From: Desulfobacteraceae bacterium | GTDB taxonomy: Bacteria; Desulfobacterota; Desulfobacteria; Desulfobacterales; JAABSP01 | DNA: 63,951 nt | NCBI GenBank assembly: GCA_011390345.1 | Contig: JAABSP010000027.1 | Span: 1-63,951 of the forward strand | Direction of reading: 5' to 3' | In this document: one piece after another, positions 1 to 63,951 of the stretch | Layout of the letters: each line of letters begins with the position of its first letter | How positions within the stretch are numbered: the stretch's first letter is position 1 | Made by a program: the position numbers and the translations under genes | The notes under the pieces: model-generated | What the model was told of the DNA's origin: nothing | What the model saw: only the letters and a program-made list of their open reading frames with translations | The model's database searches: none

Positions 1-173
1 GGAGAACGAATCGGTTCAAGACCCTCCGGAGGACGAATCTTGTCGATCTTCAACTGCTGCTGGGCAGCCCCCATTCCGACCCCCCAAAAAATCATCCCAC
101 CGCAGATCAGCAGCACAAACCCTGCTCTTTTTATTCTCATATTTATTCTCATCACTCTTCTGCTCCTTTTCAT
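1..173 (-). CDS. Partial small secreted protein downstream of pilY1
   Basis: Only the N-terminal ~57 codons are in the window; the gene runs off the left edge. The translation has a basic start followed by a hydrophobic stretch (AGFVLLICGGMIFWGVGMGA) and then AAQQQ, which looks like a Sec signal peptide. The first ATG is at 173, but a better AAGGAG-like ribosome site lies just inside it, ahead of in-frame ATGs at 152 and 140, so the true start is probably 152. It follows pilY1 by about 20-40 bp on the same strand, so it is probably the last or a late gene of the pilin operon. I do not recognise the mature part; no function is assigned. Confidence 0.55.
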   Translation of the reverse strand, partial: MKRSRRVMRINMRIKRAGFVLLICGGMIFWGVGMGAAQQQLKIDKIRPPEGLEPIRS

Positions 174-192
174 CCGTTTGCAAGCCATATTA

Positions 193-3100
193 TCATTCCA
201 TATGCTGCTGCCAGTAGATCATCCCGGTCAGAGGCTCCGTATTCGGAGTCGGAGTCGTTTCCCCCGAACCCTTGGTAATATAGCGCTTCCCTGTGATATA
301 GGTCGGAGTAAAAATCTGATCCTCATAATAAAGACCCGAAGGCGGAACCGAAAGGGTTTGCGGATTTTCGGGCCCAACCGGCTCACCCGGCTTGAAATCC
401 GGATTATCAATGGTCACATAATCATCATCATCGATAACCCCATCCCCATCCACATCAAAAGCCCGAATGCCGGTGCGACCCCCGGTACAGGGATCAAACT
501 CCATGAGATAGGATTCCCCACTGCCTTTGAGACAGAGCCCCCCGCTGATCGCGGGAATATTCGTCACCACAATGGCCCGACCCGTACGGATCTGAACCTC
601 CTGGATCACCCGCTCCCTCGATTTGGGAAGATCATAGTACCAGCCCACATGATTGGGCTGATCATCGGTCGGGTCCTCCAGATCCCCGCTCCCGGCATAA
701 TCCTCCTCGGTCTCCCATATGGCCTCATTTGCAGAGAGGACCCGAAACGTTCTGTCCGAACTGGCCACATACACCTCCTGGCTCGTCTGCTCCAGAAGCG
801 ATGCCTTTGAGAGCAGAGAATTGGAAAAGAGAGGAGAACTTCCCCGCTCAAAAGTGCCGAGATACTCATCATCATCGATATCATCGCCATAATCCCAGAT
901 CCCGTAAACCGTCTGCTGCTGATCATCACTGATATCGGACTCGGCAAGATACCTTCCGGTACCGAAAAACACCATATAACCATGCTCTGCACAGTGATAC
1001 GTAATATCGGGACGGCCCGTGATCGGCTGGGGATTTCCGTCAGCATCCATTGCCTGGAACAGGGGCTTGGGCGTTCCACCCTCATAAAAGGCAAAATCCC
1101 ACTCGCTAGCATTCGAAGACGTGAGATCGAACTTCCAGAGATTGCCGTTAAGATCCCCGGCATAGATGTAGTCGACCCCCCCGTCTCCGTTCACATCCAC
1201 AGGCGCGGGGGTGGACATACCATTGGCCTGCGCTGACGTATCGGGATCACAGTCTCCGATCCCGGTATCGAACGCCTTGATCACGCTCCCGTCCGCATCG
1301 AGAACAAAAAGCATGGCAGTGCCGTTTTCGCTGCCGTAGCCATTGCCGAAAATGACAATCCCTTCATGATTCAAATCATTGGATCCTCTGATATAGACAT
1401 CGCCGAAGCTGTACCCCATATCATCGACATCGGAAAGCGCGCTGGAGCCGTCAAACTCCCACTGCACAAAACCGGTCTTGTCCGGATCATCTTCATCACT
1501 GAACTTGTTTGTCGCGGTGGTGACATCCAAAGCATAATACCCTTTGCCCCCCTTTCCCAGCCCCCCGACCAGCAGATCCATTCCGTCGATCTCCCGGACA
1601 TAGGGGGTATTGTCAACAAAATAGAGATGCTGATAGGAAGGATCTGTCAGATCATCGAGATTGTCGAAGATCAGATTCGGCACATATGCGAAAAGCTCCT
1701 TTCCCGCATCATCGGAGCCGTCAGCCAGAAACGCGTGGAGCATCCCGTCATTCCCGCCGACATAGACCATTTCTTTGAAAAAGTAGGGGGAGGAGTGGAC
1801 CATATCCCCCAGAACAAAAGAGAGACTCTCTTCGGGATTATCTTCCCAGCGGGTGATCCGGTCCCGGAGACTTCCGCCCTTGCGCTGTTCATTGCTCTTG
1901 TCTCCCCGGAGATAATCTACCTGATCCTCGGAGAGAATGCTCTTCTGATGGGTTGTGAGATCGGAATAACGGAAGGGGATGGTAAACCCGCCGCTTGCCG
2001 GATCATAGGTGAAGATGATCCGATCATCATGGCCCCCGCCGTCTTCTCCCACACGGGTCTTCAGAAGATCCCCCGCATCCCAGGAGACCCCTTCGATGTT
2101 GGCGGTCGCGGCATTCAGCTCGTATGCCTTGACATAACCGGCCCATCCTTCGGTATTGTACCCGGCCAGATAGAGTTCTGAACCCTGATGCAGCTCCTGA
2201 CCATTCACGGCCGCGGAAGCGCCGATCCCGACCCGGTCCAGAATACTCTCCACCACCTCTTTGAAGGCCGCAACCAGCTCCTCGGGATTGGAGGCCGATT
2301 TAAAGACCCCCCGGCCATTGACCGTGGCATGGTACATATCGTCGATCCTCTTTTTGATCGAGTTGATCCCGGGCCACACCGGACAATCAGGACAGGTATC
2401 CTCGGGATAGTTGCCGTAGAGAAGCGACGTCGGATAATCTTCAGGATCGAGGTTGCCATGCACGCCAAAGGTGATGACATGAGTGACGAGATGCTGATGG
2501 GAGGCGAGATCGGGAAAACTGGTCGGAACCTCGTCATCGATATCCGGGGCCAGATCATAGGCATAGGCTTTCATGGCCACATCGGACAGGGTGTTGGGGT
2601 AACTGTCGGCAAAGGGCGGAATCCCAGAGAGGATCACGCCCTCCTCGGTTTCGATCACTGTGCCGTCGATGTTCTGGATGCCGGGCGCACCGCCGTTGTA
2701 ATAGCCGTCCGTGAAGAGGACCACGAAATTCTGCTGGCAGGAACCCTTTAAGCCGGAGATCGGCTCGCAATCCTCACCTGAAGGATAGAAAGAGGGATAG
2801 GCCGCAGTCAACTCGGAGCAGCGCCACTTGTCCTGGGGGCCCTGGCCCCGGTTTGAATCATTGTCGACTGAGTTTCGGTTGAAATACTGCCAGACCTCCA
2901 CCATGGAATCGCGCATGGGGGTGGAGGCATAACCGGTGATCTGGTCGAAATTGTAGAGCGCAGAGAGAAGATCCTGGCTGTAATTCAGACCGTCGATGTC
3001 GATCGGCAGCACCGGCTCCAAAATGCCGACGCCGTCTGCCACACTGGAGCGGGTCGCGTTGATGCCGGCGATCCCCATGTAAACATTGCTCATTTCGGAG

Positions 3101-4389
3101 ATAACCTCGGAGATGGCCGCGATCGAGAGAAGAGACCTTCTGCGGTAATAGGTGAACCAGTTGGCGAAGTTCTGCCGGGCCTCTTCAAAGGAGGCCACCT
3201 CGATCTCCGAAGGCGGATCTGTCACCTGTGTGAAATCGGAGAAGGTCAGGACATCCCCGTGATCCGACGCGATCTGATAATACTCGACCGGATCTTTCAG
3301 GTTGACCAGGTAGAGGTCCCCCGCATCTGATTTGACATAGTAGTGGGCATTGATGATATCCAGGGTGGAATGATTCCGCGGAATGAAGCGGACCGCATCC
3401 GCGACCGTGCTGCTTCCGTTGCTGGCGGCCGTTCTTTTCACCGTGACCGTGCCGGTCGTTCCGAGGCTGAATGCGTAGCCGGAGAGGCTGCCCAGAGTCA
3501 CCCATTCCCCGCAGGTTCCGGAACCGGACCGCTGATTGACATCTTCGATCACCGTGTCGCCGTCGTCATGGGAGATGGTGAACTGCGCATGCTCATCCCG
3601 GTATTGGAAACAGCTCCACCATGCCTGGACCTGATAAGTGCCCGAATCAGAAGTGAAATCATGGGTCCAGGCCGCATATTCCCCTTCGATGGTGGTGTAG
3701 CGGCTGTCCCCATCATAGGGTCGTTCTGATGCCGAGTCCTTCCAGTTGTTCTTCTTGCTTTCGGAATAGCCGTCATCCCCGTCATCGATGAGGAAGATGC
3801 CCGGGGCATAGAAGTCTTTGTAGAGGCCCTCCAGAGGGAAGGCATTCTCCTCATCCTCCTCCCAGAGGTAGGGATGGTATTTCGGTGTTCTGGTATCAGA
3901 CTGCGCCATGTGTCCGGTTCCGTCGGTCTTGGGCCAGGGCTTGTAGGTTATCCTGGGGTTGAAATAGATCTTGTTCAATTCATGGAACGTGGCGCGGTAG
4001 TCCGCGCGGGTGTACGGATATTTGGAGCCGGGATAACCGAGCACCTGGCCGTTGGTCGTATCCTTCAGACTATAGTAATTGTCCGGGGAGTTGTAGAGGT
4101 AGGCAATGTCGTGATTATCCTCATCGTGGAATTTCCCGTCATCCCAGTCGGTCATGAACTCCCAGTCCATGCTGCCGGAATCATCGATGACAAAGAGGAT
4201 GTTCGGGGGCGTATTGTCGATTTTGATGTCCAGGGGCATATCGTCAAGATCGATGCAGTTTTGGGCCCCGATTCCGGGGGGATAGAGGAGGATCATAGCC
4301 GTCAGAAGAAATCCCACAAGGATTATCATCCCGGTTGTGCGATTTCCAGGAGAGGCTTTGATATAAGCGATATTTAAAGGCGTCTTCAT
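193..4389 (-). CDS. pilY1: PilY1-type type IV pilus tip adhesin with a golvesin-like insert
   Basis: Large secreted pilus-associated protein of 1398 aa; PilY1 proteins sit at the pilus tip and act in adhesion, pilus assembly and surface sensing. A signal anchor lies at about residues 21-40. A von Willebrand A-like region begins with the metal-site motif DDSGS at 69-73. Residues about 199-337 (from LIDDGDDGYSE to VADAVRF) look like an inserted golvesin C-terminal-like beta domain. The C-terminal third carries the PilY1 beta-propeller signature VGGNDGMLHAF and calcium-type loops DVNGDGGVD and DVDGDGVIDDDD. The ATG at 4389 follows a GGAAGAG site. The gene is last of the recognised pilin genes, behind pilX but separated from it by a 22-unit minisatellite. 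Function is from family knowledge; the domain calls were made by eye. Confidence 0.9.
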   Translation of the reverse strand: MKTPLNIAYIKASPGNRTTGMIILVGFLLTAMILLYPPGIGAQNCIDLDDMPLDIKIDNTPPNILFVIDDSGSMDWEFMTDWDDGKFHDEDNHDIAYLYNSPDNYYSLKDTTNGQVLGYPGSKYPYTRADYRATFHELNKIYFNPRITYKPWPKTDGTGHMAQSDTRTPKYHPYLWEEDEENAFPLEGLYKDFYAPGIFLIDDGDDGYSESKKNNWKDSASERPYDGDSRYTTIEGEYAAWTHDFTSDSGTYQVQAWWSCFQYRDEHAQFTISHDDGDTVIEDVNQRSGSGTCGEWVTLGSLSGYAFSLGTTGTVTVKRTAASNGSSTVADAVRFIPRNHSTLDIINAHYYVKSDAGDLYLVNLKDPVEYYQIASDHGDVLTFSDFTQVTDPPSEIEVASFEEARQNFANWFTYYRRRSLLSIAAISEVISEMSNVYMGIAGINATRSSVADGVGILEPVLPIDIDGLNYSQDLLSALYNFDQITGYASTPMRDSMVEVWQYFNRNSVDNDSNRGQGPQDKWRCSELTAAYPSFYPSGEDCEPISGLKGSCQQNFVVLFTDGYYNGGAPGIQNIDGTVIETEEGVILSGIPPFADSYPNTLSDVAMKAYAYDLAPDIDDEVPTSFPDLASHQHLVTHVITFGVHGNLDPEDYPTSLLYGNYPEDTCPDCPVWPGINSIKKRIDDMYHATVNGRGVFKSASNPEELVAAFKEVVESILDRVGIGASAAVNGQELHQGSELYLAGYNTEGWAGYVKAYELNAATANIEGVSWDAGDLLKTRVGEDGGGHDDRIIFTYDPASGGFTIPFRYSDLTTHQKSILSEDQVDYLRGDKSNEQRKGGSLRDRITRWEDNPEESLSFVLGDMVHSSPYFFKEMVYVGGNDGMLHAFLADGSDDAGKELFAYVPNLIFDNLDDLTDPSYQHLYFVDNTPYVREIDGMDLLVGGLGKGGKGYYALDVTTATNKFSDEDDPDKTGFVQWEFDGSSALSDVDDMGYSFGDVYIRGSNDLNHEGIVIFGNGYGSENGTAMLFVLDADGSVIKAFDTGIGDCDPDTSAQANGMSTPAPVDVNGDGGVDYIYAGDLNGNLWKFDLTSSNASEWDFAFYEGGTPKPLFQAMDADGNPQPITGRPDITYHCAEHGYMVFFGTGRYLAESDISDDQQQTVYGIWDYGDDIDDDEYLGTFERGSSPLFSNSLLSKASLLEQTSQEVYVASSDRTFRVLSANEAIWETEEDYAGSGDLEDPTDDQPNHVGWYYDLPKSRERVIQEVQIRTGRAIVVTNIPAISGGLCLKGSGESYLMEFDPCTGGRTGIRAFDVDGDGVIDDDDYVTIDNPDFKPGEPVGPENPQTLSVPPSGLYYEDQIFTPTYITGKRYITKGSGETTPTPNTEPLTGMIYWQQHME

Positions 4390-4440
4390 GGGAACTCTTC
4401 CTTTCTTTCAGATGAAACAGATGGTTTCCGGCATCCAAAT

Positions 4441-4716
4441 AGTTTTATCCAGAATTATATCCAGGGTTTTATCCAAGGATTTTATCCAAGGATTTTATCC
4501 AAGGGTTTTATCCAAGGGTTTTATCCAAGGGTTTTATCCAAGGGTTTTATCCAAGGATTTTATCCAAGGATTTTATCCAAGGATTTTATCCAAGGATTTT
4601 ATCCAAGGATTTTATCCAAGGATTTTATCCAAGGATTTTATCCAAGGGTTTTATCCAGGATTTTATCCAGGGGTTTATCCAAGGGTTTATCCAAGGGTTT
4701 ATCCAGGGGTTTATCT
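4441..4716. repeat. 22-unit minisatellite, 13-bp core flanked by 12-bp units
   Basis: The core unit is TTTTATCCAAGG(A/G). The ATCC (last copy ATCT) of successive units starts at 4447, 4459 and 4471, then every 13 bp to 4653, then every 12 bp to 4713. So fourteen 13-bp steps are bracketed by two 12-bp steps on the left and five on the right. A 13-bp period shifts frame at each unit, so the plus-strand open frame across it (reading FIQGFYPRV-like) is a by-product. It fills the 358-bp gap between pilX (4748) and pilY1 (4389), inside the presumed minus-strand transcript. Confidence 0.95.
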
Positions 4717-4747
4717 TTATGGGGGACATGGTTCCGCGGACCTTAGA

Positions 4748-5305
4748 TCAGAAGTACAGGCGAATGCCGACCTCGATCAGCACCTCTCCCCGCTGCGGGT
4801 GATTGTAATAGCCAAAGCCCCGGTACTGGCGAAGTTCGCCTGTCTCTCCCAGAAGGGACTCGGCAGCGGGATTGATTTCAACCGCTGCAAAATAGGTCTC
4901 GGAACAGACCGGATCACCATCGGCATCCGTGACGGTCAATTCTTCGGCATTGGCATCGCCGTCCGAATCATCCCAGTCCCATGCCCCGGGATCTGTAAAA
5001 TCGGGAATCGTGGAGGGGTTTACCATGCCGTTGGTGAGCCAGTTCAGACTCTCATGATTGTCGAGGTCGCTCTTATCCGTACTCTGGATCAGTTCGATCA
5101 CATGGCGGGCCCCGGCCTCCGCGCAGTTGAAGTTCTGCCGGTAGATCCGCTCGTTGCCCGCGATCTGCAGCTCGATGGAGGTGGTGGTGGTGGACATGAT
5201 CCCCAGCAGTGAGAGGAGCGCCAGAACGATGACCGCGATCAGCAGGACCGAGCCCTGCTGATCCGAGATTCGCCCTATCGGTTTTTCAAGGTCATTTTTA
5301 TTCAT
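4748..5305 (-). CDS. pilX: PilX-like minor pilin
   Basis: Minor pilin of about 185 aa. Near the N-terminus is the PilX pattern QQGSVLLIAVIVLALLSLLG, then GNERIYRQNFNCAEAGA, a typical PilX_N signature in which a hydrophobic helix lacks the usual Phe-Thr-Leu-Ile-Glu of other pilins. The longer open frame would begin at 5347. I choose the ATG at 5305 because a GGAG site lies 5 nt upstream and because it overlaps the pilV stop as ATGAATAA, implying translational coupling. In other bacteria PilX and PilY1 act together in the priming minor-pilin complex, and the pilX-pilY1 order here fits. Confidence 0.85.
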   Translation of the reverse strand: MNKNDLEKPIGRISDQQGSVLLIAVIVLALLSLLGIMSTTTTSIELQIAGNERIYRQNFNCAEAGARHVIELIQSTDKSDLDNHESLNWLTNGMVNPSTIPDFTDPGAWDWDDSDGDANAEELTVTDADGDPVCSETYFAAVEINPAAESLLGETGELRQYRGFGYYNHPQRGEVLIEVGIRLYF

Positions 5306-5783
5306 CTCTCCATTCCTTCCGGTTGGCCAGGGATGTCTCCCCGCCATCTTCCCAGAACACTTTCACGGTGATGAGCTTTGCATCGGCCTCTCCGGCCTCG
5401 ATGGTTCCGCTGCTGTCGTCATCGGTGCCGACATTTTCCACCCGCCAGAGATAGTCGGTGATGCCCGGAAGATTATCCAGTACGACATCGGCGTTACCAG
5501 TGTTCGGATGGTCGTAAACAGTGCTGTCCGGGATCAGATCCCGGAGATTGTTGTGGTCGTAATCGAGGGCCATCAGCCATTCCATATAGTAGTTCGCGGC
5601 CGTGGTCCGCTGGGTCGTAACATTGGCGTGCTGATTCCCCTTCATGGCCATGATCTGCATGGAGGCCATCGCGAGAAGGCCCACCATGAGGATCACCATA
5701 GCGATGAGCACCTCTATCAGGGTGAAGCCCCGGGATTTTTCCCCGGGGTTTTCTTTCAGTATTGTGCGGCAATTGATATTCAT
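5298..5783 (-). CDS. pilV: PilV-like minor pilin
   Basis: 161 aa. The prepilin peptidase site and hydrophobic helix are plain: SRGFTLIEVLIAMVILMVGL, with Gly before Phe and Glu at +5. Then comes ASMQIMAMKGN and a cysteine-poor globular part ending in a Trp-rich stretch. PilV pilins sit in the initiating complex of type IV pili. Its stop overlaps the pilX start by 8 nt, and pilW precedes it by 41 bp. The assignment between PilV and other minor pilins rests on gene order (fimT, pilW, pilV, pilX, pilY1) as much as on sequence. Confidence 0.82.
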   Translation of the reverse strand: MNINCRTILKENPGEKSRGFTLIEVLIAMVILMVGLLAMASMQIMAMKGNQHANVTTQRTTAANYYMEWLMALDYDHNNLRDLIPDSTVYDHPNTGNADVVLDNLPGITDYLWRVENVGTDDDSSGTIEAGEADAKLITVKVFWEDGGETSLANRKEWRDE

Positions 5784-5824
5784 ATTGGATCCTCTCCGTT
5801 AAAATCGGGTTTATCATGGAGACC

Positions 5825-6556
5825 TCATCCGGGATAGCGAATGTTAAGATTCCGAACATTGACCCGAGTGCTTATGACTTTGCGCCGGTAATGGTCATCC
5901 TGTGCCGGAAGGATTTCCTCCTCCTGCGGGTTGGTGTAGGCTTTGGAATCGGTGTACTCCCTGTCGGGCCGCTCGGTTCTGGCGACCAGCGTCACCTGAA
6001 TCCAGCGGATCTCATCGAATCTGTCAACCTGCACATCACCATCGCCATCAGTGTCCAGATCGACCATATTTCCGTCATCATCGGTTCCCAGATAGACGAA
6101 ATCGATCACCTCGATACCGGGCGCGATCGGCTCGATGGCCGTGTTCTCATCATCCCCGCATCTCCGGCCCAAAGTATTGTTTCCGGCTGCAGCACTGTCA
6201 TATATCTCATAGACGATCACCTTCGGGCTTCCGTCCCTGTCGGGCTGGCACTGATTGTTTCCATAGAGGGAAAATTCGATCCGGCCCGCTTCTGCGGTCT
6301 CCATCCCGGCCTCCTGGCTCGAAGAGCGATTCTTTGCCTTGTCGTCAAAACCGGCTCCCCGGAGATCCCGTTCGATATAGTGCATGGCCGTGCGCAGGTT
6401 CTGCTGCATGGCCACCATCTGATCCTGAACCTGATAGACCTTCTGCTGCGCGAAATAGGTGTAGTAGATGCCCGACATCAGCAGCAGGGAAAGGGCCATT
6501 GCAATCATGATTTCAATGAGTGTAAAACCGTGTTCTCTGTTTCGATTCCGTATCAT
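5825..6556 (-). CDS. pilW: PilW-like minor pilin
   Basis: 243 aa with the prepilin signature EHGFTLIEIMIAMALSLLLM and the following YFAQQKVYQVQDQMVAMQQN, then LRTAMHYIERDLRGAGF, the usual PilW hallmark. The C-terminal half is an acidic globular domain with a DTDGDGDVQVD stretch that could bind calcium. The ATG at 6556 follows a GAGGGG ribosome site by 6 nt. It lies between the GspH/FimT gene (15 bp upstream) and pilV, so it is almost certainly co-transcribed with them. Confidence 0.88.
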   Translation of the reverse strand: MIRNRNREHGFTLIEIMIAMALSLLLMSGIYYTYFAQQKVYQVQDQMVAMQQNLRTAMHYIERDLRGAGFDDKAKNRSSSQEAGMETAEAGRIEFSLYGNNQCQPDRDGSPKVIVYEIYDSAAAGNNTLGRRCGDDENTAIEPIAPGIEVIDFVYLGTDDDGNMVDLDTDGDGDVQVDRFDEIRWIQVTLVARTERPDREYTDSKAYTNPQEEEILPAQDDHYRRKVISTRVNVRNLNIRYPG

Positions 6557-6571
6557 TTTTTTCCCCTCTGC

Positions 6572-7132
6572 CTATATCATTTCGATCCGCAAGTTGCCGG
6601 TTCTGGAGACGATCACTTTCCGCTCCTTGCCGTTGCTGTTCTTCAGGCGGACAGTGCCGTTGCCCGCGCCCTGGCTGTCAGCCGGCAGGCCATTCCCCCG
6701 AAACGCGATGGTCGGCGCATCATTTTCATTTTCCGCAAAGTTGTTGGATACCTGGGAGACGCTGTTCTTATAATCCCGGTCCCATAGAACCGTGGTGATG
6801 ATATCTGCCTCCTGATTTCCGTCTTGATCAGTGGGGGTAAAATCTTTGTCCGAATCGACATACATCACATATCCGGTCGAATCCCCGTTCGCATCATGGG
6901 TGAAAGTCACCGCGATATTGTCCATATTCTTCACCGCCAGCATCTTGGCCTTCTGGAAATTGGAGAACATGTCTCTTGTAGCGGCCTTGAGCCGGTAGTC
7001 GGGCAGCCAGGAGATGAAGCCGGGAACCGCGATGGCTGTGATGATGGCCATTATCGAAATGACGATAAGCATCTCCACCAGTGTAAAAGCCTTGTTATGG
7101 GCGCGTCTATATTCTTTTCGGAACACTCTCAT
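6572..7132 (-). CDS. GspH/FimT-type pseudopilin
   Basis: 186 aa. The prepilin site and helix read NKAFTLVEMLIVISIMAIITA. The next segment, PDYRLKAATRDMFSNFQKAKMLAVK, is the pattern of GspH/FimT pseudopilins (residues ~50-75). The rest is a beta-rich globular domain ending with a typical SRTGNLRIEMI strand. AAGGAGGAACC directly precedes the ATG at 7132, a near-ideal ribosome site. It is the first gene of the minor pilin cluster, and its leader holds duplicated sequence (7152-7189). FimT/FimU or PilE-like sub-assignment is not possible from sequence alone. Confidence 0.85.
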   Translation of the reverse strand: MRVFRKEYRRAHNKAFTLVEMLIVISIMAIITAIAVPGFISWLPDYRLKAATRDMFSNFQKAKMLAVKNMDNIAVTFTHDANGDSTGYVMYVDSDKDFTPTDQDGNQEADIITTVLWDRDYKNSVSQVSNNFAENENDAPTIAFRGNGLPADSQGAGNGTVRLKNSNGKERKVIVSRTGNLRIEMI

Positions 7133-7151
7133 GGTTCCTCCTTAATCTCCG

Positions 7152-7189
7152 GCAGATCCGATCATATAAAGCAGATCCGATCATATAAA
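7152..7189. repeat. 19-bp perfect tandem repeat in the pilin operon leader
   Basis: The 19-mer GCAGATCCGATCATATAAA occurs at 7152-7170 and again at 7171-7189, about 20-60 nt upstream of the fimT-like start on the minus strand. Each copy holds ATCCGAT/ATCGGAT-type half palindromes; a third half-site (ATCGGAT) follows at about 7189-7195. It could be a duplicated operator or part of a promoter, but no convincing -35/-10 pair or sigma-54 site was found. Confidence 0.8.
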
Positions 7190-7363
7190 TCGGATGCGGA
7201 GTCTCTGCTATGGATTTTCCCCCATAAAAATGGAGGAATTGCTTTTTAACGCTTAGATTCTAGGATAGACAGGCGCAACAGATATGGAAATGGGGTATTG
7301 TTCTTATATGGCAGCGGTGATGGCTGTAAAGAGATGAGGTTGGAAATCGGGTGATGGGGCCGA

Positions 7364-7384
7364 GGGCAGAGCAGGAGTCTGCCC
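7364..7384 (-). other. Hairpin downstream of purQ without a T-run
   Basis: The arms GGGCAGA (7364-7370) and TCTGCCC (7378-7384) pair perfectly over 7 bp around a 7-nt loop, 32 nt past the purQ stop. The sequence that follows on the minus strand is not T-rich, so it is not a canonical intrinsic terminator; it may protect the 3' end or work with Rho. The rest of 7190-7415 shows nothing else I can support. Confidence 0.4.
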
Positions 7385-7415
7385 CCAAATTCATGGGAAG
7401 GGAAAAAAGGGGTGA

Positions 7416-8225
7416 TCAGGAGAGGTAATCGACCCCGTTTTTGAAGATATGAAGGCCCGGGGCAAACTCTTCCGGGGTTTTGCCGCTCCGTCTGAGGGAC
7501 TCCCGGGTCCGGGTCCAGTCCGGATGGTTTGTGGGATGGTGGAATGCTTCGGGGTGGGGCATCAGGCCGAAGACCCGGCCCGTGGGGTCGCAGATCCCTG
7601 CGACATCTACAAAGGAGTTGTTGGGATTGAAGGGAAACTTCCGCTGGGCCCAATTCCCGTCTGGAAGGGCATAATGGAGGACCATTTGATTATCGGCAAT
7701 CAGCCGCGCAATCGTCGGCCCTTCGGCATAGAATTTCCCCTCTCCGTGGCGGATGGGAAGCTCGATACTCTCCAGATTTTTGGTAAAGACGCAGGGGGAA
7801 TCCGGATTGACCCAGAGATGTGTCCAGTCATCCCGGAAGTTGCCGCAGTCGTTTGCGATCAGCGCTACGGACCGGCGCTTGTAGTCGTTGTCGAACCCGG
7901 GCAGCAGCCCCAGATTGACCAGGGTCTGGAACCCGTTGCAGATCCCCAGGACAAGGTTTCCCTTCTCGATGAACCGGATTAGCGCCTCGCCGATATGGGT
8001 GCGCATCCGGACCGCCTGGATGACGCCCGCGCCGTGGTCGTCGGCCCAACTGAACCCGCCGATGAAGACCATGATCTGAAAATCATCCAGTGAGACCTCC
8101 CCATTGATCAGGGAATTGATATGCACCCGGGTGGCCTTGGCCCCGGCCAGTTCCAGGGCATGGGCCGTCTCATGGTCGCAGTTGAGTCCGTAGCCGGTCA
8201 GTACCAGCGCATGAATGGTGCTCAT
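7416..8225 (-). CDS. purQ: FGAM synthase glutaminase subunit PurQ
   Basis: 269 aa class-I glutamine amidotransferase that supplies ammonia to PurL for conversion of FGAR to FGAM in purine synthesis. The nucleophile elbow is LVLGICNGFQ (Cys about residue 96) and the catalytic His/Glu are in LMPHPEAFHH near the C-terminus. The oxyanion-side motif IGGFSWADDHGAG is also clear. It is slightly longer than the ~230 aa stand-alone PurQ and matches the type that partners PurSL-like PurL. The purL partner lies upstream on the same strand but is separated by 1.8 kb holding a toxin pair and a Uma2 gene. Confidence 0.95.
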   Translation of the reverse strand: MSTIHALVLTGYGLNCDHETAHALELAGAKATRVHINSLINGEVSLDDFQIMVFIGGFSWADDHGAGVIQAVRMRTHIGEALIRFIEKGNLVLGICNGFQTLVNLGLLPGFDNDYKRRSVALIANDCGNFRDDWTHLWVNPDSPCVFTKNLESIELPIRHGEGKFYAEGPTIARLIADNQMVLHYALPDGNWAQRKFPFNPNNSFVDVAGICDPTGRVFGLMPHPEAFHHPTNHPDWTRTRESLRRSGKTPEEFAPGLHIFKNGVDYLS

Positions 8226-8334
8226 TGTCTCTTCCAGTCTCTTTTTATCAAATCGGTTTTTGTTTTAATGATTGTGGTCATTGTTATTAAACCTGTTGGG
8301 CCGGGCATTTGTGTTCTTTGAAAGGGACGAAAAA

Positions 8335-8424
8335 GTGGACGGAGTGGACGGAGTGGACGGAGTGGACGGAGTGGACGGAGTGGACAGAGTGGACAGAGTG
8401 GACAGAGTGGACAGAGTGGACAGA
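8335..8424. repeat. Ten-copy 9-bp minisatellite (GTGGAC[G/A]GA)
   Basis: On the plus strand five copies of GTGGACGGA are followed by five copies of GTGGACAGA, then GTGGAG. The period is a multiple of 3, so open frames run through on both strands (VDGVDG or STLSTL), but neither has a plausible start, ribosome site or conserved flank. It lies between purQ and the Uma2 gene. The GTGGAC core recurs in the 18-bp repeats at 16143-16250. The remaining gap 8425-8599 holds a decayed Uma2 3' end (8482-8519) and short GTCCTTT repeats at about 8566-8600. Confidence 0.95.
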
Positions 8425-8481
8425 GTGGAGGCTGAAACCCCGAGACCTTTGCCGCCCGGATCTTCATTTCCAGAAATCATC

Positions 8482-8519
8482 TTATTCTTCCGGAAAACCG
8501 AGCTGTCGAAGCTTCTCGG
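8482..8519 (-). pseudogene. Relic of a second Uma2 gene 3' end
   Basis: On the minus strand these bases read EKLRQLGFPEE followed by TAA. This nearly duplicates the last codons of the intact Uma2 gene (QKLRQLGFPEE-stop at 8600-8632). About 26 bp are almost identical between the copies (one T/C difference inside CCGAGCTG[T/C]CGAAGCTTCT). It is either the tail of a lost tandem paralog or a short segmental duplication; nothing upstream of it remains in frame. Confidence 0.6.
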
Positions 8520-8599
8520 TTTTTTATCCGGCTCATCTTTTTCTGCCCTTCGGTCCGGTCCTTTATGTCCTTTACGTCCTTTGGGTCCTTTAGTCCTTT

Positions 8600-9505
8600 T
8601 TATTCCTCCGGAAAACCGAGCTGCCGAAGCTTCTGCGCCAACCGGTCGGCCCTGGCTTTTTCCTGGTCGGCCCTGGTCATTTCCCAATCTGCCCGTGCTC
8701 TTTCCGCCTCTGTTCTTTTCCGCTCCCAATCTGCCCGCGCTCTTTCCGCCTCTGTTTTTTTCCGCTCTTCCTGATAAAAAGGCAGCACAAACCCCTGATA
8801 GACCCCATCCTCGGCCATCTCCTTCAAAGAAGGCCGCCGATAGAGATCATCCATCCTGAACTGAAATCCGGGCAGCACCGCAGAACGGATCAGGTTCGGC
8901 ACAACGCTCTCTTCCGATTCCCTCTTCGGATCAATCGGTTCATATTTTCCCTGGGAATTCCTGCGGTAAAATGCGGTATAGGTTTTTTTCCGATCCAGAA
9001 TATAATACTCCAGAACCCCCGCTCTTTCATACTCTTCCAGCTTCTCCACCGTGTCCCGCTTGATATCCCTGCGGTTGGAATCAGAGATGACCTCGATGCA
9101 GAGATCGAAAATTCCGCCATAGGACCGGTCATAAAGATCGAGATCCACTTGATTCTTCGAAGAGAGCACCCCTAGATCCGGCTTCCGGATCGTCACCTTG
9201 TCGGGAAATTCCATGCGGAACCCGAATCCCAGCCCCACCATCTTTCCGATCGGATGCACAGAGAGAAATTGTTCCAGAATCGTTGTAAACCAGAGATAGA
9301 CCAGAAAGCTGAGATAATCGGACACCGGTTTTTCCTCGAGAACCCCGTCGTTCCATTCATAGCTGAAATCGGGATAATCGTAATACCAATCCCAGTAGAT
9401 CTCCTCGGAGACCCTGCGGCCATCTTCGGAAACATCGGAATAAGGGTTTTCTTCCGCGTCCCATTTGGCCGCTCTTTCCTGAATGGATTCTTCGATGATG
9501 CTCAT
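8600..9505 (-). CDS. Uma2 family (DUF820) PD-(D/E)xK-like protein
   Basis: 301 aa. Uma2 proteins have a restriction-endonuclease-like fold; their biological role is unknown. The fold's signature is visible: RKPDLGVL, then DLCIEVISDSNRRDIKRDT with Asp, Glu and Lys in the expected order (about residues 110-155), then YERAGVLEYYILD. The C-terminal ~50 residues are a charged coiled coil with two copies of KTEAERARADWE, a common Uma2 tail. The ATG at 9505 is taken as the start. It lies in the accessory insert between purL and purQ, downstream of a RelE/ParE-type toxin pair, and has nearby short duplications. Confidence 0.8.
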   Translation of the reverse strand: MSIIEESIQERAAKWDAEENPYSDVSEDGRRVSEEIYWDWYYDYPDFSYEWNDGVLEEKPVSDYLSFLVYLWFTTILEQFLSVHPIGKMVGLGFGFRMEFPDKVTIRKPDLGVLSSKNQVDLDLYDRSYGGIFDLCIEVISDSNRRDIKRDTVEKLEEYERAGVLEYYILDRKKTYTAFYRRNSQGKYEPIDPKRESEESVVPNLIRSAVLPGFQFRMDDLYRRPSLKEMAEDGVYQGFVLPFYQEERKKTEAERARADWERKRTEAERARADWEMTRADQEKARADRLAQKLRQLGFPEE

Positions 9506-9527
9506 TTCATCACCCTTGAAAACTCTG

Positions 9528-9824
9528 CTATATCCGATTTTTCCAGTTTTGTGGATTTCTGCTGCTATGAAAGACAGCTATTATAATCATTTTATTATTT
9601 CGAACAAAATAAAAAATACTGTATGGAAATCGTCGAACGATAGCCCTTCGAATTGTTTTGTATATAATTGGATAGAGTTCCGGAAACCGGACTGCCTTTT
9701 CAACGGCTTCTTCCACACACAGAATAAAATCTTCTCCTAATCCCTTTCGCTGATGTTCATACCACTCATAGGATTCATTCATTTCTTTTAAAGCGGCTTT
9801 TAGAAATTGTATTCTCTTGATCAT
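9528..9824 (-). CDS. RelE/ParE-family toxin
   Basis: 98 aa. The N-terminus IQFLKAALKEMNESYEWYEHQ and the stretch GEDFILCVEEAVEKAVRFPELYP are typical of ParE/RelE toxins, as is the end RRFPYSIFYFVRNNKMIIIAVFHSSRNP. ParE members poison gyrase and RelE members cleave mRNA; the sequence alone does not settle which applies here. Its start overlaps the antitoxin stop as ATGA (9821-9824), so the two are translationally coupled. The base composition is more AT-rich than the flanking pur genes, consistent with acquisition. Confidence 0.82.
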   Translation of the reverse strand: MIKRIQFLKAALKEMNESYEWYEHQRKGLGEDFILCVEEAVEKAVRFPELYPIIYKTIRRAIVRRFPYSIFYFVRNNKMIIIAVFHSSRNPQNWKNRI

Positions 9825-10045
9825 TTCCTTTCTCTGATGATGCGCTTTACCTCATCCCATGAATATCCATCATCCGGAGAAGAATGATAGTCCGCTAATC
9901 TCCTGTCCAATTCATCGCGTTGTGCGTCCGTCAATTCCAATTTTTCCTGTTCGTCAGCAATGCTGTCCCATAATTCTTCGACAATTAATATCCTTTCTGC
10001 AATGCTGAGTCTCTTTAATTCTGATATATCGTGTAAATTTTCCAT
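9821..10045 (-). CDS. Addiction module antitoxin (TIGR02574-like)
   Basis: About 74 aa: MENLHDISELKRLSIAERIL..VEELWDSIADEQ..LELTDAQRDELDRRL, ending DGYSWDEVKRIIRER. This matches the putative addiction-module component family that pairs with ParE/RelE toxins; the WDEVK end is characteristic. The open frame extends upstream to 10069 inside purL, but the ATG at 10045 has TAGGAGGA seven nt upstream. That site overlaps the purL stop codon: the TAG that ends purL is the first three bases of the ribosome site. The pair may therefore be expressed from the purL transcript. Confidence 0.82.
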   Translation of the reverse strand: MENLHDISELKRLSIAERILIVEELWDSIADEQEKLELTDAQRDELDRRLADYHSSPDDGYSWDEVKRIIRERK

Positions 10046-10055
10046 TTTATTCCTC

Positions 10056-13049
10056 CTACAACCCGGCAAAAGGCGCTTTCCAGGCCGCCTTCAAATCTTC
10101 AACCGCGGCATCGATAATCGTTTTCCCATTCTTCCCCTTTACCCGCAGCCGCCCATCCGCAGAAACCCGCCCGACCTGCGCATAGGGCATTCCCTTGAGA
10201 ATCTTCTCAAAGCTCGCCTGATGCTTCGGGTCCAGGGTAAGGATAAACCGCCCGGCCGACTCCGAAAAGAGAAGGATATCCTCTCGTGTAACCCCATCCT
10301 CCGGCACTGCGGAAAGATCGATCGAAAGTCCCAGCTCCCCGCCCATCGCGACCATGGCCAGATGGGCCCCCAGCCCCCCCCGATAGATCCCATGTATCGA
10401 AGCCGGAAGCCCTTCGATAACGGCCCGGTGCAGCGCCTTATACATGGGAAGAAATGCCTTTGAATCCACAACCGGCACATTCAGGCCGACCTCCCCGAAC
10501 CGGTCGTAATATTCCGAAGCGCCGCACTCATTCCTCGTAATCCCGAGAACATACACCAGATCCCCCTCGCACTTGGCATCCAGGGTCTGACACTTCTTCA
10601 CGTCTTCTATCAGCCCCACGGCCGAGAACTGGATCGTCTCCAAAGCAGAGACCTTATGGGTCTCGCCATAGGCCCCCGGCAGATGGCCGTCCACATACAT
10701 GCTGTCCTTGCCCGACAGCAGCGGAATCCCATAGGAGAGGCACATCTCCTTCAATGCCCGGCACGCGCGCACGAGCTGCGCGGCCTTGAACTTCCCGTCC
10801 GGGTTATTCTCCGGATGGTACTGGATATTGGGCCAGCAGAAATTGTCCACCCCGCCGATATGCTCCGGATCTCCGCCCACTGCGATCAGCCGGCGCACGG
10901 CCTCGTCAATGGTGCAGGCCGTCATATGGTAAGCATCGATGGCCGAATAGAATGGAAGCAGGGCCTGGGCAAACCCGAGCCCCTTTTCCGATGTCAGCAC
11001 TGGCCGGATCACGGCCGCGTCACTGTGAACATCCCGGCCTTTTCCGACCAGCGGCTTGATCACGCTGGTTCCCTGCACCTCATGGTCGTACTGCCGAGCG
11101 ATCCACTCCTTTGAGCAGATATTGGGCCGCGCCAGCAGATCCATAAGCAGCCGGTTATACTCTTTGGGCGGCTTCAGCACCGGCTCGAAAAGCCCACGAT
11201 CCGCAGGAGATCGCCAGACCGCATCGAACTCCCACTGGGGAAACCCCGCGGTGAGCAGATCCAGATCCACATACGCGCAGGTCTTTCCGCGGTATTTAAT
11301 TTGAAGCTTCCCGGTTCCAGTATATCGGCCGATCACGGTGCTCTCCACCGCATGTTTTGCCGACAGTGCCATGAACCGGTCATGATCTTCAGGCTTGATC
11401 GAAACCGTCATCCGCTCCTGGGATTCGGAGATCCAGATCTCCCACTGATCCAGGCCCTCGTATTTAAGGGGAACCTTCTCAAGCTCGATCTCGCACCCGT
11501 TTGAAAACCGGGCCGATTCCCCCATTGACGAGGAGAGCCCCCCGCCGCCGTTGTCGGTGATGAATTGGATCAGCCCCTCGTCTCTGGCCTCCAGGAGAAA
11601 ATCGTGCATCTTCTTCTGGGTGTAGGGATCTCCGATCTGGACATGGCCGGCCGGCGTATTCTCGGAAAAACTCTCCGAAGAGGCCGTCACCCCGTGGATG
11701 CCATCCTTGCCGACCCGGCCCCCGCACATGATGGCCAGCTCTCCGGGCGAGGTCGTCTTGATCTCGGCCGGGGCCCCATCCACCTGCGCCGGCATGATCC
11801 CCAATGCCGTAACATAGACCAGACATTTCCCCAGATAGCCGGGATGAAAGATCACCCCGCCAAAGGGCGTAGGGATGCCGCTCTTGTTGCCGCCGTCCCG
11901 CACCCCTTCGATGACGCCGTCCAGCAGTCGCCGGGGGTGGAGCCGGGGCTTGAGTTCGCCGCTGTAGTCCCGGGGGCCCACGCAGTAGCCGTAGCCCCCC
12001 ATGACCAGCTTGGAGCCCTTTCCCGTGCCGAGGGGGTCCCGGTAGACCCCGACAATGCCGGTGATCGCGCCGCCGTAAGCCTCCATATTCGAAGGGGAGT
12101 TGTGTGTCTCGCCCGTGATCACATAGTAGTGGTCATCATCGAACCTTCCGGCCCCGGCATTGTCCCATAGCACCGAAATTACCCAATCCTTCTTCTCCTT
12201 CAATTCGAGGGTGGGCTCCTGAATGCAGGTCTTGAAGAGGTTGTCGATGATCTCCTCGGGCCCATCCCCCCCCTCCCGGTATCGAAAGAGCCCCTGAAAG
12301 GTATTGTGGTTGCAGTGGTCGCTGCGGCCCTGGGAGATATACTCCAGCTCGATATCGGTCGGGTCCGAAAGCCCGACTTCCCCGCGTTCGGCTCTTACCT
12401 TCTCATCATTGAAATAGCTCCGGATGGTCGGAATATCATTCGGATTGAGCGCGAGGTTCCGCTCATCGCTGATCCGCTGCAGGGTCTCGTCGCTGTCGAT
12501 GGGAACCGTTGTCACCGTCGGCGTATGGTTCAGCATCACTTTGGGAATGATAATCCCCACCCCCTGTTTCGGGTCCCAATGATCCTTTTCGAATATCTTC
12601 CACTGCTGGATGATATCGTTTGCCATGAGTTCGCCCGCGATCATCTGCGCGTCGGCCTCGGTCAGACTCCGGCTCCGGATGCAGTATCGCCGGGAGGTGT
12701 AGATCGACTCTCCCCTGGCCAGCCTGATCCCGAGCACATCCTCTGCGGCCTCGACCGCGGTGGCCCCGGGATTGTCCCTGACCCCGGGCCGGTAGCCGAT
12801 CCAGATGGACCAGTCGAATTCCACCGGAAGCGGATCATACGAGGAGACCTGCGTCACCGGGTTGGTGAAGACCTCGGAGCGGATCTTCTCCAGTTGTTCG
12901 TGGGAAAAGTCCGCGTCGATGGTCAGAATATAGACCGTGCGGACCTCCTGAAGGCCGATGCCGAAATAGTCTCGGGCCTTGCGGCGGTAGCCTTCGCCCT
13001 CAGGATCGAAAAGGTCGGGTTTCAATGTGATTTCAAGTCTGTGCGCCAT
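10056..13049 (-). CDS. purL: FGAM synthase large subunit with PurS-like N-terminus (PurSL type)
   Basis: 997 aa ATP-dependent synthase converting FGAR to FGAM with ammonia from PurQ. Residues about 1-170 are PurS-like (EQLEKIRSEVFTNPVTQ), then comes the PurL core of two PurM-like halves: SDHCNHNTFQGLF, GETHNSPSNMEAYGGAITG, GDPEHIGGVDNFCWPN and LLSGKDSMYVDG are recognisable ATP/FGAR-binding motifs. The length fits the PurSL fusion seen in some delta-proteobacteria, in place of separate PurS (80 aa) and PurL (730 aa). An AAGGATT site sits just ahead of the ATG. It follows the membrane protein gene by 42 bp. The stop codon is shared with the ribosome site of the antitoxin gene. Confidence 0.93.
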   Translation of the reverse strand: MAHRLEITLKPDLFDPEGEGYRRKARDYFGIGLQEVRTVYILTIDADFSHEQLEKIRSEVFTNPVTQVSSYDPLPVEFDWSIWIGYRPGVRDNPGATAVEAAEDVLGIRLARGESIYTSRRYCIRSRSLTEADAQMIAGELMANDIIQQWKIFEKDHWDPKQGVGIIIPKVMLNHTPTVTTVPIDSDETLQRISDERNLALNPNDIPTIRSYFNDEKVRAERGEVGLSDPTDIELEYISQGRSDHCNHNTFQGLFRYREGGDGPEEIIDNLFKTCIQEPTLELKEKKDWVISVLWDNAGAGRFDDDHYYVITGETHNSPSNMEAYGGAITGIVGVYRDPLGTGKGSKLVMGGYGYCVGPRDYSGELKPRLHPRRLLDGVIEGVRDGGNKSGIPTPFGGVIFHPGYLGKCLVYVTALGIMPAQVDGAPAEIKTTSPGELAIMCGGRVGKDGIHGVTASSESFSENTPAGHVQIGDPYTQKKMHDFLLEARDEGLIQFITDNGGGGLSSSMGESARFSNGCEIELEKVPLKYEGLDQWEIWISESQERMTVSIKPEDHDRFMALSAKHAVESTVIGRYTGTGKLQIKYRGKTCAYVDLDLLTAGFPQWEFDAVWRSPADRGLFEPVLKPPKEYNRLLMDLLARPNICSKEWIARQYDHEVQGTSVIKPLVGKGRDVHSDAAVIRPVLTSEKGLGFAQALLPFYSAIDAYHMTACTIDEAVRRLIAVGGDPEHIGGVDNFCWPNIQYHPENNPDGKFKAAQLVRACRALKEMCLSYGIPLLSGKDSMYVDGHLPGAYGETHKVSALETIQFSAVGLIEDVKKCQTLDAKCEGDLVYVLGITRNECGASEYYDRFGEVGLNVPVVDSKAFLPMYKALHRAVIEGLPASIHGIYRGGLGAHLAMVAMGGELGLSIDLSAVPEDGVTREDILLFSESAGRFILTLDPKHQASFEKILKGMPYAQVGRVSADGRLRVKGKNGKTIIDAAVEDLKAAWKAPFAGL

Positions 13050-13091
13050 AATCCTTATTGGTAGCAGAATGGGGGGTGTAAGTCAATTAAA

Positions 13092-16000
13092 TCATCTTCT
13101 CCCGGAGGGGCCGTAAACCCCGAGCTGCTCTTCCGCGTAACCGGCCCAGGCCGTGGTCGGAAACCTCTCCATCACAAACCGCATCCGCTCGATCCCCTTC
13201 CCGGTCTCCTTCATCCGGAAGTGGAGCAGGCCGATATGGTAGTGCGCCTCCGCGATCCGGTTGGCATGGCGAAAGATCCGGATAAAGAGTTCAAAAGCGC
13301 TGATCGCCTCCGGGTTCTTCCCCTCCAGATAGTAGCAGATCGCGATATAGTAGGCCGACTCGGCCGCGAGGTTTGAAACCGGGCTGCTCAGGTCGATCAC
13401 CTCTTCGTAGAGATCTCGGGCCTCATCGAACTCTTTGGCATCTTTCAGGTGAATGGCTCTGTTGAAAAGTCGGCTCGGCTCGATCCGATAGATGTGGATG
13501 CTCCAGCCGACCATCAAAAGGATGGCAAGGGTTGCGGCTGATAGAAGCAGGAACCAGCGGATGTTGGGGGAGGGATTCCAGGGAAAGCGCTTTTCAGGCT
13601 CAATTCCAACCAACCCTGATGCTCCGGGAACATATGTCCACAATCGCCTTTCTGCAAAGGGGATCGGAAGATGCATCAGCAGGATCAGAATCCCGATGGC
13701 CGTCAGGATGGTGCCGAAGAGCTTGGGCCACTTATTCCCGTAATATAGCCGGACGCTATTCTCCTCCGGGTAGATCAGCATGAAGGCGGGACCTGCCAGA
13801 TAGATCCTTTCCGCGCCTTTCACCTTCCAGTTGGGATGGTAGGAGACCTTTACCAGCAGGGGCCGGTCTGTGCAGTCGGTTTCGATCCGGATCTCATCGT
13901 TGGTGATCGTCTCTTTCACGCTGCACTCCCCCGGGATCGACGCGGTCTTCATATCGGAAGAGAGCGTCGTTGCAATATTGAAATCCCTCACCCCGACATC
14001 GGAAAGATCGGCCGCAAAAATGACGGGAATCCCGATGAGGTCATCATCCATAAACCACTTGTATGCGTCGATCTTCCACTCTTCCGTCAAGAGAAGAACC
14101 GGCTCTCTGTCCAGGGGAACCACATACCGGTTTTCGAAGTTTCGAAGCTTCCATATCTCATATTCCCCGAAGCGATGATCCAGCTCCAGCCCGGGATGGC
14201 GTGCGGCCGCGGCCTTTGCTTCGGTGCTTCTGAGAATCAGCGTCGAGACATTGAACATCTCCAGACGCTCGAGAGCCCTGTCGAAATTCAGATCCGCGCA
14301 GACATACTGGCTAAAGGGGCAGGACTTCTCTTTTGAGACCTCGGACTGGATGTAGAAGATAAAGGGGGATGTGACCGTGGCCTGCATGTAGACCCCTTCG
14401 AGGGTTGCTCTGCCCGCGAACAGGGGCAGGGACTCGAAGGCCCGGGTGGTGCCGAAGACATTATGATGGGAGGAATGCTCGAAGACGACCCGGGGGTCCG
14501 TGAAATCTCCGGCAATGCTGCTGTTGATCTTCCGGAACAGGGGCCATGCTGGTTTGGCCTCGAATCCGGAATAGTTCCATTGGGTCCATTCTGTCACCTT
14601 CTCCTCATGATGGTCGGTCCAGTAAAGACCCGCCAGAAGAATGAGCAGGAGATAGAATGGCCGGATTCCCCACCGGTTGAAAAAGAGCCCCAGAGCGCCG
14701 AGCCCCAGGGCAGCCAGTTGCGCGGCCATCAACTGACCGCAGGGAATGTAGCGGATATCCACCACCCCCAGCCGGGGCGCGGCCATGTACATGATCCCGG
14801 CAATGAAGATCCCAAAGAGGAGGAAGCCGGGCGCGGCAAAGGGAATCTCCGGCCTTTTCTGCTCATGCTTCCCTTCCGGCTTTCGGCTCTGCATGAAACG
14901 ATAAATGGCGTATGCCCCAAAGCCGATCATCGAGATAGTGGCCAGAAGAATCGTCGGCACAAGGATGTCCGGGATGACCTCCTTGATGGAGTATATCTGC
15001 CAGGCCGTATGGTAAGCCGTGGTGTACTTCGTAAAGACCAGCAGCGGAACCAGCCAGAAGGCGAGCAGAAAAAAGCCTAAAGCATAGACCTTTGCCAGGT
15101 AGAAGAACCGCCGGATAAAATCATGCGGGGTGATGAGGAAAAAGAGCGACAGGGCTTCGGCAAAGAGAAGGGTATATCCGTGGCTGAAGCCGACGAAGAA
15201 GACCCCGATCCCGTTTAGGATGACCCACCGGTTCTCCCGGCATCCCCGGTACAAGGTTCCCAGAAAGATGAGCATCAGGGCAAGGCTTAAACTGTAGGAG
15301 AACTCCCCGGCAAGGGTACTCAGGATATTTCCGCCCCACATCGAGTTTGCGCTGTTGAAGAGAAAGGGCAGGGTCAGCACGGCTCCGATGGCCGGTGCAG
15401 GAAAGGGCGCGCGCATCAGGCGCAGCATCAGATATGCCCCGACCGGCAGCAGAAAAGTTCCCAGCAGCGTTCCCCATTTGAACGCGACCGTCAAAGGAAG
15501 GAAAATGTCGAGAAAGCTCATGAAGAGAAAGGGTAGGGGGAAGTAGAACTGCAGAATCGGAAATCCCGCGAGATTGCCGGGAGTCCAGCCGCCGATCTTC
15601 CCATCGGGAAGCAGCTCATTCTGCAGGTAGTGCAGCGTATAGTAATGTGAGGCTGTATCGCCGCCGGTGGTGATGGTATCGGTGATCAGGAACTGGGGAG
15701 AGACACAGGAGAGAATGAAGCCCTGGATCATCAAAATGACCAGAAGATCGAAGAGGAGAGGAACCCGGTATTTTTCGCCGGAAAAGGCACTTCGGATCTT
15801 TCCGGAGACGAGCAGAAGGCCGCCGATGACCCCCGCCAGAAGGATCAGCCCGAAAAACCCCTTTTCCCGAAGCCCATCAAAGTCGATCTTTCGGACTGAA
15901 CTCAAGTCATCCACCGGCACGACCGGACTTGCATAGGCCAGATAATGGACCCCGCCGGCCTCATATTCCGCGGTGAAGAATATCTGATACCGGCTGCCGG

Positions 16001-16742
16001 GCAGTCCGCTCCGATTATCGATCCGGAAAAAGACCGGCGCATCCTTCTCTTCAAAGGTGATCACCAGATGATCCCTGTCAACAGAGAGATCATCGGGAAG
16101 ATGGGCCGTGATCCGGACGGAAAAATCTCCGATGTCCCCCCCTTCAACTACGCCCCCCCTTTCAACTGCGTCCTCCCCTTCAACTGCGCCCCCCCCTTCA
16201 ACTGTGTCCACTGCTTCAACTCGGTCCACTCTTTCAACTCGGTCCACTCCAAGACGGATTCGATTCTCTCCCGCCTCCCAATCCGCATTCAGTGAAAGCC
16301 GGGTGCTGACCCCGGGCCGGGTTCGGGCGACCCCCAGCGCCGCGTTGGAAAAGGAGATGCCGTTTTCGTCCGTGTAGGTCAGGGTGAAGAAGACCGGATA
16401 TGCTCCTGGTTTGGCATCTTCCGGCAGCATGAAGCGGAATCGGCCGTCACCCCCCTTGCCGGGTGAGAGGGACGGGGCCAAAAGGGAACTCTTTTCCTGA
16501 CCGAGAAATCTGGCCGATACCGATGGATTCTGCGCGGCATCGGTTCCCAAATTCCGCAATGTATACCGGATATCGACCTCGGGGCCGGTCACCGAGATCC
16601 GGCTTTCAAATCGGAGGGAGATCTCCCCGGCCAGGGCCAGGGGCTGACTCTGCCCGAAAAAGAAAAAGAAGAGGAAGAGGAAGGGAAAGATAAAGGGAAA
16701 GATAAAGGTTCGGAGAAGATGGGAAAAATTGGGTCTATTCAT
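13092..16742 (-). CDS. Giant membrane protein: beta domain, GT-C/PTPS_related-like membrane core, TPR tail
   Basis: About 1216 aa. A signal-like hydrophobic start is followed by a beta-sandwich region (~residues 25-250) carrying a VDRVERVDRVE low-complexity repeat at ~166-202. Then come a TM, a multi-pass core with GGDTASHYYTLHYL, GNLAGFPILQFYFPLPF and SANSMWGGN, a long soluble domain, further TMs, and TPR-like helices (IHLKDAKEFDEARDLYEEVI; AYYIAICYYLEGKNPEAISA). The core resembles the 6-pyruvoyl-tetrahydropterin synthase-related membrane family, which is GT-C-like. I start it at 16742, where ATG overlaps the end of the GT2 gene, not at 16802. The context suggests lipid-linked glycan transfer; the function is inferred only. 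Confidence 0.65.
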   Translation of the reverse strand: MNRPNFSHLLRTFIFPFIFPFLFLFFFFFGQSQPLALAGEISLRFESRISVTGPEVDIRYTLRNLGTDAAQNPSVSARFLGQEKSSLLAPSLSPGKGGDGRFRFMLPEDAKPGAYPVFFTLTYTDENGISFSNAALGVARTRPGVSTRLSLNADWEAGENRIRLGVDRVERVDRVEAVDTVEGGGAVEGEDAVERGGVVEGGDIGDFSVRITAHLPDDLSVDRDHLVITFEEKDAPVFFRIDNRSGLPGSRYQIFFTAEYEAGGVHYLAYASPVVPVDDLSSVRKIDFDGLREKGFFGLILLAGVIGGLLLVSGKIRSAFSGEKYRVPLLFDLLVILMIQGFILSCVSPQFLITDTITTGGDTASHYYTLHYLQNELLPDGKIGGWTPGNLAGFPILQFYFPLPFLFMSFLDIFLPLTVAFKWGTLLGTFLLPVGAYLMLRLMRAPFPAPAIGAVLTLPFLFNSANSMWGGNILSTLAGEFSYSLSLALMLIFLGTLYRGCRENRWVILNGIGVFFVGFSHGYTLLFAEALSLFFLITPHDFIRRFFYLAKVYALGFFLLAFWLVPLLVFTKYTTAYHTAWQIYSIKEVIPDILVPTILLATISMIGFGAYAIYRFMQSRKPEGKHEQKRPEIPFAAPGFLLFGIFIAGIMYMAAPRLGVVDIRYIPCGQLMAAQLAALGLGALGLFFNRWGIRPFYLLLILLAGLYWTDHHEEKVTEWTQWNYSGFEAKPAWPLFRKINSSIAGDFTDPRVVFEHSSHHNVFGTTRAFESLPLFAGRATLEGVYMQATVTSPFIFYIQSEVSKEKSCPFSQYVCADLNFDRALERLEMFNVSTLILRSTEAKAAAARHPGLELDHRFGEYEIWKLRNFENRYVVPLDREPVLLLTEEWKIDAYKWFMDDDLIGIPVIFAADLSDVGVRDFNIATTLSSDMKTASIPGECSVKETITNDEIRIETDCTDRPLLVKVSYHPNWKVKGAERIYLAGPAFMLIYPEENSVRLYYGNKWPKLFGTILTAIGILILLMHLPIPFAERRLWTYVPGASGLVGIEPEKRFPWNPSPNIRWFLLLSAATLAILLMVGWSIHIYRIEPSRLFNRAIHLKDAKEFDEARDLYEEVIDLSSPVSNLAAESAYYIAICYYLEGKNPEAISAFELFIRIFRHANRIAEAHYHIGLLHFRMKETGKGIERMRFVMERFPTTAWAGYAEEQLGVYGPSGRR
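16143..16250. repeat. Six-copy 18-bp repeat inside the membrane protein gene
   Basis: On the plus strand TTCAACT recurs at 16143, 16161, 16179, 16197, 16215 and 16233, exactly every 18 bp. On the coding (minus) strand each unit reads about GTGGACCGAGTTGAAAGA, giving VDRVER/VEGGGA-type residues. The copies near 16200-16250 are the most alike and those near 16150 are G-rich and degenerate. The unit is built on the same GTGGAC word as the minisatellite at 8335-8424. Confidence 0.92.
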
Positions 16743-17448
16743 GCCGCGCCTGCATCCTGAGCCAGAGTTCGAAGAGTTTGTAAAACCGGTAGAAACCCTC
16801 ATGGATGAGATTGAACCGGCTTTTGCGCCAGTCGTCGCACTCCACCGGAATCTCGATGATCCTTCCCCCGATTCTCTGCAGTTGCCAGATCATCTGCTGG
16901 GTATAGAAGGTGTGGCGGTCCACCTTGCCGATAAAGGGCCGGATCGCTTCGGTGCGGTATGCCTTTGCCCCGATCGAATAATCCCGGTACGAGAGGCCGA
17001 GCAGAAGGTTGGTGCATAGGATGAAAAAGTCGCTGACCCCAATCCGCATCCGGGCCCTGCGCTGGGTCGTCTGCTTCGCGCCGATCACCGCGTCATGATT
17101 TTCCAGCAGATCGAATGCCTTTGGAATGAATTCCAGATGGATGGAGAGATCCGCGTCCTGGCAGATGAAGGCGTCGTACCGGCAGCCGCGGAGCGCCTCT
17201 GCAAACGCGAGCCCGGGCCCCCGTTGGGAAAGATGGAAGAATTTCACGTTCCGATGCGCCGCGGCCAGCTTCGGGCCGATCTCCGGAGTCGCGTCGGTCG
17301 AGCCGTTGCTGCCCAGCAGGATTTCAAATGGGATCTGGAGTCGGGAGAGGTATTTGTAAAGCCGATCCGTATTCTCCGACAGAATGGCCGCTTCGTTGTA
17401 GATGGGCACAAAGAGGCTCAGCCCGGAGAGGGGATTTTCAGGGGTCAT
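16735..17448 (-). CDS. GT2 family glycosyltransferase (dolichol-phosphate mannosyltransferase-like)
   Basis: 237 aa. It opens with the GT-A motif LSLFVPIYNEAAIL, then EILLGSNGSTDATPEI (nucleotide binding) and the metal-site motif FICQDADLSIHLEF. RDYSIGAKAYRT and the basic tail fit small DPM1-like transferases that load a sugar onto a polyprenyl phosphate at the cytoplasmic face. No membrane domain is present. Its last codons overlap the start of the large GT-C-like gene by 8 nt, so the pair probably works together: the GT2 makes the lipid-linked sugar that the membrane protein uses. Specificity cannot be read from sequence. Confidence 0.8.
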   Translation of the reverse strand: MTPENPLSGLSLFVPIYNEAAILSENTDRLYKYLSRLQIPFEILLGSNGSTDATPEIGPKLAAAHRNVKFFHLSQRGPGLAFAEALRGCRYDAFICQDADLSIHLEFIPKAFDLLENHDAVIGAKQTTQRRARMRIGVSDFFILCTNLLLGLSYRDYSIGAKAYRTEAIRPFIGKVDRHTFYTQQMIWQLQRIGGRIIEIPVECDDWRKSRFNLIHEGFYRFYKLFELWLRMQARHE

Positions 17449-17494
17449 TTTCGAGGCATCTTTGCAAGAGAGGATAAGATTCGGTTTTCAGCGG

Positions 17495-17529
17495 AAAAAA
17501 AAGCCCCTGACAAGAGCGCCATCAGGGGC
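17495..17529 (-). terminator. Intrinsic terminator after rseP
   Basis: On the minus strand GCCCCTGA (17522-17529) pairs perfectly with TCAGGGGC (17503-17510) around an 11-nt loop and is followed by a run of eight or nine T. It lies 10 nt past the rseP stop and closes the rpsB-tsf-pyrH-frr-uppS-cdsA-dxr-rseP block. Confidence 0.9.
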
Positions 17530-17538
17530 CGAAGCAGA

Positions 17539-18603
17539 TCAACTGGCCAGTATTCTGGCAATATCGTTGTAGAAGACCAGGATCATCAGCATCAGCAGAA
17601 CAAATAGCCCGGCCTGCTGTGCGACCTCCCGGACCCTTGTGCTGACCGGCTTCCCCCGCACCAGTTCGATAAAGAAGAAGAGCAGATGGCCCCCGTCGAG
17701 CACCGGGATCGGCAGGATGTTGAGCACCGCGAGGTTGACGCTCAAGAGCGCGATGAGAAAACTTAAACTTGCAACCCCCTCCTTGGCCTGCTCCCCCGCG
17801 AGCTGTGCGATCATGATGGGGCCGCCCAGAGTGTCGGTCGAGACGATCCCCTGGATCAGCTTGACGATGGTGAGCACCGTCAGCTCGGTGATTCGGTAGG
17901 TCTGCACAAAGCTTTCGCCGATCGACTCGAAAAACCCCATGTCCCTGGTGAAGTAATCCCCGGCCGAGGTGACGCCGATCACATACCGCTCCATATCCTC
18001 GCCGAATAGATTCTTGGTGGTTCTTTTGTCGGCCGCGATGGTCACATCGACCCGCTCCTCCCCCCGAAGGATCGTCAGGTTGAGAGGGTTGCCCCGGCTC
18101 GCGGTGATGATTTCAGACATCTCCTCCCAGGTCTTGATCTCTTTTCCGTCGATGGCCGCGACCACATCCCCCTTCTGCAGCCCGCCTTCTGAAGCCGGGG
18201 TTTCTGACGCGACAGAGCCGATGGTCGGCTTCAGGATGTAGGTTCCGGAGATCTGAAAGATGAAAAAGAAGATAAGAACCGCAAGGACCAGATTAAAAAT
18301 GGGTCCGGCCGCGACAATCCCGATCCGTTGTAGCACCGGTTTATGGGTAAAGGAGACCGGAATGTCTTCCGGGTCGATCTCCGCATCCGGCTCCTCTCCA
18401 ACCATTTTCACATAGCCGCCGAGGGGGATGGCAGAGACCCGGTAATCGGTCCGCCCCACGGTCTTTCCAAAGATTCGGGGGCCAAAGCCCAGAGAGAACT
18501 TCTCCACGCCAACACCGAAGAGGCGGGCCACCAGAAAATGGCCCAGCTCGTGGAAGAAGACCAGTACGCCCAATACTATGATGAATGCAAAGATACTGTT
18601 CAT
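17539..18603 (-). CDS. rseP: RseP-type site-2 protease (M50)
   Basis: 354 aa integral membrane zinc metalloprotease that cleaves membrane-bound substrates such as anti-sigma factors and remnant signal peptides. The first TM carries VFFHELGHF (HExxH); a single PDZ domain follows (~residues 115-190: SEGGLQKGDVVAAIDGKEI). The second active-site motif is LDGGHLLFF near the C-terminus. The open frame extends to 18678 into dxr, but the ATG at 18603 (MNSIFAFIIVLGVL) gives the family's usual N-terminus. It lies 10 nt after dxr. One PDZ, not two as in E. coli RseP, is normal for many bacteria. Confidence 0.92.
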   Translation of the reverse strand: MNSIFAFIIVLGVLVFFHELGHFLVARLFGVGVEKFSLGFGPRIFGKTVGRTDYRVSAIPLGGYVKMVGEEPDAEIDPEDIPVSFTHKPVLQRIGIVAAGPIFNLVLAVLIFFFIFQISGTYILKPTIGSVASETPASEGGLQKGDVVAAIDGKEIKTWEEMSEIITASRGNPLNLTILRGEERVDVTIAADKRTTKNLFGEDMERYVIGVTSAGDYFTRDMGFFESIGESFVQTYRITELTVLTIVKLIQGIVSTDTLGGPIMIAQLAGEQAKEGVASLSFLIALLSVNLAVLNILPIPVLDGGHLLFFFIELVRGKPVSTRVREVAQQAGLFVLLMLMILVFYNDIARILAS

Positions 18604-18613
18604 GCTGCAGAAA

Positions 18614-19771
18614 TTAATCCTTTCGGAGGGCTTCGTCAACCCGGTTTCGGGCCCAACTGTCCGCCGCGATAATCGCATCCAGATCCGGGGATATGTCCGG
18701 GGTGTGGGCCTCCATTGTCTCTTTAATCAGTGCCGGAATCCGGGGAAAAGAGATCCTTTGGTCCAAAAAGGCCGCGACCGCGATCTCGTTTGCCGCATTC
18801 AGGACCGCAGGCATTGTTCCGCCGGTGCGGATGGCCGCAAATGCAAGGGCAAGACATTGAAATTTTTCAAGGTCGGGCCGCTCAAAGGTCAGGTTGTCAT
18901 GGTGAAAAGGATCGAGCCGATGCTCGGGAAGCGGCAGCCGCTCGGGCCAGGAGAGGCCGTAGGCGATGGCCCCTTTCATGTCGGGAATCCCCAACTGCGC
19001 GATCACCGAGCCGTCCTTGTATGCGACCATGGAGTGGACGATGCTCTGGGGATGCACAACCACCTCGATCCGGTCTGGGGTCACACCGAAGAGGTGGCTG
19101 GCCTCGATCACCTCCAGCCCCTTGTTCATCAGCGTTGCTGAGTCTATGGTGATCTTTGGCCCCATCTGCCAGGTGGGGTGGTTGAGCGCATCTTCGGGCC
19201 GGATATCCGAAAACTTTGTGATGTCCCTGTTTCGAAAAGGTCCGCCCGATGCGGTGAGCAGGATTTTCTCCAGATCCTTCCGGTTCTGGCCCGCCAGACA
19301 CTGAAAGATCGCGCTGTGCTCGCTGTCCACCGGCAGGATCTTCACCCCTTTTTCCGCGGCCCGCGTCATCACGATCTCCCCGGCCATTACCAGGGTCTCC
19401 TTGTTGGCCAGCGCGATCTCCTTGCCCGCGTCGATGGCCGCAAGGGTCGGTTCCAGGCCGGCCGCGCCGACCACTGCCGTCAATACGCTCTTCACCGAAT
19501 CGAGGGTTGCGGCTGCGCGGTACCCCTCGGCCCCGTAGAGGAGCTCGGTTTTGCTTCCCCGGGGCAGAAGTCTGCCAAGGGCTGCGGCCCTCTCTTCATC
19601 ATAGACCGCAGCAACCTCGGGCCTGAATTCGATGATCTGTTCGGCCAGAAGTTCAACACTTGACTTTGCGGTTATGGCCTTTACGGAAAACCGGTCCGGA
19701 AACCGTCTTGCGATCTCCAGGCCGTTTGCACCGATGGAGCCGGTGGAACCGAGAACCGCGATCCCTTTCAT
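18614..19771 (-). CDS. dxr: 1-deoxy-D-xylulose 5-phosphate reductoisomerase
   Basis: 385 aa NADPH-dependent enzyme of the MEP isoprenoid pathway, making 2-C-methyl-D-erythritol 4-phosphate. The N-terminal nucleotide motif is VLGSTGSIGANGLEI (residues 6-20); ALANKETLVMAG, PVDSEHSAIFQCL (metal ligands Asp/Glu), HPTWQMGPKITIDSATLMNKGLE and NAANEIAVAAFL are all intact. The ATG at 19771 has no ribosome site of its own. It sits in a 17-bp tandem duplication with the cdsA end, and removing one copy would restore an ATGA stop-start overlap with cdsA. It supplies precursor for UppS in the same operon. Confidence 0.95.
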   Translation of the reverse strand: MKGIAVLGSTGSIGANGLEIARRFPDRFSVKAITAKSSVELLAEQIIEFRPEVAAVYDEERAAALGRLLPRGSKTELLYGAEGYRAAATLDSVKSVLTAVVGAAGLEPTLAAIDAGKEIALANKETLVMAGEIVMTRAAEKGVKILPVDSEHSAIFQCLAGQNRKDLEKILLTASGGPFRNRDITKFSDIRPEDALNHPTWQMGPKITIDSATLMNKGLEVIEASHLFGVTPDRIEVVVHPQSIVHSMVAYKDGSVIAQLGIPDMKGAIAYGLSWPERLPLPEHRLDPFHHDNLTFERPDLEKFQCLALAFAAIRTGGTMPAVLNAANEIAVAAFLDQRISFPRIPALIKETMEAHTPDISPDLDAIIAADSWARNRVDEALRKD

Positions 19772-19798
19772 TTAAAGATGACTTTCATTTAAAGATGA
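19766..19798. repeat. 17-bp-period tandem duplication at the cdsA/dxr junction
   Basis: The plus-strand 16-mer TTTCATTTAAAGATGA occurs at 19766-19781 and 19783-19798, one base apart. One copy carries the last codons and stop of cdsA and the other the dxr start codon. Confidence 0.9.
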
Positions 19799-20594
19799 AT
19801 TCCTTGAAAAGATAGGTGATGGGCGCGGCAAAGAGCAGCGCGTCGATCCGGTCCAGAAGCCCCCCGTGTCCCGGAAGAATCGAGCCGGAATCCTTGATGG
19901 CCGCATTCCGCTTCAGGGCCGACTCGAAGAGATCCCCGATCTGTCCCGCGATGCCCGCGCAGACGAAGAAAAGAATGGAGTATTTCCACTCCAGAAGGGG
20001 CAGAAAGAGGATCTTGAAGATCGACCCGACGAGGATGTTTGCGACGATCCCGCCCAGCGCGCCCTCGATGGTCTTTTTGGGGCTGACCGAAGGGCAGAGC
20101 TTGTGCTTTCCGTAATATGAGCCGACGTAATAGGCCCCGATATCCCCGGCAAAGATGACGGCCAGCAGAAGGAAGATCCAGATCATCCCGTCGGACCCGT
20201 GTCGGATCGAGGCGATGGTGGCCAGGGATAGCGCGATATAGGTCATTCCCTGGGTCTGGCGCGCAGTGTTGTCTAAAATGGCCGGATCATCCCTGAACTG
20301 GGTGAGGGAAAACGCGCCCGAGAGGATCACGTTGAGCGAAAGCAGAAAGAGGAGGAGATCGTTTTTGTTCCAGAAGACGGCCATCACCAGCATGGGCCCC
20401 AATATCAGCCCGATCAGCAGAATGCCCCCGGAGATGGTATCTCCGCTCGGATCATAGGTGATCCGATAGTATTCACAGAGGCTTATGACGCAGACCAAAG
20501 AGACGAAGAAGATAAAGGGGATGCCCCCGATGACGATGAGGGTGATGAGAAAGGGGAGGACGACCAGCGCGGATATCCAACGTTTCAGATGCAT
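19785..20594 (-). CDS. cdsA: Phosphatidate cytidylyltransferase
   Basis: 269 aa multi-pass inner-membrane enzyme that makes CDP-diacylglycerol from phosphatidic acid and CTP. Seven to eight hydrophobic segments are visible. The family signature near the C-terminus is intact: SVSPKKTIEGALGG, then RIDALLFAAPITYLF, with metal-binding Asp in FAGDIGAYYVGSYYGKHKL and KDSGSILPGHGGLLDR. It lies 24 bp after uppS and ends in the 17-bp duplication that separates it from dxr. Part of the rpsB-rseP operon. Confidence 0.94.
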   Translation of the reverse strand: MHLKRWISALVVLPFLITLIVIGGIPFIFFVSLVCVISLCEYYRITYDPSGDTISGGILLIGLILGPMLVMAVFWNKNDLLLFLLSLNVILSGAFSLTQFRDDPAILDNTARQTQGMTYIALSLATIASIRHGSDGMIWIFLLLAVIFAGDIGAYYVGSYYGKHKLCPSVSPKKTIEGALGGIVANILVGSIFKILFLPLLEWKYSILFFVCAGIAGQIGDLFESALKRNAAIKDSGSILPGHGGLLDRIDALLFAAPITYLFKEFIFK

Positions 20595-20618
20595 GGCATC
20601 TCCTGTAGTAAAAGAGGT

Positions 20619-21371
20619 TTACCGAAGAACTTTTCCGAACCGGCGCTCCCGCCGACCGTATGCCTTCAGAATATCATAGTACTCCTCTTTTGTAAAATCG
20701 GGCCAGAGGGTCTCGGTGATGAAAAATTCCGCATACGCGAGCTGCCAGAGAAGGAAGTTGCTGATCCGCATCTCCCCGCTGGTCCGGATCATCAGATCGG
20801 GGTCCGGCATCCCCTTTGTATAGAGGTGGTCAGCTACGGTCTCCTCGGTGATCGTTTCAGGGTCGATCTCGCCTTTTGCCGCCTTCCGTGCGATAGATTG
20901 AACCATTTCGGTGATCTCGGTGCGGCCCCCGTAGCTGAGGGAGAGGTTCAAAACCATTCCCTGATTCTCTGCGGTCAGCCCCTTGGTCTCATCGAGGGAA
21001 TCCCGGACATCTTTGGGAAGGCGTTCAGTCTGGCCGATCGCGTTGAGCCGGATATGGTTTTGGACCATCTCCTGGCGCTCCGATTTCAAAAACCTGCGCA
21101 GCAATGTCATCAATGCCATTACCTCGGCCTTGGGCCGGGCCCAGTTCTCTGTGGAGAAGGCATAGAGCGTCAGCACCGAGATCCCGATCTCCCGGCTGGC
21201 CCGGACGATCTCCCGCACCGTCTCCATCCCCTGCTCGTGGCCCAGGACCCGGTTCATGAGCCTTTTTTTGGCCCACCGGCCGTTGCCGTCCATGATGACG
21301 GCCACATGCCTTGGAATCCGCTCCGGGTCCAGGCCCGCGGCCGCGATTGCCCCGGCCGGATCAGAACTCAA
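20619..21371 (-). CDS. uppS: Isoprenyl transferase (undecaprenyl diphosphate synthase)
   Basis: 250 aa cis-prenyltransferase that makes the carrier lipid for peptidoglycan and O-antigen. The catalytic motif [16 protein letters not shown] is at about residues 22-37, and [24 protein letters not shown] and [20 protein letters not shown] are intact. The start is taken as TTG at 21371, which has an AAGGAG site 5 nt upstream and overlaps the frr stop by 11 nt; no ATG lies between it and the catalytic core. Confidence 0.94.
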
Positions 21372-21918
21372 GAATCTCCTTCTCTTTCTCCTGATAGACC
21401 TCGTCGATCTTCTTGATATGATCGTCGGTGATCTTCTGGACCTGATCCTGGGCCTTGAACGCGTCGTCTTCGGAGATGTCGCCCTCTTTTTTCAGCTCTT
21501 TGAGCATGTCGTTGGCATCCCGGCGGATGTTGCGGACCGCGACCTTGTACTCCTCGCAGGTCTTGTTGACCAGCTTCACCAGCTCCTTGCGCCGCTCTTC
21601 GGTCAGGGGCGGAATCGTGATCCGGATCAGCTTCCCGTCACTCGATGGCGTGAGGCCCAGATCCGATTTCAAAATCGCCTTTTCAATCTCCTTGATCGCG
21701 GTCGCATCCCAGGGCTGGATCATGATGAGCCGGCTTTCGGGAACCGAGAGGGTGGCCATCTGGTTGAGCGGGGTCGGGGTTCCGTAATAGTCGGCCCGGA
21801 CACCGTCCAGCAGGGACAGGGAGGCCCGGCCGGTCCTGATCCGCTTCAGCTCGTTTCTCAGCGCGGCGATGGATTTTTCCATCCGCGCCTGGGTCTCTTC
21901 ATAGATGGAGTCGATCAT
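21361..21918 (-). CDS. frr: Ribosome recycling factor
   Basis: 185 aa, the usual length. With EF-G it splits post-termination ribosomes. Conserved segments: [90 protein letters not shown]. It lies 67 bp after pyrH and overlaps the start of uppS by 11 nt. Confidence 0.96.
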
Positions 21919-21985
21919 TGCCTTTCCTTTCCCTTGTCTGATCCTTTTTTCAACCCTCAGTAGGGCATGGGGTCAAACCCTTATG

Positions 21986-22744
21986 CTACGGGGTGTTGCC
22001 CCGCTTTTCATCTGATGGGCCGTCGGGCCCGTTATCGATGAGGGAGCCGACAGTCTCCCCCAGCACCACATTGCGGATATTTCCCTCCTGGTTGAGATCG
22101 AAGACCACCAGAGGAAGCTTATTGTCCATTGCCAGGGAGATGGCTGTCATGTCCATGACCTTGAGCTGCCTTTCCAGGGCGTGCATGTAGGTGATGTGGG
22201 GCACGAAGTGCGCGTCCTTGTGAATGGCCGGGTCCGCGTCGTAGAGCCCCTTGACCTTGGTGGCCTTGAGCAGGATCTGGGCATGGATCTCCTGAGCCCG
22301 GAGCACGGCCGCGGTGTCGGTGGTGAAGTAGGGGTTGCCGGTGCCGGCCGCGCAGATCACCACCCGGCCCTTTTCCAGATGACGAACCGCACGCCTGCGG
22401 ATGTAGGGCTCGGCCACCTCGTGCATGGAGATGGCGGTCTGCACCCGGGTCTCCACACCCTTCTTCTCCAGCGAGTCCTGCAGCGCAATGCTGTTGATCA
22501 CGGTGGCCAGCATCCCCATGTGATCCGCGGAGGCCCGCTCCATGCCGAAGGAGGTCGCGGCAACCCCTCTGAAGATGTTGCCGCCGCCCACAACGATCGC
22601 AATCTGGACCCCGAGTTCGACCACGGATTTGACCTCGTCGGCCACATAGCCCATCATCTGGGGGCTGATACCGAAGCCCTGATCCCCCATGAGGGCCTCA
22701 CCGGAAAGTTTGAGCAGAATCCGTTCGAATATGGGCGCGGCCAA
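21986..22744 (-). CDS. pyrH: UMP kinase
   Basis: 252 aa amino-acid-kinase-fold enzyme phosphorylating UMP to UDP. Motifs: [12 protein letters not shown] at residue ~10, [30 protein letters not shown] and [19 protein letters not shown], with [16 protein letters not shown]. The start is TTG at 22744, three nt past the tsf stop; the AGGAG in the last tsf codons lies 8 nt upstream of it. The C-terminus runs about 10 residues past the usual end ([12 protein letters not shown]). Confidence 0.95.
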
Positions 22745-22747
22745 GGC

Positions 22748-23344
22748 TTATTCTCCTACCTGAAACCGGGCAAAGCGCCGGATGGTGATGTTCTCGCCGG
22801 TCTTGGCGATCACTTCGTTGAGATAGTCGGCAATCGAGATGTTCGGGTCCTTCACATATGCCTGGTCCAAAAGGCAGCTATCCTTGTAGAACTTGTTGAG
22901 CTTCCCCTCTGCGATCTTGTCCACCATCTTCTCGGGCTTGCCCATCTCCAGGGCCTGGGCCTTGTATATCTCCTTCTCCCGTTCGATCACGTCGGCCGGA
23001 ACATCTTCGGGGGTGATCCCGACGGGGCTTGCGGCCGCGATGTGCATCGCGATGTTTCGGGCAAATTCCTTGAAATCATCGGTCTTGGCCACAAAGTCGG
23101 TCTCGCAGTTGATCTCCACCATCACGCCGATCTTTCCGCCCATATGGATGTAGGACTCGACTACGCCTTCGCTCATCGAGCGGCCGGCCCGCTTCTTTGC
23201 CGTGGCCAGACCCTTCTTTCTCAGGAAATCGACGGCCTTTTCCAGATCCCCGCCGCACTCTGCCAGGGCCTCCTTGCAGTCCATGATACCGGCTCCGGTC
23301 TGCTCCCGGAGCCCTTTGACCATCTTTGCGCTGATCTCTGCCAT
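22748..23344 (-). CDS. tsf: Elongation factor Ts (short form)
   Basis: 198 aa guanine-nucleotide exchange factor for EF-Tu. The UBA-like N-terminus reads [23 protein letters not shown], and the exchange motif is [24 protein letters not shown]. It is the compact form of about 200 aa, lacking the extra dimerisation region of the ~280-aa E. coli protein; short forms are normal in several phyla. AAGGAG lies upstream of the ATG. It is separated from rpsB by 199 bp holding an intrinsic terminator and an 18-bp tandem repeat. Confidence 0.95.
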
Positions 23345-23382
23345 TGGTATACTTCTCCTTTTTCAAATGCCCCTTTTGAACA

Positions 23383-23418
23383 TTTCGAACAATTCAAACA
23401 TTTCGAACAGTTCAAACT
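23383..23418. repeat. 18-bp imperfect tandem repeat in the tsf leader
   Basis: TTTCGAACAATTCAAACA (23383-23400) is followed by TTTCGAACAGTTCAAACT (23401-23418), 16 of 18 identical. It lies between the rpsB-tsf terminator and the tsf start on the minus strand. Confidence 0.8.
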
Positions 23419-23436
23419 GGGGGCATCTGTATATTT

Positions 23437-23468
23437 TTTAAAAAACGGCCCCGGATTTTCAGGGCCGT
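23437..23468 (-). terminator. Intrinsic terminator/attenuator between rpsB and tsf
   Basis: On the minus strand ACGGCCC (23462-23468) pairs with GGGCCGT (23445-23451) around a 10-nt loop, followed by six T. It lies about 75 nt past the rpsB stop. It would let S2 be made in excess of EF-Ts; a partial terminator between rpsB and tsf is also known in E. coli. Confidence 0.85.
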
Positions 23469-23543
23469 CTCTTTTGTTCAATTTGTATGAATTCGGGGTG
23501 TAAAACCGATCTTCCGATCGGCAATGCTCTTTTTGATAAGGGG

Positions 23544-24476
23544 CTATTCGCCGGGTTTTTCAGCGTCGGCCTCTACGCCAGCTTCGGCAGTAACATCGGC
23601 CTCGGGATTCAGATCCTCAGTGGTCTCCACAACCCCGCCCCGGCGGATTACCTCCACTACCGGGCCCTGGGTTCCGTCGGAGATGACCTTCCGCTCTCCC
23701 GGCTTCAGGTCCGCGCTTGCAACCGCTATCTCGTCCGATTCGCTATCATCGGTCTCCTTGTCCTTTTCGGCCTGGAGCTTTTCAGCCTTCAGCTCGGCCC
23801 CTTCGATGCACGCATTCGCGATGCGGGAGGTGAGGAGGCGGATGGCCCTGATCGCATCATCGTTGCCCGGGATGACGTAGTCGATGTCATCGGGGTCGCA
23901 GTTGGTGTCCACAATGGCCACGATGGGAATTCCGAGCCTGCGCCCCTCCCGGATCGCGATGGCCTCGTTTTTCGGATCGACGATGAAGATCGCGCCCGGC
24001 AGGCCATTCATTTCCCGGATGCCGCCGAGGTTGTTGTCGAGCTTGATCCGCTCCTTTTCCAGCTTCAACCGCTCCTTTTTGGTATAGAGGTTGATGGTCT
24101 CGTCGTTCTTGATCTGGTTGAGGTGGTTTAGCTGGTCAATGCTCTTCTTGACGGTCTGGAAGTTGGTGAGCATCCCGCCGAGCCAGCGGTTGTGGACGTA
24201 ATACATCTCGGAGCGGTTGGCCTCTTCATAGATCGCGTCTCGGGCCTGCTTCTTGGTGCCGACGAAGAGCACCTTCTTTCCTTCCGAAACGGTCTTTTGG
24301 ATGAATTCGTAGGCATCCTTGAACATCCGGACCGTCTTCTGCAGGTCGATGATGTAGATGCCGTTGCGCGCGCCGAAGATGTAGGGTTTCATCTTGGGGT
24401 TCCATCGCTTGGTCTGATGGCCGAAATGTACCCCTGCCTCCAGAAGCTCCTTCATGGTGATCTGTACTGCTGCCAT
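23544..24476 (-). CDS. rpsB: 30S ribosomal protein S2 with acidic C-terminal extension
   Basis: 310 aa. The first ~235 residues are a complete S2 ([70 protein letters not shown]). The last ~75 residues are an added low-complexity acidic tail ([14 protein letters not shown]..., ending [13 protein letters not shown]), with a middle part [12 protein letters not shown]. Bacterial S2 is usually 240-260 aa. It heads the operon; AAAGGAAAAATCG precedes the ATG. The role of the tail is unknown. Confidence 0.95.
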
Positions 24477-24546
24477 TTACGATTTTTCCTTTCTTTGGGT
24501 TTTTCCACCGCTCCCATCCCACCGGCAGCCGACCCCTTTTTCCTTT

Positions 24547-24578
24547 TTGTTATGCATAAAAATTGTTATGCATAAAAA
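24547..24578. repeat. 16-bp perfect tandem repeat upstream of rpsB
   Basis: TTGTTATGCATAAAAA is present at 24547-24562 and again at 24563-24578. It lies between the prmC terminator and rpsB, in the region expected to hold the rpsB promoter. The TATGCATAA core is self-complementary. Confidence 0.85.
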
Positions 24579-24599
24579 AAACGGTATGGAAAACCGTTT
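24574..24599 (-). terminator. Intrinsic terminator after prmC
   Basis: On the minus strand AAACGG (24594-24599) pairs with CCGTTT (24579-24584) around a 9-nt loop and runs into eight T. It lies 100 nt past the prmC stop, closing the rho-rpmE-prfA-prmC transcript. The stem is short. Between it and prmC (24600-24698) nothing further was found. Confidence 0.65.
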
Positions 24600-24698
24600 C
24601 GGAAAAGAGGCACCCGGCAGACGGTCCGGGAGCGTGTGACGCTAAAAACGATAAATATAACTTAGTAACAAATCCGGGGAAGAGAGGCAAGACTTTTT

Positions 24699-25607
24699 TT
24701 ATCGGGTAGCGACCGCCACCCGCTGATGTCCCTCATAGTCGGCTACAGGCCGGATCTCCCGGTATTCCCCGGTCTCCCTGAGAAGCTCTTCCACGGCCTC
24801 CCACTGGTCATGGCCGATCTCCATGAGAAGGGAGCCCCCCTCGTGAAGATGGGCCCAAGCCCCGGATGCGATCCGCCGGATCGGGCTCAGCCCGTCCTCA
24901 CCCCCGTCCAGCGCGGCTTTCGGCTCATGATGGATTTCAGGCTGAAGCCGGTCCAGGGTCCGGGTCGGAATATAGGGCGGGTTGGAGAGGATCAGGTGGA
25001 ATCGGGCATCGCGCCGGACCGGCAGGAGCCAGTCTCCGGCAAAGAAGCGGGGTGCATCTTCCCGGGTTTCCTCCTGTCCTTGCCCCTGAAGCTGGCTTCG
25101 GGCGTTTTCCCGGGCCACCCGCAGCGCGGCTTCGGAGCAATCCAATGCAAAGAGAAGATCCCCGGGCCGCTCTGCCCCGATCGCGCAGATGATCGCGCCC
25201 GAGCCGGTTCCCATATCCAGCACCCTGGCCATTGGAATCTCCTTCAGCAGCCCCAGCGCGGTCTCCACCAGGATTTCGGTCTCGGGTCTGGGGATGAGCA
25301 CCTCGGGCGAGACCGCTAGATCGAGGCTCCAGAATCCTTTCCGGCCCGTGATATACGCGGCCGGTTCCCTCTTGACCCGCCGGCGGATCATGGCCTTGAA
25401 CCGGGAGAGTTCCTCCGGGTTCAGGGGCTGGTCATGGCGCAGGTATAGGTCGATCCGCTCCAGCCCCAGAAGATGGGCCAAAAGGATCTGCGCGCCCGAA
25501 CGGGGGCCTTCCACAGCCTTTGATCGGAAATACTCCTCGGTCCACCGGAGGAGTTTAAGAATGGTCCACTGAGGCTGTTCCGTCGGTTCCGATGGGGGAA
25601 TCTGCAT
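24699..25607 (-). CDS. prmC: Release factor glutamine methyltransferase
   Basis: 302 aa SAM-dependent enzyme that methylates the Gln of the GGQ motif of release factors. SAM-binding motif [12 protein letters not shown] is at about residues 133-144; the catalytic NPPY lies in [13 protein letters not shown] near residue 207. The N-terminal helical domain is normal. The ATG at 25607 overlaps the prfA 3' end by 53 nt, typical of the prfA-prmC pair, and its substrate RF1 is encoded next to it. It is the last gene before the terminator at 24574. Confidence 0.93.
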
Positions 25608-26661
25608 GCTCCAGCGCCTGGGCCTGGTAGTGGGTGGTCAGCTCGTCGATGATCGCGTCGATGTCTCCTTGAAGAATGGACTCCAGCTTGTAGAGGGTCA
25701 GGCCGATCCGGTGCTCCGTGACCCGGCCCTGGGGGTAGTTGTATGTTCGGATCCTGCCGCTTCTGTCCCCGGTGCCGATCTGGCTCTTCCGCTCTTCAGA
25801 GCGCTTGTCGTTCTGCTCCTGGATCATCCGGTCCAAAAGGCGGGCCCGCAGCACCTTCATGGCCTTGGCCTTGTTCTTCCACTGAGACTTCTCGTCCTGG
25901 CAGGTCACCACCAGGTTTGTGGGGAGATGGGTGATCCGGACAGCGGAGTCGGTGGTGTTAACGGACTGGCCCCCTGGGCCCGTGGCGCGGTAGACATCGA
26001 TCTTGAGTTCGTTGGAATCGATGTTGAGTTCCACATCTTCGGCCTCGGGCAGCACCGCAACCGTCACGGCCGAGGTGTGAATCCGGCCCTGAGTCTCGGT
26101 GGTCGGAACCCGCTGGACCCGATGGGTGCCGCTCTCGTATTTCAGGCGGCTGTAGGCTCCGCGTCCGTGGATCATCGCGATGGCCTCCTTGTAGCCGCCG
26201 GTCCCGCTCTCGTGGAGGTCCATCATCTCCACCTTCCATCCCTTGCCCTCGGCATACCGGATGTACATCCGGAAGAGATCGCCCGCGAAGAGCCCGGCCT
26301 CATCCCCGCCGGTGCCGGCCCGAATCTCTAAAAGGACATTCTTGTCGTCGTTGGGGTCTTTTGGTGTCAGCAGCCGCTTCAGCTCGGTCTCCAGGGCCTC
26401 GGTTCTTCCTTCGAGCCGCTCGATCTCGTCTCTGGCCAGTGTCTTGATCTCAGGATCACTGTCTCTGAGCAGCTCCTGGCTCTCCTCGATCTCCTCGCTC
26501 GCCTGCAGGTAGGCCCGGTAGGCATTGACGATGTCTGAAAGCTCGGAATGCTCCTTGGCGTAGCGCTGGTATCTCTCCTGATCCCGGAGCACCTCCGGGT
26601 CGCTCAAAAGGGCCTCCAGCTCGGCGTGGCGGTTTTCCACACCCTTCAGTCTGTCGAACAT
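25555..26661 (-). CDS. prfA: Peptide chain release factor 1
   Basis: 368 aa class-I release factor for UAA/UAG. The peptidyl-tRNA hydrolysis motif [18 protein letters not shown] is at about residue 230, and [20 protein letters not shown] and [23 protein letters not shown] are classic RF1 segments. The motif reads GPGGQ where most RF1s have GAGGQ, a mild substitution that leaves GGQ intact. It sits between rpmE and prmC. The C-terminal ~15 residues after [11 protein letters not shown] run longer than usual, into the prmC overlap. Confidence 0.95.
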
Positions 26662-26682
26662 ATGGGGGTCTTCCCGGTATCG

Positions 26683-26907
26683 TTAGGATTGTTTCTGCTG
26701 CTGCTGCTGAAACTTCTCGTACTTCTTGCGGAAGCGCTCGATGCGGCCGGCCGTGTCCACCAGCTTCTGCTTGCCGGTGAAGAAGGGGTGGCACTGGGAG
26801 CATATCTCCACCCGGATGTCCGATTTGGTGGAGCCGGACTCGATCACGTTGCCGCACGCACAGGTGATCGTAGTGTCGTCGTATTTGGGATGGATGCCTT
26901 CTTTCAT
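26683..26907 (-). CDS. rpmE: 50S ribosomal protein L31 (zinc-binding form)
   Basis: 74 aa. [19 protein letters not shown] begins a standard L31, with zinc ligands in CACG and [21 protein letters not shown], so it is the C+ type that is replaced by a C-minus paralog under zinc starvation in some bacteria. The tail is glutamine-rich (QQQQQKQS). It lies between rho and prfA, 21 nt before prfA, the usual rho-rpmE-prfA order. Confidence 0.94.
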
Positions 26908-26958
26908 GGGACGTCTTACCTCCGTATTCTTCGAATATATTTGTAGATATCTTCTCTT

Positions 26959-28209
26959 CTATGCGTTCATGGACGCCAGAAAATCCTTATTATCCTTTGT
27001 TCCCTGCATTTTTTCAAGCAAAAATTCAAGGCTATCCACAGGATTGAGGGAGGAGAGGAGTTTTCTCAGTATCCAGGTGCGGTTGAGAATCTCCATATCC
27101 AGCAGCAGCTCCTCTTTCCGGGTTCCGGACTTCTTGATGTCGATCGCGGGGAAGAGGCGCTTGTCGGAAAGCCTCCGGTCGAGCTGCAGCTCCATGTTGC
27201 CGGTTCCCTTGAACTCTTCGAAGATCACCTCGTCCATCCGGCTGCCGGTGTCGACGAGCGCGGTCGCGATGATCGTCAGGCTGCCGCCCTCCTCCACGTT
27301 CCGGGCCGCACCGAAAAACCGCTTGGGCCGCTGGAGCGCGTTGGAGTCGACGCCGCCCGAGAGGATCTTGCCCGAGGGCGGAACCACCGAGTTGTAGGCT
27401 CTGGCCAGACGGGTGATGCTGTCCAGGAGGATAATCACGTTTTTCCTGTGTTCAACCAGGCGCTTGGCCTTTTCGATCACCATCTCGGCCACCTGCACAT
27501 GGCGCTCGGCCGGCTCGTCGAATGTGGAGCTGATCACCTCGCCCCGCACGGACCGCTCCATATCTGTCACCTCTTCGGGGCGCTCGTCGATGAGCAGCAC
27601 GAAGAGGACCACATCTTTATGATTGGAGGTGATCGCGTTGGCGATATACTGGAGCAGCATGGTCTTTCCGGAGCGGGGGGGTGAGACGATCAGTCCCCGC
27701 TGTCCGAATCCGATCGGGGTGAGCAGATCCATGATCCGGGTCGAGTAGTTCTCGGCCTGGAACTCCATGTTGATCTTATTTTCCGGATAGAGGGGGGTGA
27801 GATTGTCGAAGAGGATCTTATCCCGCGCGGTCTCCGGATCTTCGTAGTTGATGGCCTCCACCTTGAGCAGGGCAAAGTACCGCTCGGTCTCCTTGGGCTG
27901 GCGGATCTGGCCTGAGATGGTATCTCCGGTCCTTAAATTGAAGCGCCGGATCTGGGAGGGCGAGACATAGATGTCGTCGGGGCCCGGCAGGTAGTTGGCA
28001 TTGGGGGCTCTCAGAAACCCGAAGCCGTCCGGCAGGATCTCGAGGGTCCCCTCGCCGTAGATCAGGCCGTTCTGCTCGATCTGGGCCTGGAGGATGGAAA
28101 AGATCAGTTCCTGTTTCCGCAGACCTGCCGGCGATTCGATATTGAACGACTTCGCCATGTCCGTCAGCTCTTTGATTTTTTTGTTCTTTAACTCAACAAG
28201 GTTCATCAT
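26959..28209 (-). CDS. rho: Transcription termination factor Rho
   Basis: 416 aa hexameric RNA helicase. Order: Rho N-terminal domain ([20 protein letters not shown]), cold-shock-like RNA site ([29 protein letters not shown]), Walker [12 protein letters not shown] at about 173-183, Walker [17 protein letters not shown] at ~255 and the Q-loop/R-loop [22 protein letters not shown]. It is the first gene of the block. The 368-bp region between it and cca (28210-28577) holds a 10-bp imperfect stem at 28389-28425 and no gene I can support. Confidence 0.96.
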
Positions 28210-28388
28210 TCACATTACACTCCGTTGGATAATGTTAATATTGTGGGGGTTTCTCGGGCGCGGCGGCCCAAAGAACATGCATTCGGTGCGGCAAATCCCT
28301 GGCGCTTCAAAACTACGCTTGAATCATTTTTCCATTATTGCTGATGGTAAAAAAGGGTTCAATTGAGAATGGCTTTATCCTGAAATGT

Positions 28389-28425
28389 CCGGAGATCCCC
28401 GGCAGGATCTTCCCTGGATATCCGG
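28389..28425. other. Imperfect palindrome between rho and cca
   Basis: CCGGAGATCC (28389-28398) and GGATATCCGG (28416-28425) pair with one mismatch. It is in the divergent rho/cca region, whose remaining sequence is AT-rich and shows no gene and no promoter that I trust. It may be part of the long rho leader. Confidence 0.4.
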
Positions 28426-28577
28426 AATTTGAATTTTCGTTACGGCAATCTCTCCAGCAGGGGGGCATTCACGAATATTTTTAATTGTTATACAATGATT
28501 CTTCCATTGTCAAGTAGGAAATGATAAAATTCTCCGAAATTTAGGCCGTACAATTATCCGTACAGAAGGATGGATAA

Positions 28578-29972
28578 ATGTTTAAAGATCTATTGATGTT
28601 TCTGCCCCGGTTCCGGGGCGTCTATCTGGTGGGCGGGGCCGTCCGGGACGCGCGGATGGAACGGATGCCCAAAGATTTCGATATCGCGGTCTCCGGGGAT
28701 GCCGAGAGCTTTGCTGAAGCGGCTGCCCGGGAACTCAACTGCCGGGCCGTCAAGCTGGGAAAGCCCCAAGGGGTCATCTATCGTCTCCGGGCCCGGGAAC
28801 AGATCTATGAGATCACTCCGCTCTGGGGCCCCGATATCGAAACCGATCTCTTCCGGCGGGACTTCACCGTCAATGCAATGGCCTGGAGCCTCGAAGAGGA
28901 GCGGCTAATCGATCCTGCCGGGGGGCTGCGCGATATCCGGGAGAAGCGCATCGGTCGGGTGACGGAGCAGTGCTTCACTCAGGATCCGCTCCGGCTGCTT
29001 CGGGCCTACCGGTTTGCGGGTCAGCTCGGGTTTGCCATCGATTTCGAGACCGAGGCCGCGATCGAAGCCCAGCCCGAGCTTATCAGCATGACCGCCGGAG
29101 AACGAATCCGGGAGGAACTTCTGAAGCTTCTCGAAGTTCCGGAGAGCGCTCCCCAAATCCGGGGGATGGAAAAGAGCGGCCTTCTCTTTGAGATCTTTCC
29201 GGAGCTGCTGCCGCTGAAATCCTGCGGCCAGAACCGGCATCACGACTTCAATGCCCTGGAGCACACCCTTCAGGCCTTTGAAAAATTTGAAGAGATGCTT
29301 GCCGGGGAGGCTTCCCATATCTTCGGCCCAACAGGGGAATTCGATCCGGGTCAAAAGGAGAAGGGCGGCTCCGGTATCCGGCTGCTGAAGCTTTCGGTGC
29401 TGCTCCACGATATTGGAAAGCCCGGCTCGAAAAGCATCGATCAAAAGGGCGTGATCCACTTCTACGGCCATGAGCGGACCGGTGCGGAAGCCTTTTCAAA
29501 GATCGGCCTTCGACTCAAGCTATCCCGGAAGGAGATCCGTTTTGTGGAATCGCTCATCGAAAACCATCTCCGTCCCCTGCATCTTTTCAACGCGGATCAG
29601 AAGGGGATGCTGACCGGAAAAGGGGTAGCCCGTTTCTTCATGCGCTGCCGGGAGCTGACCCCGTATCTGCTCCTCCACTCTCTGGCCGATATGGAGGGCA
29701 AAAACCGAAGTCCCCAGCCCCGGGAGACCGAATTCCGGAAATTCATCCGGGAACTGGCCCATCACTATCATGCGGAATTCAAGCCCCGGAGCAGATCCGC
29801 GCCCCTGATCACAGGCCATGACCTGATCCGGATCTTTGGCCTTTCCCCCTCGCCGGACTTCAAACGATTGCTTTCAATGGTTGAAGAGGCGCGGTACGGA
29901 GGCCGGATAGAGACCCGGGAGGATGCGATCCGGATGGTTCAGGGTGCGCTGAAAAAATCGGCTGAAGAATGA
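28578..29972 (+). CDS. cca: CCA-adding enzyme / poly(A) polymerase family protein with HD domain
   Basis: 464 aa class-II nucleotidyltransferase. The head domain has GVYLVGGAVRDARM and KDFDIAVSGD (catalytic Asp-x-Asp type), then FRRDFTVNAMAW, DPAGGLRDI and DPLRLLRAYRFAGQLGF. A metal-dependent HD domain follows (LLHDIGKPGSKS at about residue 275, FYGHERTGAEAF). The product adds or repairs tRNA 3' CCA or an A-adding half of it; some bacteria split CC- and A-adding activities, and that cannot be settled here. It stands alone, with its terminator at 30070. Confidence 0.88.
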   Translation: MFKDLLMFLPRFRGVYLVGGAVRDARMERMPKDFDIAVSGDAESFAEAAARELNCRAVKLGKPQGVIYRLRAREQIYEITPLWGPDIETDLFRRDFTVNAMAWSLEEERLIDPAGGLRDIREKRIGRVTEQCFTQDPLRLLRAYRFAGQLGFAIDFETEAAIEAQPELISMTAGERIREELLKLLEVPESAPQIRGMEKSGLLFEIFPELLPLKSCGQNRHHDFNALEHTLQAFEKFEEMLAGEASHIFGPTGEFDPGQKEKGGSGIRLLKLSVLLHDIGKPGSKSIDQKGVIHFYGHERTGAEAFSKIGLRLKLSRKEIRFVESLIENHLRPLHLFNADQKGMLTGKGVARFFMRCRELTPYLLLHSLADMEGKNRSPQPRETEFRKFIRELAHHYHAEFKPRSRSAPLITGHDLIRIFGLSPSPDFKRLLSMVEEARYGGRIETREDAIRMVQGALKKSAEE

Positions 29973-30069
29973 GCCGGTTAAAAGCCCTTCTTAAAAAAAT
30001 CTTCGGCCGGGATTCAAATGCCTGCCGTTTTGATTGCTGCTGATTGTCGGATGTCTTTGAAAAGAGCGG

Positions 30070-30105
30070 CGGCCCTGCGGAAAGGTAGTGCAGGGCCGTT
30101 TTTTT
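30070..30105 (+). terminator. Intrinsic terminator between cca and adk
   Basis: CGGCCCTGC (30070-30078) pairs with GCAGGGCCG (30090-30098) around an 11-nt loop and is followed by seven T. It lies 98 nt past cca. An A-rich left flank gives a weaker T-run on the minus strand, so it may also serve the convergent adk gene. Confidence 0.92.
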
Positions 30106-30134
30106 GATCGGCGGAAATGGAATAGGAGACCGGG

Positions 30135-30839
<705 letters not shown>

Positions 30840-31023
30840 CTAAATGTGCCCGATGCACCAAAGAGAGCATCTATAACAGACCCGGAAGGGGAATTCAACT
30901 TGATTTTTCAAGAGATGGGGACTTTGACAATGGGTATTTGCAGATATCACTGCTCAGGGCCGCTAAAGGGGACCAATCCTGTCCGATATCTTATCTGATA
31001 TCTGGTTTTTGCAAATATTTCCG

Positions 31024-31052
31024 TTGCAGATCCCTTGGGTATAAAGTATAAT
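31024..31052 (+). promoter_or_regulatory. Sigma-70-type promoter for the orphan small gene
   Basis: TTGCAG (31024-31029), a 17-bp spacer and TATAAT (31047-31052) stand 42 nt upstream of the ATG at 31094. This is one of the best promoter matches in the window. Confidence 0.8.
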
Positions 31053-31093
31053 CCGCTAAATTATTTGATGAAATTTTTCATTGGGAGGTGCGG

Positions 31094-31372
31094 ATGAACC
31101 TGCATGAGAATCTTGAAGAACTGACCGATATCCTGGGCGCGGAGCGGGTAAAGGATGCCCTGACAAAGCTGACGAGAATTGAAGCTGACAGAAGGCTTTT
31201 GAATATCAATAAGTTGAAAAGGGAAGTGGATGTTTTCGAAAGAAAATTTCATATTAGCAGCCAACAGGCATGGGAGTCGTATCAGAAGGGAGAGTTGGGG
31301 GATGATATGGATATTATGGAATGGATGGCTATTTATGAGAATATTCTTGAATATCACTTTGAGGATCATTGA
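31094..31372 (+). CDS. Small hypothetical protein, possibly an orphan antitoxin
   Basis: 92 aa, charged and probably helical: NLHENLEELTDILGAERVKDAL near the start, KFHISSQQAWESYQKGELGDDMD in the middle. The upstream GTG at 31088 is also open, but the GGGAGG site ends right there, so the ATG at 31094 is the likely start. It has its own strong promoter (31024-31052). The DDMDIMEWMAIYENI segment resembles small antitoxin-like proteins found beside toxins, but no toxin follows: 31373-31447 has no coding sequence. I do not assign a function. Confidence 0.7.
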   Translation: MNLHENLEELTDILGAERVKDALTKLTRIEADRRLLNINKLKREVDVFERKFHISSQQAWESYQKGELGDDMDIMEWMAIYENILEYHFEDH

Positions 31373-31447
31373 CGGATTGGTCTGAAAACGATGCAAGTCT
31401 GTACCCGGGCTTCCCCGAACGGATTCAGTTTCTGCAAGAGAAGAGGA

Positions 31448-31487
31448 TTGACATGCTGTATACCTTCGGTTATACTTACGGTATAAC
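31448..31487 (+). promoter_or_regulatory. Promoter and overlapping operator of the MazEF-type pair
   Basis: TTGACA (31448-31453), a 17-bp spacer and TATACT (31471-31476) form a near-consensus promoter. A perfect palindrome GTTATAC-n5-GTATAAC (31469-31487) covers the -10, and a third half-site GTATACC lies at 31458-31464. This is the expected target of the RHH antitoxin for autorepression. Confidence 0.82.
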
Positions 31488-31506
31488 TTCTGCAGGAGAA
31501 TGATAA

Positions 31507-31761
31507 ATGCCGAGTGTCAAAACCGCGATATCCGTGGAAAAACCCATATTTGAGAAGATGGACGATCTGGCAAAAGAGTTGAATGTATCGAGGAGCCGTC
31601 TGTTCACCATCGCGGCACGGGAATTCATCGAGCGCCACCGCAATGCCGAAGCCTTCAAAGCGCTCAATGAAGCATACGATGATCTGCCGGAAGATTTCGA
31701 AGATCCGGCCGTCTCCCGAATGCGTTCGAAACATTACCAGATCGTCAAAGACCAGTGGTAA
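31507..31761 (+). CDS. Ribbon-helix-helix (MazE/CopG-type) antitoxin
   Basis: 84 aa. The N-terminal ~45 residues form a typical RHH DNA-binding unit: a beta strand VKTAISVEKPIFEKMDDLAKELN, then VSRSRLFTIAAREFIERHR. The acidic C-terminus (LPEDFEDPAVSRMRS) is the expected toxin-binding tail. AGGAG lies ahead of the ATG, and a palindromic operator overlaps the promoter. The stop overlaps the toxin start by several nt, so the pair is coupled. Confidence 0.85.
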   Translation: MPSVKTAISVEKPIFEKMDDLAKELNVSRSRLFTIAAREFIERHRNAEAFKALNEAYDDLPEDFEDPAVSRMRSKHYQIVKDQW

Positions 31762-32120
31762 TCCGTCAAGGGGATCTCTTCTGGATCGATTTCCATGCTC
31801 CGGAAGGCTCCGAGCCCGGCTATCGTCATCCCCATGTCGTTATCCAGAACAACTTCTTCAATCATAGCAGAATCAACACGGTCGTTGTCTGTGCGCTCAC
31901 ATCCAACCTCAAAAGGGGAGGGTCTCCCGGCAATGTGGCATTGAAAAAAGGAGAGGGCAATCTGCCCAAACGGAGTGTCGTGACCATCTCCCAGATTTTC
32001 ACCGTCAACAAGAGCGATCTTGTCGAAAAGATCGGAACCCTGTCAAAGAAGCGGATGCTTCAGATCCTGGAGGGCATCCGGCAGCTCATGGAACCGAGAG
32101 AAGTCGATCTGCCGAAATAA
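31755..32120 (+). CDS. mazF: MazF/PemK-family mRNA interferase
   Basis: 121 aa. RQGDLFWIDFHAPEGSEPGYRHPHVVIQNN is the classic MazF/PemK N-terminus, with the conserved GYRHP-x-V catalytic region, followed by VVCALTSNLKR and KRSVVTISQIFTVNKSDL. Family members are sequence-specific endoribonucleases. The start is GTG at 31755, overlapping the antitoxin stop (TGGTAA). ATG is absent nearby. Confidence 0.88.
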   Translation: MVIRQGDLFWIDFHAPEGSEPGYRHPHVVIQNNFFNHSRINTVVVCALTSNLKRGGSPGNVALKKGEGNLPKRSVVTISQIFTVNKSDLVEKIGTLSKKRMLQILEGIRQLMEPREVDLPK

Positions 32121-32158
32121 TGAACCTTCTTCTGAAGGAATTGAGAGAGAGGATTTAA

Positions 32159-32425
32159 ATGATTACAAAGGAAGTTATTAAGGCAGAAATTGATAAAATT
32201 CAGGATCAGTATCTAACAACATTGTACCGGATAATAAAAGCTTTCGAAGATATTCCGGCATCACACAGGGATCAGGATATCCAAAATTCCGAAATGCCCA
32301 AAGATGAAAATGAAGAAAGAAAAGAATGGCTCTCATTTATCAGAAGTACATACGGATCTTTATCTGACGATCCCATCGAAAGAGGGGATCAAGGTGAATT
32401 TGAAATCCGAGAGACCATCCATTGA
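32159..32425 (+). CDS. Putative antitoxin upstream of VapC
   Basis: 88 aa, acidic, without a clear DNA-binding motif: MITKEVIKAEIDKIQDQYLTT at the start, then a helical stretch and an acidic end (SDDPIERGDQGEFEIRE). A GAGAGAGGA site precedes the ATG. Its role is inferred from position: its stop overlaps the start of the PIN toxin as TTGA. It follows mazF by 38 bp and may share its transcript. Confidence 0.7.
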   Translation: MITKEVIKAEIDKIQDQYLTTLYRIIKAFEDIPASHRDQDIQNSEMPKDENEERKEWLSFIRSTYGSLSDDPIERGDQGEFEIRETIH

Positions 32426-32823
32426 AATATCTTCTCGATACGAACACATGCATCCGATTCTTGAACGGGACATCGGAGTCCATTCGTCGGTATATTGAAA
32501 ACATTGATCCTAAAGACATCGCAGTTTGCTCTGTTGTGAAAGCCGAACTCTTTTATGGTGCCATGAAAAGCAGATATCCTGAACGGAACCTGCAAAAACA
32601 AAAAAACTTCCTGAATCGTTTTGTTTCATGCGCATTTGATGATGAAGCAGCAGAGAATTATGGCGTCATAAGAGCAGAATTGGAAAAAGCAGGAACTCCC
32701 ATAGGCCCAAATGATCTAATGATTGCTGCAATCGCTCTTGTGCAAAAGATGACACTGGTTACGCACAATGTGCGAGAATTTGGGCGGGTCAAAGGACTAT
32801 TGTTGGAAGATTGGGAAATATAG
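32422..32823 (+). CDS. vapC: VapC-type PIN-domain toxin
   Basis: 133 aa PIN ribonuclease. The acidic catalytic residues are visible: YLLDTNTCIRFL (Asp), SVVKAELFYGA (Glu), GPNDLMIAAIALV (Asp) and LVTHNVREFGRV. The start is TTG at 32422, overlapping the antitoxin stop. VapC proteins cleave tRNA or rRNA; the target cannot be read here. This is the second toxin pair within 1.4 kb. Confidence 0.9.
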   Translation: MKYLLDTNTCIRFLNGTSESIRRYIENIDPKDIAVCSVVKAELFYGAMKSRYPERNLQKQKNFLNRFVSCAFDDEAAENYGVIRAELEKAGTPIGPNDLMIAAIALVQKMTLVTHNVREFGRVKGLLLEDWEI

Positions 32824-32941
32824 CCGGTCGGAAGCCGGCAGAGCCATTGCCGACAGCCCCGGGGATGTGGTAAGATCAATAATTGATTTTTCTGTGGTTC
32901 CAATGATTTCTGTAAAATGATGGTTTCCATTGCGAGGTGAC

Positions 32942-33931
32942 GTGAAGGAGCGGATTCTGGAAAAGGCGGTCGAGGTGCTGCGGGCCGAGGCCGACGGGAT
33001 TATGAAACTGGCAGGGCGCATGGATGCGCCCTTTGTGCGGATGGTGGAGATGATCCTTGCCGCTCGGGGGCGGCTCATCCTCTCCGGCATCGGCAAATCT
33101 GGCCTGATTGCAAAAAAGATCGTGGCCACATTAAACAGCACCGGAACCCGGGCCATCTTTCTCCATCCGGTCGAGGCCATGCATGGGGATCTGGGGATGG
33201 TCTCGCCGGACGATATCTTCATCGGCCTCTCCAACAGCGGTGAGACCGAGGAACTCAACGCGGTCATCGCGAGCATACGGGAGATCGGATGTCCTATTGT
33301 CGCCTTCACCGGGAATACCGAATCGACCCTGGCCCGGTGCAGCGACCTGACCATCGACGTAGGGGTTGAGCGGGAGGCCTGCTCCGTTGGCGCGCCCACC
33401 ACCAGCACCGCAGCCCAGATGGCGATGGGGGATGCGCTCGCGGTGGTACTCATGGATCAGAAACGGTTCGACACCACCGATTTCAAGCGCTTCCATCCGG
33501 GCGGAACATTGGGCCGACGCCTCTCCAGCCGGGTGCGGGATCTGATGCTGACCGGGGATACACTGCCCCGTGCCGGCCAGGATGCGGGAATGGAGGAGGC
33601 CCTGCGGGTCATCAACCGCTTCGGGCTGGGGGCCGCATTGATCGTCGATCCCGAGGAGATCCTCATCGGCATCATCACCGACGGCGACATCCGCAGAACC
33701 ATCGCGCGAAAAGCCCCGATCTTCGAACTGTCGGTCCGGGATGTCATGACCCCCAATCCAAGAAGCGCCGGCCCCGACACCCCGGCCTACGACGCATTGA
33801 ACATCATGGAGCGCCACCAGATCACGGTGCTGCCCATCATCGAAGAAGATGGACGGATCGCGGGCATCCTCCATCTGCACGACATCCTCGGCAAGGGCGC
33901 ATTTACATTCAACGGCAAAACCAATGCCTGA
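32942..33931 (+). CDS. kdsD: Arabinose-5-phosphate isomerase (KpsF/GutQ/KdsD family)
   Basis: About 329 aa. An SIS domain (residues ~20-180: LILSGIGKSGLIAKKIVATLNSTGTRA, GLSNSGETEELNAV) is followed by FHPGGTLGRRL and two CBS domains (from ~205), the full KdsD layout. It converts ribulose-5-P to arabinose-5-P for Kdo in lipopolysaccharide. The open frame begins at TTG 32930; I prefer GTG at 32942 because GAGGTGA lies just upstream. It precedes the phosphofructokinase gene by 26 bp. Confidence 0.9.
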   Translation: MKERILEKAVEVLRAEADGIMKLAGRMDAPFVRMVEMILAARGRLILSGIGKSGLIAKKIVATLNSTGTRAIFLHPVEAMHGDLGMVSPDDIFIGLSNSGETEELNAVIASIREIGCPIVAFTGNTESTLARCSDLTIDVGVEREACSVGAPTTSTAAQMAMGDALAVVLMDQKRFDTTDFKRFHPGGTLGRRLSSRVRDLMLTGDTLPRAGQDAGMEEALRVINRFGLGAALIVDPEEILIGIITDGDIRRTIARKAPIFELSVRDVMTPNPRSAGPDTPAYDALNIMERHQITVLPIIEEDGRIAGILHLHDILGKGAFTFNGKTNA

Positions 33932-33957
33932 AAGGGCGGATTGAAAAGGGGACTCTT

Positions 33958-35280
33958 ATGACCATCATGGACTTGGAAATCATCGAAACCGACATCCCCG
34001 ATTTCGGCGAGCGGAAGATCGCCTCTCCCATACAGACCCTGGAAATCGACAGAGCATTCGTATCGGACGAAGACCGGGTACTCATCGAGGTGAACCTGAA
34101 GCGGGTGAACCGGCGGATCGAGGAGGGAAGTCCGCTGCCGTCGTTCGAAAGTGGAGGCCCCCGGCGGAACATCTACTTCGACCCGAGCAAGATGCGGTGC
34201 GCGCTCGTCACCTGCGGAGGGCTCTGTCCGGGCCTCAACGGGATCATCCGTGCCGTGACCCTCGAACTCTACTACGCCTACGGGGTGAGAAGAATCTACG
34301 GCATTCGGTATGGACTGGAGGGCTTCATTCCCGAATACGGCCATGATTTCGTGGAGTTGGACCCCAGGGTGGTCAGCAGCATCATCCGAAAGGGAGGATC
34401 TTTTCTCGGCTCCTCCAGGGGGCCCCAGGACATTGAAAAGATCGTGGACAGCATCGAGCGGCTCAATATCAGCGCCCTCTTCGTGGTCGGCGGCGACGGA
34501 ACAATGATGGCCGCGACCAAAATCGTCGACGAGATCACCGAACGGGGTCTCAAGATCAGCGTCATCGGCATTCCCAAGACCATCGACAACGACATCTTCA
34601 TGGTGGCCAAATCCTTCGGCTTCGACACCGCAGTGGATGTGGCCACCAGCGCAATCCGGGCCGCGCATAACGAGGCCCTGGGATATCCTCACGGCATCGG
34701 ACTCATCAAGCTCATGGGCCGCCATTCCGGCTTTATCGCATGCGCTGCAACCCTGGCCCAGCAGGATGTCAATTTCGTGCTCATCCCGGAGGTCGATTTC
34801 GATTTAGAAGGGCCAAACGGCTTTCTGGCCAGGCTGGAGGATCGGCTGAACAACCGGGGGCATGCGGTGATCGTGGTGGCCGAAGGCGCGGGGCAGCATC
34901 TTTTCGAGAACGGAGATCGGGAATATGACGCGTCCGGCAATATCCGCCTCCATGATATCGGCCTCTATTTCAAGGAGGCGATCAACAATTATTTCAAAGG
35001 AAAGGAAATCCCAATCTCCTTGAAGTACATCGATCCGAGCTACATCATCCGGAGCCTGCCGGCCAACTCCAACGACCATGTCTTCTGCAGCTTTTTAGGG
35101 CGGGATGCGGTCCATGCGGCCATGGCCGGAAAGACCCGGATGCTCATCGGCCATTGGAACGATCATTTCGTCCATGTCCCAATGGCCGCGACCGTCAACC
35201 GGCGCAAGCAGGTGAGCCCCCACGGCCGCCTCTGGTACAGCGTGATGGAGGCTACGGGGCAGGGATCTCTGAAGAATTGA
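33958..35280 (+). CDS. pfkA: 6-phosphofructokinase (ATP-type active site, TP0108/plant-like clade)
   Basis: 440 aa, longer than the ~320-aa E. coli enzyme because of a ~75-residue N-terminal extension. Motifs: CGGLCPGLNGIIR, VVGGDGTMMAA and PKTIDNDIF. By family rules Gly in GGDG favours ATP (diphosphate enzymes have GGDD), while Lys before TIDND is shared with diphosphate enzymes and the trypanosome-type ATP enzymes. So ATP use is likely but not certain. It sits after kdsD and its 3' end overlaps the convergent lipoprotein gene by 29 bp, leaving no room for a normal terminator. Confidence 0.9.
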   Translation: MTIMDLEIIETDIPDFGERKIASPIQTLEIDRAFVSDEDRVLIEVNLKRVNRRIEEGSPLPSFESGGPRRNIYFDPSKMRCALVTCGGLCPGLNGIIRAVTLELYYAYGVRRIYGIRYGLEGFIPEYGHDFVELDPRVVSSIIRKGGSFLGSSRGPQDIEKIVDSIERLNISALFVVGGDGTMMAATKIVDEITERGLKISVIGIPKTIDNDIFMVAKSFGFDTAVDVATSAIRAAHNEALGYPHGIGLIKLMGRHSGFIACAATLAQQDVNFVLIPEVDFDLEGPNGFLARLEDRLNNRGHAVIVVAEGAGQHLFENGDREYDASGNIRLHDIGLYFKEAINNYFKGKEIPISLKYIDPSYIIRSLPANSNDHVFCSFLGRDAVHAAMAGKTRMLIGHWNDHFVHVPMAATVNRRKQVSPHGRLWYSVMEATGQGSLKN

Positions 35281-37159
35281 GAGACGGCCTGGCCGCATAG
35301 GGGCTCAGGGGCAAGATTTCCTTGAATTCCTTTCCTTCCACCGTCAGCAGGTAGAGCTGCTTTTGGGCCTCCCCCCCCGGATCGAATGATGTCTTTCCGG
35401 TCACCCCGGGAAAATCCCGGAGCTGTGCCAGGGCTTCTCTGAGGCCGCTTTTGTAGCGCATCTCCGGGGAATCCATCAGTTTCAACAGAATCTGAACCGT
35501 ATCATAGGCGATGGCCTCCATAAAGCCGGGAGCCTCCCCATAGCTCTCGGTAAAGGCCCGAACAAACCCCTGCACCGCCGGATCTTGACTCTTTGCAAAG
35601 AAGCCTTCAGTGATGATCGCGCCCTGGGCCGCATTTCCGGCCATCTTGATCAGGGTGTCCGAGTGCCAGAGGTTGGTTCCCAGCAGTTGCACCCTCTGGA
35701 CATCGTAGAAGGCGAGCTGGGGGAGGATCAGGCCCGTCTTTTGCGGCGCATCCGGAATAAAGAGGGCTTCGATTCCGCCGTTATTCCTCGCCTCCCGGAC
35801 CATCTGCCGGATGGACCTGCCAAAATCGGTCTGGTTCGGATCATAGGACTGGGAGCCTGTCATCATCCCGCCCCATGCGGTGATCGCGTTCCAGAAATCA
35901 TTGAAAAAGGTCTCTCCGTACTTCTCCTGGGGATAGATGACCCCAAACCGGGTCAGGCCGAGCCGGTTGACGGCATAGCCGGCCAGGGTCTCGGCCTGGA
36001 GCTTCGGGATGATGAAATTCCGGAAAACATAATCGCCGATCTCGGTGATCCCCTCCTTCTGCGTGAGGGTGATGATGGGTATCCGGGCCTCCTGCGCCTT
36101 GGCCGCGGCCGTTTCGGCCGTGATGATGGGGCCCACCAGGGCAAAGGGCTGGGCTTGGATCATCTTCTCGGCTGCAAGGGCTGCGGTCTGCGGGTCCGAT
36201 CCCGTATCCTCCACCGCGATCTGCACCCCAGGGTTTCCGCTCATCCGGCCCCATTGGCTGACAGCCAGCTCGATTCCCCGGAAGGCCCGGTTGCCGTAGA
36301 GCTGATAGGGTCCGGTCAGTGGCAGGAGACAGCCGATGGTGTGACGGTTCTCCGAGGGAATGATATCGAACTCGGAGATAAGGCGCTGCGCGTCCGATCT
36401 CCGCTCATGCTCCGGATAGTTATGGATCAGCTCTGAGAGCAGGCTTGCCGCATCCCCGGTTCTCGCATCATCTGCTTCGTACTGCGCAAGCTGGTACATC
36501 AGATATCCCCGGACCGGCCCCTCTGGGGCCAGCCGCTCCAGGAGGATACGGATGTCGCCGGCCGAGAGTTCGGCCGCGACATCCTTCAGCTTCTCCCTCT
36601 CCAGAGCCTCGGGATCATCCAGATATTTTGCGGCCTCTGCATAATAGTAGATCGCGTTGATTGGGGAGAGGATGGCCCTGTAGGCGTCCCCCAGAAGGTT
36701 GTAGATCTTGTACCGGTGAAGGTCCGTCTGCACCCGGCCCATGACAGTATCCGCGTACCGGATCACATCTTTAAAACGGCCCTCCTGGTAGTAGGTGTCG
36801 AGGATCTTCATGGCCGCGTCCGGGATCAGCATGCTTCCCGGATACCGGTCGATGAGGTGATTGTACAGGGTTCGGGCCGTGGAATACTCTCCCAGGGTCT
36901 CATATATCTGCCCCTCCTTCATCAATGCGGCCGTAGCATAGGGGCCCATGGGGTATCGGGTCAGATATTCGTTATAGTAGGGGAGCGCCTCTTCATAGCT
37001 GCCGATGCTGAAGTATCGTTCGGCTCTTGTGAAGACGGATTCCTGGGTACGGGGCTGGGGGCGTGTCCGGATCTCCTCGCGGGAGCCGCATCCCGAGATC
37101 AGCCAGGTCATTAGGGCCAGTAGTGAAAGCAGAAAGACGGTTTTTCTCATTTTTGCCAT
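35252..37159 (-). CDS. LpoA-like lipoprotein: TPR plus periplasmic-binding-protein fold
   Basis: 635 aa if started at ATG 37159, or 632 aa from ATG 37150, which overlaps the upstream stop as ATGA. The signal LLSLLALMTWLISGC ends in a lipobox. Residues ~40-280 hold TPR-like helices (RAERYFSIGSYEEALPYYNEYL, YETLGEYSTARTLYNHLIDRYPG), and ~290-620 form a type-1 periplasmic-binding fold (GCLLPLTGPYQLYGNRAFRG). This is the layout of LpoA, an outer-membrane activator of penicillin-binding proteins, but branched-chain amino-acid-type binding proteins with TPR also exist. The open frame running to 37468 is not used. It is transcribed toward pfkA. Confidence 0.78.
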   Translation of the reverse strand: MAKMRKTVFLLSLLALMTWLISGCGSREEIRTRPQPRTQESVFTRAERYFSIGSYEEALPYYNEYLTRYPMGPYATAALMKEGQIYETLGEYSTARTLYNHLIDRYPGSMLIPDAAMKILDTYYQEGRFKDVIRYADTVMGRVQTDLHRYKIYNLLGDAYRAILSPINAIYYYAEAAKYLDDPEALEREKLKDVAAELSAGDIRILLERLAPEGPVRGYLMYQLAQYEADDARTGDAASLLSELIHNYPEHERRSDAQRLISEFDIIPSENRHTIGCLLPLTGPYQLYGNRAFRGIELAVSQWGRMSGNPGVQIAVEDTGSDPQTAALAAEKMIQAQPFALVGPIITAETAAAKAQEARIPIITLTQKEGITEIGDYVFRNFIIPKLQAETLAGYAVNRLGLTRFGVIYPQEKYGETFFNDFWNAITAWGGMMTGSQSYDPNQTDFGRSIRQMVREARNNGGIEALFIPDAPQKTGLILPQLAFYDVQRVQLLGTNLWHSDTLIKMAGNAAQGAIITEGFFAKSQDPAVQGFVRAFTESYGEAPGFMEAIAYDTVQILLKLMDSPEMRYKSGLREALAQLRDFPGVTGKTSFDPGGEAQKQLYLLTVEGKEFKEILPLSPYAARPSLNSSEIPAP

Positions 37160-37401
37160 TGTTGGATTCGTTGTTCTCCCAGGGGTTGATTGCATTGGGG
37201 GCATCTGCCTGCGATCCGGCTTATCTGCCCCTGCCATCCACAGTGCTGACAGCGGGTTTTTTGATAATGGGGGGACTCTTCCTTTTTTCCGAAGAGTTTT
37301 TTGAAGATCGAGACCAGGACCAGCAGCAGTATGATGCCGCCGGCAATCCAGAGAAGATGCTCGATCGTCAGATTGGCAAAAATTACCCGATCCAGATCCA
37401 T
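37147..37401 (-). CDS. Small membrane protein with a zinc ribbon
   Basis: 84 aa. One TM (IEHLLWIAGGIILLLVLVSIF, residues ~14-35) is followed by a basic linker KKLFGKKEE and a zinc ribbon with CQHCGWQG and RCPQCNQPLG. AGGAAAGGAAAACC precedes the ATG. Its stop overlaps one candidate start of the lipoprotein gene, so they are probably coupled. Function unknown; the orientation would put the ribbon in the cytoplasm. Confidence 0.75.
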   Translation of the reverse strand: MDLDRVIFANLTIEHLLWIAGGIILLLVLVSIFKKLFGKKEESPHYQKTRCQHCGWQGQISRIAGRCPQCNQPLGEQRIQQWQK

Positions 37402-37657
37402 GGTTTTCCTTTCCTGATTTATGTTTCAACTTCCCCATAGCAGCATACCGGATTTTATGCAACAGCATACCCTGTATTCTGCCTTACATCGGGTTCATGA
37501 AAACCCAGTACGATTTTTTCGTCCTGTGCAGTGCGAGGTTATCTTTTCTTAATTCAAAATGATAGAACTTTTAAACCGCAATGTTTCTCTATGGGATGAA
37601 AGTCTTTATCATTGTGTAAAAGCAAAACGTCGTTTTCAATGTGCTCGGCGGGAATAG

Positions 37658-37861
37658 GACCTTTTCAATATTCTCAAAGCCGAGCCGGAAAAGCGTCTTC
37701 CCTGCGTCCTGAGCCGGGAAGAAGTCATCCGTATTCTACAACAGGTGAAAACATTTCACAACACCTGCCTTACCACCATCTACTCGTGCGGCCTTCGTCT
37801 TAAGGAAGATCTCTTCCGAAGAGGGGTAGGGTTTTTTCGTTTGTCAAAGAGCAGGTTTTGA
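37658..37861 (+). pseudogene. Tyrosine recombinase/integrase remnant
   Basis: Frame starting at 37658 after a stop. It reads RLPCVLSREEVIRILQQVK then TCLTTIYSCGLRLKE, the start of the catalytic domain of tyrosine recombinases of the XerC/integron-like group (LPVVLSREEV... CGLRLSE). The sequence then leaves homology (DLFRRGVGFF...) and stops at 37861; both the N-terminal SAM-like domain and the C-terminal Arg/His/Tyr half are gone. The wider gap 37402-38200 otherwise holds a 15/14-bp palindrome (38120-38180) and no intact gene. Confidence 0.65.
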
Positions 37862-38119
37862 AGGGCGGCCGCTCAATAATTTAAAGCTGAGGGGATTGGA
37901 AAACTGCGCCTTAATGCCGCTGTAGAGGCTGATGTCTTAAAAACTTAATGATCGTTTTCCTCAAAATAATGTCTCCGGAGGGTGTCACCTCCGATGTTTT
38001 TCATCAGATCCGTCCTGTCAGACCTGCATTCGTTGAGATCCTCGTGTTCCTCCCTCAACCAATCCCCCTATAAAATAGGTCCCAACGCGCTTCTCTTTTC
38101 CGGGCTTCTTGAACAATGG

Positions 38120-38180
38120 ATAGAATCCGACCCCTTTCAAGTCGGCAGCAGACTTGTTTTGTAAACGGGGTCGGTTCTAT
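38120..38180. repeat. Nested palindrome beside the recombinase remnant
   Basis: Outer arms ATAGAATCCGACCCC (38120-38134) and GGGGTCGGTTCTAT (38167-38180) pair with one bulge. Inside them CAAGTC (38138-38143) pairs with GACTTG (38151-38156). It would fold into a ~60-nt two-part hairpin. It lies 20 bp from the 3' end of the Uma2 gene; it could be a recombination site, an element end or a terminator without a T-run. Confidence 0.7.
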
Positions 38181-38200
38181 TATTATGGATTATACGGCGA

Positions 38201-38770
38201 TTAGTCCGTTATTTCCCATAAAAATGACAAATCAATGGATATTTCCGTGAAAGGGGCTATTGTAACTTTATCTCTATCAGCAAAGGTTCCTATCAATGTC
38301 CAATATTGGCCATCAAGTTGATAAACCTCAAGAATTTTAGTTATCGGTTCGATTAACCATATATGTTGAACCTTATTCTTGGCATACAACGGCATTTTTA
38401 ATACGCGATCTTTTCTTGCTGTGCTTTGAGATAATACTTCACAAATCCAATCCGGTGAAAGGTCAAAATATGCGGTTTTAGGAAGTAGAGGCATACGCTC
38501 TTTTTTCCATCCTGCTATGTCAGGTACAAAAATATCAGAACCCAGATGTATTTCAGGTTCATCTATTATCCACCAACCACCGGGCCCTCCACGGCCTTTG
38601 CCATATGGGCCGACCAGATCACTTCCAAGATATGATGAAGCCAACGCATGCTTTGGAGCCGGTCTTGGTTGGGTATGCAATCCTCCATTAATTATCTCTC
38701 CAAGCATATTTTCTGGAAGATCCAGCAATTCCTGATAAATATCGCTTAATTGGTCTGCTGTTTGTTTCAT
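38201..38770 (-). CDS. Uma2 family (DUF820) protein
   Basis: 189 aa, a complete Uma2 without the coiled-coil tail of the one at 8600. Core motifs: LGSDIFVPDIAGWKKERMP, PDWICEVLSQSTARKDRVLK (Asp, Glu, then Lys) and YAKNKVQHIWLIEP; the N-terminus MLGEIINGGLHTQPRPAPKHALASSYLG is a typical Uma2 opening. AT-richer than its surroundings and flanked by an integrase remnant and a MITE-like element, so probably acquired. The exact role of Uma2 proteins is unknown. Confidence 0.83.
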   Translation of the reverse strand: MKQTADQLSDIYQELLDLPENMLGEIINGGLHTQPRPAPKHALASSYLGSDLVGPYGKGRGGPGGWWIIDEPEIHLGSDIFVPDIAGWKKERMPLLPKTAYFDLSPDWICEVLSQSTARKDRVLKMPLYAKNKVQHIWLIEPITKILEVYQLDGQYWTLIGTFADRDKVTIAPFTEISIDLSFLWEITD

Positions 38771-38806
38771 AATTAGTGCCTGAACTAAAACATTTAAGTT
38801 CTAATA

Positions 38807-39102
38807 AAACTGGTTATAACGGTTTTCGGGGAGAATTGTAATAACCTGTTTTTATAAGATTATATGGCTTAAAGATAGCCGATGGAGAACTACTTGTTAA
38901 CTGCGCTGGTTTTGCTACAAAACATGTCGTTATTCACCTGCAAATTTTGTAGCAGATAGCATATGTTGTTGATATTGAAGGCCATAAGCATAGTCTTACT
39001 CATGAACCTAAAGGTTGTTTGAAGTGGTATAATATACGATGGTCACCTGAAAGCAGTGACTGTGGCCAATCACAGATCCCCAAAATCTGTTATAACCAGT
39101 TT
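38807..39102. mobile_element. MITE-like element, 296 bp with 26-bp terminal inverted repeats
   Basis: The ends are AAACTGGTTATAAC (38807-38820) and its reverse complement (39089-39102), 14 of 14 identical. The match continues inward for 12 bp more with three mismatches (GGTTTTCGGGGA versus AGATTTTGGGGA), so 23 of 26 pair. No gene lies inside and no clear target duplication is seen. An internal 10-bp stem TGCTACAAAA/TTTTGTAGCA is at 38913-38954. It sits between the Uma2 gene and hicB and is AT-rich. Confidence 0.7.
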
Positions 39103-39197
39103 CTTTCCTTGTCCCTTTTCTGCCTAACATTTGAGGATGAGTCAGAGGGGAGGGCATAGCCCTTCCCAGATTGATCTCGATCCGTATGTTGTGTGGT

Positions 39198-39404
39198 TTA
39201 AACTTCAACGTATGCTGTTTCAGAGTGGGGTTGAGGAACACTTTCCCCATGTTCCTGCATATCTTCGATGTGAAGTTCAATTGCTTCTTTGATCAGCTTT
39301 AAAACTTCATCTTTGGTGTCAGCAGCCGCAACACAGCCTGGGAGATCTGGAACATAGGCACCATAAGAATTAGTACCTTTTTCAACTACAATTGCGTATT
39401 TCAT
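39198..39404 (-). CDS. hicB: HicB-type antitoxin
   Basis: 68 aa. YAIVVEKGTNSYGAYVPDLPGCVAAADTKDEVLKLIKEAIELHIEDM is the partial RNase-H-like HicB fold, with the characteristic PDLPGC motif. There is no DNA-binding domain, so it is the short form. Its start overlaps the hicA stop as ATGA. Order hicA-hicB is the common one. Confidence 0.92.
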   Translation of the reverse strand: MKYAIVVEKGTNSYGAYVPDLPGCVAAADTKDEVLKLIKEAIELHIEDMQEHGESVPQPHSETAYVEV

Positions 39405-39589
39405 AAATCTATCCCCGATTGTTTAGATATACTTTTCAATGTTCCGATTGGAATTTCAACACTCAGTTTACCAGCTACAGTCACAGTCCCGGGCTTTGTA
39501 GGATGCCGGAACTGTCTGTGGCTTCCGCGGGTTTTATTCAGAACCCAACCATCATCCTTCAAAATCCTGATTACTTCTTTGACTTTCAT
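39401..39589 (-). CDS. hicA: HicA-type mRNA interferase toxin
   Basis: 62 aa. The double-stranded-RNA-binding-like fold is seen in VKEVIRILKDDGWVLNKTRGSHRQFRHP, with the catalytic His in GSHRQF, and the end VEIPIGTLKSISKQSGI. Toxin comes first, antitoxin overlapping second. The gap 39590-39750 upstream contains no gene; no clear promoter was found. Confidence 0.93.
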   Translation of the reverse strand: MKVKEVIRILKDDGWVLNKTRGSHRQFRHPTKPGTVTVAGKLSVEIPIGTLKSISKQSGIDL

Positions 39590-39750
39590 ATATTATGACA
39601 TTTTACTCGATGATTATGGAGAACCCCCACTGCAAAGAGAGAATATTAGGGATAGGACAGGAGCCCAAGCAGAACTTGAAAATGGATGAAAGCAGAACCA
39701 GGCCCTACTCGTCCAATGAGAAGCCGGGATATACTTTCCTGAAAATCACC

Positions 39751-41013
39751 CTACCACTGCAGTTGCGGAGGCTTCCCCGCCTTCCGGCGCATATGCTCCC
39801 AGTTGAATTGATTCCTGGCGGCCTCCTGCCCCGACATCTTGTTGACGATCTCGAAATAGTCCTGCCGGAACCGATCCTTGGCCACTTCGCCGGCCGGCTT
39901 GCCTTTTACCGCAAAGACGGTCTGGACGCACTGATGGTCGAACTTCCGCCAGATCTGCTCGTCTTTGAGAAACTGGAACCGGTGATCTTCCAATGATGCC
40001 ACCACGGCCCGGGAATCGAAGGTGCCGGCCCGCTCCACCGCATCCTTGTACTGGTAGAGGATCGTATAGGCCGAAGCGGCCGAGGTGGAGGGGTAGCCGT
40101 TGTACCGCTGTGCGAACTTCTCCACGAACCGCTTTCCCTTCTCGTGTCCGTAGATATAGGGAATCTTCCAGCACCAGGGCAGCGCGCCGATCACCCCCTC
40201 CATAGCCCGGGGGCCTGCGCTTTCGGCCATTCCCAGGGACAGGTTGGGAACCACTACGGCCTGGACCTTCTCTTTCAATCCCATATCGGTCGCCAGACGC
40301 AGGGCCTGCACCATGTCCTGTCCGAAAAGCACCAGCACCAGCACATCCGGCTCTGCTTCCTCGGCCGCGTTCAAGGCCTTTTTGAAATCGTCCTCGGTCG
40401 CGCCCGGAAAGGGGGTGAGGTAGTTCTGGTGGCGGCGTCCGTTGATGGTGTTGCTGAATTTCCGGATGGAGCTTTCGGTGGTGTGGCCCCATGTGTAGTC
40501 CGCGGTGATATAGAAGTATTTCCGATTGGCCAGATACTTCTCCCTTAAATAATAGGAGAGAACCCGCGCGCCCATCCAGGCGTTGTAGCACTCCCGGAAC
40601 ATATACTTGTGGCCGTCCACGCCGGTGGTGTCGTTGGAGTAGGTGAGGGTGCCGAAGTAGATCTTTCCCCGGGCCCTCGCGGCATTCCCCCCGGCAATGG
40701 CCACCGCGCTGGAGGAGCCGCCGAAGATCATCTCGCAACTGTGGTTGTCGATCATCTCGGCCACGTTCTTGGCTGAAACATCGGCCTTGGACATGGTATC
40801 CCGGATGATCAGCTCGATGGGGCGGCCTGAGATCCCACCGGCCTCGTTGATCTCTTCAACCGCCATTCTCGCGGCCTGAAGCTGGGCCTCTCCCTGCACT
40901 GCATAGGGGCCAGTCTCGGGATAGTTGAGCCCGATGCGGACAGGTGCAGCCCATGCTCCGGCTCCGGAAAGCAGCAGCAGCGCGATTCCCGCGGCCATGA
41001 CTTTTTTCAGCAT
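39751..41013 (-). CDS. Periplasmic substrate-binding protein (branched-chain amino acid/urea type)
   Basis: 420 aa. Signal peptide at 1-22 (LLLLSGAGAWA), then a type-1 periplasmic-binding fold: VRIGLNYPETGPYAVQGEAQLQAARMAVEEINEAGGI at 23-60, ELIIRDTMSKADVSAKNVAEMI and FGGSSSAVAIAGGNAARARG. It is the last gene of the chemosensory operon, 53 bp after the methyl-accepting protein. No ABC permease or ATPase is near, so it more likely presents ligand to the chemoreceptor than imports it. The ligand is unknown. Confidence 0.8.
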   Translation of the reverse strand: MLKKVMAAGIALLLLSGAGAWAAPVRIGLNYPETGPYAVQGEAQLQAARMAVEEINEAGGISGRPIELIIRDTMSKADVSAKNVAEMIDNHSCEMIFGGSSSAVAIAGGNAARARGKIYFGTLTYSNDTTGVDGHKYMFRECYNAWMGARVLSYYLREKYLANRKYFYITADYTWGHTTESSIRKFSNTINGRRHQNYLTPFPGATEDDFKKALNAAEEAEPDVLVLVLFGQDMVQALRLATDMGLKEKVQAVVVPNLSLGMAESAGPRAMEGVIGALPWCWKIPYIYGHEKGKRFVEKFAQRYNGYPSTSAASAYTILYQYKDAVERAGTFDSRAVVASLEDHRFQFLKDEQIWRKFDHQCVQTVFAVKGKPAGEVAKDRFRQDYFEIVNKMSGQEAARNQFNWEHMRRKAGKPPQLQW

Positions 41014-41066
41014 CTCTTGCCTCCTTCCCCATGAAAACTTTGTTTTACCCTTTTCCCTTCGCGGAT

Positions 41067-44000
41067 TCAGGCCGCGGACTCGTCCCGGTCCTCTTCATCC
41101 TTATCCGGCTCTAATTCCCCGGTCTCCTGAGCCTGCTTCTCCCACTCCAGCTTGAAGACCGATACGGACTGGTTGAGCCTGTCCGAAACCTCCGAGAGGT
41201 TCTTCATGGAGAGGGCCGTCTGGCGGCTGGCCGAGGAGGTCTGGGAGCTGATCTTTCCCACTTCCTCCATGATCTTCGCGATCTTCTCCGATGAACGGGT
41301 CTGCTCGTCCGAGGCCGAGGTGATGGAACGGATCTGCTCCCCGAGATCCAATGTAACGGTCTCGATCTCCTGGAGCTTTCCGTACGCGCCGTCCGCGAGC
41401 TTTGATCCGTCCACCACCCGCTGGATGCTCTCCTCCATACTGGACCCGGCCTCATTGATCTCCCCCTGGATGTTCTTGATCAGGGTCTCGATCTGTTTGG
41501 TCGCGTTTGTGGAGCGCTCCGCAAGGCGCTGGACCTCCTCGGCAACGACCGCAAATCCCCGGCCGGCCTCTCCGGCCATAGCGGCCTGGATCGAGGCGTT
41601 TAGCGCGAGGATAGATGTCCGGTCCGCAATGTCGTTGATGAGCTGGACGATGTTGCCCACCTCCTGAGAACTCTCGCCGAGCCGCTTGATGGCCCGGGCC
41701 GTCTCCTGGACGTACTCCCGGATGGAATCCATGGCCGCGTTGGTCTTGCGCACGGCCTCCGCTCCCTCCCGGGAGTGTTCCATGGACTGTTCCGAAACCT
41801 TTGCGGACTGCTTTGCAGACTCGGCCACCCGGCCGATGGAATCGGCCATTTCATTGATGGCTCCGATCGCCTCTTCCACCTGGGATGCCTGGGTCTCGCT
41901 GGTATCGGCAAGGGATTCCGTGGACGCGCTGACCTGCTGGGAGGTGACGCTCACCTGCAGGGTCACCTCCTTCACGTTCTTGACGACCTGGCCGAGCTGT
42001 TCGGCCATCTCGTTGAAAGAGTCTGCGATCGCGCCGGTGAAGTCCTCTGTCACCTCGGCCCGCACCGTGAGATCGCCCTCGGCAAGACCGCTGATCTCCT
42101 CCAGCAGACGCATGATGGAGGTCTGCATCGCGTCCCTCTCCTCTGAACTCTGGATCAGTGTCAGGGTGTTGTCGAGCATCGCGTTGAGGGATTGCGCCAT
42201 CTCCCCCAGCTCGTCATTGCTGGTGACCGGGGTTCGGGCCTGGAAGTTGCCCATGCCGATCTCGGCAAAGAGGTTGTTGATGTGGTTCACCTGGGTGGTG
42301 AGGCCCCGGGAGAGGAGGAATGCACCGGCCACCACGATCCCGGCCACAATCAGCACCAGGAGCAGGCCGATGCCGGTCATGGTGACCACCGGCTTCCGGA
42401 CCTCGTCATATCCGATCTCCGAGACCACGGCCCAGCGCACCCCGTCCGTGTCCGCGGCCGTGGGGGGCGCGATCTGTAGCGGGGCCCAGGAGCGGAGTAC
42501 CTCCTGATTCCGGTAGTTGTCGGCCACCGCGGTTCCCCCTTCATTCATGGGGATCGCGGTTCGCACCTCGGGTTGGAGTACGGTGCTGTTGAGCCCCAGT
42601 TCATCCAGAAAGCGGGAGTTGCTTCGCCAGAGGCCATCGGGGCCAACCAGATAGCTTTCGGAACTTCCGCCGGCCCCGGCCTGCTGGGCCATGACCTCGT
42701 CGATTCGTCTGACCGAGATCCGGGTCACCACCACGACCTCCACCTGCCCTTCGGTCACCACGGGCTGGGCAAAGAACGCTGCCGGACTCCCGTCGATGGC
42801 TTCATAGGGGGCAAAGTCGGCCATGCCGAAGATTTTGGTCTCCATCACGTCTGCCACCAGGTTTCCGAAGTTGGAGTCGCTGTAAGGGCCTGTCAGGATG
42901 TTGGTGCGGTAGTCCGGGCTCTGCTGAACCGTATAGAAGATGAAGCCGTTGGGGTTGATCAGCGCGATATCCTGATAATCGTACTCTTTGGCATACCGGG
43001 TGAAGAAGTCCTCCTCTGCCCCGGCCGCTCTGGGGACGAAGGCCTCGGCCACGTCGATCTCCGCGATCAGTGCCCAGGTGGTATCGAAGACCCGTACCGG
43101 GGCCCACGCGGAAAGAACGTAGTTGCCCCAGTAGTTGAGGGCCACCCCCTGTCCGGTTCCGCCGCCCAGGGCCTGTCTCACCCCTTCGGTGTCAACCACG
43201 ATGGCCGGGTTGATGATGGTCGGCTCCTCCAGATGGATGGAGTTGGAGCGGAAGAGAGCGTCGGGGCCGATGACGTAGGTCTCGCCGGTGGTTCCCAGGC
43301 CGGTGCGCTCCTGCATGATGTAGTCGATCTGGTCCACCGACATCTGCACCATGACCGCGCCACGGAATTCCTCCTCAACCGTGACGGGCGCGGCCATGAA
43401 TGCGGCCGCAATGCTCTGGGTCGGTTCATAGGGCTCGAAATCCTGGAACGCAGGCCCTGTCCGGGCCTTCTCAAATGCCTTTGCAGCCGGGGTTCCGGCA
43501 AGCTCCCCCTCGGTCAGGTTCTTCCCCAGATCTGTTTCCCGGGCCACTGAATAGAGGACATTTCCATCGGCGCCCACCAGGTAGGTGTCGTAGTAGCCGT
43601 AGGCATCGTTAAAGTCCGTGAGCAGGGGGCCGTAGGCCTGGGCCACCTCCTCCCAGTTCGGGGAGCCCACGGCTCGGGCCACCCTTTCGAAGGCCCGCAG
43701 CGCCTCCTGCATCACCGGGGCCTGGGAGAGTACCCGGACATCGTTCATCCGCTCCCGGAAATAGTTTTCGATCAGGTTCTTCTTGAGCTGCTGGATCGCG
43801 GTGAGCTGGTCAAATGCCTTGGACCGGAGGGTGTGGACCGTCTCACTCAGGGCCGTCATGTCGCTTCTGCGGCCTTCGAAGTGGTTGGTGATGGCGATGG
43901 CCTTGTTGGCCCGGGCCGCCTCCAGCGCATCAAAAGCATTGTCCCGCAGGGCGTTGGACGAGAAGAGGTAGGCGATGCCCCCCATGATGATCAGCGGGAT

Positions 44001-44114
44001 GAGAGCGAGCCCCAGCAGGGAGACGAGGAGCTTGTTCCGGATGCTCTCCGAGATCTTCTCAAAAGGCCCCCACCGGCCGATGCGGCTGAAGATGCTGTTT
44101 TTTTCCATTGTCAA
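41067..44114 (-). CDS. Methyl-accepting chemotaxis protein with a duplicated periplasmic sensor
   Basis: 1015 aa. TM1 at ~28-50, a very long periplasmic part (~50-575), TM2 (TGIGLLLVLIVAGIVVAGAF at ~578-600), HAMP (~600-655), then a long coiled signalling domain with GEAGRGFAVVAEEVQRLAERS. The periplasmic part contains two similar units: TGETYVIGPDALFRSNS near the middle and SSESYLVGPDGLWRSNS later, each preceded by AAF(M/F)A-P-V-type strands, so a Cache-like module is duplicated. It occupies the PilJ position of a Chp-like operon and ends in an acidic tail without the methyltransferase-tethering pentapeptide. Confidence 0.9.
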   Translation of the reverse strand: MTMEKNSIFSRIGRWGPFEKISESIRNKLLVSLLGLALIPLIIMGGIAYLFSSNALRDNAFDALEAARANKAIAITNHFEGRRSDMTALSETVHTLRSKAFDQLTAIQQLKKNLIENYFRERMNDVRVLSQAPVMQEALRAFERVARAVGSPNWEEVAQAYGPLLTDFNDAYGYYDTYLVGADGNVLYSVARETDLGKNLTEGELAGTPAAKAFEKARTGPAFQDFEPYEPTQSIAAAFMAAPVTVEEEFRGAVMVQMSVDQIDYIMQERTGLGTTGETYVIGPDALFRSNSIHLEEPTIINPAIVVDTEGVRQALGGGTGQGVALNYWGNYVLSAWAPVRVFDTTWALIAEIDVAEAFVPRAAGAEEDFFTRYAKEYDYQDIALINPNGFIFYTVQQSPDYRTNILTGPYSDSNFGNLVADVMETKIFGMADFAPYEAIDGSPAAFFAQPVVTEGQVEVVVVTRISVRRIDEVMAQQAGAGGSSESYLVGPDGLWRSNSRFLDELGLNSTVLQPEVRTAIPMNEGGTAVADNYRNQEVLRSWAPLQIAPPTAADTDGVRWAVVSEIGYDEVRKPVVTMTGIGLLLVLIVAGIVVAGAFLLSRGLTTQVNHINNLFAEIGMGNFQARTPVTSNDELGEMAQSLNAMLDNTLTLIQSSEERDAMQTSIMRLLEEISGLAEGDLTVRAEVTEDFTGAIADSFNEMAEQLGQVVKNVKEVTLQVSVTSQQVSASTESLADTSETQASQVEEAIGAINEMADSIGRVAESAKQSAKVSEQSMEHSREGAEAVRKTNAAMDSIREYVQETARAIKRLGESSQEVGNIVQLINDIADRTSILALNASIQAAMAGEAGRGFAVVAEEVQRLAERSTNATKQIETLIKNIQGEINEAGSSMEESIQRVVDGSKLADGAYGKLQEIETVTLDLGEQIRSITSASDEQTRSSEKIAKIMEEVGKISSQTSSASRQTALSMKNLSEVSDRLNQSVSVFKLEWEKQAQETGELEPDKDEEDRDESAA

Positions 44115-44169
44115 AAACCTCCCATCATTTTGCGGGTTGTCCTCTCTTTATTTTCGAAGTTCGGTACAC

Positions 44170-44748
44170 CTAACCTCCGCTCAACAGAGTCCGGATGCAG
44201 GGGGCCACGAGGCATCGGCCCTCCCATTCATAGATCCCCCGAATCCGCAGCAGATCCGGAAGGGGTTTCTCCTCCGGAAACGGGGCGGCCTCAATGGGCA
44301 GGGAGAGGATCTGCACGGGCGCGCCGGCCAGCAGCATCCCCCGGAGGAGTCTCTCCTTTCCCTCCTCTTCGGATGCGCTTCGGACAAGAATCCATCTGCC
44401 CCCGGGCTCCCTTTTTTCGGTATCTTCCGCATTCGACTCATCATTCGACTCATCATCAGAGGGGGAAAGCCCCAGAGCATCTTCCGGGGAGATGGCCGGA
44501 ACCACCTCGCCGCCCCATTGGGCCATGCCCCGGATAAAGCCGGGGGAGAAGGGAACCGGATAGGCCGCGGCCTCCCGAAGCACATCCTCCACCTGGGTCA
44601 TGCTCAACAGGAAAAAGAGGGGCATCTCCATCACTCGGGCGCCAGTCCGGGAGGGAAAGGCCAGCACCTGGCCCGGGGCCTGGGCCCGATGAGGAAGGGA
44701 TGGCTGCTCTCCTCTCGGGATGGCCTGTATCTTATCGATTTCCTGCAT
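44170..44748 (-). CDS. CheW-like coupling protein, divergent
   Basis: 192 aa. Segments VLAFPSRTGARVMEMPLFFLLSMTQVEDVLREAAAYPVPFSPGFIRGMAQWGGEVVPAI match a CheW fold (an IRGMAQWGGEVVP strand pair), while the middle has an acidic repeat (DDESNDESNAED) that interrupts it. It is the third CheW-like gene of the operon, between another CheW and the receptor. It could act as adaptor for a separate arm of the array. Confidence 0.6.
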   Translation of the reverse strand: MQEIDKIQAIPRGEQPSLPHRAQAPGQVLAFPSRTGARVMEMPLFFLLSMTQVEDVLREAAAYPVPFSPGFIRGMAQWGGEVVPAISPEDALGLSPSDDESNDESNAEDTEKREPGGRWILVRSASEEEGKERLLRGMLLAGAPVQILSLPIEAAPFPEEKPLPDLLRIRGIYEWEGRCLVAPCIRTLLSGG

Positions 44749-44786
44749 GAATCCCTTTCACGTCAATGCCTTTCAATGGATACCTT

Positions 44787-45416
44787 TCATCGTTTGCTCC
44801 GGGAACTTCTCCACGCGCGTTTGAGCCGGATCAGTCTCTCCTCGGCAAGCTCTGTTGAGATCCGGTCCATGATCCCGCAGATCTGGGCGCGGATCGGTTC
44901 CTGCGCCAGCAGTTCGCGGATAGCCCCATCGAGTCCGGCTTCTCCCATGGGTTGAGTTTCCGCGGAAGTTTCGGCTTCTGGTGTGGGCCCAAGTTCCCGC
45001 AGTTTCCGGGGATCGACCACCAGAACGAGCCCCTTCTCCCGTACCAGAACCCGGGGAAAGAGGGAGAGAGGCTTTTCCCCGAATCCGGAGGGCAGGGGAC
45101 GAGTTTGATCCTGCGGGGCCGATACCACCCCTTCCACCCCTTCGACTCGAAGGGCAAATGCATCTTTCCCACCCTGGGCCTCGATGACGAGGATCTGCGA
45201 ATCCCCTAGTGGAAAGGGATCTGCGGCTCCGCGCGCTGCTGAAGTCAGACGGCCCAGATCCCACAGGGGCATCCGCTCCCCTTCCAGATCCAGAAGACTT
45301 CCATGAGGGGCCGCTCCCCCTGCCGGCAGATTCCTCTCCTTATGAATCCCTCGAACCCTTCCCAGTTCAAGACCGAATTCCATTCCCACAGCCGTAAAGA
45401 CCAGCAGTTGATCCAT
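44787..45416 (-). CDS. CheW-like coupling protein
   Basis: 209 aa. N-terminal CheW core: LLVFTAVGMEFGLELGRVRGIHKERN, then RMPLWDLGRLTSAA and SQILVIEAQGGKDAFALRVEGVEGVVSAP. The C-terminal ~60 residues are an extra helical tail ending in RLIRLKRAWRSSRS. Six nt separate its start from the cheA stop. Confidence 0.72.
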   Translation of the reverse strand: MDQLLVFTAVGMEFGLELGRVRGIHKERNLPAGGAAPHGSLLDLEGERMPLWDLGRLTSAARGAADPFPLGDSQILVIEAQGGKDAFALRVEGVEGVVSAPQDQTRPLPSGFGEKPLSLFPRVLVREKGLVLVVDPRKLRELGPTPEAETSAETQPMGEAGLDGAIRELLAQEPIRAQICGIMDRISTELAEERLIRLKRAWRSSRSKR

Positions 45417-45422
45417 GCTTCC

Positions 45423-48293
45423 CTACCTCTTTTTTGCCAGACTCGACATGGCCTCCACAAAGGCCTCATGCTGGTAGGGCTTCACCACAAAGCCCTTCGC
45501 GCCGAGGCTCAGTGCCCGGTTCCGGTGTTTGGCGGCCGTTCTGGAGGTGAGCATCAGCACCGGGATCTCTTTGTAGGATGGTTCTGCCTTGATCGCGCTC
45601 AGGAATTCGTAGCCGTTCATCCGGGGCATCTCGATATCGAGCACGATCAGGTCGGGCCGGATCTCCCGAAGCCGCTCCAGGGCATCGATGCCGTCCTTTG
45701 CCGTATGGGCCCGCCACCCCTGATCCTGGATGAGGCGGGAGACCACCTGGCGGATGCTCACGGAATCATCCACCACCAGAATCTCGGTGGGCCCTTTTGT
45801 CGGCGGGGATACGGGCGCGCGCACCTCCTCCGGCTCCACCCCCTCCTCCTGTGACCAGATCAGCTCCCCGATGTTGAGAATCGGCACGACACTGCCGTCG
45901 CCCATGATTGTGACGCCAGACACACCCCGGACATACCGGAGATGGGAGCCGGTTCCCTTGATGACGATCTCCCGCTGACCCACCAGCGCATCGATGATCA
46001 GCGCGCACCGCCGCTCCGCAGACCGAACCACCAGCACCAGAGGCTGCTCCTGTGCCGGGGGAGGCCCCTTCTCTCCGGCGCTTTCCAGAACATCGGCCAT
46101 GTCAAAGAGCGGCAGCACCTCCTCGTTGATCCGCACCACATCCCCCCGCTCACCGGTGATCTCCTCGGGATCGATCCGCAGGATCTCCTCGATCTCGTTG
46201 AGGGGGATGGCCAGAAGCTGACCCTTCACCGTAAAGAGCAGAGCCTGCACCGCGGCCAGGGTAAGAGGGATGCGGATGGTGAAGCGGGTTCCCCCGCCGG
46301 AGTCCGAACGGACCCGGATGGTTCCCTTCAATTCATGGATGTTCTCCCGAACCACGTCCATGCCCACCCCCCGGCCCGACAGGTGGCTGATCTGATCCCG
46401 GGTGGAGAAGCCGGGATAGAAGATGTAGGAGACCAGCTCCTCATCTGCCAGTTTGTCCGGACTTTCCGACAGCTTTGCGGCCCGCACCGTCTCCCGGATC
46501 GCGTCGTAATCAAGACCCGCGCCATCATCTCTGATCCGTATCACCACCTGGTTTCCCTCTCGCGCGGCCGTCAGTTGAACGGTTCCGGTCTCGGGTTTGC
46601 CTCGGGCTCTGCGGATTTCCGGCGGCTCGATCGCGTGGTCCGCGGCGTTTCTCAGAATATGCATCAGCGGGTCGATCATCCGCTCCCAGACCCCCCGGTC
46701 CAGTTCGATCTCCTCGCCTTCGATGGCCAGACCGATCTTTTTGTTCAGTTGGGCCGCGGCCTCCCGCAGGGTCCGGCGGAGCCGGCTGACAATGGCGCGC
46801 ATCGGGGTGAGGCGCACCCGCATCATCTTCTCCTGCAGCTCGCTCAAGAGAACCCGCTGCCGGGTAAGACCCCCGTCGAAGTCGCTGTAGATCCCGGTGA
46901 ACTGGGTATGAAGCGTGCCCACATCGATGACGGCCTCATTCAAAGTCCGGATGATCAGGTTGAGCTGAGAATACCGGTCAAGCTCCAGATCGTCGAACTC
47001 GTCATACCCGAAAAAGGGCCCTGTCTCACCGGTGGTGCCGTTGCGGACCGCTGCCGCCATCCGATCCATTCGGGCCAAAGCCTTCACCTCAAAGCCGACC
47101 TCCATCTCTTTTGCCAGCTCCCGGAGCCGGTTTCTCGCGATCTCCAGCTCATTGACGCCCTCGGCAAAGGTCTCCATCCGCTGGTCGAACGCGCTGCCGG
47201 AGATGATGATCTCGCCGGTCAGGTTGACCAGCTCATCCATCCGCTCCATCCCCACCCGCAGGGTCCGGCCCGGCCGGCCCGGCTGTGCAACGGTATCTGC
47301 CGGGATTTCGGTTTCGGGATCTGACGCCGGCTGTGCCGCCGTCTCCGCACCGGCTCCCGCCAGCCTTTTGAACCGGGCTTTGAGCCTTTGGATCCGCTCG
47401 CCAAGGTGCGCTGCCGGGTCCGCCACCATCCGCTCCAGCAGATCCGAGGATTCGGCCAGCACCGATACGGTGGAAGGGGAGATCTCCGCCTCATTCTCAT
47501 AGAGCCGGTCCAGCAGATCCTCATAGTGATGGGCAAAGCCGGAAATCCCGGAAAGGCCGATGACCGCGGCCGCGCCTTTCAGCGTATGCACCGATCTTCG
47601 AATCCGGCCCAGAATCTCCCGGTCCCGGTCCGAGACAGGACCGGATTCGCTGACTCTCTCCTCCAGCTTGTCGATCGCGTCTCCGATCTCCTGAAGGTGA
47701 TCTTCGGCCTCGTCATAGAAGCTTTCCATCAGGATCGAATCGATGGCGAAATCGGCAGCCTCGGTTGATGCAGGAATTTCTTCCTCCGGGGCAATCCTTT
47801 CCGCGTCCGATTCAAAATCGCTCTCATCCCAAGTGTCGGCATCGAAAGATCCCCCCTCGATCTCGGGGACCGAATCGAGCAGCTCCCGGGGCAGCGGCGT
47901 ATGTTCTGAGATCCCCCTGACCGGCCGGAAATCGAGGAGTGTCTCCTCCAGAAGGGTTCGTGCCGGGACCCCGGAACCGAGATAATCGGTACAGTAGGCT
48001 TCAAACCGGGCAACTGTTCGGCGCATCGCGGCATTGGCCTCTTGGCTCACCGGAAGATTTTTGTTCAGGCAGTTCTCACAGACATCCTCCATCTCAAAGG
48101 CGATGTGGCTCAACCCCGGAATCCCGACCATTCCGGAGGCCCCTTTGATGGTGTGGGTCATCCGGTAGATCTCCTGGAGCAGATCTTTCTGGTCCGGCTC
48201 CTCCGAAAGCCGCTGAAGGTTCTCCTTCAGAGACGGGAGATAGCTCTCCACCTCCTCGATATACCCTCTGATAAGTTCTTCACTGGATGACAT
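45423..48293 (-). CDS. Hybrid CheA kinase (ChpA/PilL-like) with two Hpt domains and a receiver
   Basis: 956 aa. Hpt1 with His47 in YRMTHTIKGASGM; Hpt2 (~195-290) with SVHTLKGAAAVIG; a dimer domain (~345-480); an ATPase (~490-640: HILRNAADHAIEPPE, RDDGAGLDYDA, SGRGVGMDVVREN); a CheW-like regulatory domain (~640-770); and a C-terminal receiver (~835-955) with Asp in LIVLDIEMPRMNG. This is the PilL/ChpA layout of type-IV-pilus signalling. No methyltransferase or methylesterase gene is in the operon as seen here. Confidence 0.92.
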   Translation of the reverse strand: MSSSEELIRGYIEEVESYLPSLKENLQRLSEEPDQKDLLQEIYRMTHTIKGASGMVGIPGLSHIAFEMEDVCENCLNKNLPVSQEANAAMRRTVARFEAYCTDYLGSGVPARTLLEETLLDFRPVRGISEHTPLPRELLDSVPEIEGGSFDADTWDESDFESDAERIAPEEEIPASTEAADFAIDSILMESFYDEAEDHLQEIGDAIDKLEERVSESGPVSDRDREILGRIRRSVHTLKGAAAVIGLSGISGFAHHYEDLLDRLYENEAEISPSTVSVLAESSDLLERMVADPAAHLGERIQRLKARFKRLAGAGAETAAQPASDPETEIPADTVAQPGRPGRTLRVGMERMDELVNLTGEIIISGSAFDQRMETFAEGVNELEIARNRLRELAKEMEVGFEVKALARMDRMAAAVRNGTTGETGPFFGYDEFDDLELDRYSQLNLIIRTLNEAVIDVGTLHTQFTGIYSDFDGGLTRQRVLLSELQEKMMRVRLTPMRAIVSRLRRTLREAAAQLNKKIGLAIEGEEIELDRGVWERMIDPLMHILRNAADHAIEPPEIRRARGKPETGTVQLTAAREGNQVVIRIRDDGAGLDYDAIRETVRAAKLSESPDKLADEELVSYIFYPGFSTRDQISHLSGRGVGMDVVRENIHELKGTIRVRSDSGGGTRFTIRIPLTLAAVQALLFTVKGQLLAIPLNEIEEILRIDPEEITGERGDVVRINEEVLPLFDMADVLESAGEKGPPPAQEQPLVLVVRSAERRCALIIDALVGQREIVIKGTGSHLRYVRGVSGVTIMGDGSVVPILNIGELIWSQEEGVEPEEVRAPVSPPTKGPTEILVVDDSVSIRQVVSRLIQDQGWRAHTAKDGIDALERLREIRPDLIVLDIEMPRMNGYEFLSAIKAEPSYKEIPVLMLTSRTAAKHRNRALSLGAKGFVVKPYQHEAFVEAMSSLAKKR

Positions 48294-48324
48294 ATCTACC
48301 TGCTGCTCTTTTTCATGCGATCTG

Positions 48325-48957
48325 CTAGGTCCGGAATGCGGTCATCCGGCGCGCGGTGAGGAGCCGGTCCACATCCAGAAGATGGAGCAGCCGCTTCTCG
48401 TTGCCGCCTTCGGGAATCCGGCTGAGCGGGATCAGCCCCCGGATAAAGGGCACAAGCTTCTTCTCCGGATCTCCCTCCCGATAGGGCGGCTTCTGCAGCC
48501 CCGTCTTCCGGGTATCCAGATAGAGGATGCCGGCCACCCGATCCACCACAACCCCCACCTTCATCTCCTCCCGGCTCAGGATGATGAACATCTTCCCGGC
48601 CCATGCCCCCGGATCTCCCGGAACCCCCTCCAGGCCGAAGAATCCCCTAAGATCGACCACCGAGACGATCTCCCCCCGGATGTTGCTCACCCCCAGAATC
48701 CAGTCCGGAAGGTTGGGCAGCTTTGTCACCCGGGGCATGCGGCCGATCTCCCGCGCACTTTCCAGGGGCGCGGCCAGCAGGATGTTTGCCAGAAAGAAGC
48801 GGACATACTGGTCCCCGGCCCGGACCTGGGCCACTTCGGCCTTCTCCGGTTGGAGCCCCATCCCCGGAAACGGGGCGATCTTGGGCCGGAGTTCCGCGTC
48901 GATCTGGCGTACCAGATCATCGATGGGGGGAGATCGAAAACGGGGGCGCTGTTCCAT
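48325..48957 (-). CDS. CheW coupling protein (PilI-like)
   Basis: 210 aa. Residues ~55-205 are a full CheW domain: QVRAGDQYVRFFLANILLAAPLESAREIGRMP, LPDWILGVSNIRGEIVSVVDLRGFF and MKVGVVVDRVAGI. It sits between the PilH-like receiver and CheA, the PilI place. Its ATG overlaps the receiver stop by one nt (TGATG). Confidence 0.85.
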   Translation of the reverse strand: MEQRPRFRSPPIDDLVRQIDAELRPKIAPFPGMGLQPEKAEVAQVRAGDQYVRFFLANILLAAPLESAREIGRMPRVTKLPNLPDWILGVSNIRGEIVSVVDLRGFFGLEGVPGDPGAWAGKMFIILSREEMKVGVVVDRVAGILYLDTRKTGLQKPPYREGDPEKKLVPFIRGLIPLSRIPEGGNEKRLLHLLDVDRLLTARRMTAFRT

Positions 48958-49322
48958 CAGAGCACTTCCGCCACGGCCTTTACCAGCTCCTCTCCGGTAA
49001 AGGGCTTGGTCACATAGGCATCCGCACCCTGTTTTTTTCCCCAGAACTTGTCGCTATCCTGGCTCTTGCTGGTGAGCAGGATGATCCGGATATCCTTCAG
49101 ATCCGGAGAAGTCTTGATCTGCCGGCAGACCTGAAATCCGTTCATCTTGGGCATCACCACATCGAGTACGATCGCGGCCGGCTTTTCAGAGCGCGCCTTT
49201 TCGATGGCCTCATGGCCGTCTGCGGCCGTGATGACTTCATATCCGTTTGCGATGAGCGGTTCGCTCGCCAGCTTGAGATGGGTGGGGCTGTCGTCCACAA
49301 CCAGCAGCTTGGCTTTGCTCAT
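48957..49322 (-). CDS. Single-domain response regulator (PilH/CheY-like)
   Basis: About 121 aa. LLVVDDSPTHLKLASEPLIANGY (acidic pair at 9-10), AIVLDVVMPKMNGFQV (phosphoacceptor Asp about 52), ILLTSKSQDSDKFWG and ADAYVTKPFTGEEL are complete. The open frame runs to 49388 within the upstream gene; I choose ATG 49322 (MSKAKLLVVD) after a GAGG site. The position between the two-receiver regulator and CheW resembles pilG-pilH-pilI. Confidence 0.9.
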   Translation of the reverse strand: MSKAKLLVVDDSPTHLKLASEPLIANGYEVITAADGHEAIEKARSEKPAAIVLDVVMPKMNGFQVCRQIKTSPDLKDIRIILLTSKSQDSDKFWGKKQGADAYVTKPFTGEELVKAVAEVL

Positions 49323-49344
49323 TGGGGGGCCTCCTCGATTCGCT

Positions 49345-51030
49345 TCATAGGTGTTTTTCGATGGTCGTAACCAGTTTTTTCGGGTCAAAGGGCTTGGTCA
49401 GATAGGCCGTGGAACCGGCCAGCCGACCCTTCCATTTGCTGATCATGCTGTCCTTGCTGGTGAGCATGATCACGGGAATATGGCGGAATAGATTGTTCTT
49501 TCGGATGATCTCTAAAATCTTATAGCCGTCCATCTTGGGCAGGACTATGTCGAGCAGGATCAGATCCGGGGGGGCTTCGCTGAGGCGGCTTAAAGCCTCC
49601 AGGCCGTCTCTGGCCTCGATGATCTCATACCCTTTCTGGCCCAGGGTGATGGAGATGACCTTTCTCGTGGTGGGGCTGTCCTCCACCACAAGGATCTTCT
49701 TCTTCTGATCCCGCTCCCCGGGGACGATCATCGCGGGGCGCGCCGGCTCCCCGGGCCCGGGACATGCCGGCTCTTCCGATGCCATATGGTTGAGCAGAAT
49801 CCGGAGCTGTTTTTCCAGCCCCTTTTTCTCGGGCGCGAGGTTGACGGTCTTGTGAAACAGGTTCAGGCCCTCCTCCCACCTTCCGAGATTGAGCTGTGCA
49901 AGGCTCATATAGTAGTGCGCGTTGAGATTCTTTTCGCTGGCGATCACCTTGGTATAACGCTCCACGGCCTTTTCCAGGATCTCCTTTTTCGGGGTCTTCT
50001 TTCCCGCGAACAGGTCCCCGGAGATGGAGAGCGCGGATCGGCAGTAGGGGCAGCGGCTCACCTTGAGCCCGGTCGCGGTCCAGCAGAAGGGGCAGCGCCG
50101 CACCGAACCATTCTGTAGAGAGGCTTTGACGATCTCCAGCTTCTGGATCTCTTCTAAAATCTCGGGATCTTTGGGAGCGAGATGCTTGGCGTTTTTCAGC
50201 GCGGATTCAATGGATTTGGGATTGATGATGATCCGGGAGTACCAGAGCCATGCCCGGGGATTGCGGGGATTTTTCTTCAGAAATGCGGCCAGTTGCTTCT
50301 GCGCTCGCTTGAAGTGGTGGCCTTTGATCAGCCATACGGCCTCGTCCATCAGGTCATCCAGGGTGGAGCTGCCATCCTGCTTCTCATCCTGCCGGGTGGA
50401 AGCCCATAAGAGGATCTGCATCAGGGAGACTCTGATGATCTGTTCCCGGGTCCGCAGCCCCTGCATCTCGATCTCCGGATCATCCCAGCAGAGGATATCG
50501 ATCGCGGCCTTCTCCCCTTTGAAATTTTCCGTATCCGCGTTGATCAGCTCACCGTTTTTGATGTGGAGATAGCCGACCTGCCGGTTGGAAATCACCCGCA
50601 GCGTAACCGTCTTCTGCTCCACCTCCACGGCCTGGAGAAAATTGGCCAGGGTGAAGCCGTGGATGAAGCCTTTGGAGCGGGCCTGGAGGACTTCGGCGAT
50701 CTTGTTCCGCAGGAGATTGATCTCAAAGGGCTTTTCAATATAATGGTGAACCCCTTTCTGCTTGAGCTGCCGCGCGATCTCGGAAGAGCCGAAGCCGGTC
50801 ATGACGATGATGGGGATGTCTTGCTGCCGGCGGTTCAGAAAGGAGATCAGCTCAAATCCGTCCATCACCGGCATATTCAAATCCGTCAGCACGAGGTCCG
50901 GGGGTGAGCGGCGCAGGATCTCCAGAGCCTCCCGACCGTTTTCCGCGGTCCTGAGGTGGTAGTCCTTCAGCGCCTCCTTGGCCAGGCGAAGGATCAATTT
51001 ATCGTCATCTACGACCAGGATTGTTTTCAA
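49345..51030 (-). CDS. Two-receiver regulator: REC, PATAN/DUF4388, TPR, zinc ribbon, REC
   Basis: 561 aa. REC1 (1-118, Asp50 in VLTDLNMPVMDG); a DUF4388/PATAN-like region (~118-190: GFTLANFLQAVEVEQKTVTLRV, GYLHIKNGELINADTE); TPR-like helices (~225-300: HHFKRAQKQLAAFLKKNPRNP); a two-CxxC zinc ribbon (CPFC...CPYC, ~313-330); more TPR (~345-425: AHYYMSLAQLNLGRWEEGLNLF); and REC2 (~443-561, Asp in LILLDIVLPKMDG), PilG-like. It is the first gene of the chemosensory operon. I know REC-PATAN and TPR-REC proteins, but not this exact architecture. Confidence 0.82.
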   Translation of the reverse strand: MKTILVVDDDKLILRLAKEALKDYHLRTAENGREALEILRRSPPDLVLTDLNMPVMDGFELISFLNRRQQDIPIIVMTGFGSSEIARQLKQKGVHHYIEKPFEINLLRNKIAEVLQARSKGFIHGFTLANFLQAVEVEQKTVTLRVISNRQVGYLHIKNGELINADTENFKGEKAAIDILCWDDPEIEMQGLRTREQIIRVSLMQILLWASTRQDEKQDGSSTLDDLMDEAVWLIKGHHFKRAQKQLAAFLKKNPRNPRAWLWYSRIIINPKSIESALKNAKHLAPKDPEILEEIQKLEIVKASLQNGSVRRCPFCWTATGLKVSRCPYCRSALSISGDLFAGKKTPKKEILEKAVERYTKVIASEKNLNAHYYMSLAQLNLGRWEEGLNLFHKTVNLAPEKKGLEKQLRILLNHMASEEPACPGPGEPARPAMIVPGERDQKKKILVVEDSPTTRKVISITLGQKGYEIIEARDGLEALSRLSEAPPDLILLDIVLPKMDGYKILEIIRKNNLFRHIPVIMLTSKDSMISKWKGRLAGSTAYLTKPFDPKKLVTTIEKHL

Positions 51031-51144
51031 CGAGAAACCCCCAAGGAAGTTTTGGCGTCTACGGGCGGACCTCGGAAGATGCTGCCGTTTCTCCTATATA
51101 AAAGGTTTAGCGTCCAGAGTCAAGCATCCAAATCCCGCAGGGCC

Positions 51145-52260
51145 TCAGATAGCGATAAAATCCAATATTCGCGCGGCCGCTTCCGATGCGCCGTCCGAGT
51201 CTTTCGGAGGAGTTGCGGGCAGCGAGAGAAGGGCATCTATCGCCTCGATCCACTCTCCGTTTTCAAAGGTTTTCGGTTCGATGGCCATCCCCGAAAGATG
51301 GGATGTGATAAATCGGATGAGCCCTTCCGTCTCCGGAAAACTGTTCCGGGGCACATAGCCGAAGGGGATTCCCGCGGCCCAGACCTCCGCGATGGTGCTG
51401 TAGCCGGCCTTTCCCACCACCGCATCGGCTGCATGGATCAGATCCGGGTGGAAGTATTTCGAGCGATGGGGCAGCAGCAGCAGGTTTTCCTCCTCTTTTC
51501 CTGTTTCGGATGCGGCTCCGTTTCGCCGGCCCGGGATGATGAAGAAGAGATCCTTCCGGGTTTTGAGCTTCTCCAGGAAAGGGAGACGGGCTTCGATGCC
51601 GCCCATTGTGATGAGAAGGATCTTTTGGTCCCGCGCTGCCCCAAGCGATTTTCGGATCGCGGATTTTTCGGTTCTCTTTTTCCGGGCAATGGGACGGACC
51701 GGCTTCTCCGGCGCAAAAGATCCCCTGCAGCAGGGCTCGGTCTGGATATGAAGATCGGCCTTTTGGAAGATCTCTTCCAGATAGTCGGCAGCGCCGGCAA
51801 AGCGGGGCTCTTGAGGAAGATAGGCCGAATAGATCCGGTCCCAGGTAAAGTTTTCCACCAGCACCGAAGGAATGGCGCACGATTTTGCCGCCGCGATGCC
51901 GAGGGGGGAGATGTCGCAGAGGGCAAGGTTGCACCGCTTCTCTTTCAATGCCGTGCATATGGGGGCCAATCGATCTGTATCAAAAGGAAGAAAACGGCCC
52001 AGCGCGTTAAGGGTCGCTTCAAGATCCTCTTCCAAAGGGCTTTTCTGCACCAGCCCGATGTCGGTCAGCACGGAATGGTATTCGAATTCACCGGAGAGGG
52101 ATTCCCGGAAAAACCATTCGGGAACCGTGGTGAAGATCTCGATTCGGAGATCAGGAACCTGCCGGCGGATCTCCGCAAGCATTGCAGAAGCTCTGGCCGC
52201 GTGGCCGAACCCATGCGGAGTCACAAACGCGGCAACATGAAGAGGATGGCCTGTTTTCAT
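51145..52260 (-). CDS. GT28/MurG-like glycosyltransferase family protein
   Basis: 371 aa. The opening VAAFVTPHGFGHAARASAMLAEIRRQ resembles the N-terminal glycosyltransferase-like domain of L-arabinokinases and MurG-type enzymes; LLITMGGIEARLP is the domain linker, and HAADAVVGKAGYSTIAEVWAAGIPFGYVPR is the usual nucleotide-sugar-binding C-terminal motif. The open frame extends to 52368 but ATG 52260 (MKTGHPLHVAAF) gives the natural N-terminus. It is isolated, with the chemosensory operon downstream on the same strand and dnaK divergent. Substrate unknown. Confidence 0.72.
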   Translation of the reverse strand: MKTGHPLHVAAFVTPHGFGHAARASAMLAEIRRQVPDLRIEIFTTVPEWFFRESLSGEFEYHSVLTDIGLVQKSPLEEDLEATLNALGRFLPFDTDRLAPICTALKEKRCNLALCDISPLGIAAAKSCAIPSVLVENFTWDRIYSAYLPQEPRFAGAADYLEEIFQKADLHIQTEPCCRGSFAPEKPVRPIARKKRTEKSAIRKSLGAARDQKILLITMGGIEARLPFLEKLKTRKDLFFIIPGRRNGAASETGKEEENLLLLPHRSKYFHPDLIHAADAVVGKAGYSTIAEVWAAGIPFGYVPRNSFPETEGLIRFITSHLSGMAIEPKTFENGEWIEAIDALLSLPATPPKDSDGASEAAARILDFIAI

Positions 52261-52386
52261 TGTCCATGCATAGCACAAGGGGAAAGGATTGGCAAATGAC
52301 AAATTGCAAATCCCGAGCTTGATGGAAAAAGGCGGTAACGAGAAAATTATATACAAAAAATATGCCAAAAAATGAAACCACCCCCC

Positions 52387-52414
52387 TTGACCCCCCTCCC
52401 ATTCTGTTTATTGT
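52387..52414 (+). promoter_or_regulatory. Possible dnaK promoter
   Basis: TTGACC (52387-52392), a 16-bp spacer and TATTGT (52409-52414). A weak sigma-70-type match about 130 nt upstream of dnaK; no CIRCE element and no sigma-32 pair were found. Confidence 0.35.
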
Positions 52415-52546
52415 TAACCCGTAAGCGAAAAAAGGTCTTTAAATTTAAAAAGATAGAAAAACAGCGGAAAAAATTCGGCGAGATTTCTCAACCGGATCTT
52501 TCAAAAAAATTATCGGGGACAGATGTCCCTATCAGGAGGGAAAACT

Positions 52547-54490
52547 ATGAGCAACAAAGTTATCGGAATCGACCTGGGAACCACCAACTCCTGCGTCTCG
52601 ATCATGGAGGGCGGGGAGGCTAAAGTCATCACCAACCCCGAAGGCGGACGGACCACCCCTTCCATCGTGGCCATCTCCGAGAGCGGAGAGCGAATGGTGG
52701 GGCAGATCGCGAAGCGGCAGGCCATCACCAACCCCGAGAACACGGTCTCCGGCGTAAAGCGGCTCATCGGCCGCAAGTACGACTCCCCAGAAGCTCAGCG
52801 GGACGCCAAGGTGCTGCCCTTTAAAATTGAAAAGGCAGGAAACGGTGACATCCGGATCAATCTCCGGGGCAAGGGGTACAGCCCGGCCGAGATCTCCTCT
52901 CACATTCTGGCCAACATCAAAAAGGCCGCGGAGGAGTATCTGGGCGAGACCGTGACCGACGCGGTCATCACCGTGCCGGCCTACTTCAGCGACAGCCAGC
53001 GTCAGGCCACCAAGGATGCGGGGAAGATCGCTGGTCTGAACGTCCTGCGGATCATCAACGAGCCGACCGCGGCCTCCCTGGCCTACGGTCTGGACAAGAA
53101 GAACGAGGAGAAGATAGCGGTCTTCGACCTTGGCGGCGGGACCTTTGACATCTCGATTCTGGAGATCGGCGACGGTGTATTTGAAGTAAAAGCCACCAAC
53201 GGCGACACCCATCTGGGCGGCGAGGATTTTGACCTGCGCCTCATCGACTATATCGCAGACGAGTTCCGCAAAGACCAGGGCATCGACTTGAGAGGCGACA
53301 AGATGGCCCTGCAGCGGCTCAAAGAGGCGGCCGAAAAGGCGAAGATGGAGCTGTCCAGCTCCATGGAGACCGATGTGAATCTCCCCTTTATTACGGCCGA
53401 TGCATCGGGCCCCAAGCATCTCAACGTCAAGATCACCCGGGCCAAGCTCGAGGGGCTGGTGAGCGATCTGCTCGACAACCTCGAAGGCCCCTGTAGAACC
53501 GCGATAAAGGATGCGGGGATGACCAAAGATGACATCAACGAGGTGATCCTCGTGGGCGGCATGACCCGGATGCCTGAGGTACAGGAGCGGGTGAAGAAGA
53601 TCTTCGGCAAGGCTCCCAACAAGGGCGTCAACCCGGACGAGGTGGTGGCACTGGGCGCGGCCATCCAGGGCGGTGTGCTCAAGGGCGATGTAAAGGATGT
53701 GCTTCTGCTGGATGTGACCCCGCTGTCGCTCGGCATCGAGACCCTGGGCGGCGTCATGACCAAGCTGATCGAGAAGAACACCACCATTCCGGCCCGCAAG
53801 AGCCAGATCTTCTCCACGGCCGAGGAGAATCAGCCGGCCGTGACGGTCCATGTGCTCCAGGGCGAGCGGGAGATGGCTTCGGGCAACAAGACCCTGGGGC
53901 AGTTCGAGCTGGCGGGAATCCCCCCGGCGCCCCGCGGCACACCCCAGATCGAGGTGGCCTTCGACATCGACGCCAACGGCATCGTGCAGGTATCGGCCAA
54001 GGATATGGCCACCGGCAAGGAGCAGTCGATCCGGATCACGGCCTCCAGCGGCCTCTCCCAGGAGGAGATCGACCGGCTGGTAAAGGATGCCGAGATGCAT
54101 GCGGACGAGGATCGGAAGCGCAGAGAGCTGATCGACGCGAGAAACCAGGCCGATTCCCTGGTGTATGGGACCGAGAAGAGCCTCAAGGATGTGGGCGACA
54201 AGATCGACGCGGGCGCCAGAGGCGACGTGGAAGCCGCGATCAACGATCTGAAGGAAGCCATGAAGGGCGACGACGCAGCCCAAATCAAGGCCAAGACCGA
54301 AGCCTTGAGCACAGCCTCCCACAAGCTGGCCGAGGCCATGTATGGACAGGCCGGCGGCCAGGGCCAAGGCGCTCACGCCCATCACGGGCAGCAGGGCGGC
54401 GGCATGCACGGACACGGCGGAGCGGATCACCCCCGCGAGGAAAAAGAAAAAGAGGATGTGGTCGATGCGGAGTTCGAAGAAGTGGCATAA
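52547..54490 (+). CDS. dnaK: Chaperone DnaK
   Basis: 647 aa Hsp70. ATPase motifs [48 protein letters not shown] and [16 protein letters not shown]; substrate domain from about 390 ([18 protein letters not shown]). The C-terminus is GQ/H-rich and ends with the EFEEVA variant of the DnaJ-binding tail. ATG 52547 follows AGGAGGGA, so the longer frame from 52523 is unlikely. grpE and dnaJ are not adjacent. A hairpin terminator follows 40 nt past the stop. Confidence 0.97.
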
Positions 54491-54530
54491 GCCGCAATGA
54501 AGAATATCCGGAATCCGTAAGATCCGGAAA

Positions 54531-54565
54531 AAGGGCGATGTCTGCAAAAGGCATCGCCCTTTTCA
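54531..54565. terminator. Bidirectional hairpin terminator between dnaK and a DUF421 remnant
   Basis: AAGGGCGATG (54531-54540) pairs perfectly with CATCGCCCTT (54552-54561) around an 11-nt loop. On the plus strand it runs into TTTC, on the minus strand into TTTTTCC; it would stop both dnaK and the minus-strand remnant. Confidence 0.85.
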
Positions 54566-54665
54566 CTTCTTGATCACGCTCATGTCTCCGTCTCTTTCCA
54601 GATAGACCGCTTCGATGCCGCCCGGGTCTGTGGTGCTGGCCTTCAACCGGAGATCCCGGGGAAAA
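54563..54665 (-). pseudogene. C-terminal remnant of a DUF421/YetF-like membrane protein
   Basis: The minus strand reads DLRLKASTTDPGGIEAVYLE then RDGDMSVIKK and a stop at 54563-54565, which matches the last ~30 residues of DUF421 (YetF-like) proteins. Upstream the frame enters a T/A-rich stretch with no homology, so about 85% of the gene is gone. The rest of the 405-bp gap (54666-54895) is the AT-rich promoter and leader of the cold-shock gene. Confidence 0.5.
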
Positions 54666-54727
54666 AAAGTCTTTTTTTCCACCCCTTTTTTTTCTAAGGA
54701 ATCCTCATTTTATTTTTATTTTTTTTC

Positions 54728-54756
54728 TTGACTCCCAAACCCGGAATTGATAAATT
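54728..54756 (+). promoter_or_regulatory. Promoter and long leader of the cold-shock gene
   Basis: TTGACT (54728-54733), a 17-bp spacer and TAAATT (54751-54756) follow an extremely T/A-rich block. A transcript from here would carry a 5' leader of about 130 nt before the ATG at 54896; such long leaders are typical of cold-shock mRNAs. Confidence 0.6.
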
Positions 54757-54895
54757 TGCATACAACGTAGCTCGTCCGGTTGTGGAGGGCTGGTTTCGTT
54801 TGTAGGGCATTCCATTTGTCAACGTCAGTTTGAAAGTGGCGCCCCTAAAGCGAAAGATTGCTTAAGAATTTAATTGAGGAAAAAGGAGTGGCCGC

Positions 54896-55099
54896 ATGAC
54901 GAATGGAGTCGTGAAATGGTTCAGTGACAGCAAGGGTTATGGATTCATCGAGCAGGAAGACGGACCGGATGTATTTGTTCATCACACCGGTATCAACGGA
55001 TCAGGCTTCAAAACTCTGGAAGAGGGTGATAGAGTGACCTTCGAGATCACCCAGGGTCAGAAGGGCCCCGCGGCTGTCAATGTTACCGTCGTAAAGTAA
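54896..55099 (+). CDS. Cold shock protein (CspA family)
   Basis: 67 aa single OB-fold RNA/DNA-binding protein. RNP1 SKGYGFIEQ and RNP2 DVFVHHTGI are intact, and [13 protein letters not shown] is the family start. AAAAAGGAGTGGCCGC precedes the ATG. The RNP1 aromatic residues are present, with His-His in place of the usual His-Phe/His-Tyr in RNP2. A strong terminator follows. Confidence 0.96.
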
Positions 55100-55146
55100 A
55101 GTAACGTATTACAGCATAAGCAAGACCCGATAAGCCCCCCCCCCTG

Positions 55147-55190
55147 AAGAGGCATCCTGCCGGCAGTTTTTGCAGGGTGCCTCTTTTTTA
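55147..55190 (+). terminator. Intrinsic terminator after the cold-shock gene
   Basis: GAGGCATCCTGC pairs with GCAGGGTGCCTC over 12 bp (one G-T pair) around an 11-nt loop; TTTTTT follows. It lies about 50 nt past the stop, preceded by a run of ten C. Confidence 0.93.
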
Positions 55191-55213
55191 TTGTCTGGGG
55201 TTGAAACCCCAGG

Positions 55214-55867
55214 CTAAAACCCCATCTCCGCATTCACCAGAATCACCCGAATCCGCCCTTTGGGAAAGGATTTCTCCGTAATGGCCCAGTGGTTGCAGAT
55301 CCGATCCGGGCTCTTGCAGTCGTGGCAGTAGCCGGTCTTGACGCAGGGGGTCTTCTTCTCCAGCCGCATGGTATTGACCGGTGCCGCGTAATCCTTGATC
55401 CGGCCGATCGCGTCATCCAGGTCTCCGACGATCTTGTTCCGGCCCGCGATGATGATCACGTTTTTGGGGCCGAAGGTGATCCCGGCCACCCGATTGCCGA
55501 TCATGTCGAGGTTGACCAGCATGCCATCCTCGGTGATCGCGTTGGTTCCGGTGATGAAAAGATCCACCAGCAGGCTCTGGCGTCTGCGCTCATAGTTCTC
55601 TTCCGGGGAGAGGGATTTGTCGTAGGTATCGAGCACCTCATATTTTTCATCCGATTTGACAGCATCGTAAAGCCCTGATTCCACAAAGGAGAGGGAGCCG
55701 CCCCAGGAGACGGTCTTCGGGTTGACCTTCGGCAGAATCTCCTCTGTCGCGATCCGTTTGGCATCCTCTGGGTCTTCCGCGATAAAAACCTCGAAATTGT
55801 TCTCCTCCAATGCCTCTTTGATGGTTTCCAGCTTAAGCTTCCAATAGTTTTGGATGGGATTTTCCAT
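55214..55867 (-). CDS. LUD domain (DUF162, LutC/YkgG-like) protein
   Basis: 217 aa. The LUD fold is seen in KRIATEEILPKVNPKTVSWGGSLSFVESGLYDAV and DLFITGTNAITEDGMLVNLDMIGNRVAG; a cysteine cluster follows near the C-terminus (TPCVKTGYCHDC and RICNHW) that could bind a metal or cluster. LUD proteins serve in lactate oxidation complexes, but no lutA/lutB partner is adjacent, so the role is open. AAGGAG precedes the ATG. Confidence 0.85.
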   Translation of the reverse strand: MENPIQNYWKLKLETIKEALEENNFEVFIAEDPEDAKRIATEEILPKVNPKTVSWGGSLSFVESGLYDAVKSDEKYEVLDTYDKSLSPEENYERRRQSLLVDLFITGTNAITEDGMLVNLDMIGNRVAGITFGPKNVIIIAGRNKIVGDLDDAIGRIKDYAAPVNTMRLEKKTPCVKTGYCHDCKSPDRICNHWAITEKSFPKGRIRVILVNAEMGF

Positions 55868-56055
55868 GAGTCATCTTCTCCTTTTTTTTAAGGCGTTCTT
55901 TTTTCATTCGGTAAACCGGTTTTCAGGTTTCAATCCTTTGGATGCATCTTTGGATCTGTCTTTGCCTCTCTTCTATAACCCTGAGTATGGCAGCCCTGCA
56001 CCCTTGGAGCAATCTTTTTCTTTTTTCGGCAGAAGATCCGGCTTTTTGAAATGGA

Positions 56056-56964
56056 TTACCGGTTGAAAAGGATCATCCCGGTCAGGATCATAAACATGCC
56101 TACCCCATGATAGATCTGCAGCTCTTCCCCCAGAAAGACGATGGCCAGCAGGGAGGCAAAGACCGGAAGCAGATTGATGAAAAGGCCGGTGCGGTTGGCT
56201 CCGATCATCTCGGCTCCCCGGTTCCAGCAGAGGTAGGCCACGATCGAGGGAAAGATCGCGACATAGAGGATGCTGGCAATCACCTGCCCGTTGACCGGAA
56301 AGGGCGGGTATGTGATCCGCTCCCAGATATAGAGGGGCACAAGTGCGGCAACGCCGATGCCGAAGGAGTAGGTGAGAAAGCTGAAGGGGTGGATCGGGGG
56401 CCGTCTGCGCAGCAGCGCGGTGTAGAGTCCATAGAGGATCACCGCGATGATCATCAGCAGATCCCCGACCGCAAATGTGAAACCGAGCAGGGTCTGCAGC
56501 TCCCCCCGCAGCACCACGAATCCCGCGCCGAAGATGCATAGAGCGACGCCGAGAACCTGAACTTTGGCCACCTTCTCGTGGAAGAGAAAGAGGGTGATAA
56601 GAATGATAAAGGCCGGCATGGTGGTCTGGATCAGTGCCCCGTTGATCGCGGTGATGGTGTGAACCGCTGTATAGAGCAGCGTATTGAAGCAGGAGATCCC
56701 GAAGAAGGAGAGGATCAGCATGATCTTCCAGCCCTTGACCACCTGGGGCCAGTCCCGCTTTACATAGGGCCATGTCAGGGGGAGCAGGATGAGAAAAGCG
56801 ATGGCCCACCGCCAGAAAGCGAGGCTTACCGGCGGGATCAGATGCACAACTCCCCTGGCCAGTACGATATTGCCGGCCCAGCAGAGGGGCGCGACCGAGA
56901 CGATCAGATAGGGGAGGGCGCGGGCAAATAGTCCTGTGGGTTCATCCCTGGTGGTTTTCTTCAT
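56056..56964 (-). CDS. EamA/DMT-family membrane transporter
   Basis: 302 aa with ten predicted TMs in two EamA repeats. The first repeat begins LIVSVAPLCWAGNIVLARGVVHLIPPVSLAFWRWAIAF, and INGALIQTTMPAFIILITLFLFHEK ends it; the second ends FINLLPVFASLLAIVFLGEEL. Family members export metabolites or amino acids; the substrate is not known. The 188-bp gap to the LUD gene (55868-56055) shows nothing I can support. Confidence 0.88.
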   Translation of the reverse strand: MKKTTRDEPTGLFARALPYLIVSVAPLCWAGNIVLARGVVHLIPPVSLAFWRWAIAFLILLPLTWPYVKRDWPQVVKGWKIMLILSFFGISCFNTLLYTAVHTITAINGALIQTTMPAFIILITLFLFHEKVAKVQVLGVALCIFGAGFVVLRGELQTLLGFTFAVGDLLMIIAVILYGLYTALLRRRPPIHPFSFLTYSFGIGVAALVPLYIWERITYPPFPVNGQVIASILYVAIFPSIVAYLCWNRGAEMIGANRTGLFINLLPVFASLLAIVFLGEELQIYHGVGMFMILTGMILFNR

Positions 56965-57032
56965 ATGGCAGCTCCATCCTTTGCTGTAGAATGTCCATCA
57001 CAGATCATCATTAGCATCAGATGCATAAGAGT

Positions 57033-58232
57033 TCAAGACCGCTCTTTGCCCAGTACAGCAATAGCTAATGGCCCTAACGCACATCCCGTGCCCATCACCG
57101 TAAAAGCGATTCCCCAGCCCACGGCCGGGCTTCCATGAAAAAGATCCAATATCATACCCACGGCAAGAGGCCCTATAAATGCGGCCCCAAATCCGATGGT
57201 GGAATGAACCGCCAGCGTCGCGCCCCGTCCCCCCGGCGGCGACTGGGCCACAGCCCCGGCCGTAAGCGATGCCGAATCCCCCAACACGGCCGCGCCGTAG
57301 ATCAGCGTCAGAATCACCACAAAGGCATAGGGCAGAGGCGCGGAAAAGCCCACCGCGATGCTCAACAGCGCTGAACTCAGCATGACCACGGTCAGAATTT
57401 TCTTCCGGCCGTACCGCCGGCAGAGTTCATTGCCTCCGATGCTCGCGGGCAGTCCGATCAGATTGATGAGTGCGGCCACCTGGGTCGGGCTCGGAAAAAG
57501 CGTTGCGGTCTTTTGGAGCTGACCGCTGAAGAAGAGAAAGGCAACAATCCATGAGCGCATGCTGAAAAGCTCCCACATGTGGGCAGCATACCCCAGAATA
57601 TAGGCCATGACCTGCCGACGGCGCAGCACCGTCAGAATCCCGGCCTGAAAAGGAACCGGCGCTTCGTCATCAACGATCTTCCCACGCGGGGCAAACAGAA
57701 CAACCCCAATCGCGCCGCCAGCCGCCAGAATTCCCGCAACTCCGAAAGCCCACCGCCACCCGAAGATCGGCTCGATCTCTCCGGCCATAAGATAGGAAAG
57801 GCTCGTTCCCAGGCTGAAGGAGGCCGTGTAAAAGGAGATATACCGGGACTGTTTGGGCCCCTCTGTATGATCGCTCAACAGCTTCAGCCCCGGCATGTAG
57901 ATCCCGGCCAGACTGATCCCCGCCAGAAAGCGCCAGAATAGGGCAGAGGTGAAGCCGTCCGCGTCCGCGGCATATCCGATGGATGAAACCGCGCCGACAA
58001 AGAGGCCGAAGAGCAGAATGGAACGGGCATCCCGCCGGTCTGTCAGGATCGTGAGTACCGGAACCGCCAGCACATACGCGCCGTAATAGACCGCATTGAG
58101 CCATCCGGCCTGGGTGTGGGTGAGGTTCCAGGTCTTGAGGAAGAGGGGCAGCAGTGCGGGAAACGCGGCAAGACCTGAGAGGCCGAGGATTTCCGCGGTG
58201 CATAGCAGCAGGGTAAGGCGGAGATGTGACAA
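57033..58232 (-). CDS. MFS transporter
   Basis: 399 aa with about 12 TMs. Motif A-like LTDRRDARSILLFGLFVGA is between TM2 and TM3, and GRKKILTVVMLSSALLS marks the second half. The start is TTG at 58232 (LSHLRLTLLLCTAEILGLSG). It is followed by the EamA gene 68 bp away in the same direction. The substrate is unknown. Confidence 0.85.
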   Translation of the reverse strand: MSHLRLTLLLCTAEILGLSGLAAFPALLPLFLKTWNLTHTQAGWLNAVYYGAYVLAVPVLTILTDRRDARSILLFGLFVGAVSSIGYAADADGFTSALFWRFLAGISLAGIYMPGLKLLSDHTEGPKQSRYISFYTASFSLGTSLSYLMAGEIEPIFGWRWAFGVAGILAAGGAIGVVLFAPRGKIVDDEAPVPFQAGILTVLRRRQVMAYILGYAAHMWELFSMRSWIVAFLFFSGQLQKTATLFPSPTQVAALINLIGLPASIGGNELCRRYGRKKILTVVMLSSALLSIAVGFSAPLPYAFVVILTLIYGAAVLGDSASLTAGAVAQSPPGGRGATLAVHSTIGFGAAFIGPLAVGMILDLFHGSPAVGWGIAFTVMGTGCALGPLAIAVLGKERS

Positions 58233-58528
58233 TCGCTCTCTTTCGTTTCCTCGATCAGATACAGGCAGGGATTGGACACATCCTACAGGGTGCAGACCGC
58301 GGATTTTCTTTCCGGTTCATGTACGAAATTGATATGCAGACCCGCAGGGACAGCTTTTGAAATTTGCATTTGGTGAGATTGGGGTTACGGGTATCCTGCC
58401 CATGTTCGGATGAGAATATATTCGATTGCAAAGCCACTTGCAAGAAAAATCAAAAAAGCCGGTCCGCTTGGGGGGCCGACCCGTATCTCCATTTCCATAT
58501 GGTTAAAATTGAGGGAAACCCACTCACG

Positions 58529-58557
58529 TTGACACATTCGCCGTTCGGATGTATGAT
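58529..58557 (+). promoter_or_regulatory. Promoter of the PIN-toxin pair
   Basis: TTGACA (58529-58534), a 17-bp spacer and TATGAT (58552-58557), a near-consensus match 54 nt ahead of the antitoxin ATG. The rest of 58233-58528 contains only a weak GC-rich stem at about 58468-58490 and no gene. Confidence 0.78.
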
Positions 58558-58610
58558 TTAGCCATTGCCTGACCTGCGGAATTTTTGAGGATCTTGAAAA
58601 GGAACTCATC

Positions 58611-58838
58611 ATGCCAACCGAAATCCATATCACCGTATCCGAATTCCAATCCATATTGACGCAGACCCCTTTGCCCTCCGACATGCGATTGACTCTCTCC
58701 TTTGAAGATGAGGGTTTGGCCAGGGCGTTTTTGAGAAAAAGAAGTGCTGTCGAAGCCATGAAGCGTCTCAGAGGAACCGGAAACGGGAATCTGGTTGCGG
58801 CGCTTCTGAGGGAAAGAAACGCGGATGAGTCGAGATGA
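58611..58838 (+). CDS. Putative antitoxin of the PIN pair
   Basis: 75 aa. TEIHITVSEFQSIL starts it; the C-terminal half is basic and helical (LARAFLRKRSAVEAMKRLRGTGNGNLVAALLRERN). AAAAGGAAC lies upstream of the ATG. Assignment rests on the ATGA overlap with the PIN gene and on the promoter at 58529. Confidence 0.75.
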   Translation: MPTEIHITVSEFQSILTQTPLPSDMRLTLSFEDEGLARAFLRKRSAVEAMKRLRGTGNGNLVAALLRERNADESR

Positions 58839-59257
58839 CGGCGTATGTCTTCGATACTTCTGCTCTGTTTGCCTACATCGAAAATGAAGAGGGCGCGGAA
58901 ACGGTTCATTCTCTGCTGATGAGGGCGATAGACGGCATGGATGAGATTTTTATTTCAGCCATTACGGCTATAGAGATCTTCTATGTTTCGCTTCAGGAGC
59001 AGGGAGAAATAATAGCGGAAAAACGGCTGGAATTGATTCGAGAGCTGCCGCTCATCCCGGTGCCGTTGGATTTGAATCTGACAAAGCTGATCCGCGGTAT
59101 CAAGGCAAAGAACCGAATGTCCTTGGCAGATTGCTGCATCGCGGGGCTGGCTATGTCCAAAAGCGCGACGCTCGTTCACAAAGATCCTGAGTTCGAACAG
59201 GTATCGGATGGGATAGCGCAGGTGAGGCTGCCTTACAAATCGTTTTCGAGGTCATGA
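58835..59257 (+). CDS. PIN-domain toxin (VapC-like)
   Basis: 140 aa. YVFDTSALFAYIENEEGAE (first Asp), AITAIEIFYVSLQE (Glu), RMSLADCCIAGLAMSKSATLVHKDPEFEQV (Asp and the terminal Asp) form a full PIN active site. It is a VapC-type ribonuclease, unlike the VapC at 32422 in sequence. Its start overlaps the antitoxin stop as ATGA. Confidence 0.9.
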   Translation: MTAYVFDTSALFAYIENEEGAETVHSLLMRAIDGMDEIFISAITAIEIFYVSLQEQGEIIAEKRLELIRELPLIPVPLDLNLTKLIRGIKAKNRMSLADCCIAGLAMSKSATLVHKDPEFEQVSDGIAQVRLPYKSFSRS

Positions 59258-59262
59258 AACGA

Positions 59263-59364
59263 TGAACCTTTACAAGGTTCATCGGAATGAGCTTTGGACC
59301 ACCGAGGTTTACCGGAATGAGAAGAATGAGGCGCGGGAAAGGCAGTTGCAGTTGAATTTGTAAA
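59263..59364 (+). CDS. Possible 33-aa small ORF after the PIN toxin
   Basis: ATG at 59263 opens a 33-codon frame (NLYKVHRNELWTTEVYRNEK near its start) ending at TAA 59362-59364. Its first bases form a perfect 10-bp hairpin GATGAACCTT-TAC-AAGGTTCATC (59261-59283), which would cover the start codon. There is no good ribosome site (GAGGTC 11 nt away is marginal). It may be only a gene remnant or a palindromic repeat. The remaining bases to 59396 are the 3' flank of the WD40 gene. Confidence 0.3.
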
Positions 59365-59396
59365 GGATTCCCTCTTTTGCCGGTTTTGCGGTGGCA

Positions 59397-62300
59397 TCAA
59401 TCCTTGTAAATCCCTTGCATTCGGTAGAGGACGAGTTTTCCGCTGGTCAGGGGGACGGCGATGAGGCAGTCGCCGGAGGGGGTGCAGCGGAAGGAGAAGT
59501 CCCATAAAGGTACGGGTGGACCTTTCGGGGAAGGCAGTTCGATTTTGAAAAGCGCGGTTCCGGTTTTCAGATCCCAGAATCGGACGGTGGCGTCCCCGCT
59601 GACGGTTGCCACCTGCCCGCCATCCGGGCTGAATTCGGCGCGAAAAACCGCCTGTTCATGCCCGACAAAGGCGTGTTCTTCCCCGCCGCTTTCCGTATCA
59701 TAGACATGCACCAAAAGATCGCGGCCCACGGCGGCGATTCGCTTTCCGTCCGGGCTGATGGCGGCCCATATGATCCTTTCGTTCGATTTCGGGTATTCCC
59801 TGATCAATGTCGGGAGCCATGTGCGGATGTCCCAAATGCGCGTGGCGCCGTCAACGCCTGCGCTGAGAAGGCTTGCGCCATCACCGCTGAATGCGACGCT
59901 GCCAACTATTCCTTCATGCGCCGCGTGAAACTTCCCCTCTTCCTTTCCGATCTCGAACAGGCCGATCCTGCCGTCATAGCTTGCGGAGGCGATGGCCTTT
60001 CCGTCGGGGGAGAAGGCGACGGCATGGACGGCGTCTGTGTGGCCTTCAAAGGTCTGGATCAGAGTGCCTTCCTTGGCGTCCCATAGCTTTAGTGTTTTAT
60101 CATCGAAACCGCCCGATATGATATGGCTTCCGTCAGGGCTGAATGCGAGGCGCATAATCCTGTCTACATTTGTGTCTTTCTGTTCCCATAGCGTATCTCC
60201 ATGTTCCATTGAATAGAGAATCAAATCGCCATTTGCACAACCCGCCGCGACAGCCGTCCCATCCGGTGAAATGGCAGAGGAGGCCAACTCCTTCTGAAGA
60301 TCGATGACCTTCAAATCTTCAATATTCATTCCCCACCGCCTGACCGTGACATCATTCGCGGCGCTGTAAACGGCATCATCCTTCACCGCAAGGCCGGTCC
60401 CCCCCGCCTGATGTCCCTGAAGCACCCGAAGCGTGACGCCCGTATCGGTGTCCCAGATGCGGAGAGTGCGATCCATGCTTGAGGATATCAGGCGGCGGCC
60501 TTTATCGATGAATTGAAGGCTGACAACATAGTTTTCATGTCCTCGGAGGACGTTTATGCGATCCCCTGTTTCCAAATTCCATAAGACGATATACTTATCA
60601 TCGCTCGACGAGGCGAGAATCGGTTTGTCAGGGTGGAAAGCCACACCTTGGACAGCATTCGTGTGCCCTTGCAGAACATTTTGAGTTTCCCCTGTTTCCA
60701 CATCCCACACCCGCGCGGTCCGGTCATACGAAGAGCTTGCAAGAAGTCGCCCATCCGGGCTGAAGGCGAGCCCGGAAATATTGTTTTGATGCCCCTCAAG
60801 CGTCCTCAGCCTTTCCCCGGTTTCCCCATTCCATAGGGTGATGTCATTATCCGTGCGGCCGCTGGCAAGCATGTCGCCATTCGGGCCTAATGCCAGCGCC
60901 TTAACTTTTGCCGGCGCTTCCCACTCCTTCAACTTTTCGCCATCCGGAAGCGACCAGAGAATGATGCGGCTGTCATTTCCTGCGGTTGCCAGCCATTTGC
61001 CTTCCGGGTGAAAAACAGCGGCCTTGACACTGGTCTCTTGCGCACTCCCCACGGTTTTATGCCCCACCAACCGCGCCCGCACCTCCCCGCTCTTTTCATC
61101 AAACAGCACGACCGCCCCCCGCTCGCCCACAGCCGCCAGAAGGCTTCGGTCCGGGCTGACCGCAACATTCTGCAATACCGCGCCCGCCCCCTCATACACC
61201 TTCTCCGCCTGCCCACCCATCAGATCTGCATACCACGCCATCAGGTTCCGCGCATAAAGCCGATCGGCCGGCATTTCCTTATCCAGCTCCCGAGTCTCGT
61301 TCAATGTTTCGCGGGCCGCCGCATAATCCTCAATCTTTGCAAGAAGAGAAGCATGCGTGAGTCGGGATTCGAAAAGCTCCAGAGTCCGCTCCAGATACTC
61401 CTGCCTTTTTCTTTCCTCATCCTGCACTTTCTTCTCTTCGCTGGCACTTAAAAAACTCTCGGCAAGATCAAAGTGCAGGCCATAACGACTTGCCCACAAT
61501 GCCGTCGGCCTCTTCTCCTCCCACCACGCCCTAGCATACGCCAGATCCAGCCTCGCCAGCAGATCCCCTTCCTCATTTTTATACCGAATCGCCGCCCTCT
61601 CGATCCGCCTATACATCTCCGCAGACCGAGCCTCATCCGCCAGCCACCCGCGCAGCCTCTCCCACTGGCGCAGCAAGCTCTCATGGGAAACGTCCAGCAA
61701 CGTCTCCGGCCCAAGATCCCCGAGATAGGGCATGATAAAGTTCCGCCCCCGCCCCCGGAAATGCTCCACCACCGTGATCACTTCCTCCGATTCCACCCCG
61801 GCAAGCGCCGCGACCCGATCCACCCGAACCGGCTGCCGGATATCCCGCTGTTCCGTGTCCCGCTTGCTCAGATTCCGGAACAGGATCTCCGCAATCCGCG
61901 CCTCTCTTTCCGTCAGCTCTTTTTTATAAATCGCATCCAGCCGCTCCGACAACGCCTTTCCAAAACCGCCCATCGCCTCATAATCGGCCAGCGTCAGGCG
62001 CACCGGCTCCCGCCCATCCTCTTTTGCCTTGTACCAGAGCCACTGGAGCAGATGCTGGAGCAGGGGAAGATGATCCGGGTTGTCTCCGGCATCGGTCAAC
62101 AGCCGCCGGATCAGCGCGGGTTCGATGTCGCACCCCACCACCGCGGGCGGCTCTTCGATGGCCTCGCTCAACTGCTCCCGGTTCAACTGGGGGGTGAGGT
62201 AGAGCCCCGCGTTGATGGCCTCGGCAAGACCTGGAAAGCCGGCGCAGTCCCCTATGAAATCCGAGCGCATGGTGATGATGATATAGATGTTGTCCGACAT

Positions 62301-62414
62301 CCCGCCGCCGGGAAGGGGATAGGGCATTGAACCGGCCAGCAGGAGGTTTATGAGGGGATTTGCCGATACGATCAGTATCTTTTTGGAAACCATAGTGTTC
62401 ATACGCGCTCGCAT
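59397..62414 (-). CDS. WD40 repeat protein with a truncated STAND ATPase N-terminus
   Basis: 1005 aa. Residues ~21-330 match the back half of an nSTAND1-type NTPase: DNIYIIITMRSDFIGDCAGF, QLNREQLSEAIEEPPAVVGC, DNPDHLPLLQHLLQWLW and SHESLLRQWERLRGWL. The P-loop and Walker B half is absent. The first residues, SKKILIVSANP, match the start of CHAT-type proteins and join straight to INLLLAGS. A coiled coil (~330-400) follows, then ~14 WD40 repeats (e.g. VRFWDLKTG), room for two seven-blade propellers. The product is probably a non-functional or repurposed relic of a conflict-system ATPase. The start is ambiguous among ATGs at 62414, 62402 and 62393. Confidence 0.82.
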   Translation of the reverse strand: MRARMNTMVSKKILIVSANPLINLLLAGSMPYPLPGGGMSDNIYIIITMRSDFIGDCAGFPGLAEAINAGLYLTPQLNREQLSEAIEEPPAVVGCDIEPALIRRLLTDAGDNPDHLPLLQHLLQWLWYKAKEDGREPVRLTLADYEAMGGFGKALSERLDAIYKKELTEREARIAEILFRNLSKRDTEQRDIRQPVRVDRVAALAGVESEEVITVVEHFRGRGRNFIMPYLGDLGPETLLDVSHESLLRQWERLRGWLADEARSAEMYRRIERAAIRYKNEEGDLLARLDLAYARAWWEEKRPTALWASRYGLHFDLAESFLSASEEKKVQDEERKRQEYLERTLELFESRLTHASLLAKIEDYAAARETLNETRELDKEMPADRLYARNLMAWYADLMGGQAEKVYEGAGAVLQNVAVSPDRSLLAAVGERGAVVLFDEKSGEVRARLVGHKTVGSAQETSVKAAVFHPEGKWLATAGNDSRIILWSLPDGEKLKEWEAPAKVKALALGPNGDMLASGRTDNDITLWNGETGERLRTLEGHQNNISGLAFSPDGRLLASSSYDRTARVWDVETGETQNVLQGHTNAVQGVAFHPDKPILASSSDDKYIVLWNLETGDRINVLRGHENYVVSLQFIDKGRRLISSSMDRTLRIWDTDTGVTLRVLQGHQAGGTGLAVKDDAVYSAANDVTVRRWGMNIEDLKVIDLQKELASSAISPDGTAVAAGCANGDLILYSMEHGDTLWEQKDTNVDRIMRLAFSPDGSHIISGGFDDKTLKLWDAKEGTLIQTFEGHTDAVHAVAFSPDGKAIASASYDGRIGLFEIGKEEGKFHAAHEGIVGSVAFSGDGASLLSAGVDGATRIWDIRTWLPTLIREYPKSNERIIWAAISPDGKRIAAVGRDLLVHVYDTESGGEEHAFVGHEQAVFRAEFSPDGGQVATVSGDATVRFWDLKTGTALFKIELPSPKGPPVPLWDFSFRCTPSGDCLIAVPLTSGKLVLYRMQGIYKD

Positions 62415-62580
62415 GGGGATTATGTTCCTTCGGCCTCATGTCCTGTTCCGCAGGGCCGAAATTGCATCGGTATGAAAACGGCTATACCATGAAAAGAAAC
62501 GGTTGGCAATATCCCTGAACCCGAATTCCCCTGATAAGGAAAGCCAAACCGCAAACCCACCAAACCATCAACAAAAGATC

Positions 62581-62619
62581 AAAAAAACAATGGGGCTGAG
62601 ACAACCCATCACAGCCCAT
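62581..62619 (-). terminator. Intrinsic terminator after the DUF362 gene
   Basis: On the minus strand ATGGGCTG (62612-62619) pairs with CAGCCCCAT (62590-62598) with one bulge, followed by seven T broken by one G (TTGTTTTTTT). It lies 30 nt past the DUF362 stop. The rest of 62415-62580 holds no gene; it is the leader of the WD40 gene. Confidence 0.7.
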
Positions 62620-62647
62620 CAAAGTCATCAGATGCATCCGGGTTCCA

Positions 62648-63715
62648 TCACTGCAGCATAATCGCCTTCTCCGGACACATCTCCTGACAGCAGAAGCATG
62701 TAATGCATTCATCCGGATCGACAATCGGAATCTCCTCGGGCATGGCCAGCGCGGATACCGGGCACTGCTCGATGCAGGTGCCGCAACTGGTGCAGGTCTC
62801 CGGGTCCGCTACGGGCCGAAGAAAGGTCTTGCTCTGCAGCAGCTCCTGGATGGCCGGGTTGTTTGTCACCGCCTCTCCCCCCAGCGGCGGGACCTTGAAA
62901 TCGGGAATCGGCTTCAGCTCGCCGATGATCTCGATGCTCTCCGGGTCATAATCTCCAAAGCCGGCTTCCTTTGCCTTCTGCAGAAACCGCAGCTTTCCAG
63001 GGTCGAGGCCCATGAGCCTTGCAACGGCCGAATCCATCGCCACGGCATTGTCCGATGCCAGAATCAGGCCGATATCCCGCAGATCGGGCGAGGCAGGGCC
63101 GTTGCCCTCCATCCCCAACACCGCATCCATGATAAAAAGATCCGGAACCCGGAGCCCGAAGACCGCAACGATCAGGTCATGAAAGGGCGGCGGACTTCCG
63201 GCTATCTTGTGGAGCCGGGCCTTCTGCGCACCCGGCAGAAATCCGTAGCTGTTCTTGATCGCGCCGGTGATCACCGTCAGCCCGTGGGTCTTGAATTTGG
63301 GGAGGCTTATGATCACGTCGGCATCAAAGACCGCGCGGGAGACGCTGATCGGATCCATGTACCGGGGGTTGAAGGGAACCTTTACCGAATCGTTTCCGAT
63401 GTTGCGGTAATACCCCTTTGCGGCATCTGTCAGCCCGGTCTCTTCAAAGCTCTGTTCGTTTGCCCCGTAGCTGACCGCGCCCGGATTGTCCCCCACCACG
63501 ATAGATGAGGGATTCATCGCCTCAACTCTTTCCACCACGGCCCGCATCACAGCCGGATGGGTGGTGATCCCCTCGAGGGGCCCCGCAGCCCGAAGCACAT
63601 TGGGCTTGATCAGCACCTTCTTTCCTTCAAAGTCCTGCGGGAAAAGTTCGAATGCACGGTCAACGGCCTCTTGGGCCGTCTCGTAGGTTGCCGGATGAAT
63701 CATCACTTTTGACAT
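62648..63715 (-). CDS. DUF362 domain protein with a dicluster ferredoxin C-terminus
   Basis: 355 aa. Residues ~1-290 are DUF362 (VLIKPNVLRAAGPLEGITTHPAVMRAVVE, GDNPGAVSYG, DVIISLPKFKTHGLTVITGAIKNSYGFLPG). The C-terminus binds two 4Fe-4S clusters: CTSCGTCIEQCP and CITCFCCQEMCP. Such proteins are common in anaerobes; the reaction is unknown. AAGGAGGATACC precedes the ATG. Confidence 0.9.
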   Translation of the reverse strand: MSKVMIHPATYETAQEAVDRAFELFPQDFEGKKVLIKPNVLRAAGPLEGITTHPAVMRAVVERVEAMNPSSIVVGDNPGAVSYGANEQSFEETGLTDAAKGYYRNIGNDSVKVPFNPRYMDPISVSRAVFDADVIISLPKFKTHGLTVITGAIKNSYGFLPGAQKARLHKIAGSPPPFHDLIVAVFGLRVPDLFIMDAVLGMEGNGPASPDLRDIGLILASDNAVAMDSAVARLMGLDPGKLRFLQKAKEAGFGDYDPESIEIIGELKPIPDFKVPPLGGEAVTNNPAIQELLQSKTFLRPVADPETCTSCGTCIEQCPVSALAMPEEIPIVDPDECITCFCCQEMCPEKAIMLQ

Positions 63716-63734
63716 GGTATCCTCCTTTCCTGAT

Positions 63735-63764
63735 TTTATTCCCGGTTTTATTCCCGGTTTTATG
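63735..63764. repeat. Short tandem repeat upstream of the DUF362 gene
   Basis: TTTTATTCCCGG occurs twice, followed by TTTTAT (about 2.5 copies of a 12-bp unit), reaching the stop region of the MFS gene and the start of the DUF362 leader. Confidence 0.75.
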
Positions 63765-63951
63765 GTGATCCTTTTACGGGGATCGCCTCTTTCCCCTCTC
63801 CCCTTCCATCTTCCGGAAAGAACCAGATGATGGGAAGCGTCAGCAACGGCACAAAGGAGAGCGCAATCAGAGTTCCTTCCACCGAATAGATATCCGCGAA
63901 CTTTCCGACCACCGGAGAGAACATCCCGCCGAGGCCGTAGGCGAACCCCAT
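63760..63951 (-). CDS. C-terminus of an MFS transporter (partial)
   Basis: The last 63 residues of a transporter whose 5' part lies beyond the window. GFAYGLGGMFSPVVGKFADIYSVEG followed by a hydrophobic TM (LSFVPLLTLPIIWFF) and the polar tail EDGRGEGKE is typical of MFS end segments. It ends 44 bp before the DUF362 start. The family cannot be refined. Confidence 0.7.
   Translation of the reverse strand: MGFAYGLGGMFSPVVGKFADIYSVEGTLIALSFVPLLTLPIIWFFPEDGRGEGKEAIPVKGSP

Follow-up and report, generated by a model that had tools for sequence, protein, structure and literature searches.

The nSTAND1 family of STAND NTPases (Pfam PF20703) was named in an eLife article of 2021 (e70394; PMC8195603), and in those parts of the nSTAND1 literature that we consulted, a cell suicide or defense role of such modules is a prediction. 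STAND-derived proteins that lack a working NTPase are also on record in a conflict setting, as the iSTAND of the MoxR-vWA ternary systems is described in PMC7159879. The open reading frame analyzed here is like the nSTAND1 NTPases in carrying the rear of their domain (E = 1.9e-51) and differs in lacking the first 149 profile positions, which hold the P-loop and Walker B. Like iSTAND, its product derives from a STAND protein, has no working NTPase, and belongs to a conflict context; on the other hand, its domain front is cut off rather than changed, and Pfam found no MoxR or vWA gene among the 10 proteins scanned in the window, where the contig ends 1.5 kb from the frame on one side. By the window we mean the whole stretch of DNA that was analyzed, 63,951 nt long.

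The frame occupies 59397..62414 on the minus strand, as do all of its parts given below, and was delineated with the ORF list and Pfam. It is a chimera of 1,005 amino acids with an ATG start and zero internal stops; as the preliminary description held, the frame stays open. The sequence AAGGA at 62426..62430, 11 bases 5' of the first ATG, is a putative ribosome-binding site. The N terminus of the product reads MRARMNTMVSKKILIVSANPL, continuing INLLLAGSMPYPLPGGGMSDNIYIIITMRSDFIGDC. Residues 1 to 21 (62352..62414) correspond to a CHAT-type gene start, as judged by score ranking and by the upstream CHAT genes of sister loci, with the likeness lying in the 13 residues from M8 (residues 8 to 20, MVSKKILIVSANP). 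The approximate breakpoint, placed by protein alignment and DNA comparison, falls in codons 21 and 22 (62349..62354). The earlier placement of the CHAT-like segment at residues 8 to 20 was accurate; that of INLLLAGS was one residue early, as residue 21 is L and the first I of INLLLAGS is residue 22. The repeat envisaged at the breakpoint was not found: none of notable size was seen by eye, at a position that is approximate without the parent sequence.

The nSTAND1 rear spans residues 40 to 282 (61569..62297) and matches PF20703 with 176.3 bits against a curated cutoff of 27.1 (E = 1.9e-51), covering positions 150 to 375 of 379. This profile start and alignment with two relatives, G002 and G182, confirm the reported loss of both nucleotide-binding motifs: the P-loop (Walker A) and Walker B (DQFEE) are absent, and some 21 unrelated-looking residues stand in place of the nSTAND1 front that contains them. 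Pfam gave no CHAT match in residues 1 to 60, where a CHAT domain with its His and Cys region was looked for. The start codon, the candidate ribosome-binding site, and the reading frame are all preserved at the join. The nSTAND1 rear is followed by the end of a helical hub and a long helix, delimited from an AlphaFold2 model (residues 283 to 402; 61209..61568), and by a double WD40 propeller (residues 403 to 1005; 59400..61208), recognized by Pfam (WD40, E = 1.9e-91) and by 56 strands in the model. The sole match of the frame to PADLOC models, HEAT-ARM_XIII (E = 1.3e-35), falls on the WD40 part.

The AlphaFold2 model, built on a 22-row alignment, has a mean pLDDT of 87.1. Residues 1 to 80 are poorly predicted (block means of 23 to 56), the helical hub scores 72 to 93, and most 10-residue blocks of the propellers exceed 90. 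The 56 strands predicted between residues 403 and 999 would form 14 four-stranded blades in two sets of seven, in agreement with the 14-repeat propeller of the preliminary description. Foldseek ranked the repetitive propeller 2ymu first (TM-score of 0.28 over the model) and Apaf-1 second (PDB 3sfz; E = 6.3e-36; TM-score of 0.34 over the model, a low value for the whole). Apaf-1 has a nucleotide-binding domain and a CARD. The likeness lies in a helical hub followed by two propellers, and the difference is that the protein studied here has neither the nucleotide-binding domain nor the CARD. By sequence, no solved structure related to the nSTAND1 part was found, four matches with E values of 0.06 to 0.18 being taken as chance.

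Relatives of the nSTAND1 part were collected in a genome-contig scan with an alignment query; the best 80 of 420 matches, at 79 loci, were kept, so that counts on these loci cover the best-scoring part. An earlier scan of genome contigs had given zero matches, and no relative was found on viral contigs. The nearest relative found, G002 (locus L027), lies on a contig identical to L072 (JAABTE010000279.1), from a MAG labeled Desulfobacteraceae bacterium. It covers nSTAND1 profile positions 1 to 374, has the P-loop GPSGCGKS and the Walker B DQFEE, and is 75% identical to the window's frame over 305 shared nSTAND1 columns. The front missing from the frame is thus whole in G002, which supports a deletion as the cause, as first proposed. 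A membrane-type segment between nSTAND1 and WD40 in G002 is absent from the window, and a second deletion was considered; since G182 also lacks the segment, its absence gives no ground for a further loss, and the idea was rejected.

A P-loop is visible in 72 of the 79 loci (best 80 of 420 matches). It starts at frame residue 44 to 115, too early for a fused CHAT domain to precede it, and none of the 72 has a CHAT domain ahead of it. The other seven loci comprise four that the contig end cuts, the frameshifted L093, and the truncated L094 and L098. The relatives of the nSTAND1 gene in L093 (6848-9163) and L094 (7004-8020) are, respectively, frameshifted and 5' truncated; L098 (6725-10021) encodes a 1,099-amino-acid nSTAND1-WD40 frame without a P-loop that covers profile positions 67 to 373 and retains Walker B. 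Among 16 loci that were read, nSTAND1 stands directly at the start in 12, one is cut, and three distant ones (L006, L043, and L044) have another N-terminal extension, caspase-like by reading in L043 and L044. Another relative, G001 (L085 2-1615; L028 reversed), has an nSTAND1 rear joined to a histidine kinase, and a separate frame on its contig (L028 901-1539) carries a WD40 piece. The upstream partner of G182 (L064 4198-6687), 829 amino acids long, matches TIR several times and DUF4062 weakly.

In an 81-row FastTree tree of nSTAND1, five loci (L084, L090, L091, L095, and L141) are sisters of the group formed by the window, G002, and G001, with a support of 0.985 at the joining node. A PYPL..S-type loop insert is common to the window, G002, and the five sister loci; the long loops of three further loci differ from it in sequence. 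A separate CHAT gene lies upstream of nSTAND1 in four of the five (L084, L091, L095, and L141), and L090 has no upstream CHAT. Upstream genes were labeled CHAT or TIR by crude letter patterns at those 70 of the 79 loci whose upstream sequence reached 900 bases or more, the other nine falling short; by these patterns, and within the best 80 of 420 matches, 4 of the 70 have CHAT, 40 have TIR only, and 26 have neither, so that the CHAT pattern is confined to the four sister loci and missing from the other 66. In L095 and L141 the CHAT gene runs 4 bases into nSTAND1; in L091 a 19-base gap separates the two, and in L084 an additional frame sits between them. The sister pairs come from Methylococcales-type records, L141 being labeled proteobacterium. 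The upstream gene of G002 is visible as a 47-residue tail that overlaps the nSTAND1 start; in a small set, the CHAT-TIR protein of L141 is its best match (E = 2e-6), with the TIR-only L076 (E = 0.001) not far off and then L091 (E = 0.002). The subclade of L084, L091, L095, and L141, with L090, has a CHAT-TIR effector partner in four of five members and mostly TPR sensor halves; no description of such a pair was found in the parts of the nSTAND1 literature consulted.

The frame in the window has its start peptide and loop insert in common with the CHAT-TIR plus nSTAND1 pairs and falls into their nSTAND1 clade. It differs in that their effector and ATPase are whole and in that their sensors end in TPR repeats or in nothing recognized, whereas that of the window ends in WD40. 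The C-terminal halves are TPR repeats in L084, L090, L095, and L141; in L091, which is cut at the contig end, nothing was recognized at the C-terminal side. WD40 sensor halves were found in G002, G182, and L073. Identity to the window is 75% for G002 and 45% for G182 in nSTAND1 and 61% and 63%, respectively, in WD40, and a WD40 tree joins the window and G002 with a node support of 0.37. The propeller half of the window is about equally close to the TIR-partnered relatives and to the nearest nSTAND1 relative. That the WD40 half (59400-61208) and the nSTAND1 half have different nearest relatives (compare L027 and L064) is a sign of domain exchange. Because the two relationships differ, the sensor half was probably exchanged between lineages, separately from the deletion, and the gene would also be a mosaic. 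An intact CHAT-TIR plus nSTAND1-WD40 pair was not found among the relatives (best 80 of 420 matches); we infer an ancestor with this pairing.

We propose that this ancestor would have been a two-gene conflict module, with an upstream CHAT protease-like and TIR effector and a downstream nSTAND1 ATPase bearing the double WD40 propeller. By analogy with the protein families involved, the repeat domain would presumably sense a trigger, ATP-driven STAND assembly would switch the effector on, and the effector would disable the cell. One deletion of about 2 to 3 kb, beginning just after the first CHAT-TIR codons and ending near codon 170 of nSTAND1, would have removed most of the effector gene along with the front half of the ATPase domain, so that the opening codons of the effector now run in frame into the remaining rear part of the sensor gene. 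The matching span in relatives is 2,464 bases in L091, 1,910 in L095, and 2,930 in L084. Such a two-gene deletion is the best account, given the separate upstream CHAT genes of the sister loci and the start-peptide match discussed below. Its support also includes the genome itself, which has no other nSTAND1 over the cutoff and in which the CHAT part of L091 finds no counterpart, although seven other CHAT matches are present; the poor prediction of residues 1 to 80; and the nSTAND1 change counts given below. Against it count the extra frame in L084, the lack of CHAT in L090, and a start peptide too short for family searches. The product keeps the helical hub and the propellers and, lacking the effector, the P-loop, and Walker B, is not expected to act as a STAND switch; the remnant is probably recent and disarmed. 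We put the probability of this full account, from the two-gene deletion to the recent disarmed remnant, at roughly 0.6, a value held there because the WD40-bearing ancestor was not seen. Events of this kind are ordinary, and the history here is unusually readable: a predicted suicide module would have been disarmed by a single event that removed effector and switch while the sensor remained. The comparison also brings out an nSTAND1 subclade that has a CHAT-TIR partner and a swapped sensor half (TPR or WD40).

Possible, though unlikely in our estimate, is the same origin with a product that was kept, the hub and double propeller acting as a non-ATPase scaffold, or as a decoy or brake for another system. 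Much of the evidence on age and constraint bears on both outcomes. Changes in nSTAND1 specific to the window and to G002 numbered 12 and 11 with G182 as the outgroup, 17 and 15 with L073, and 15 and 21 with L085. Among conserved sites, the frame has changed at 1 of the 41 that are invariant and at 5 of the 83 that are nearly so, compared to 0 to 5 and 1 to 8 in 23 other rows. Accelerated evolution of the nSTAND1 part is thus not seen; the lack of excess change speaks for a kept product and is also compatible with recent loss. With G182 and L073, respectively, the counts for the window and G002 were 53/99 and 71/89 over the whole gene and 41/88 and 54/74 over WD40; the nSTAND1 counts alone were used because the outgroup status of G182 and L073 is doubtful for the WD40 part. 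In codon-likelihood dN/dS estimates, synonymous sites were saturated (most branch lengths of 8 to 20, the lowest 4.9) and one likelihood ratio was negative, at -11.13; these estimates are given no weight. About 3.3% of point changes in the frame would create a stop, and the computed probability that it stays open without selection is 0.05 at 0.03 substitutions per site; it drops further once frameshifts are included at a rate set to 5% of that of substitutions. With 984 codons open beyond the junction, either the deletion is recent or the product still matters, and that open frame is compatible with both. A kept product also draws on the 1,005-amino-acid length of the open frame, on L098 as another long WD40 frame without a P-loop (1,099 amino acids), and on the occurrence of ATPase-less STAND proteins such as iSTAND in conflict systems (PMC7159879). 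However, residues 1 to 80 have no confident fold in the AlphaFold2 model, no partner gene was recognized among the 10 window proteins scanned, and the truncated or frameshifted relatives in L093 and L094 show that plain decay happens too. A more specific form of the idea is rather doubtful: loss of the effector and ATPase core may have turned into a function, with a soluble hub and double propeller binding the trigger without killing, as a decoy or brake, and possibly again in L098. If the remnant is kept, it would offer a testable bacterial decoy receptor.

An assembly error or a mixture of strains, in which the contig joins pieces adjacent in no cell, seems quite improbable. The genome (4.79 Mb, 97% complete) is in 199 contigs, and a second genome of the genus was absent among 58 relatives, both of which leave some room for a false join. 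Yet the 296 bases at and upstream of the junction have no near-identical copy in the genome, where they give short or 75 to 86% partial matches, so that there is no sign of an extended shared word that could have caused a false join, and the pieces meet in frame between genes that are neighbors in the sister loci. A search of this genome with the protein found no place other than the frame itself.

We regard it as very unlikely that the start has nothing to do with CHAT and is upstream sequence that lay in frame by chance. The likeness spans about 13 residues, and the 22-residue start alone gave zero matches in plasmids, PDB, and Pfam. We scored 14 residues of the start without gaps (BLOSUM62; self score of 64). 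The six-frame translations of the window and the fetched loci, about 2.64 million residues, served as the target, including overlapping loci and excluding six loci that repeat the window. The top non-self score, 37, came from the sister locus L091, where it marks the beginning of the CHAT gene that directly precedes nSTAND1. Second, at 34, was an unrelated minus-strand frame of L118, a chance hit that outscored the third, the CHAT-TIR gene start of L084 (33). The upstream genes of L091 and L084 both match Pfam CHAT. The CHAT-TIR start of L095 was not among the 41 matches listed (lowest score of 26), and the CHAT frame of L141 has no start of this kind. Since L091, L084, and the others were fetched through nSTAND1 similarity alone, the match of the start to CHAT gene starts is separate evidence, and the ranking upholds the CHAT-type character first ascribed to residues 8 to 20. 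Two other sources were considered and rejected: no response-regulator start was recognized among the 41 matches, though the window encodes such proteins, and a G182-type TIR start (MAEKKKIFISYARED) was discounted, being absent from the matches listed while the sister group is CHAT-TIR.

The preliminary description had the frame arise by internal deletion within one fused CHAT-nSTAND1-WD40 protein, and its CHAT source for the start holds; the fused parent itself is scarcely credible, for although the CHAT start and nSTAND1 rear share one frame and the distant L043 and L044 bear an N-terminal caspase-like extension, the CHAT-type motif is missing from the full-length relatives, with no fused CHAT in the 72 relatives with a visible front (of 79; best 80 of 420 matches) and a separate CHAT gene in four of the five sister loci.

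Two further features flank the frame. Window positions 62581-62640, beside the end of a DUF362 gene, have 75 to 86% partial matches on several contigs and are perhaps an intergenic repeat. At 58611-59257, a small gene without a Pfam match is followed by a PIN-domain gene, likely a toxin-antitoxin pair, convergent with the remnant.
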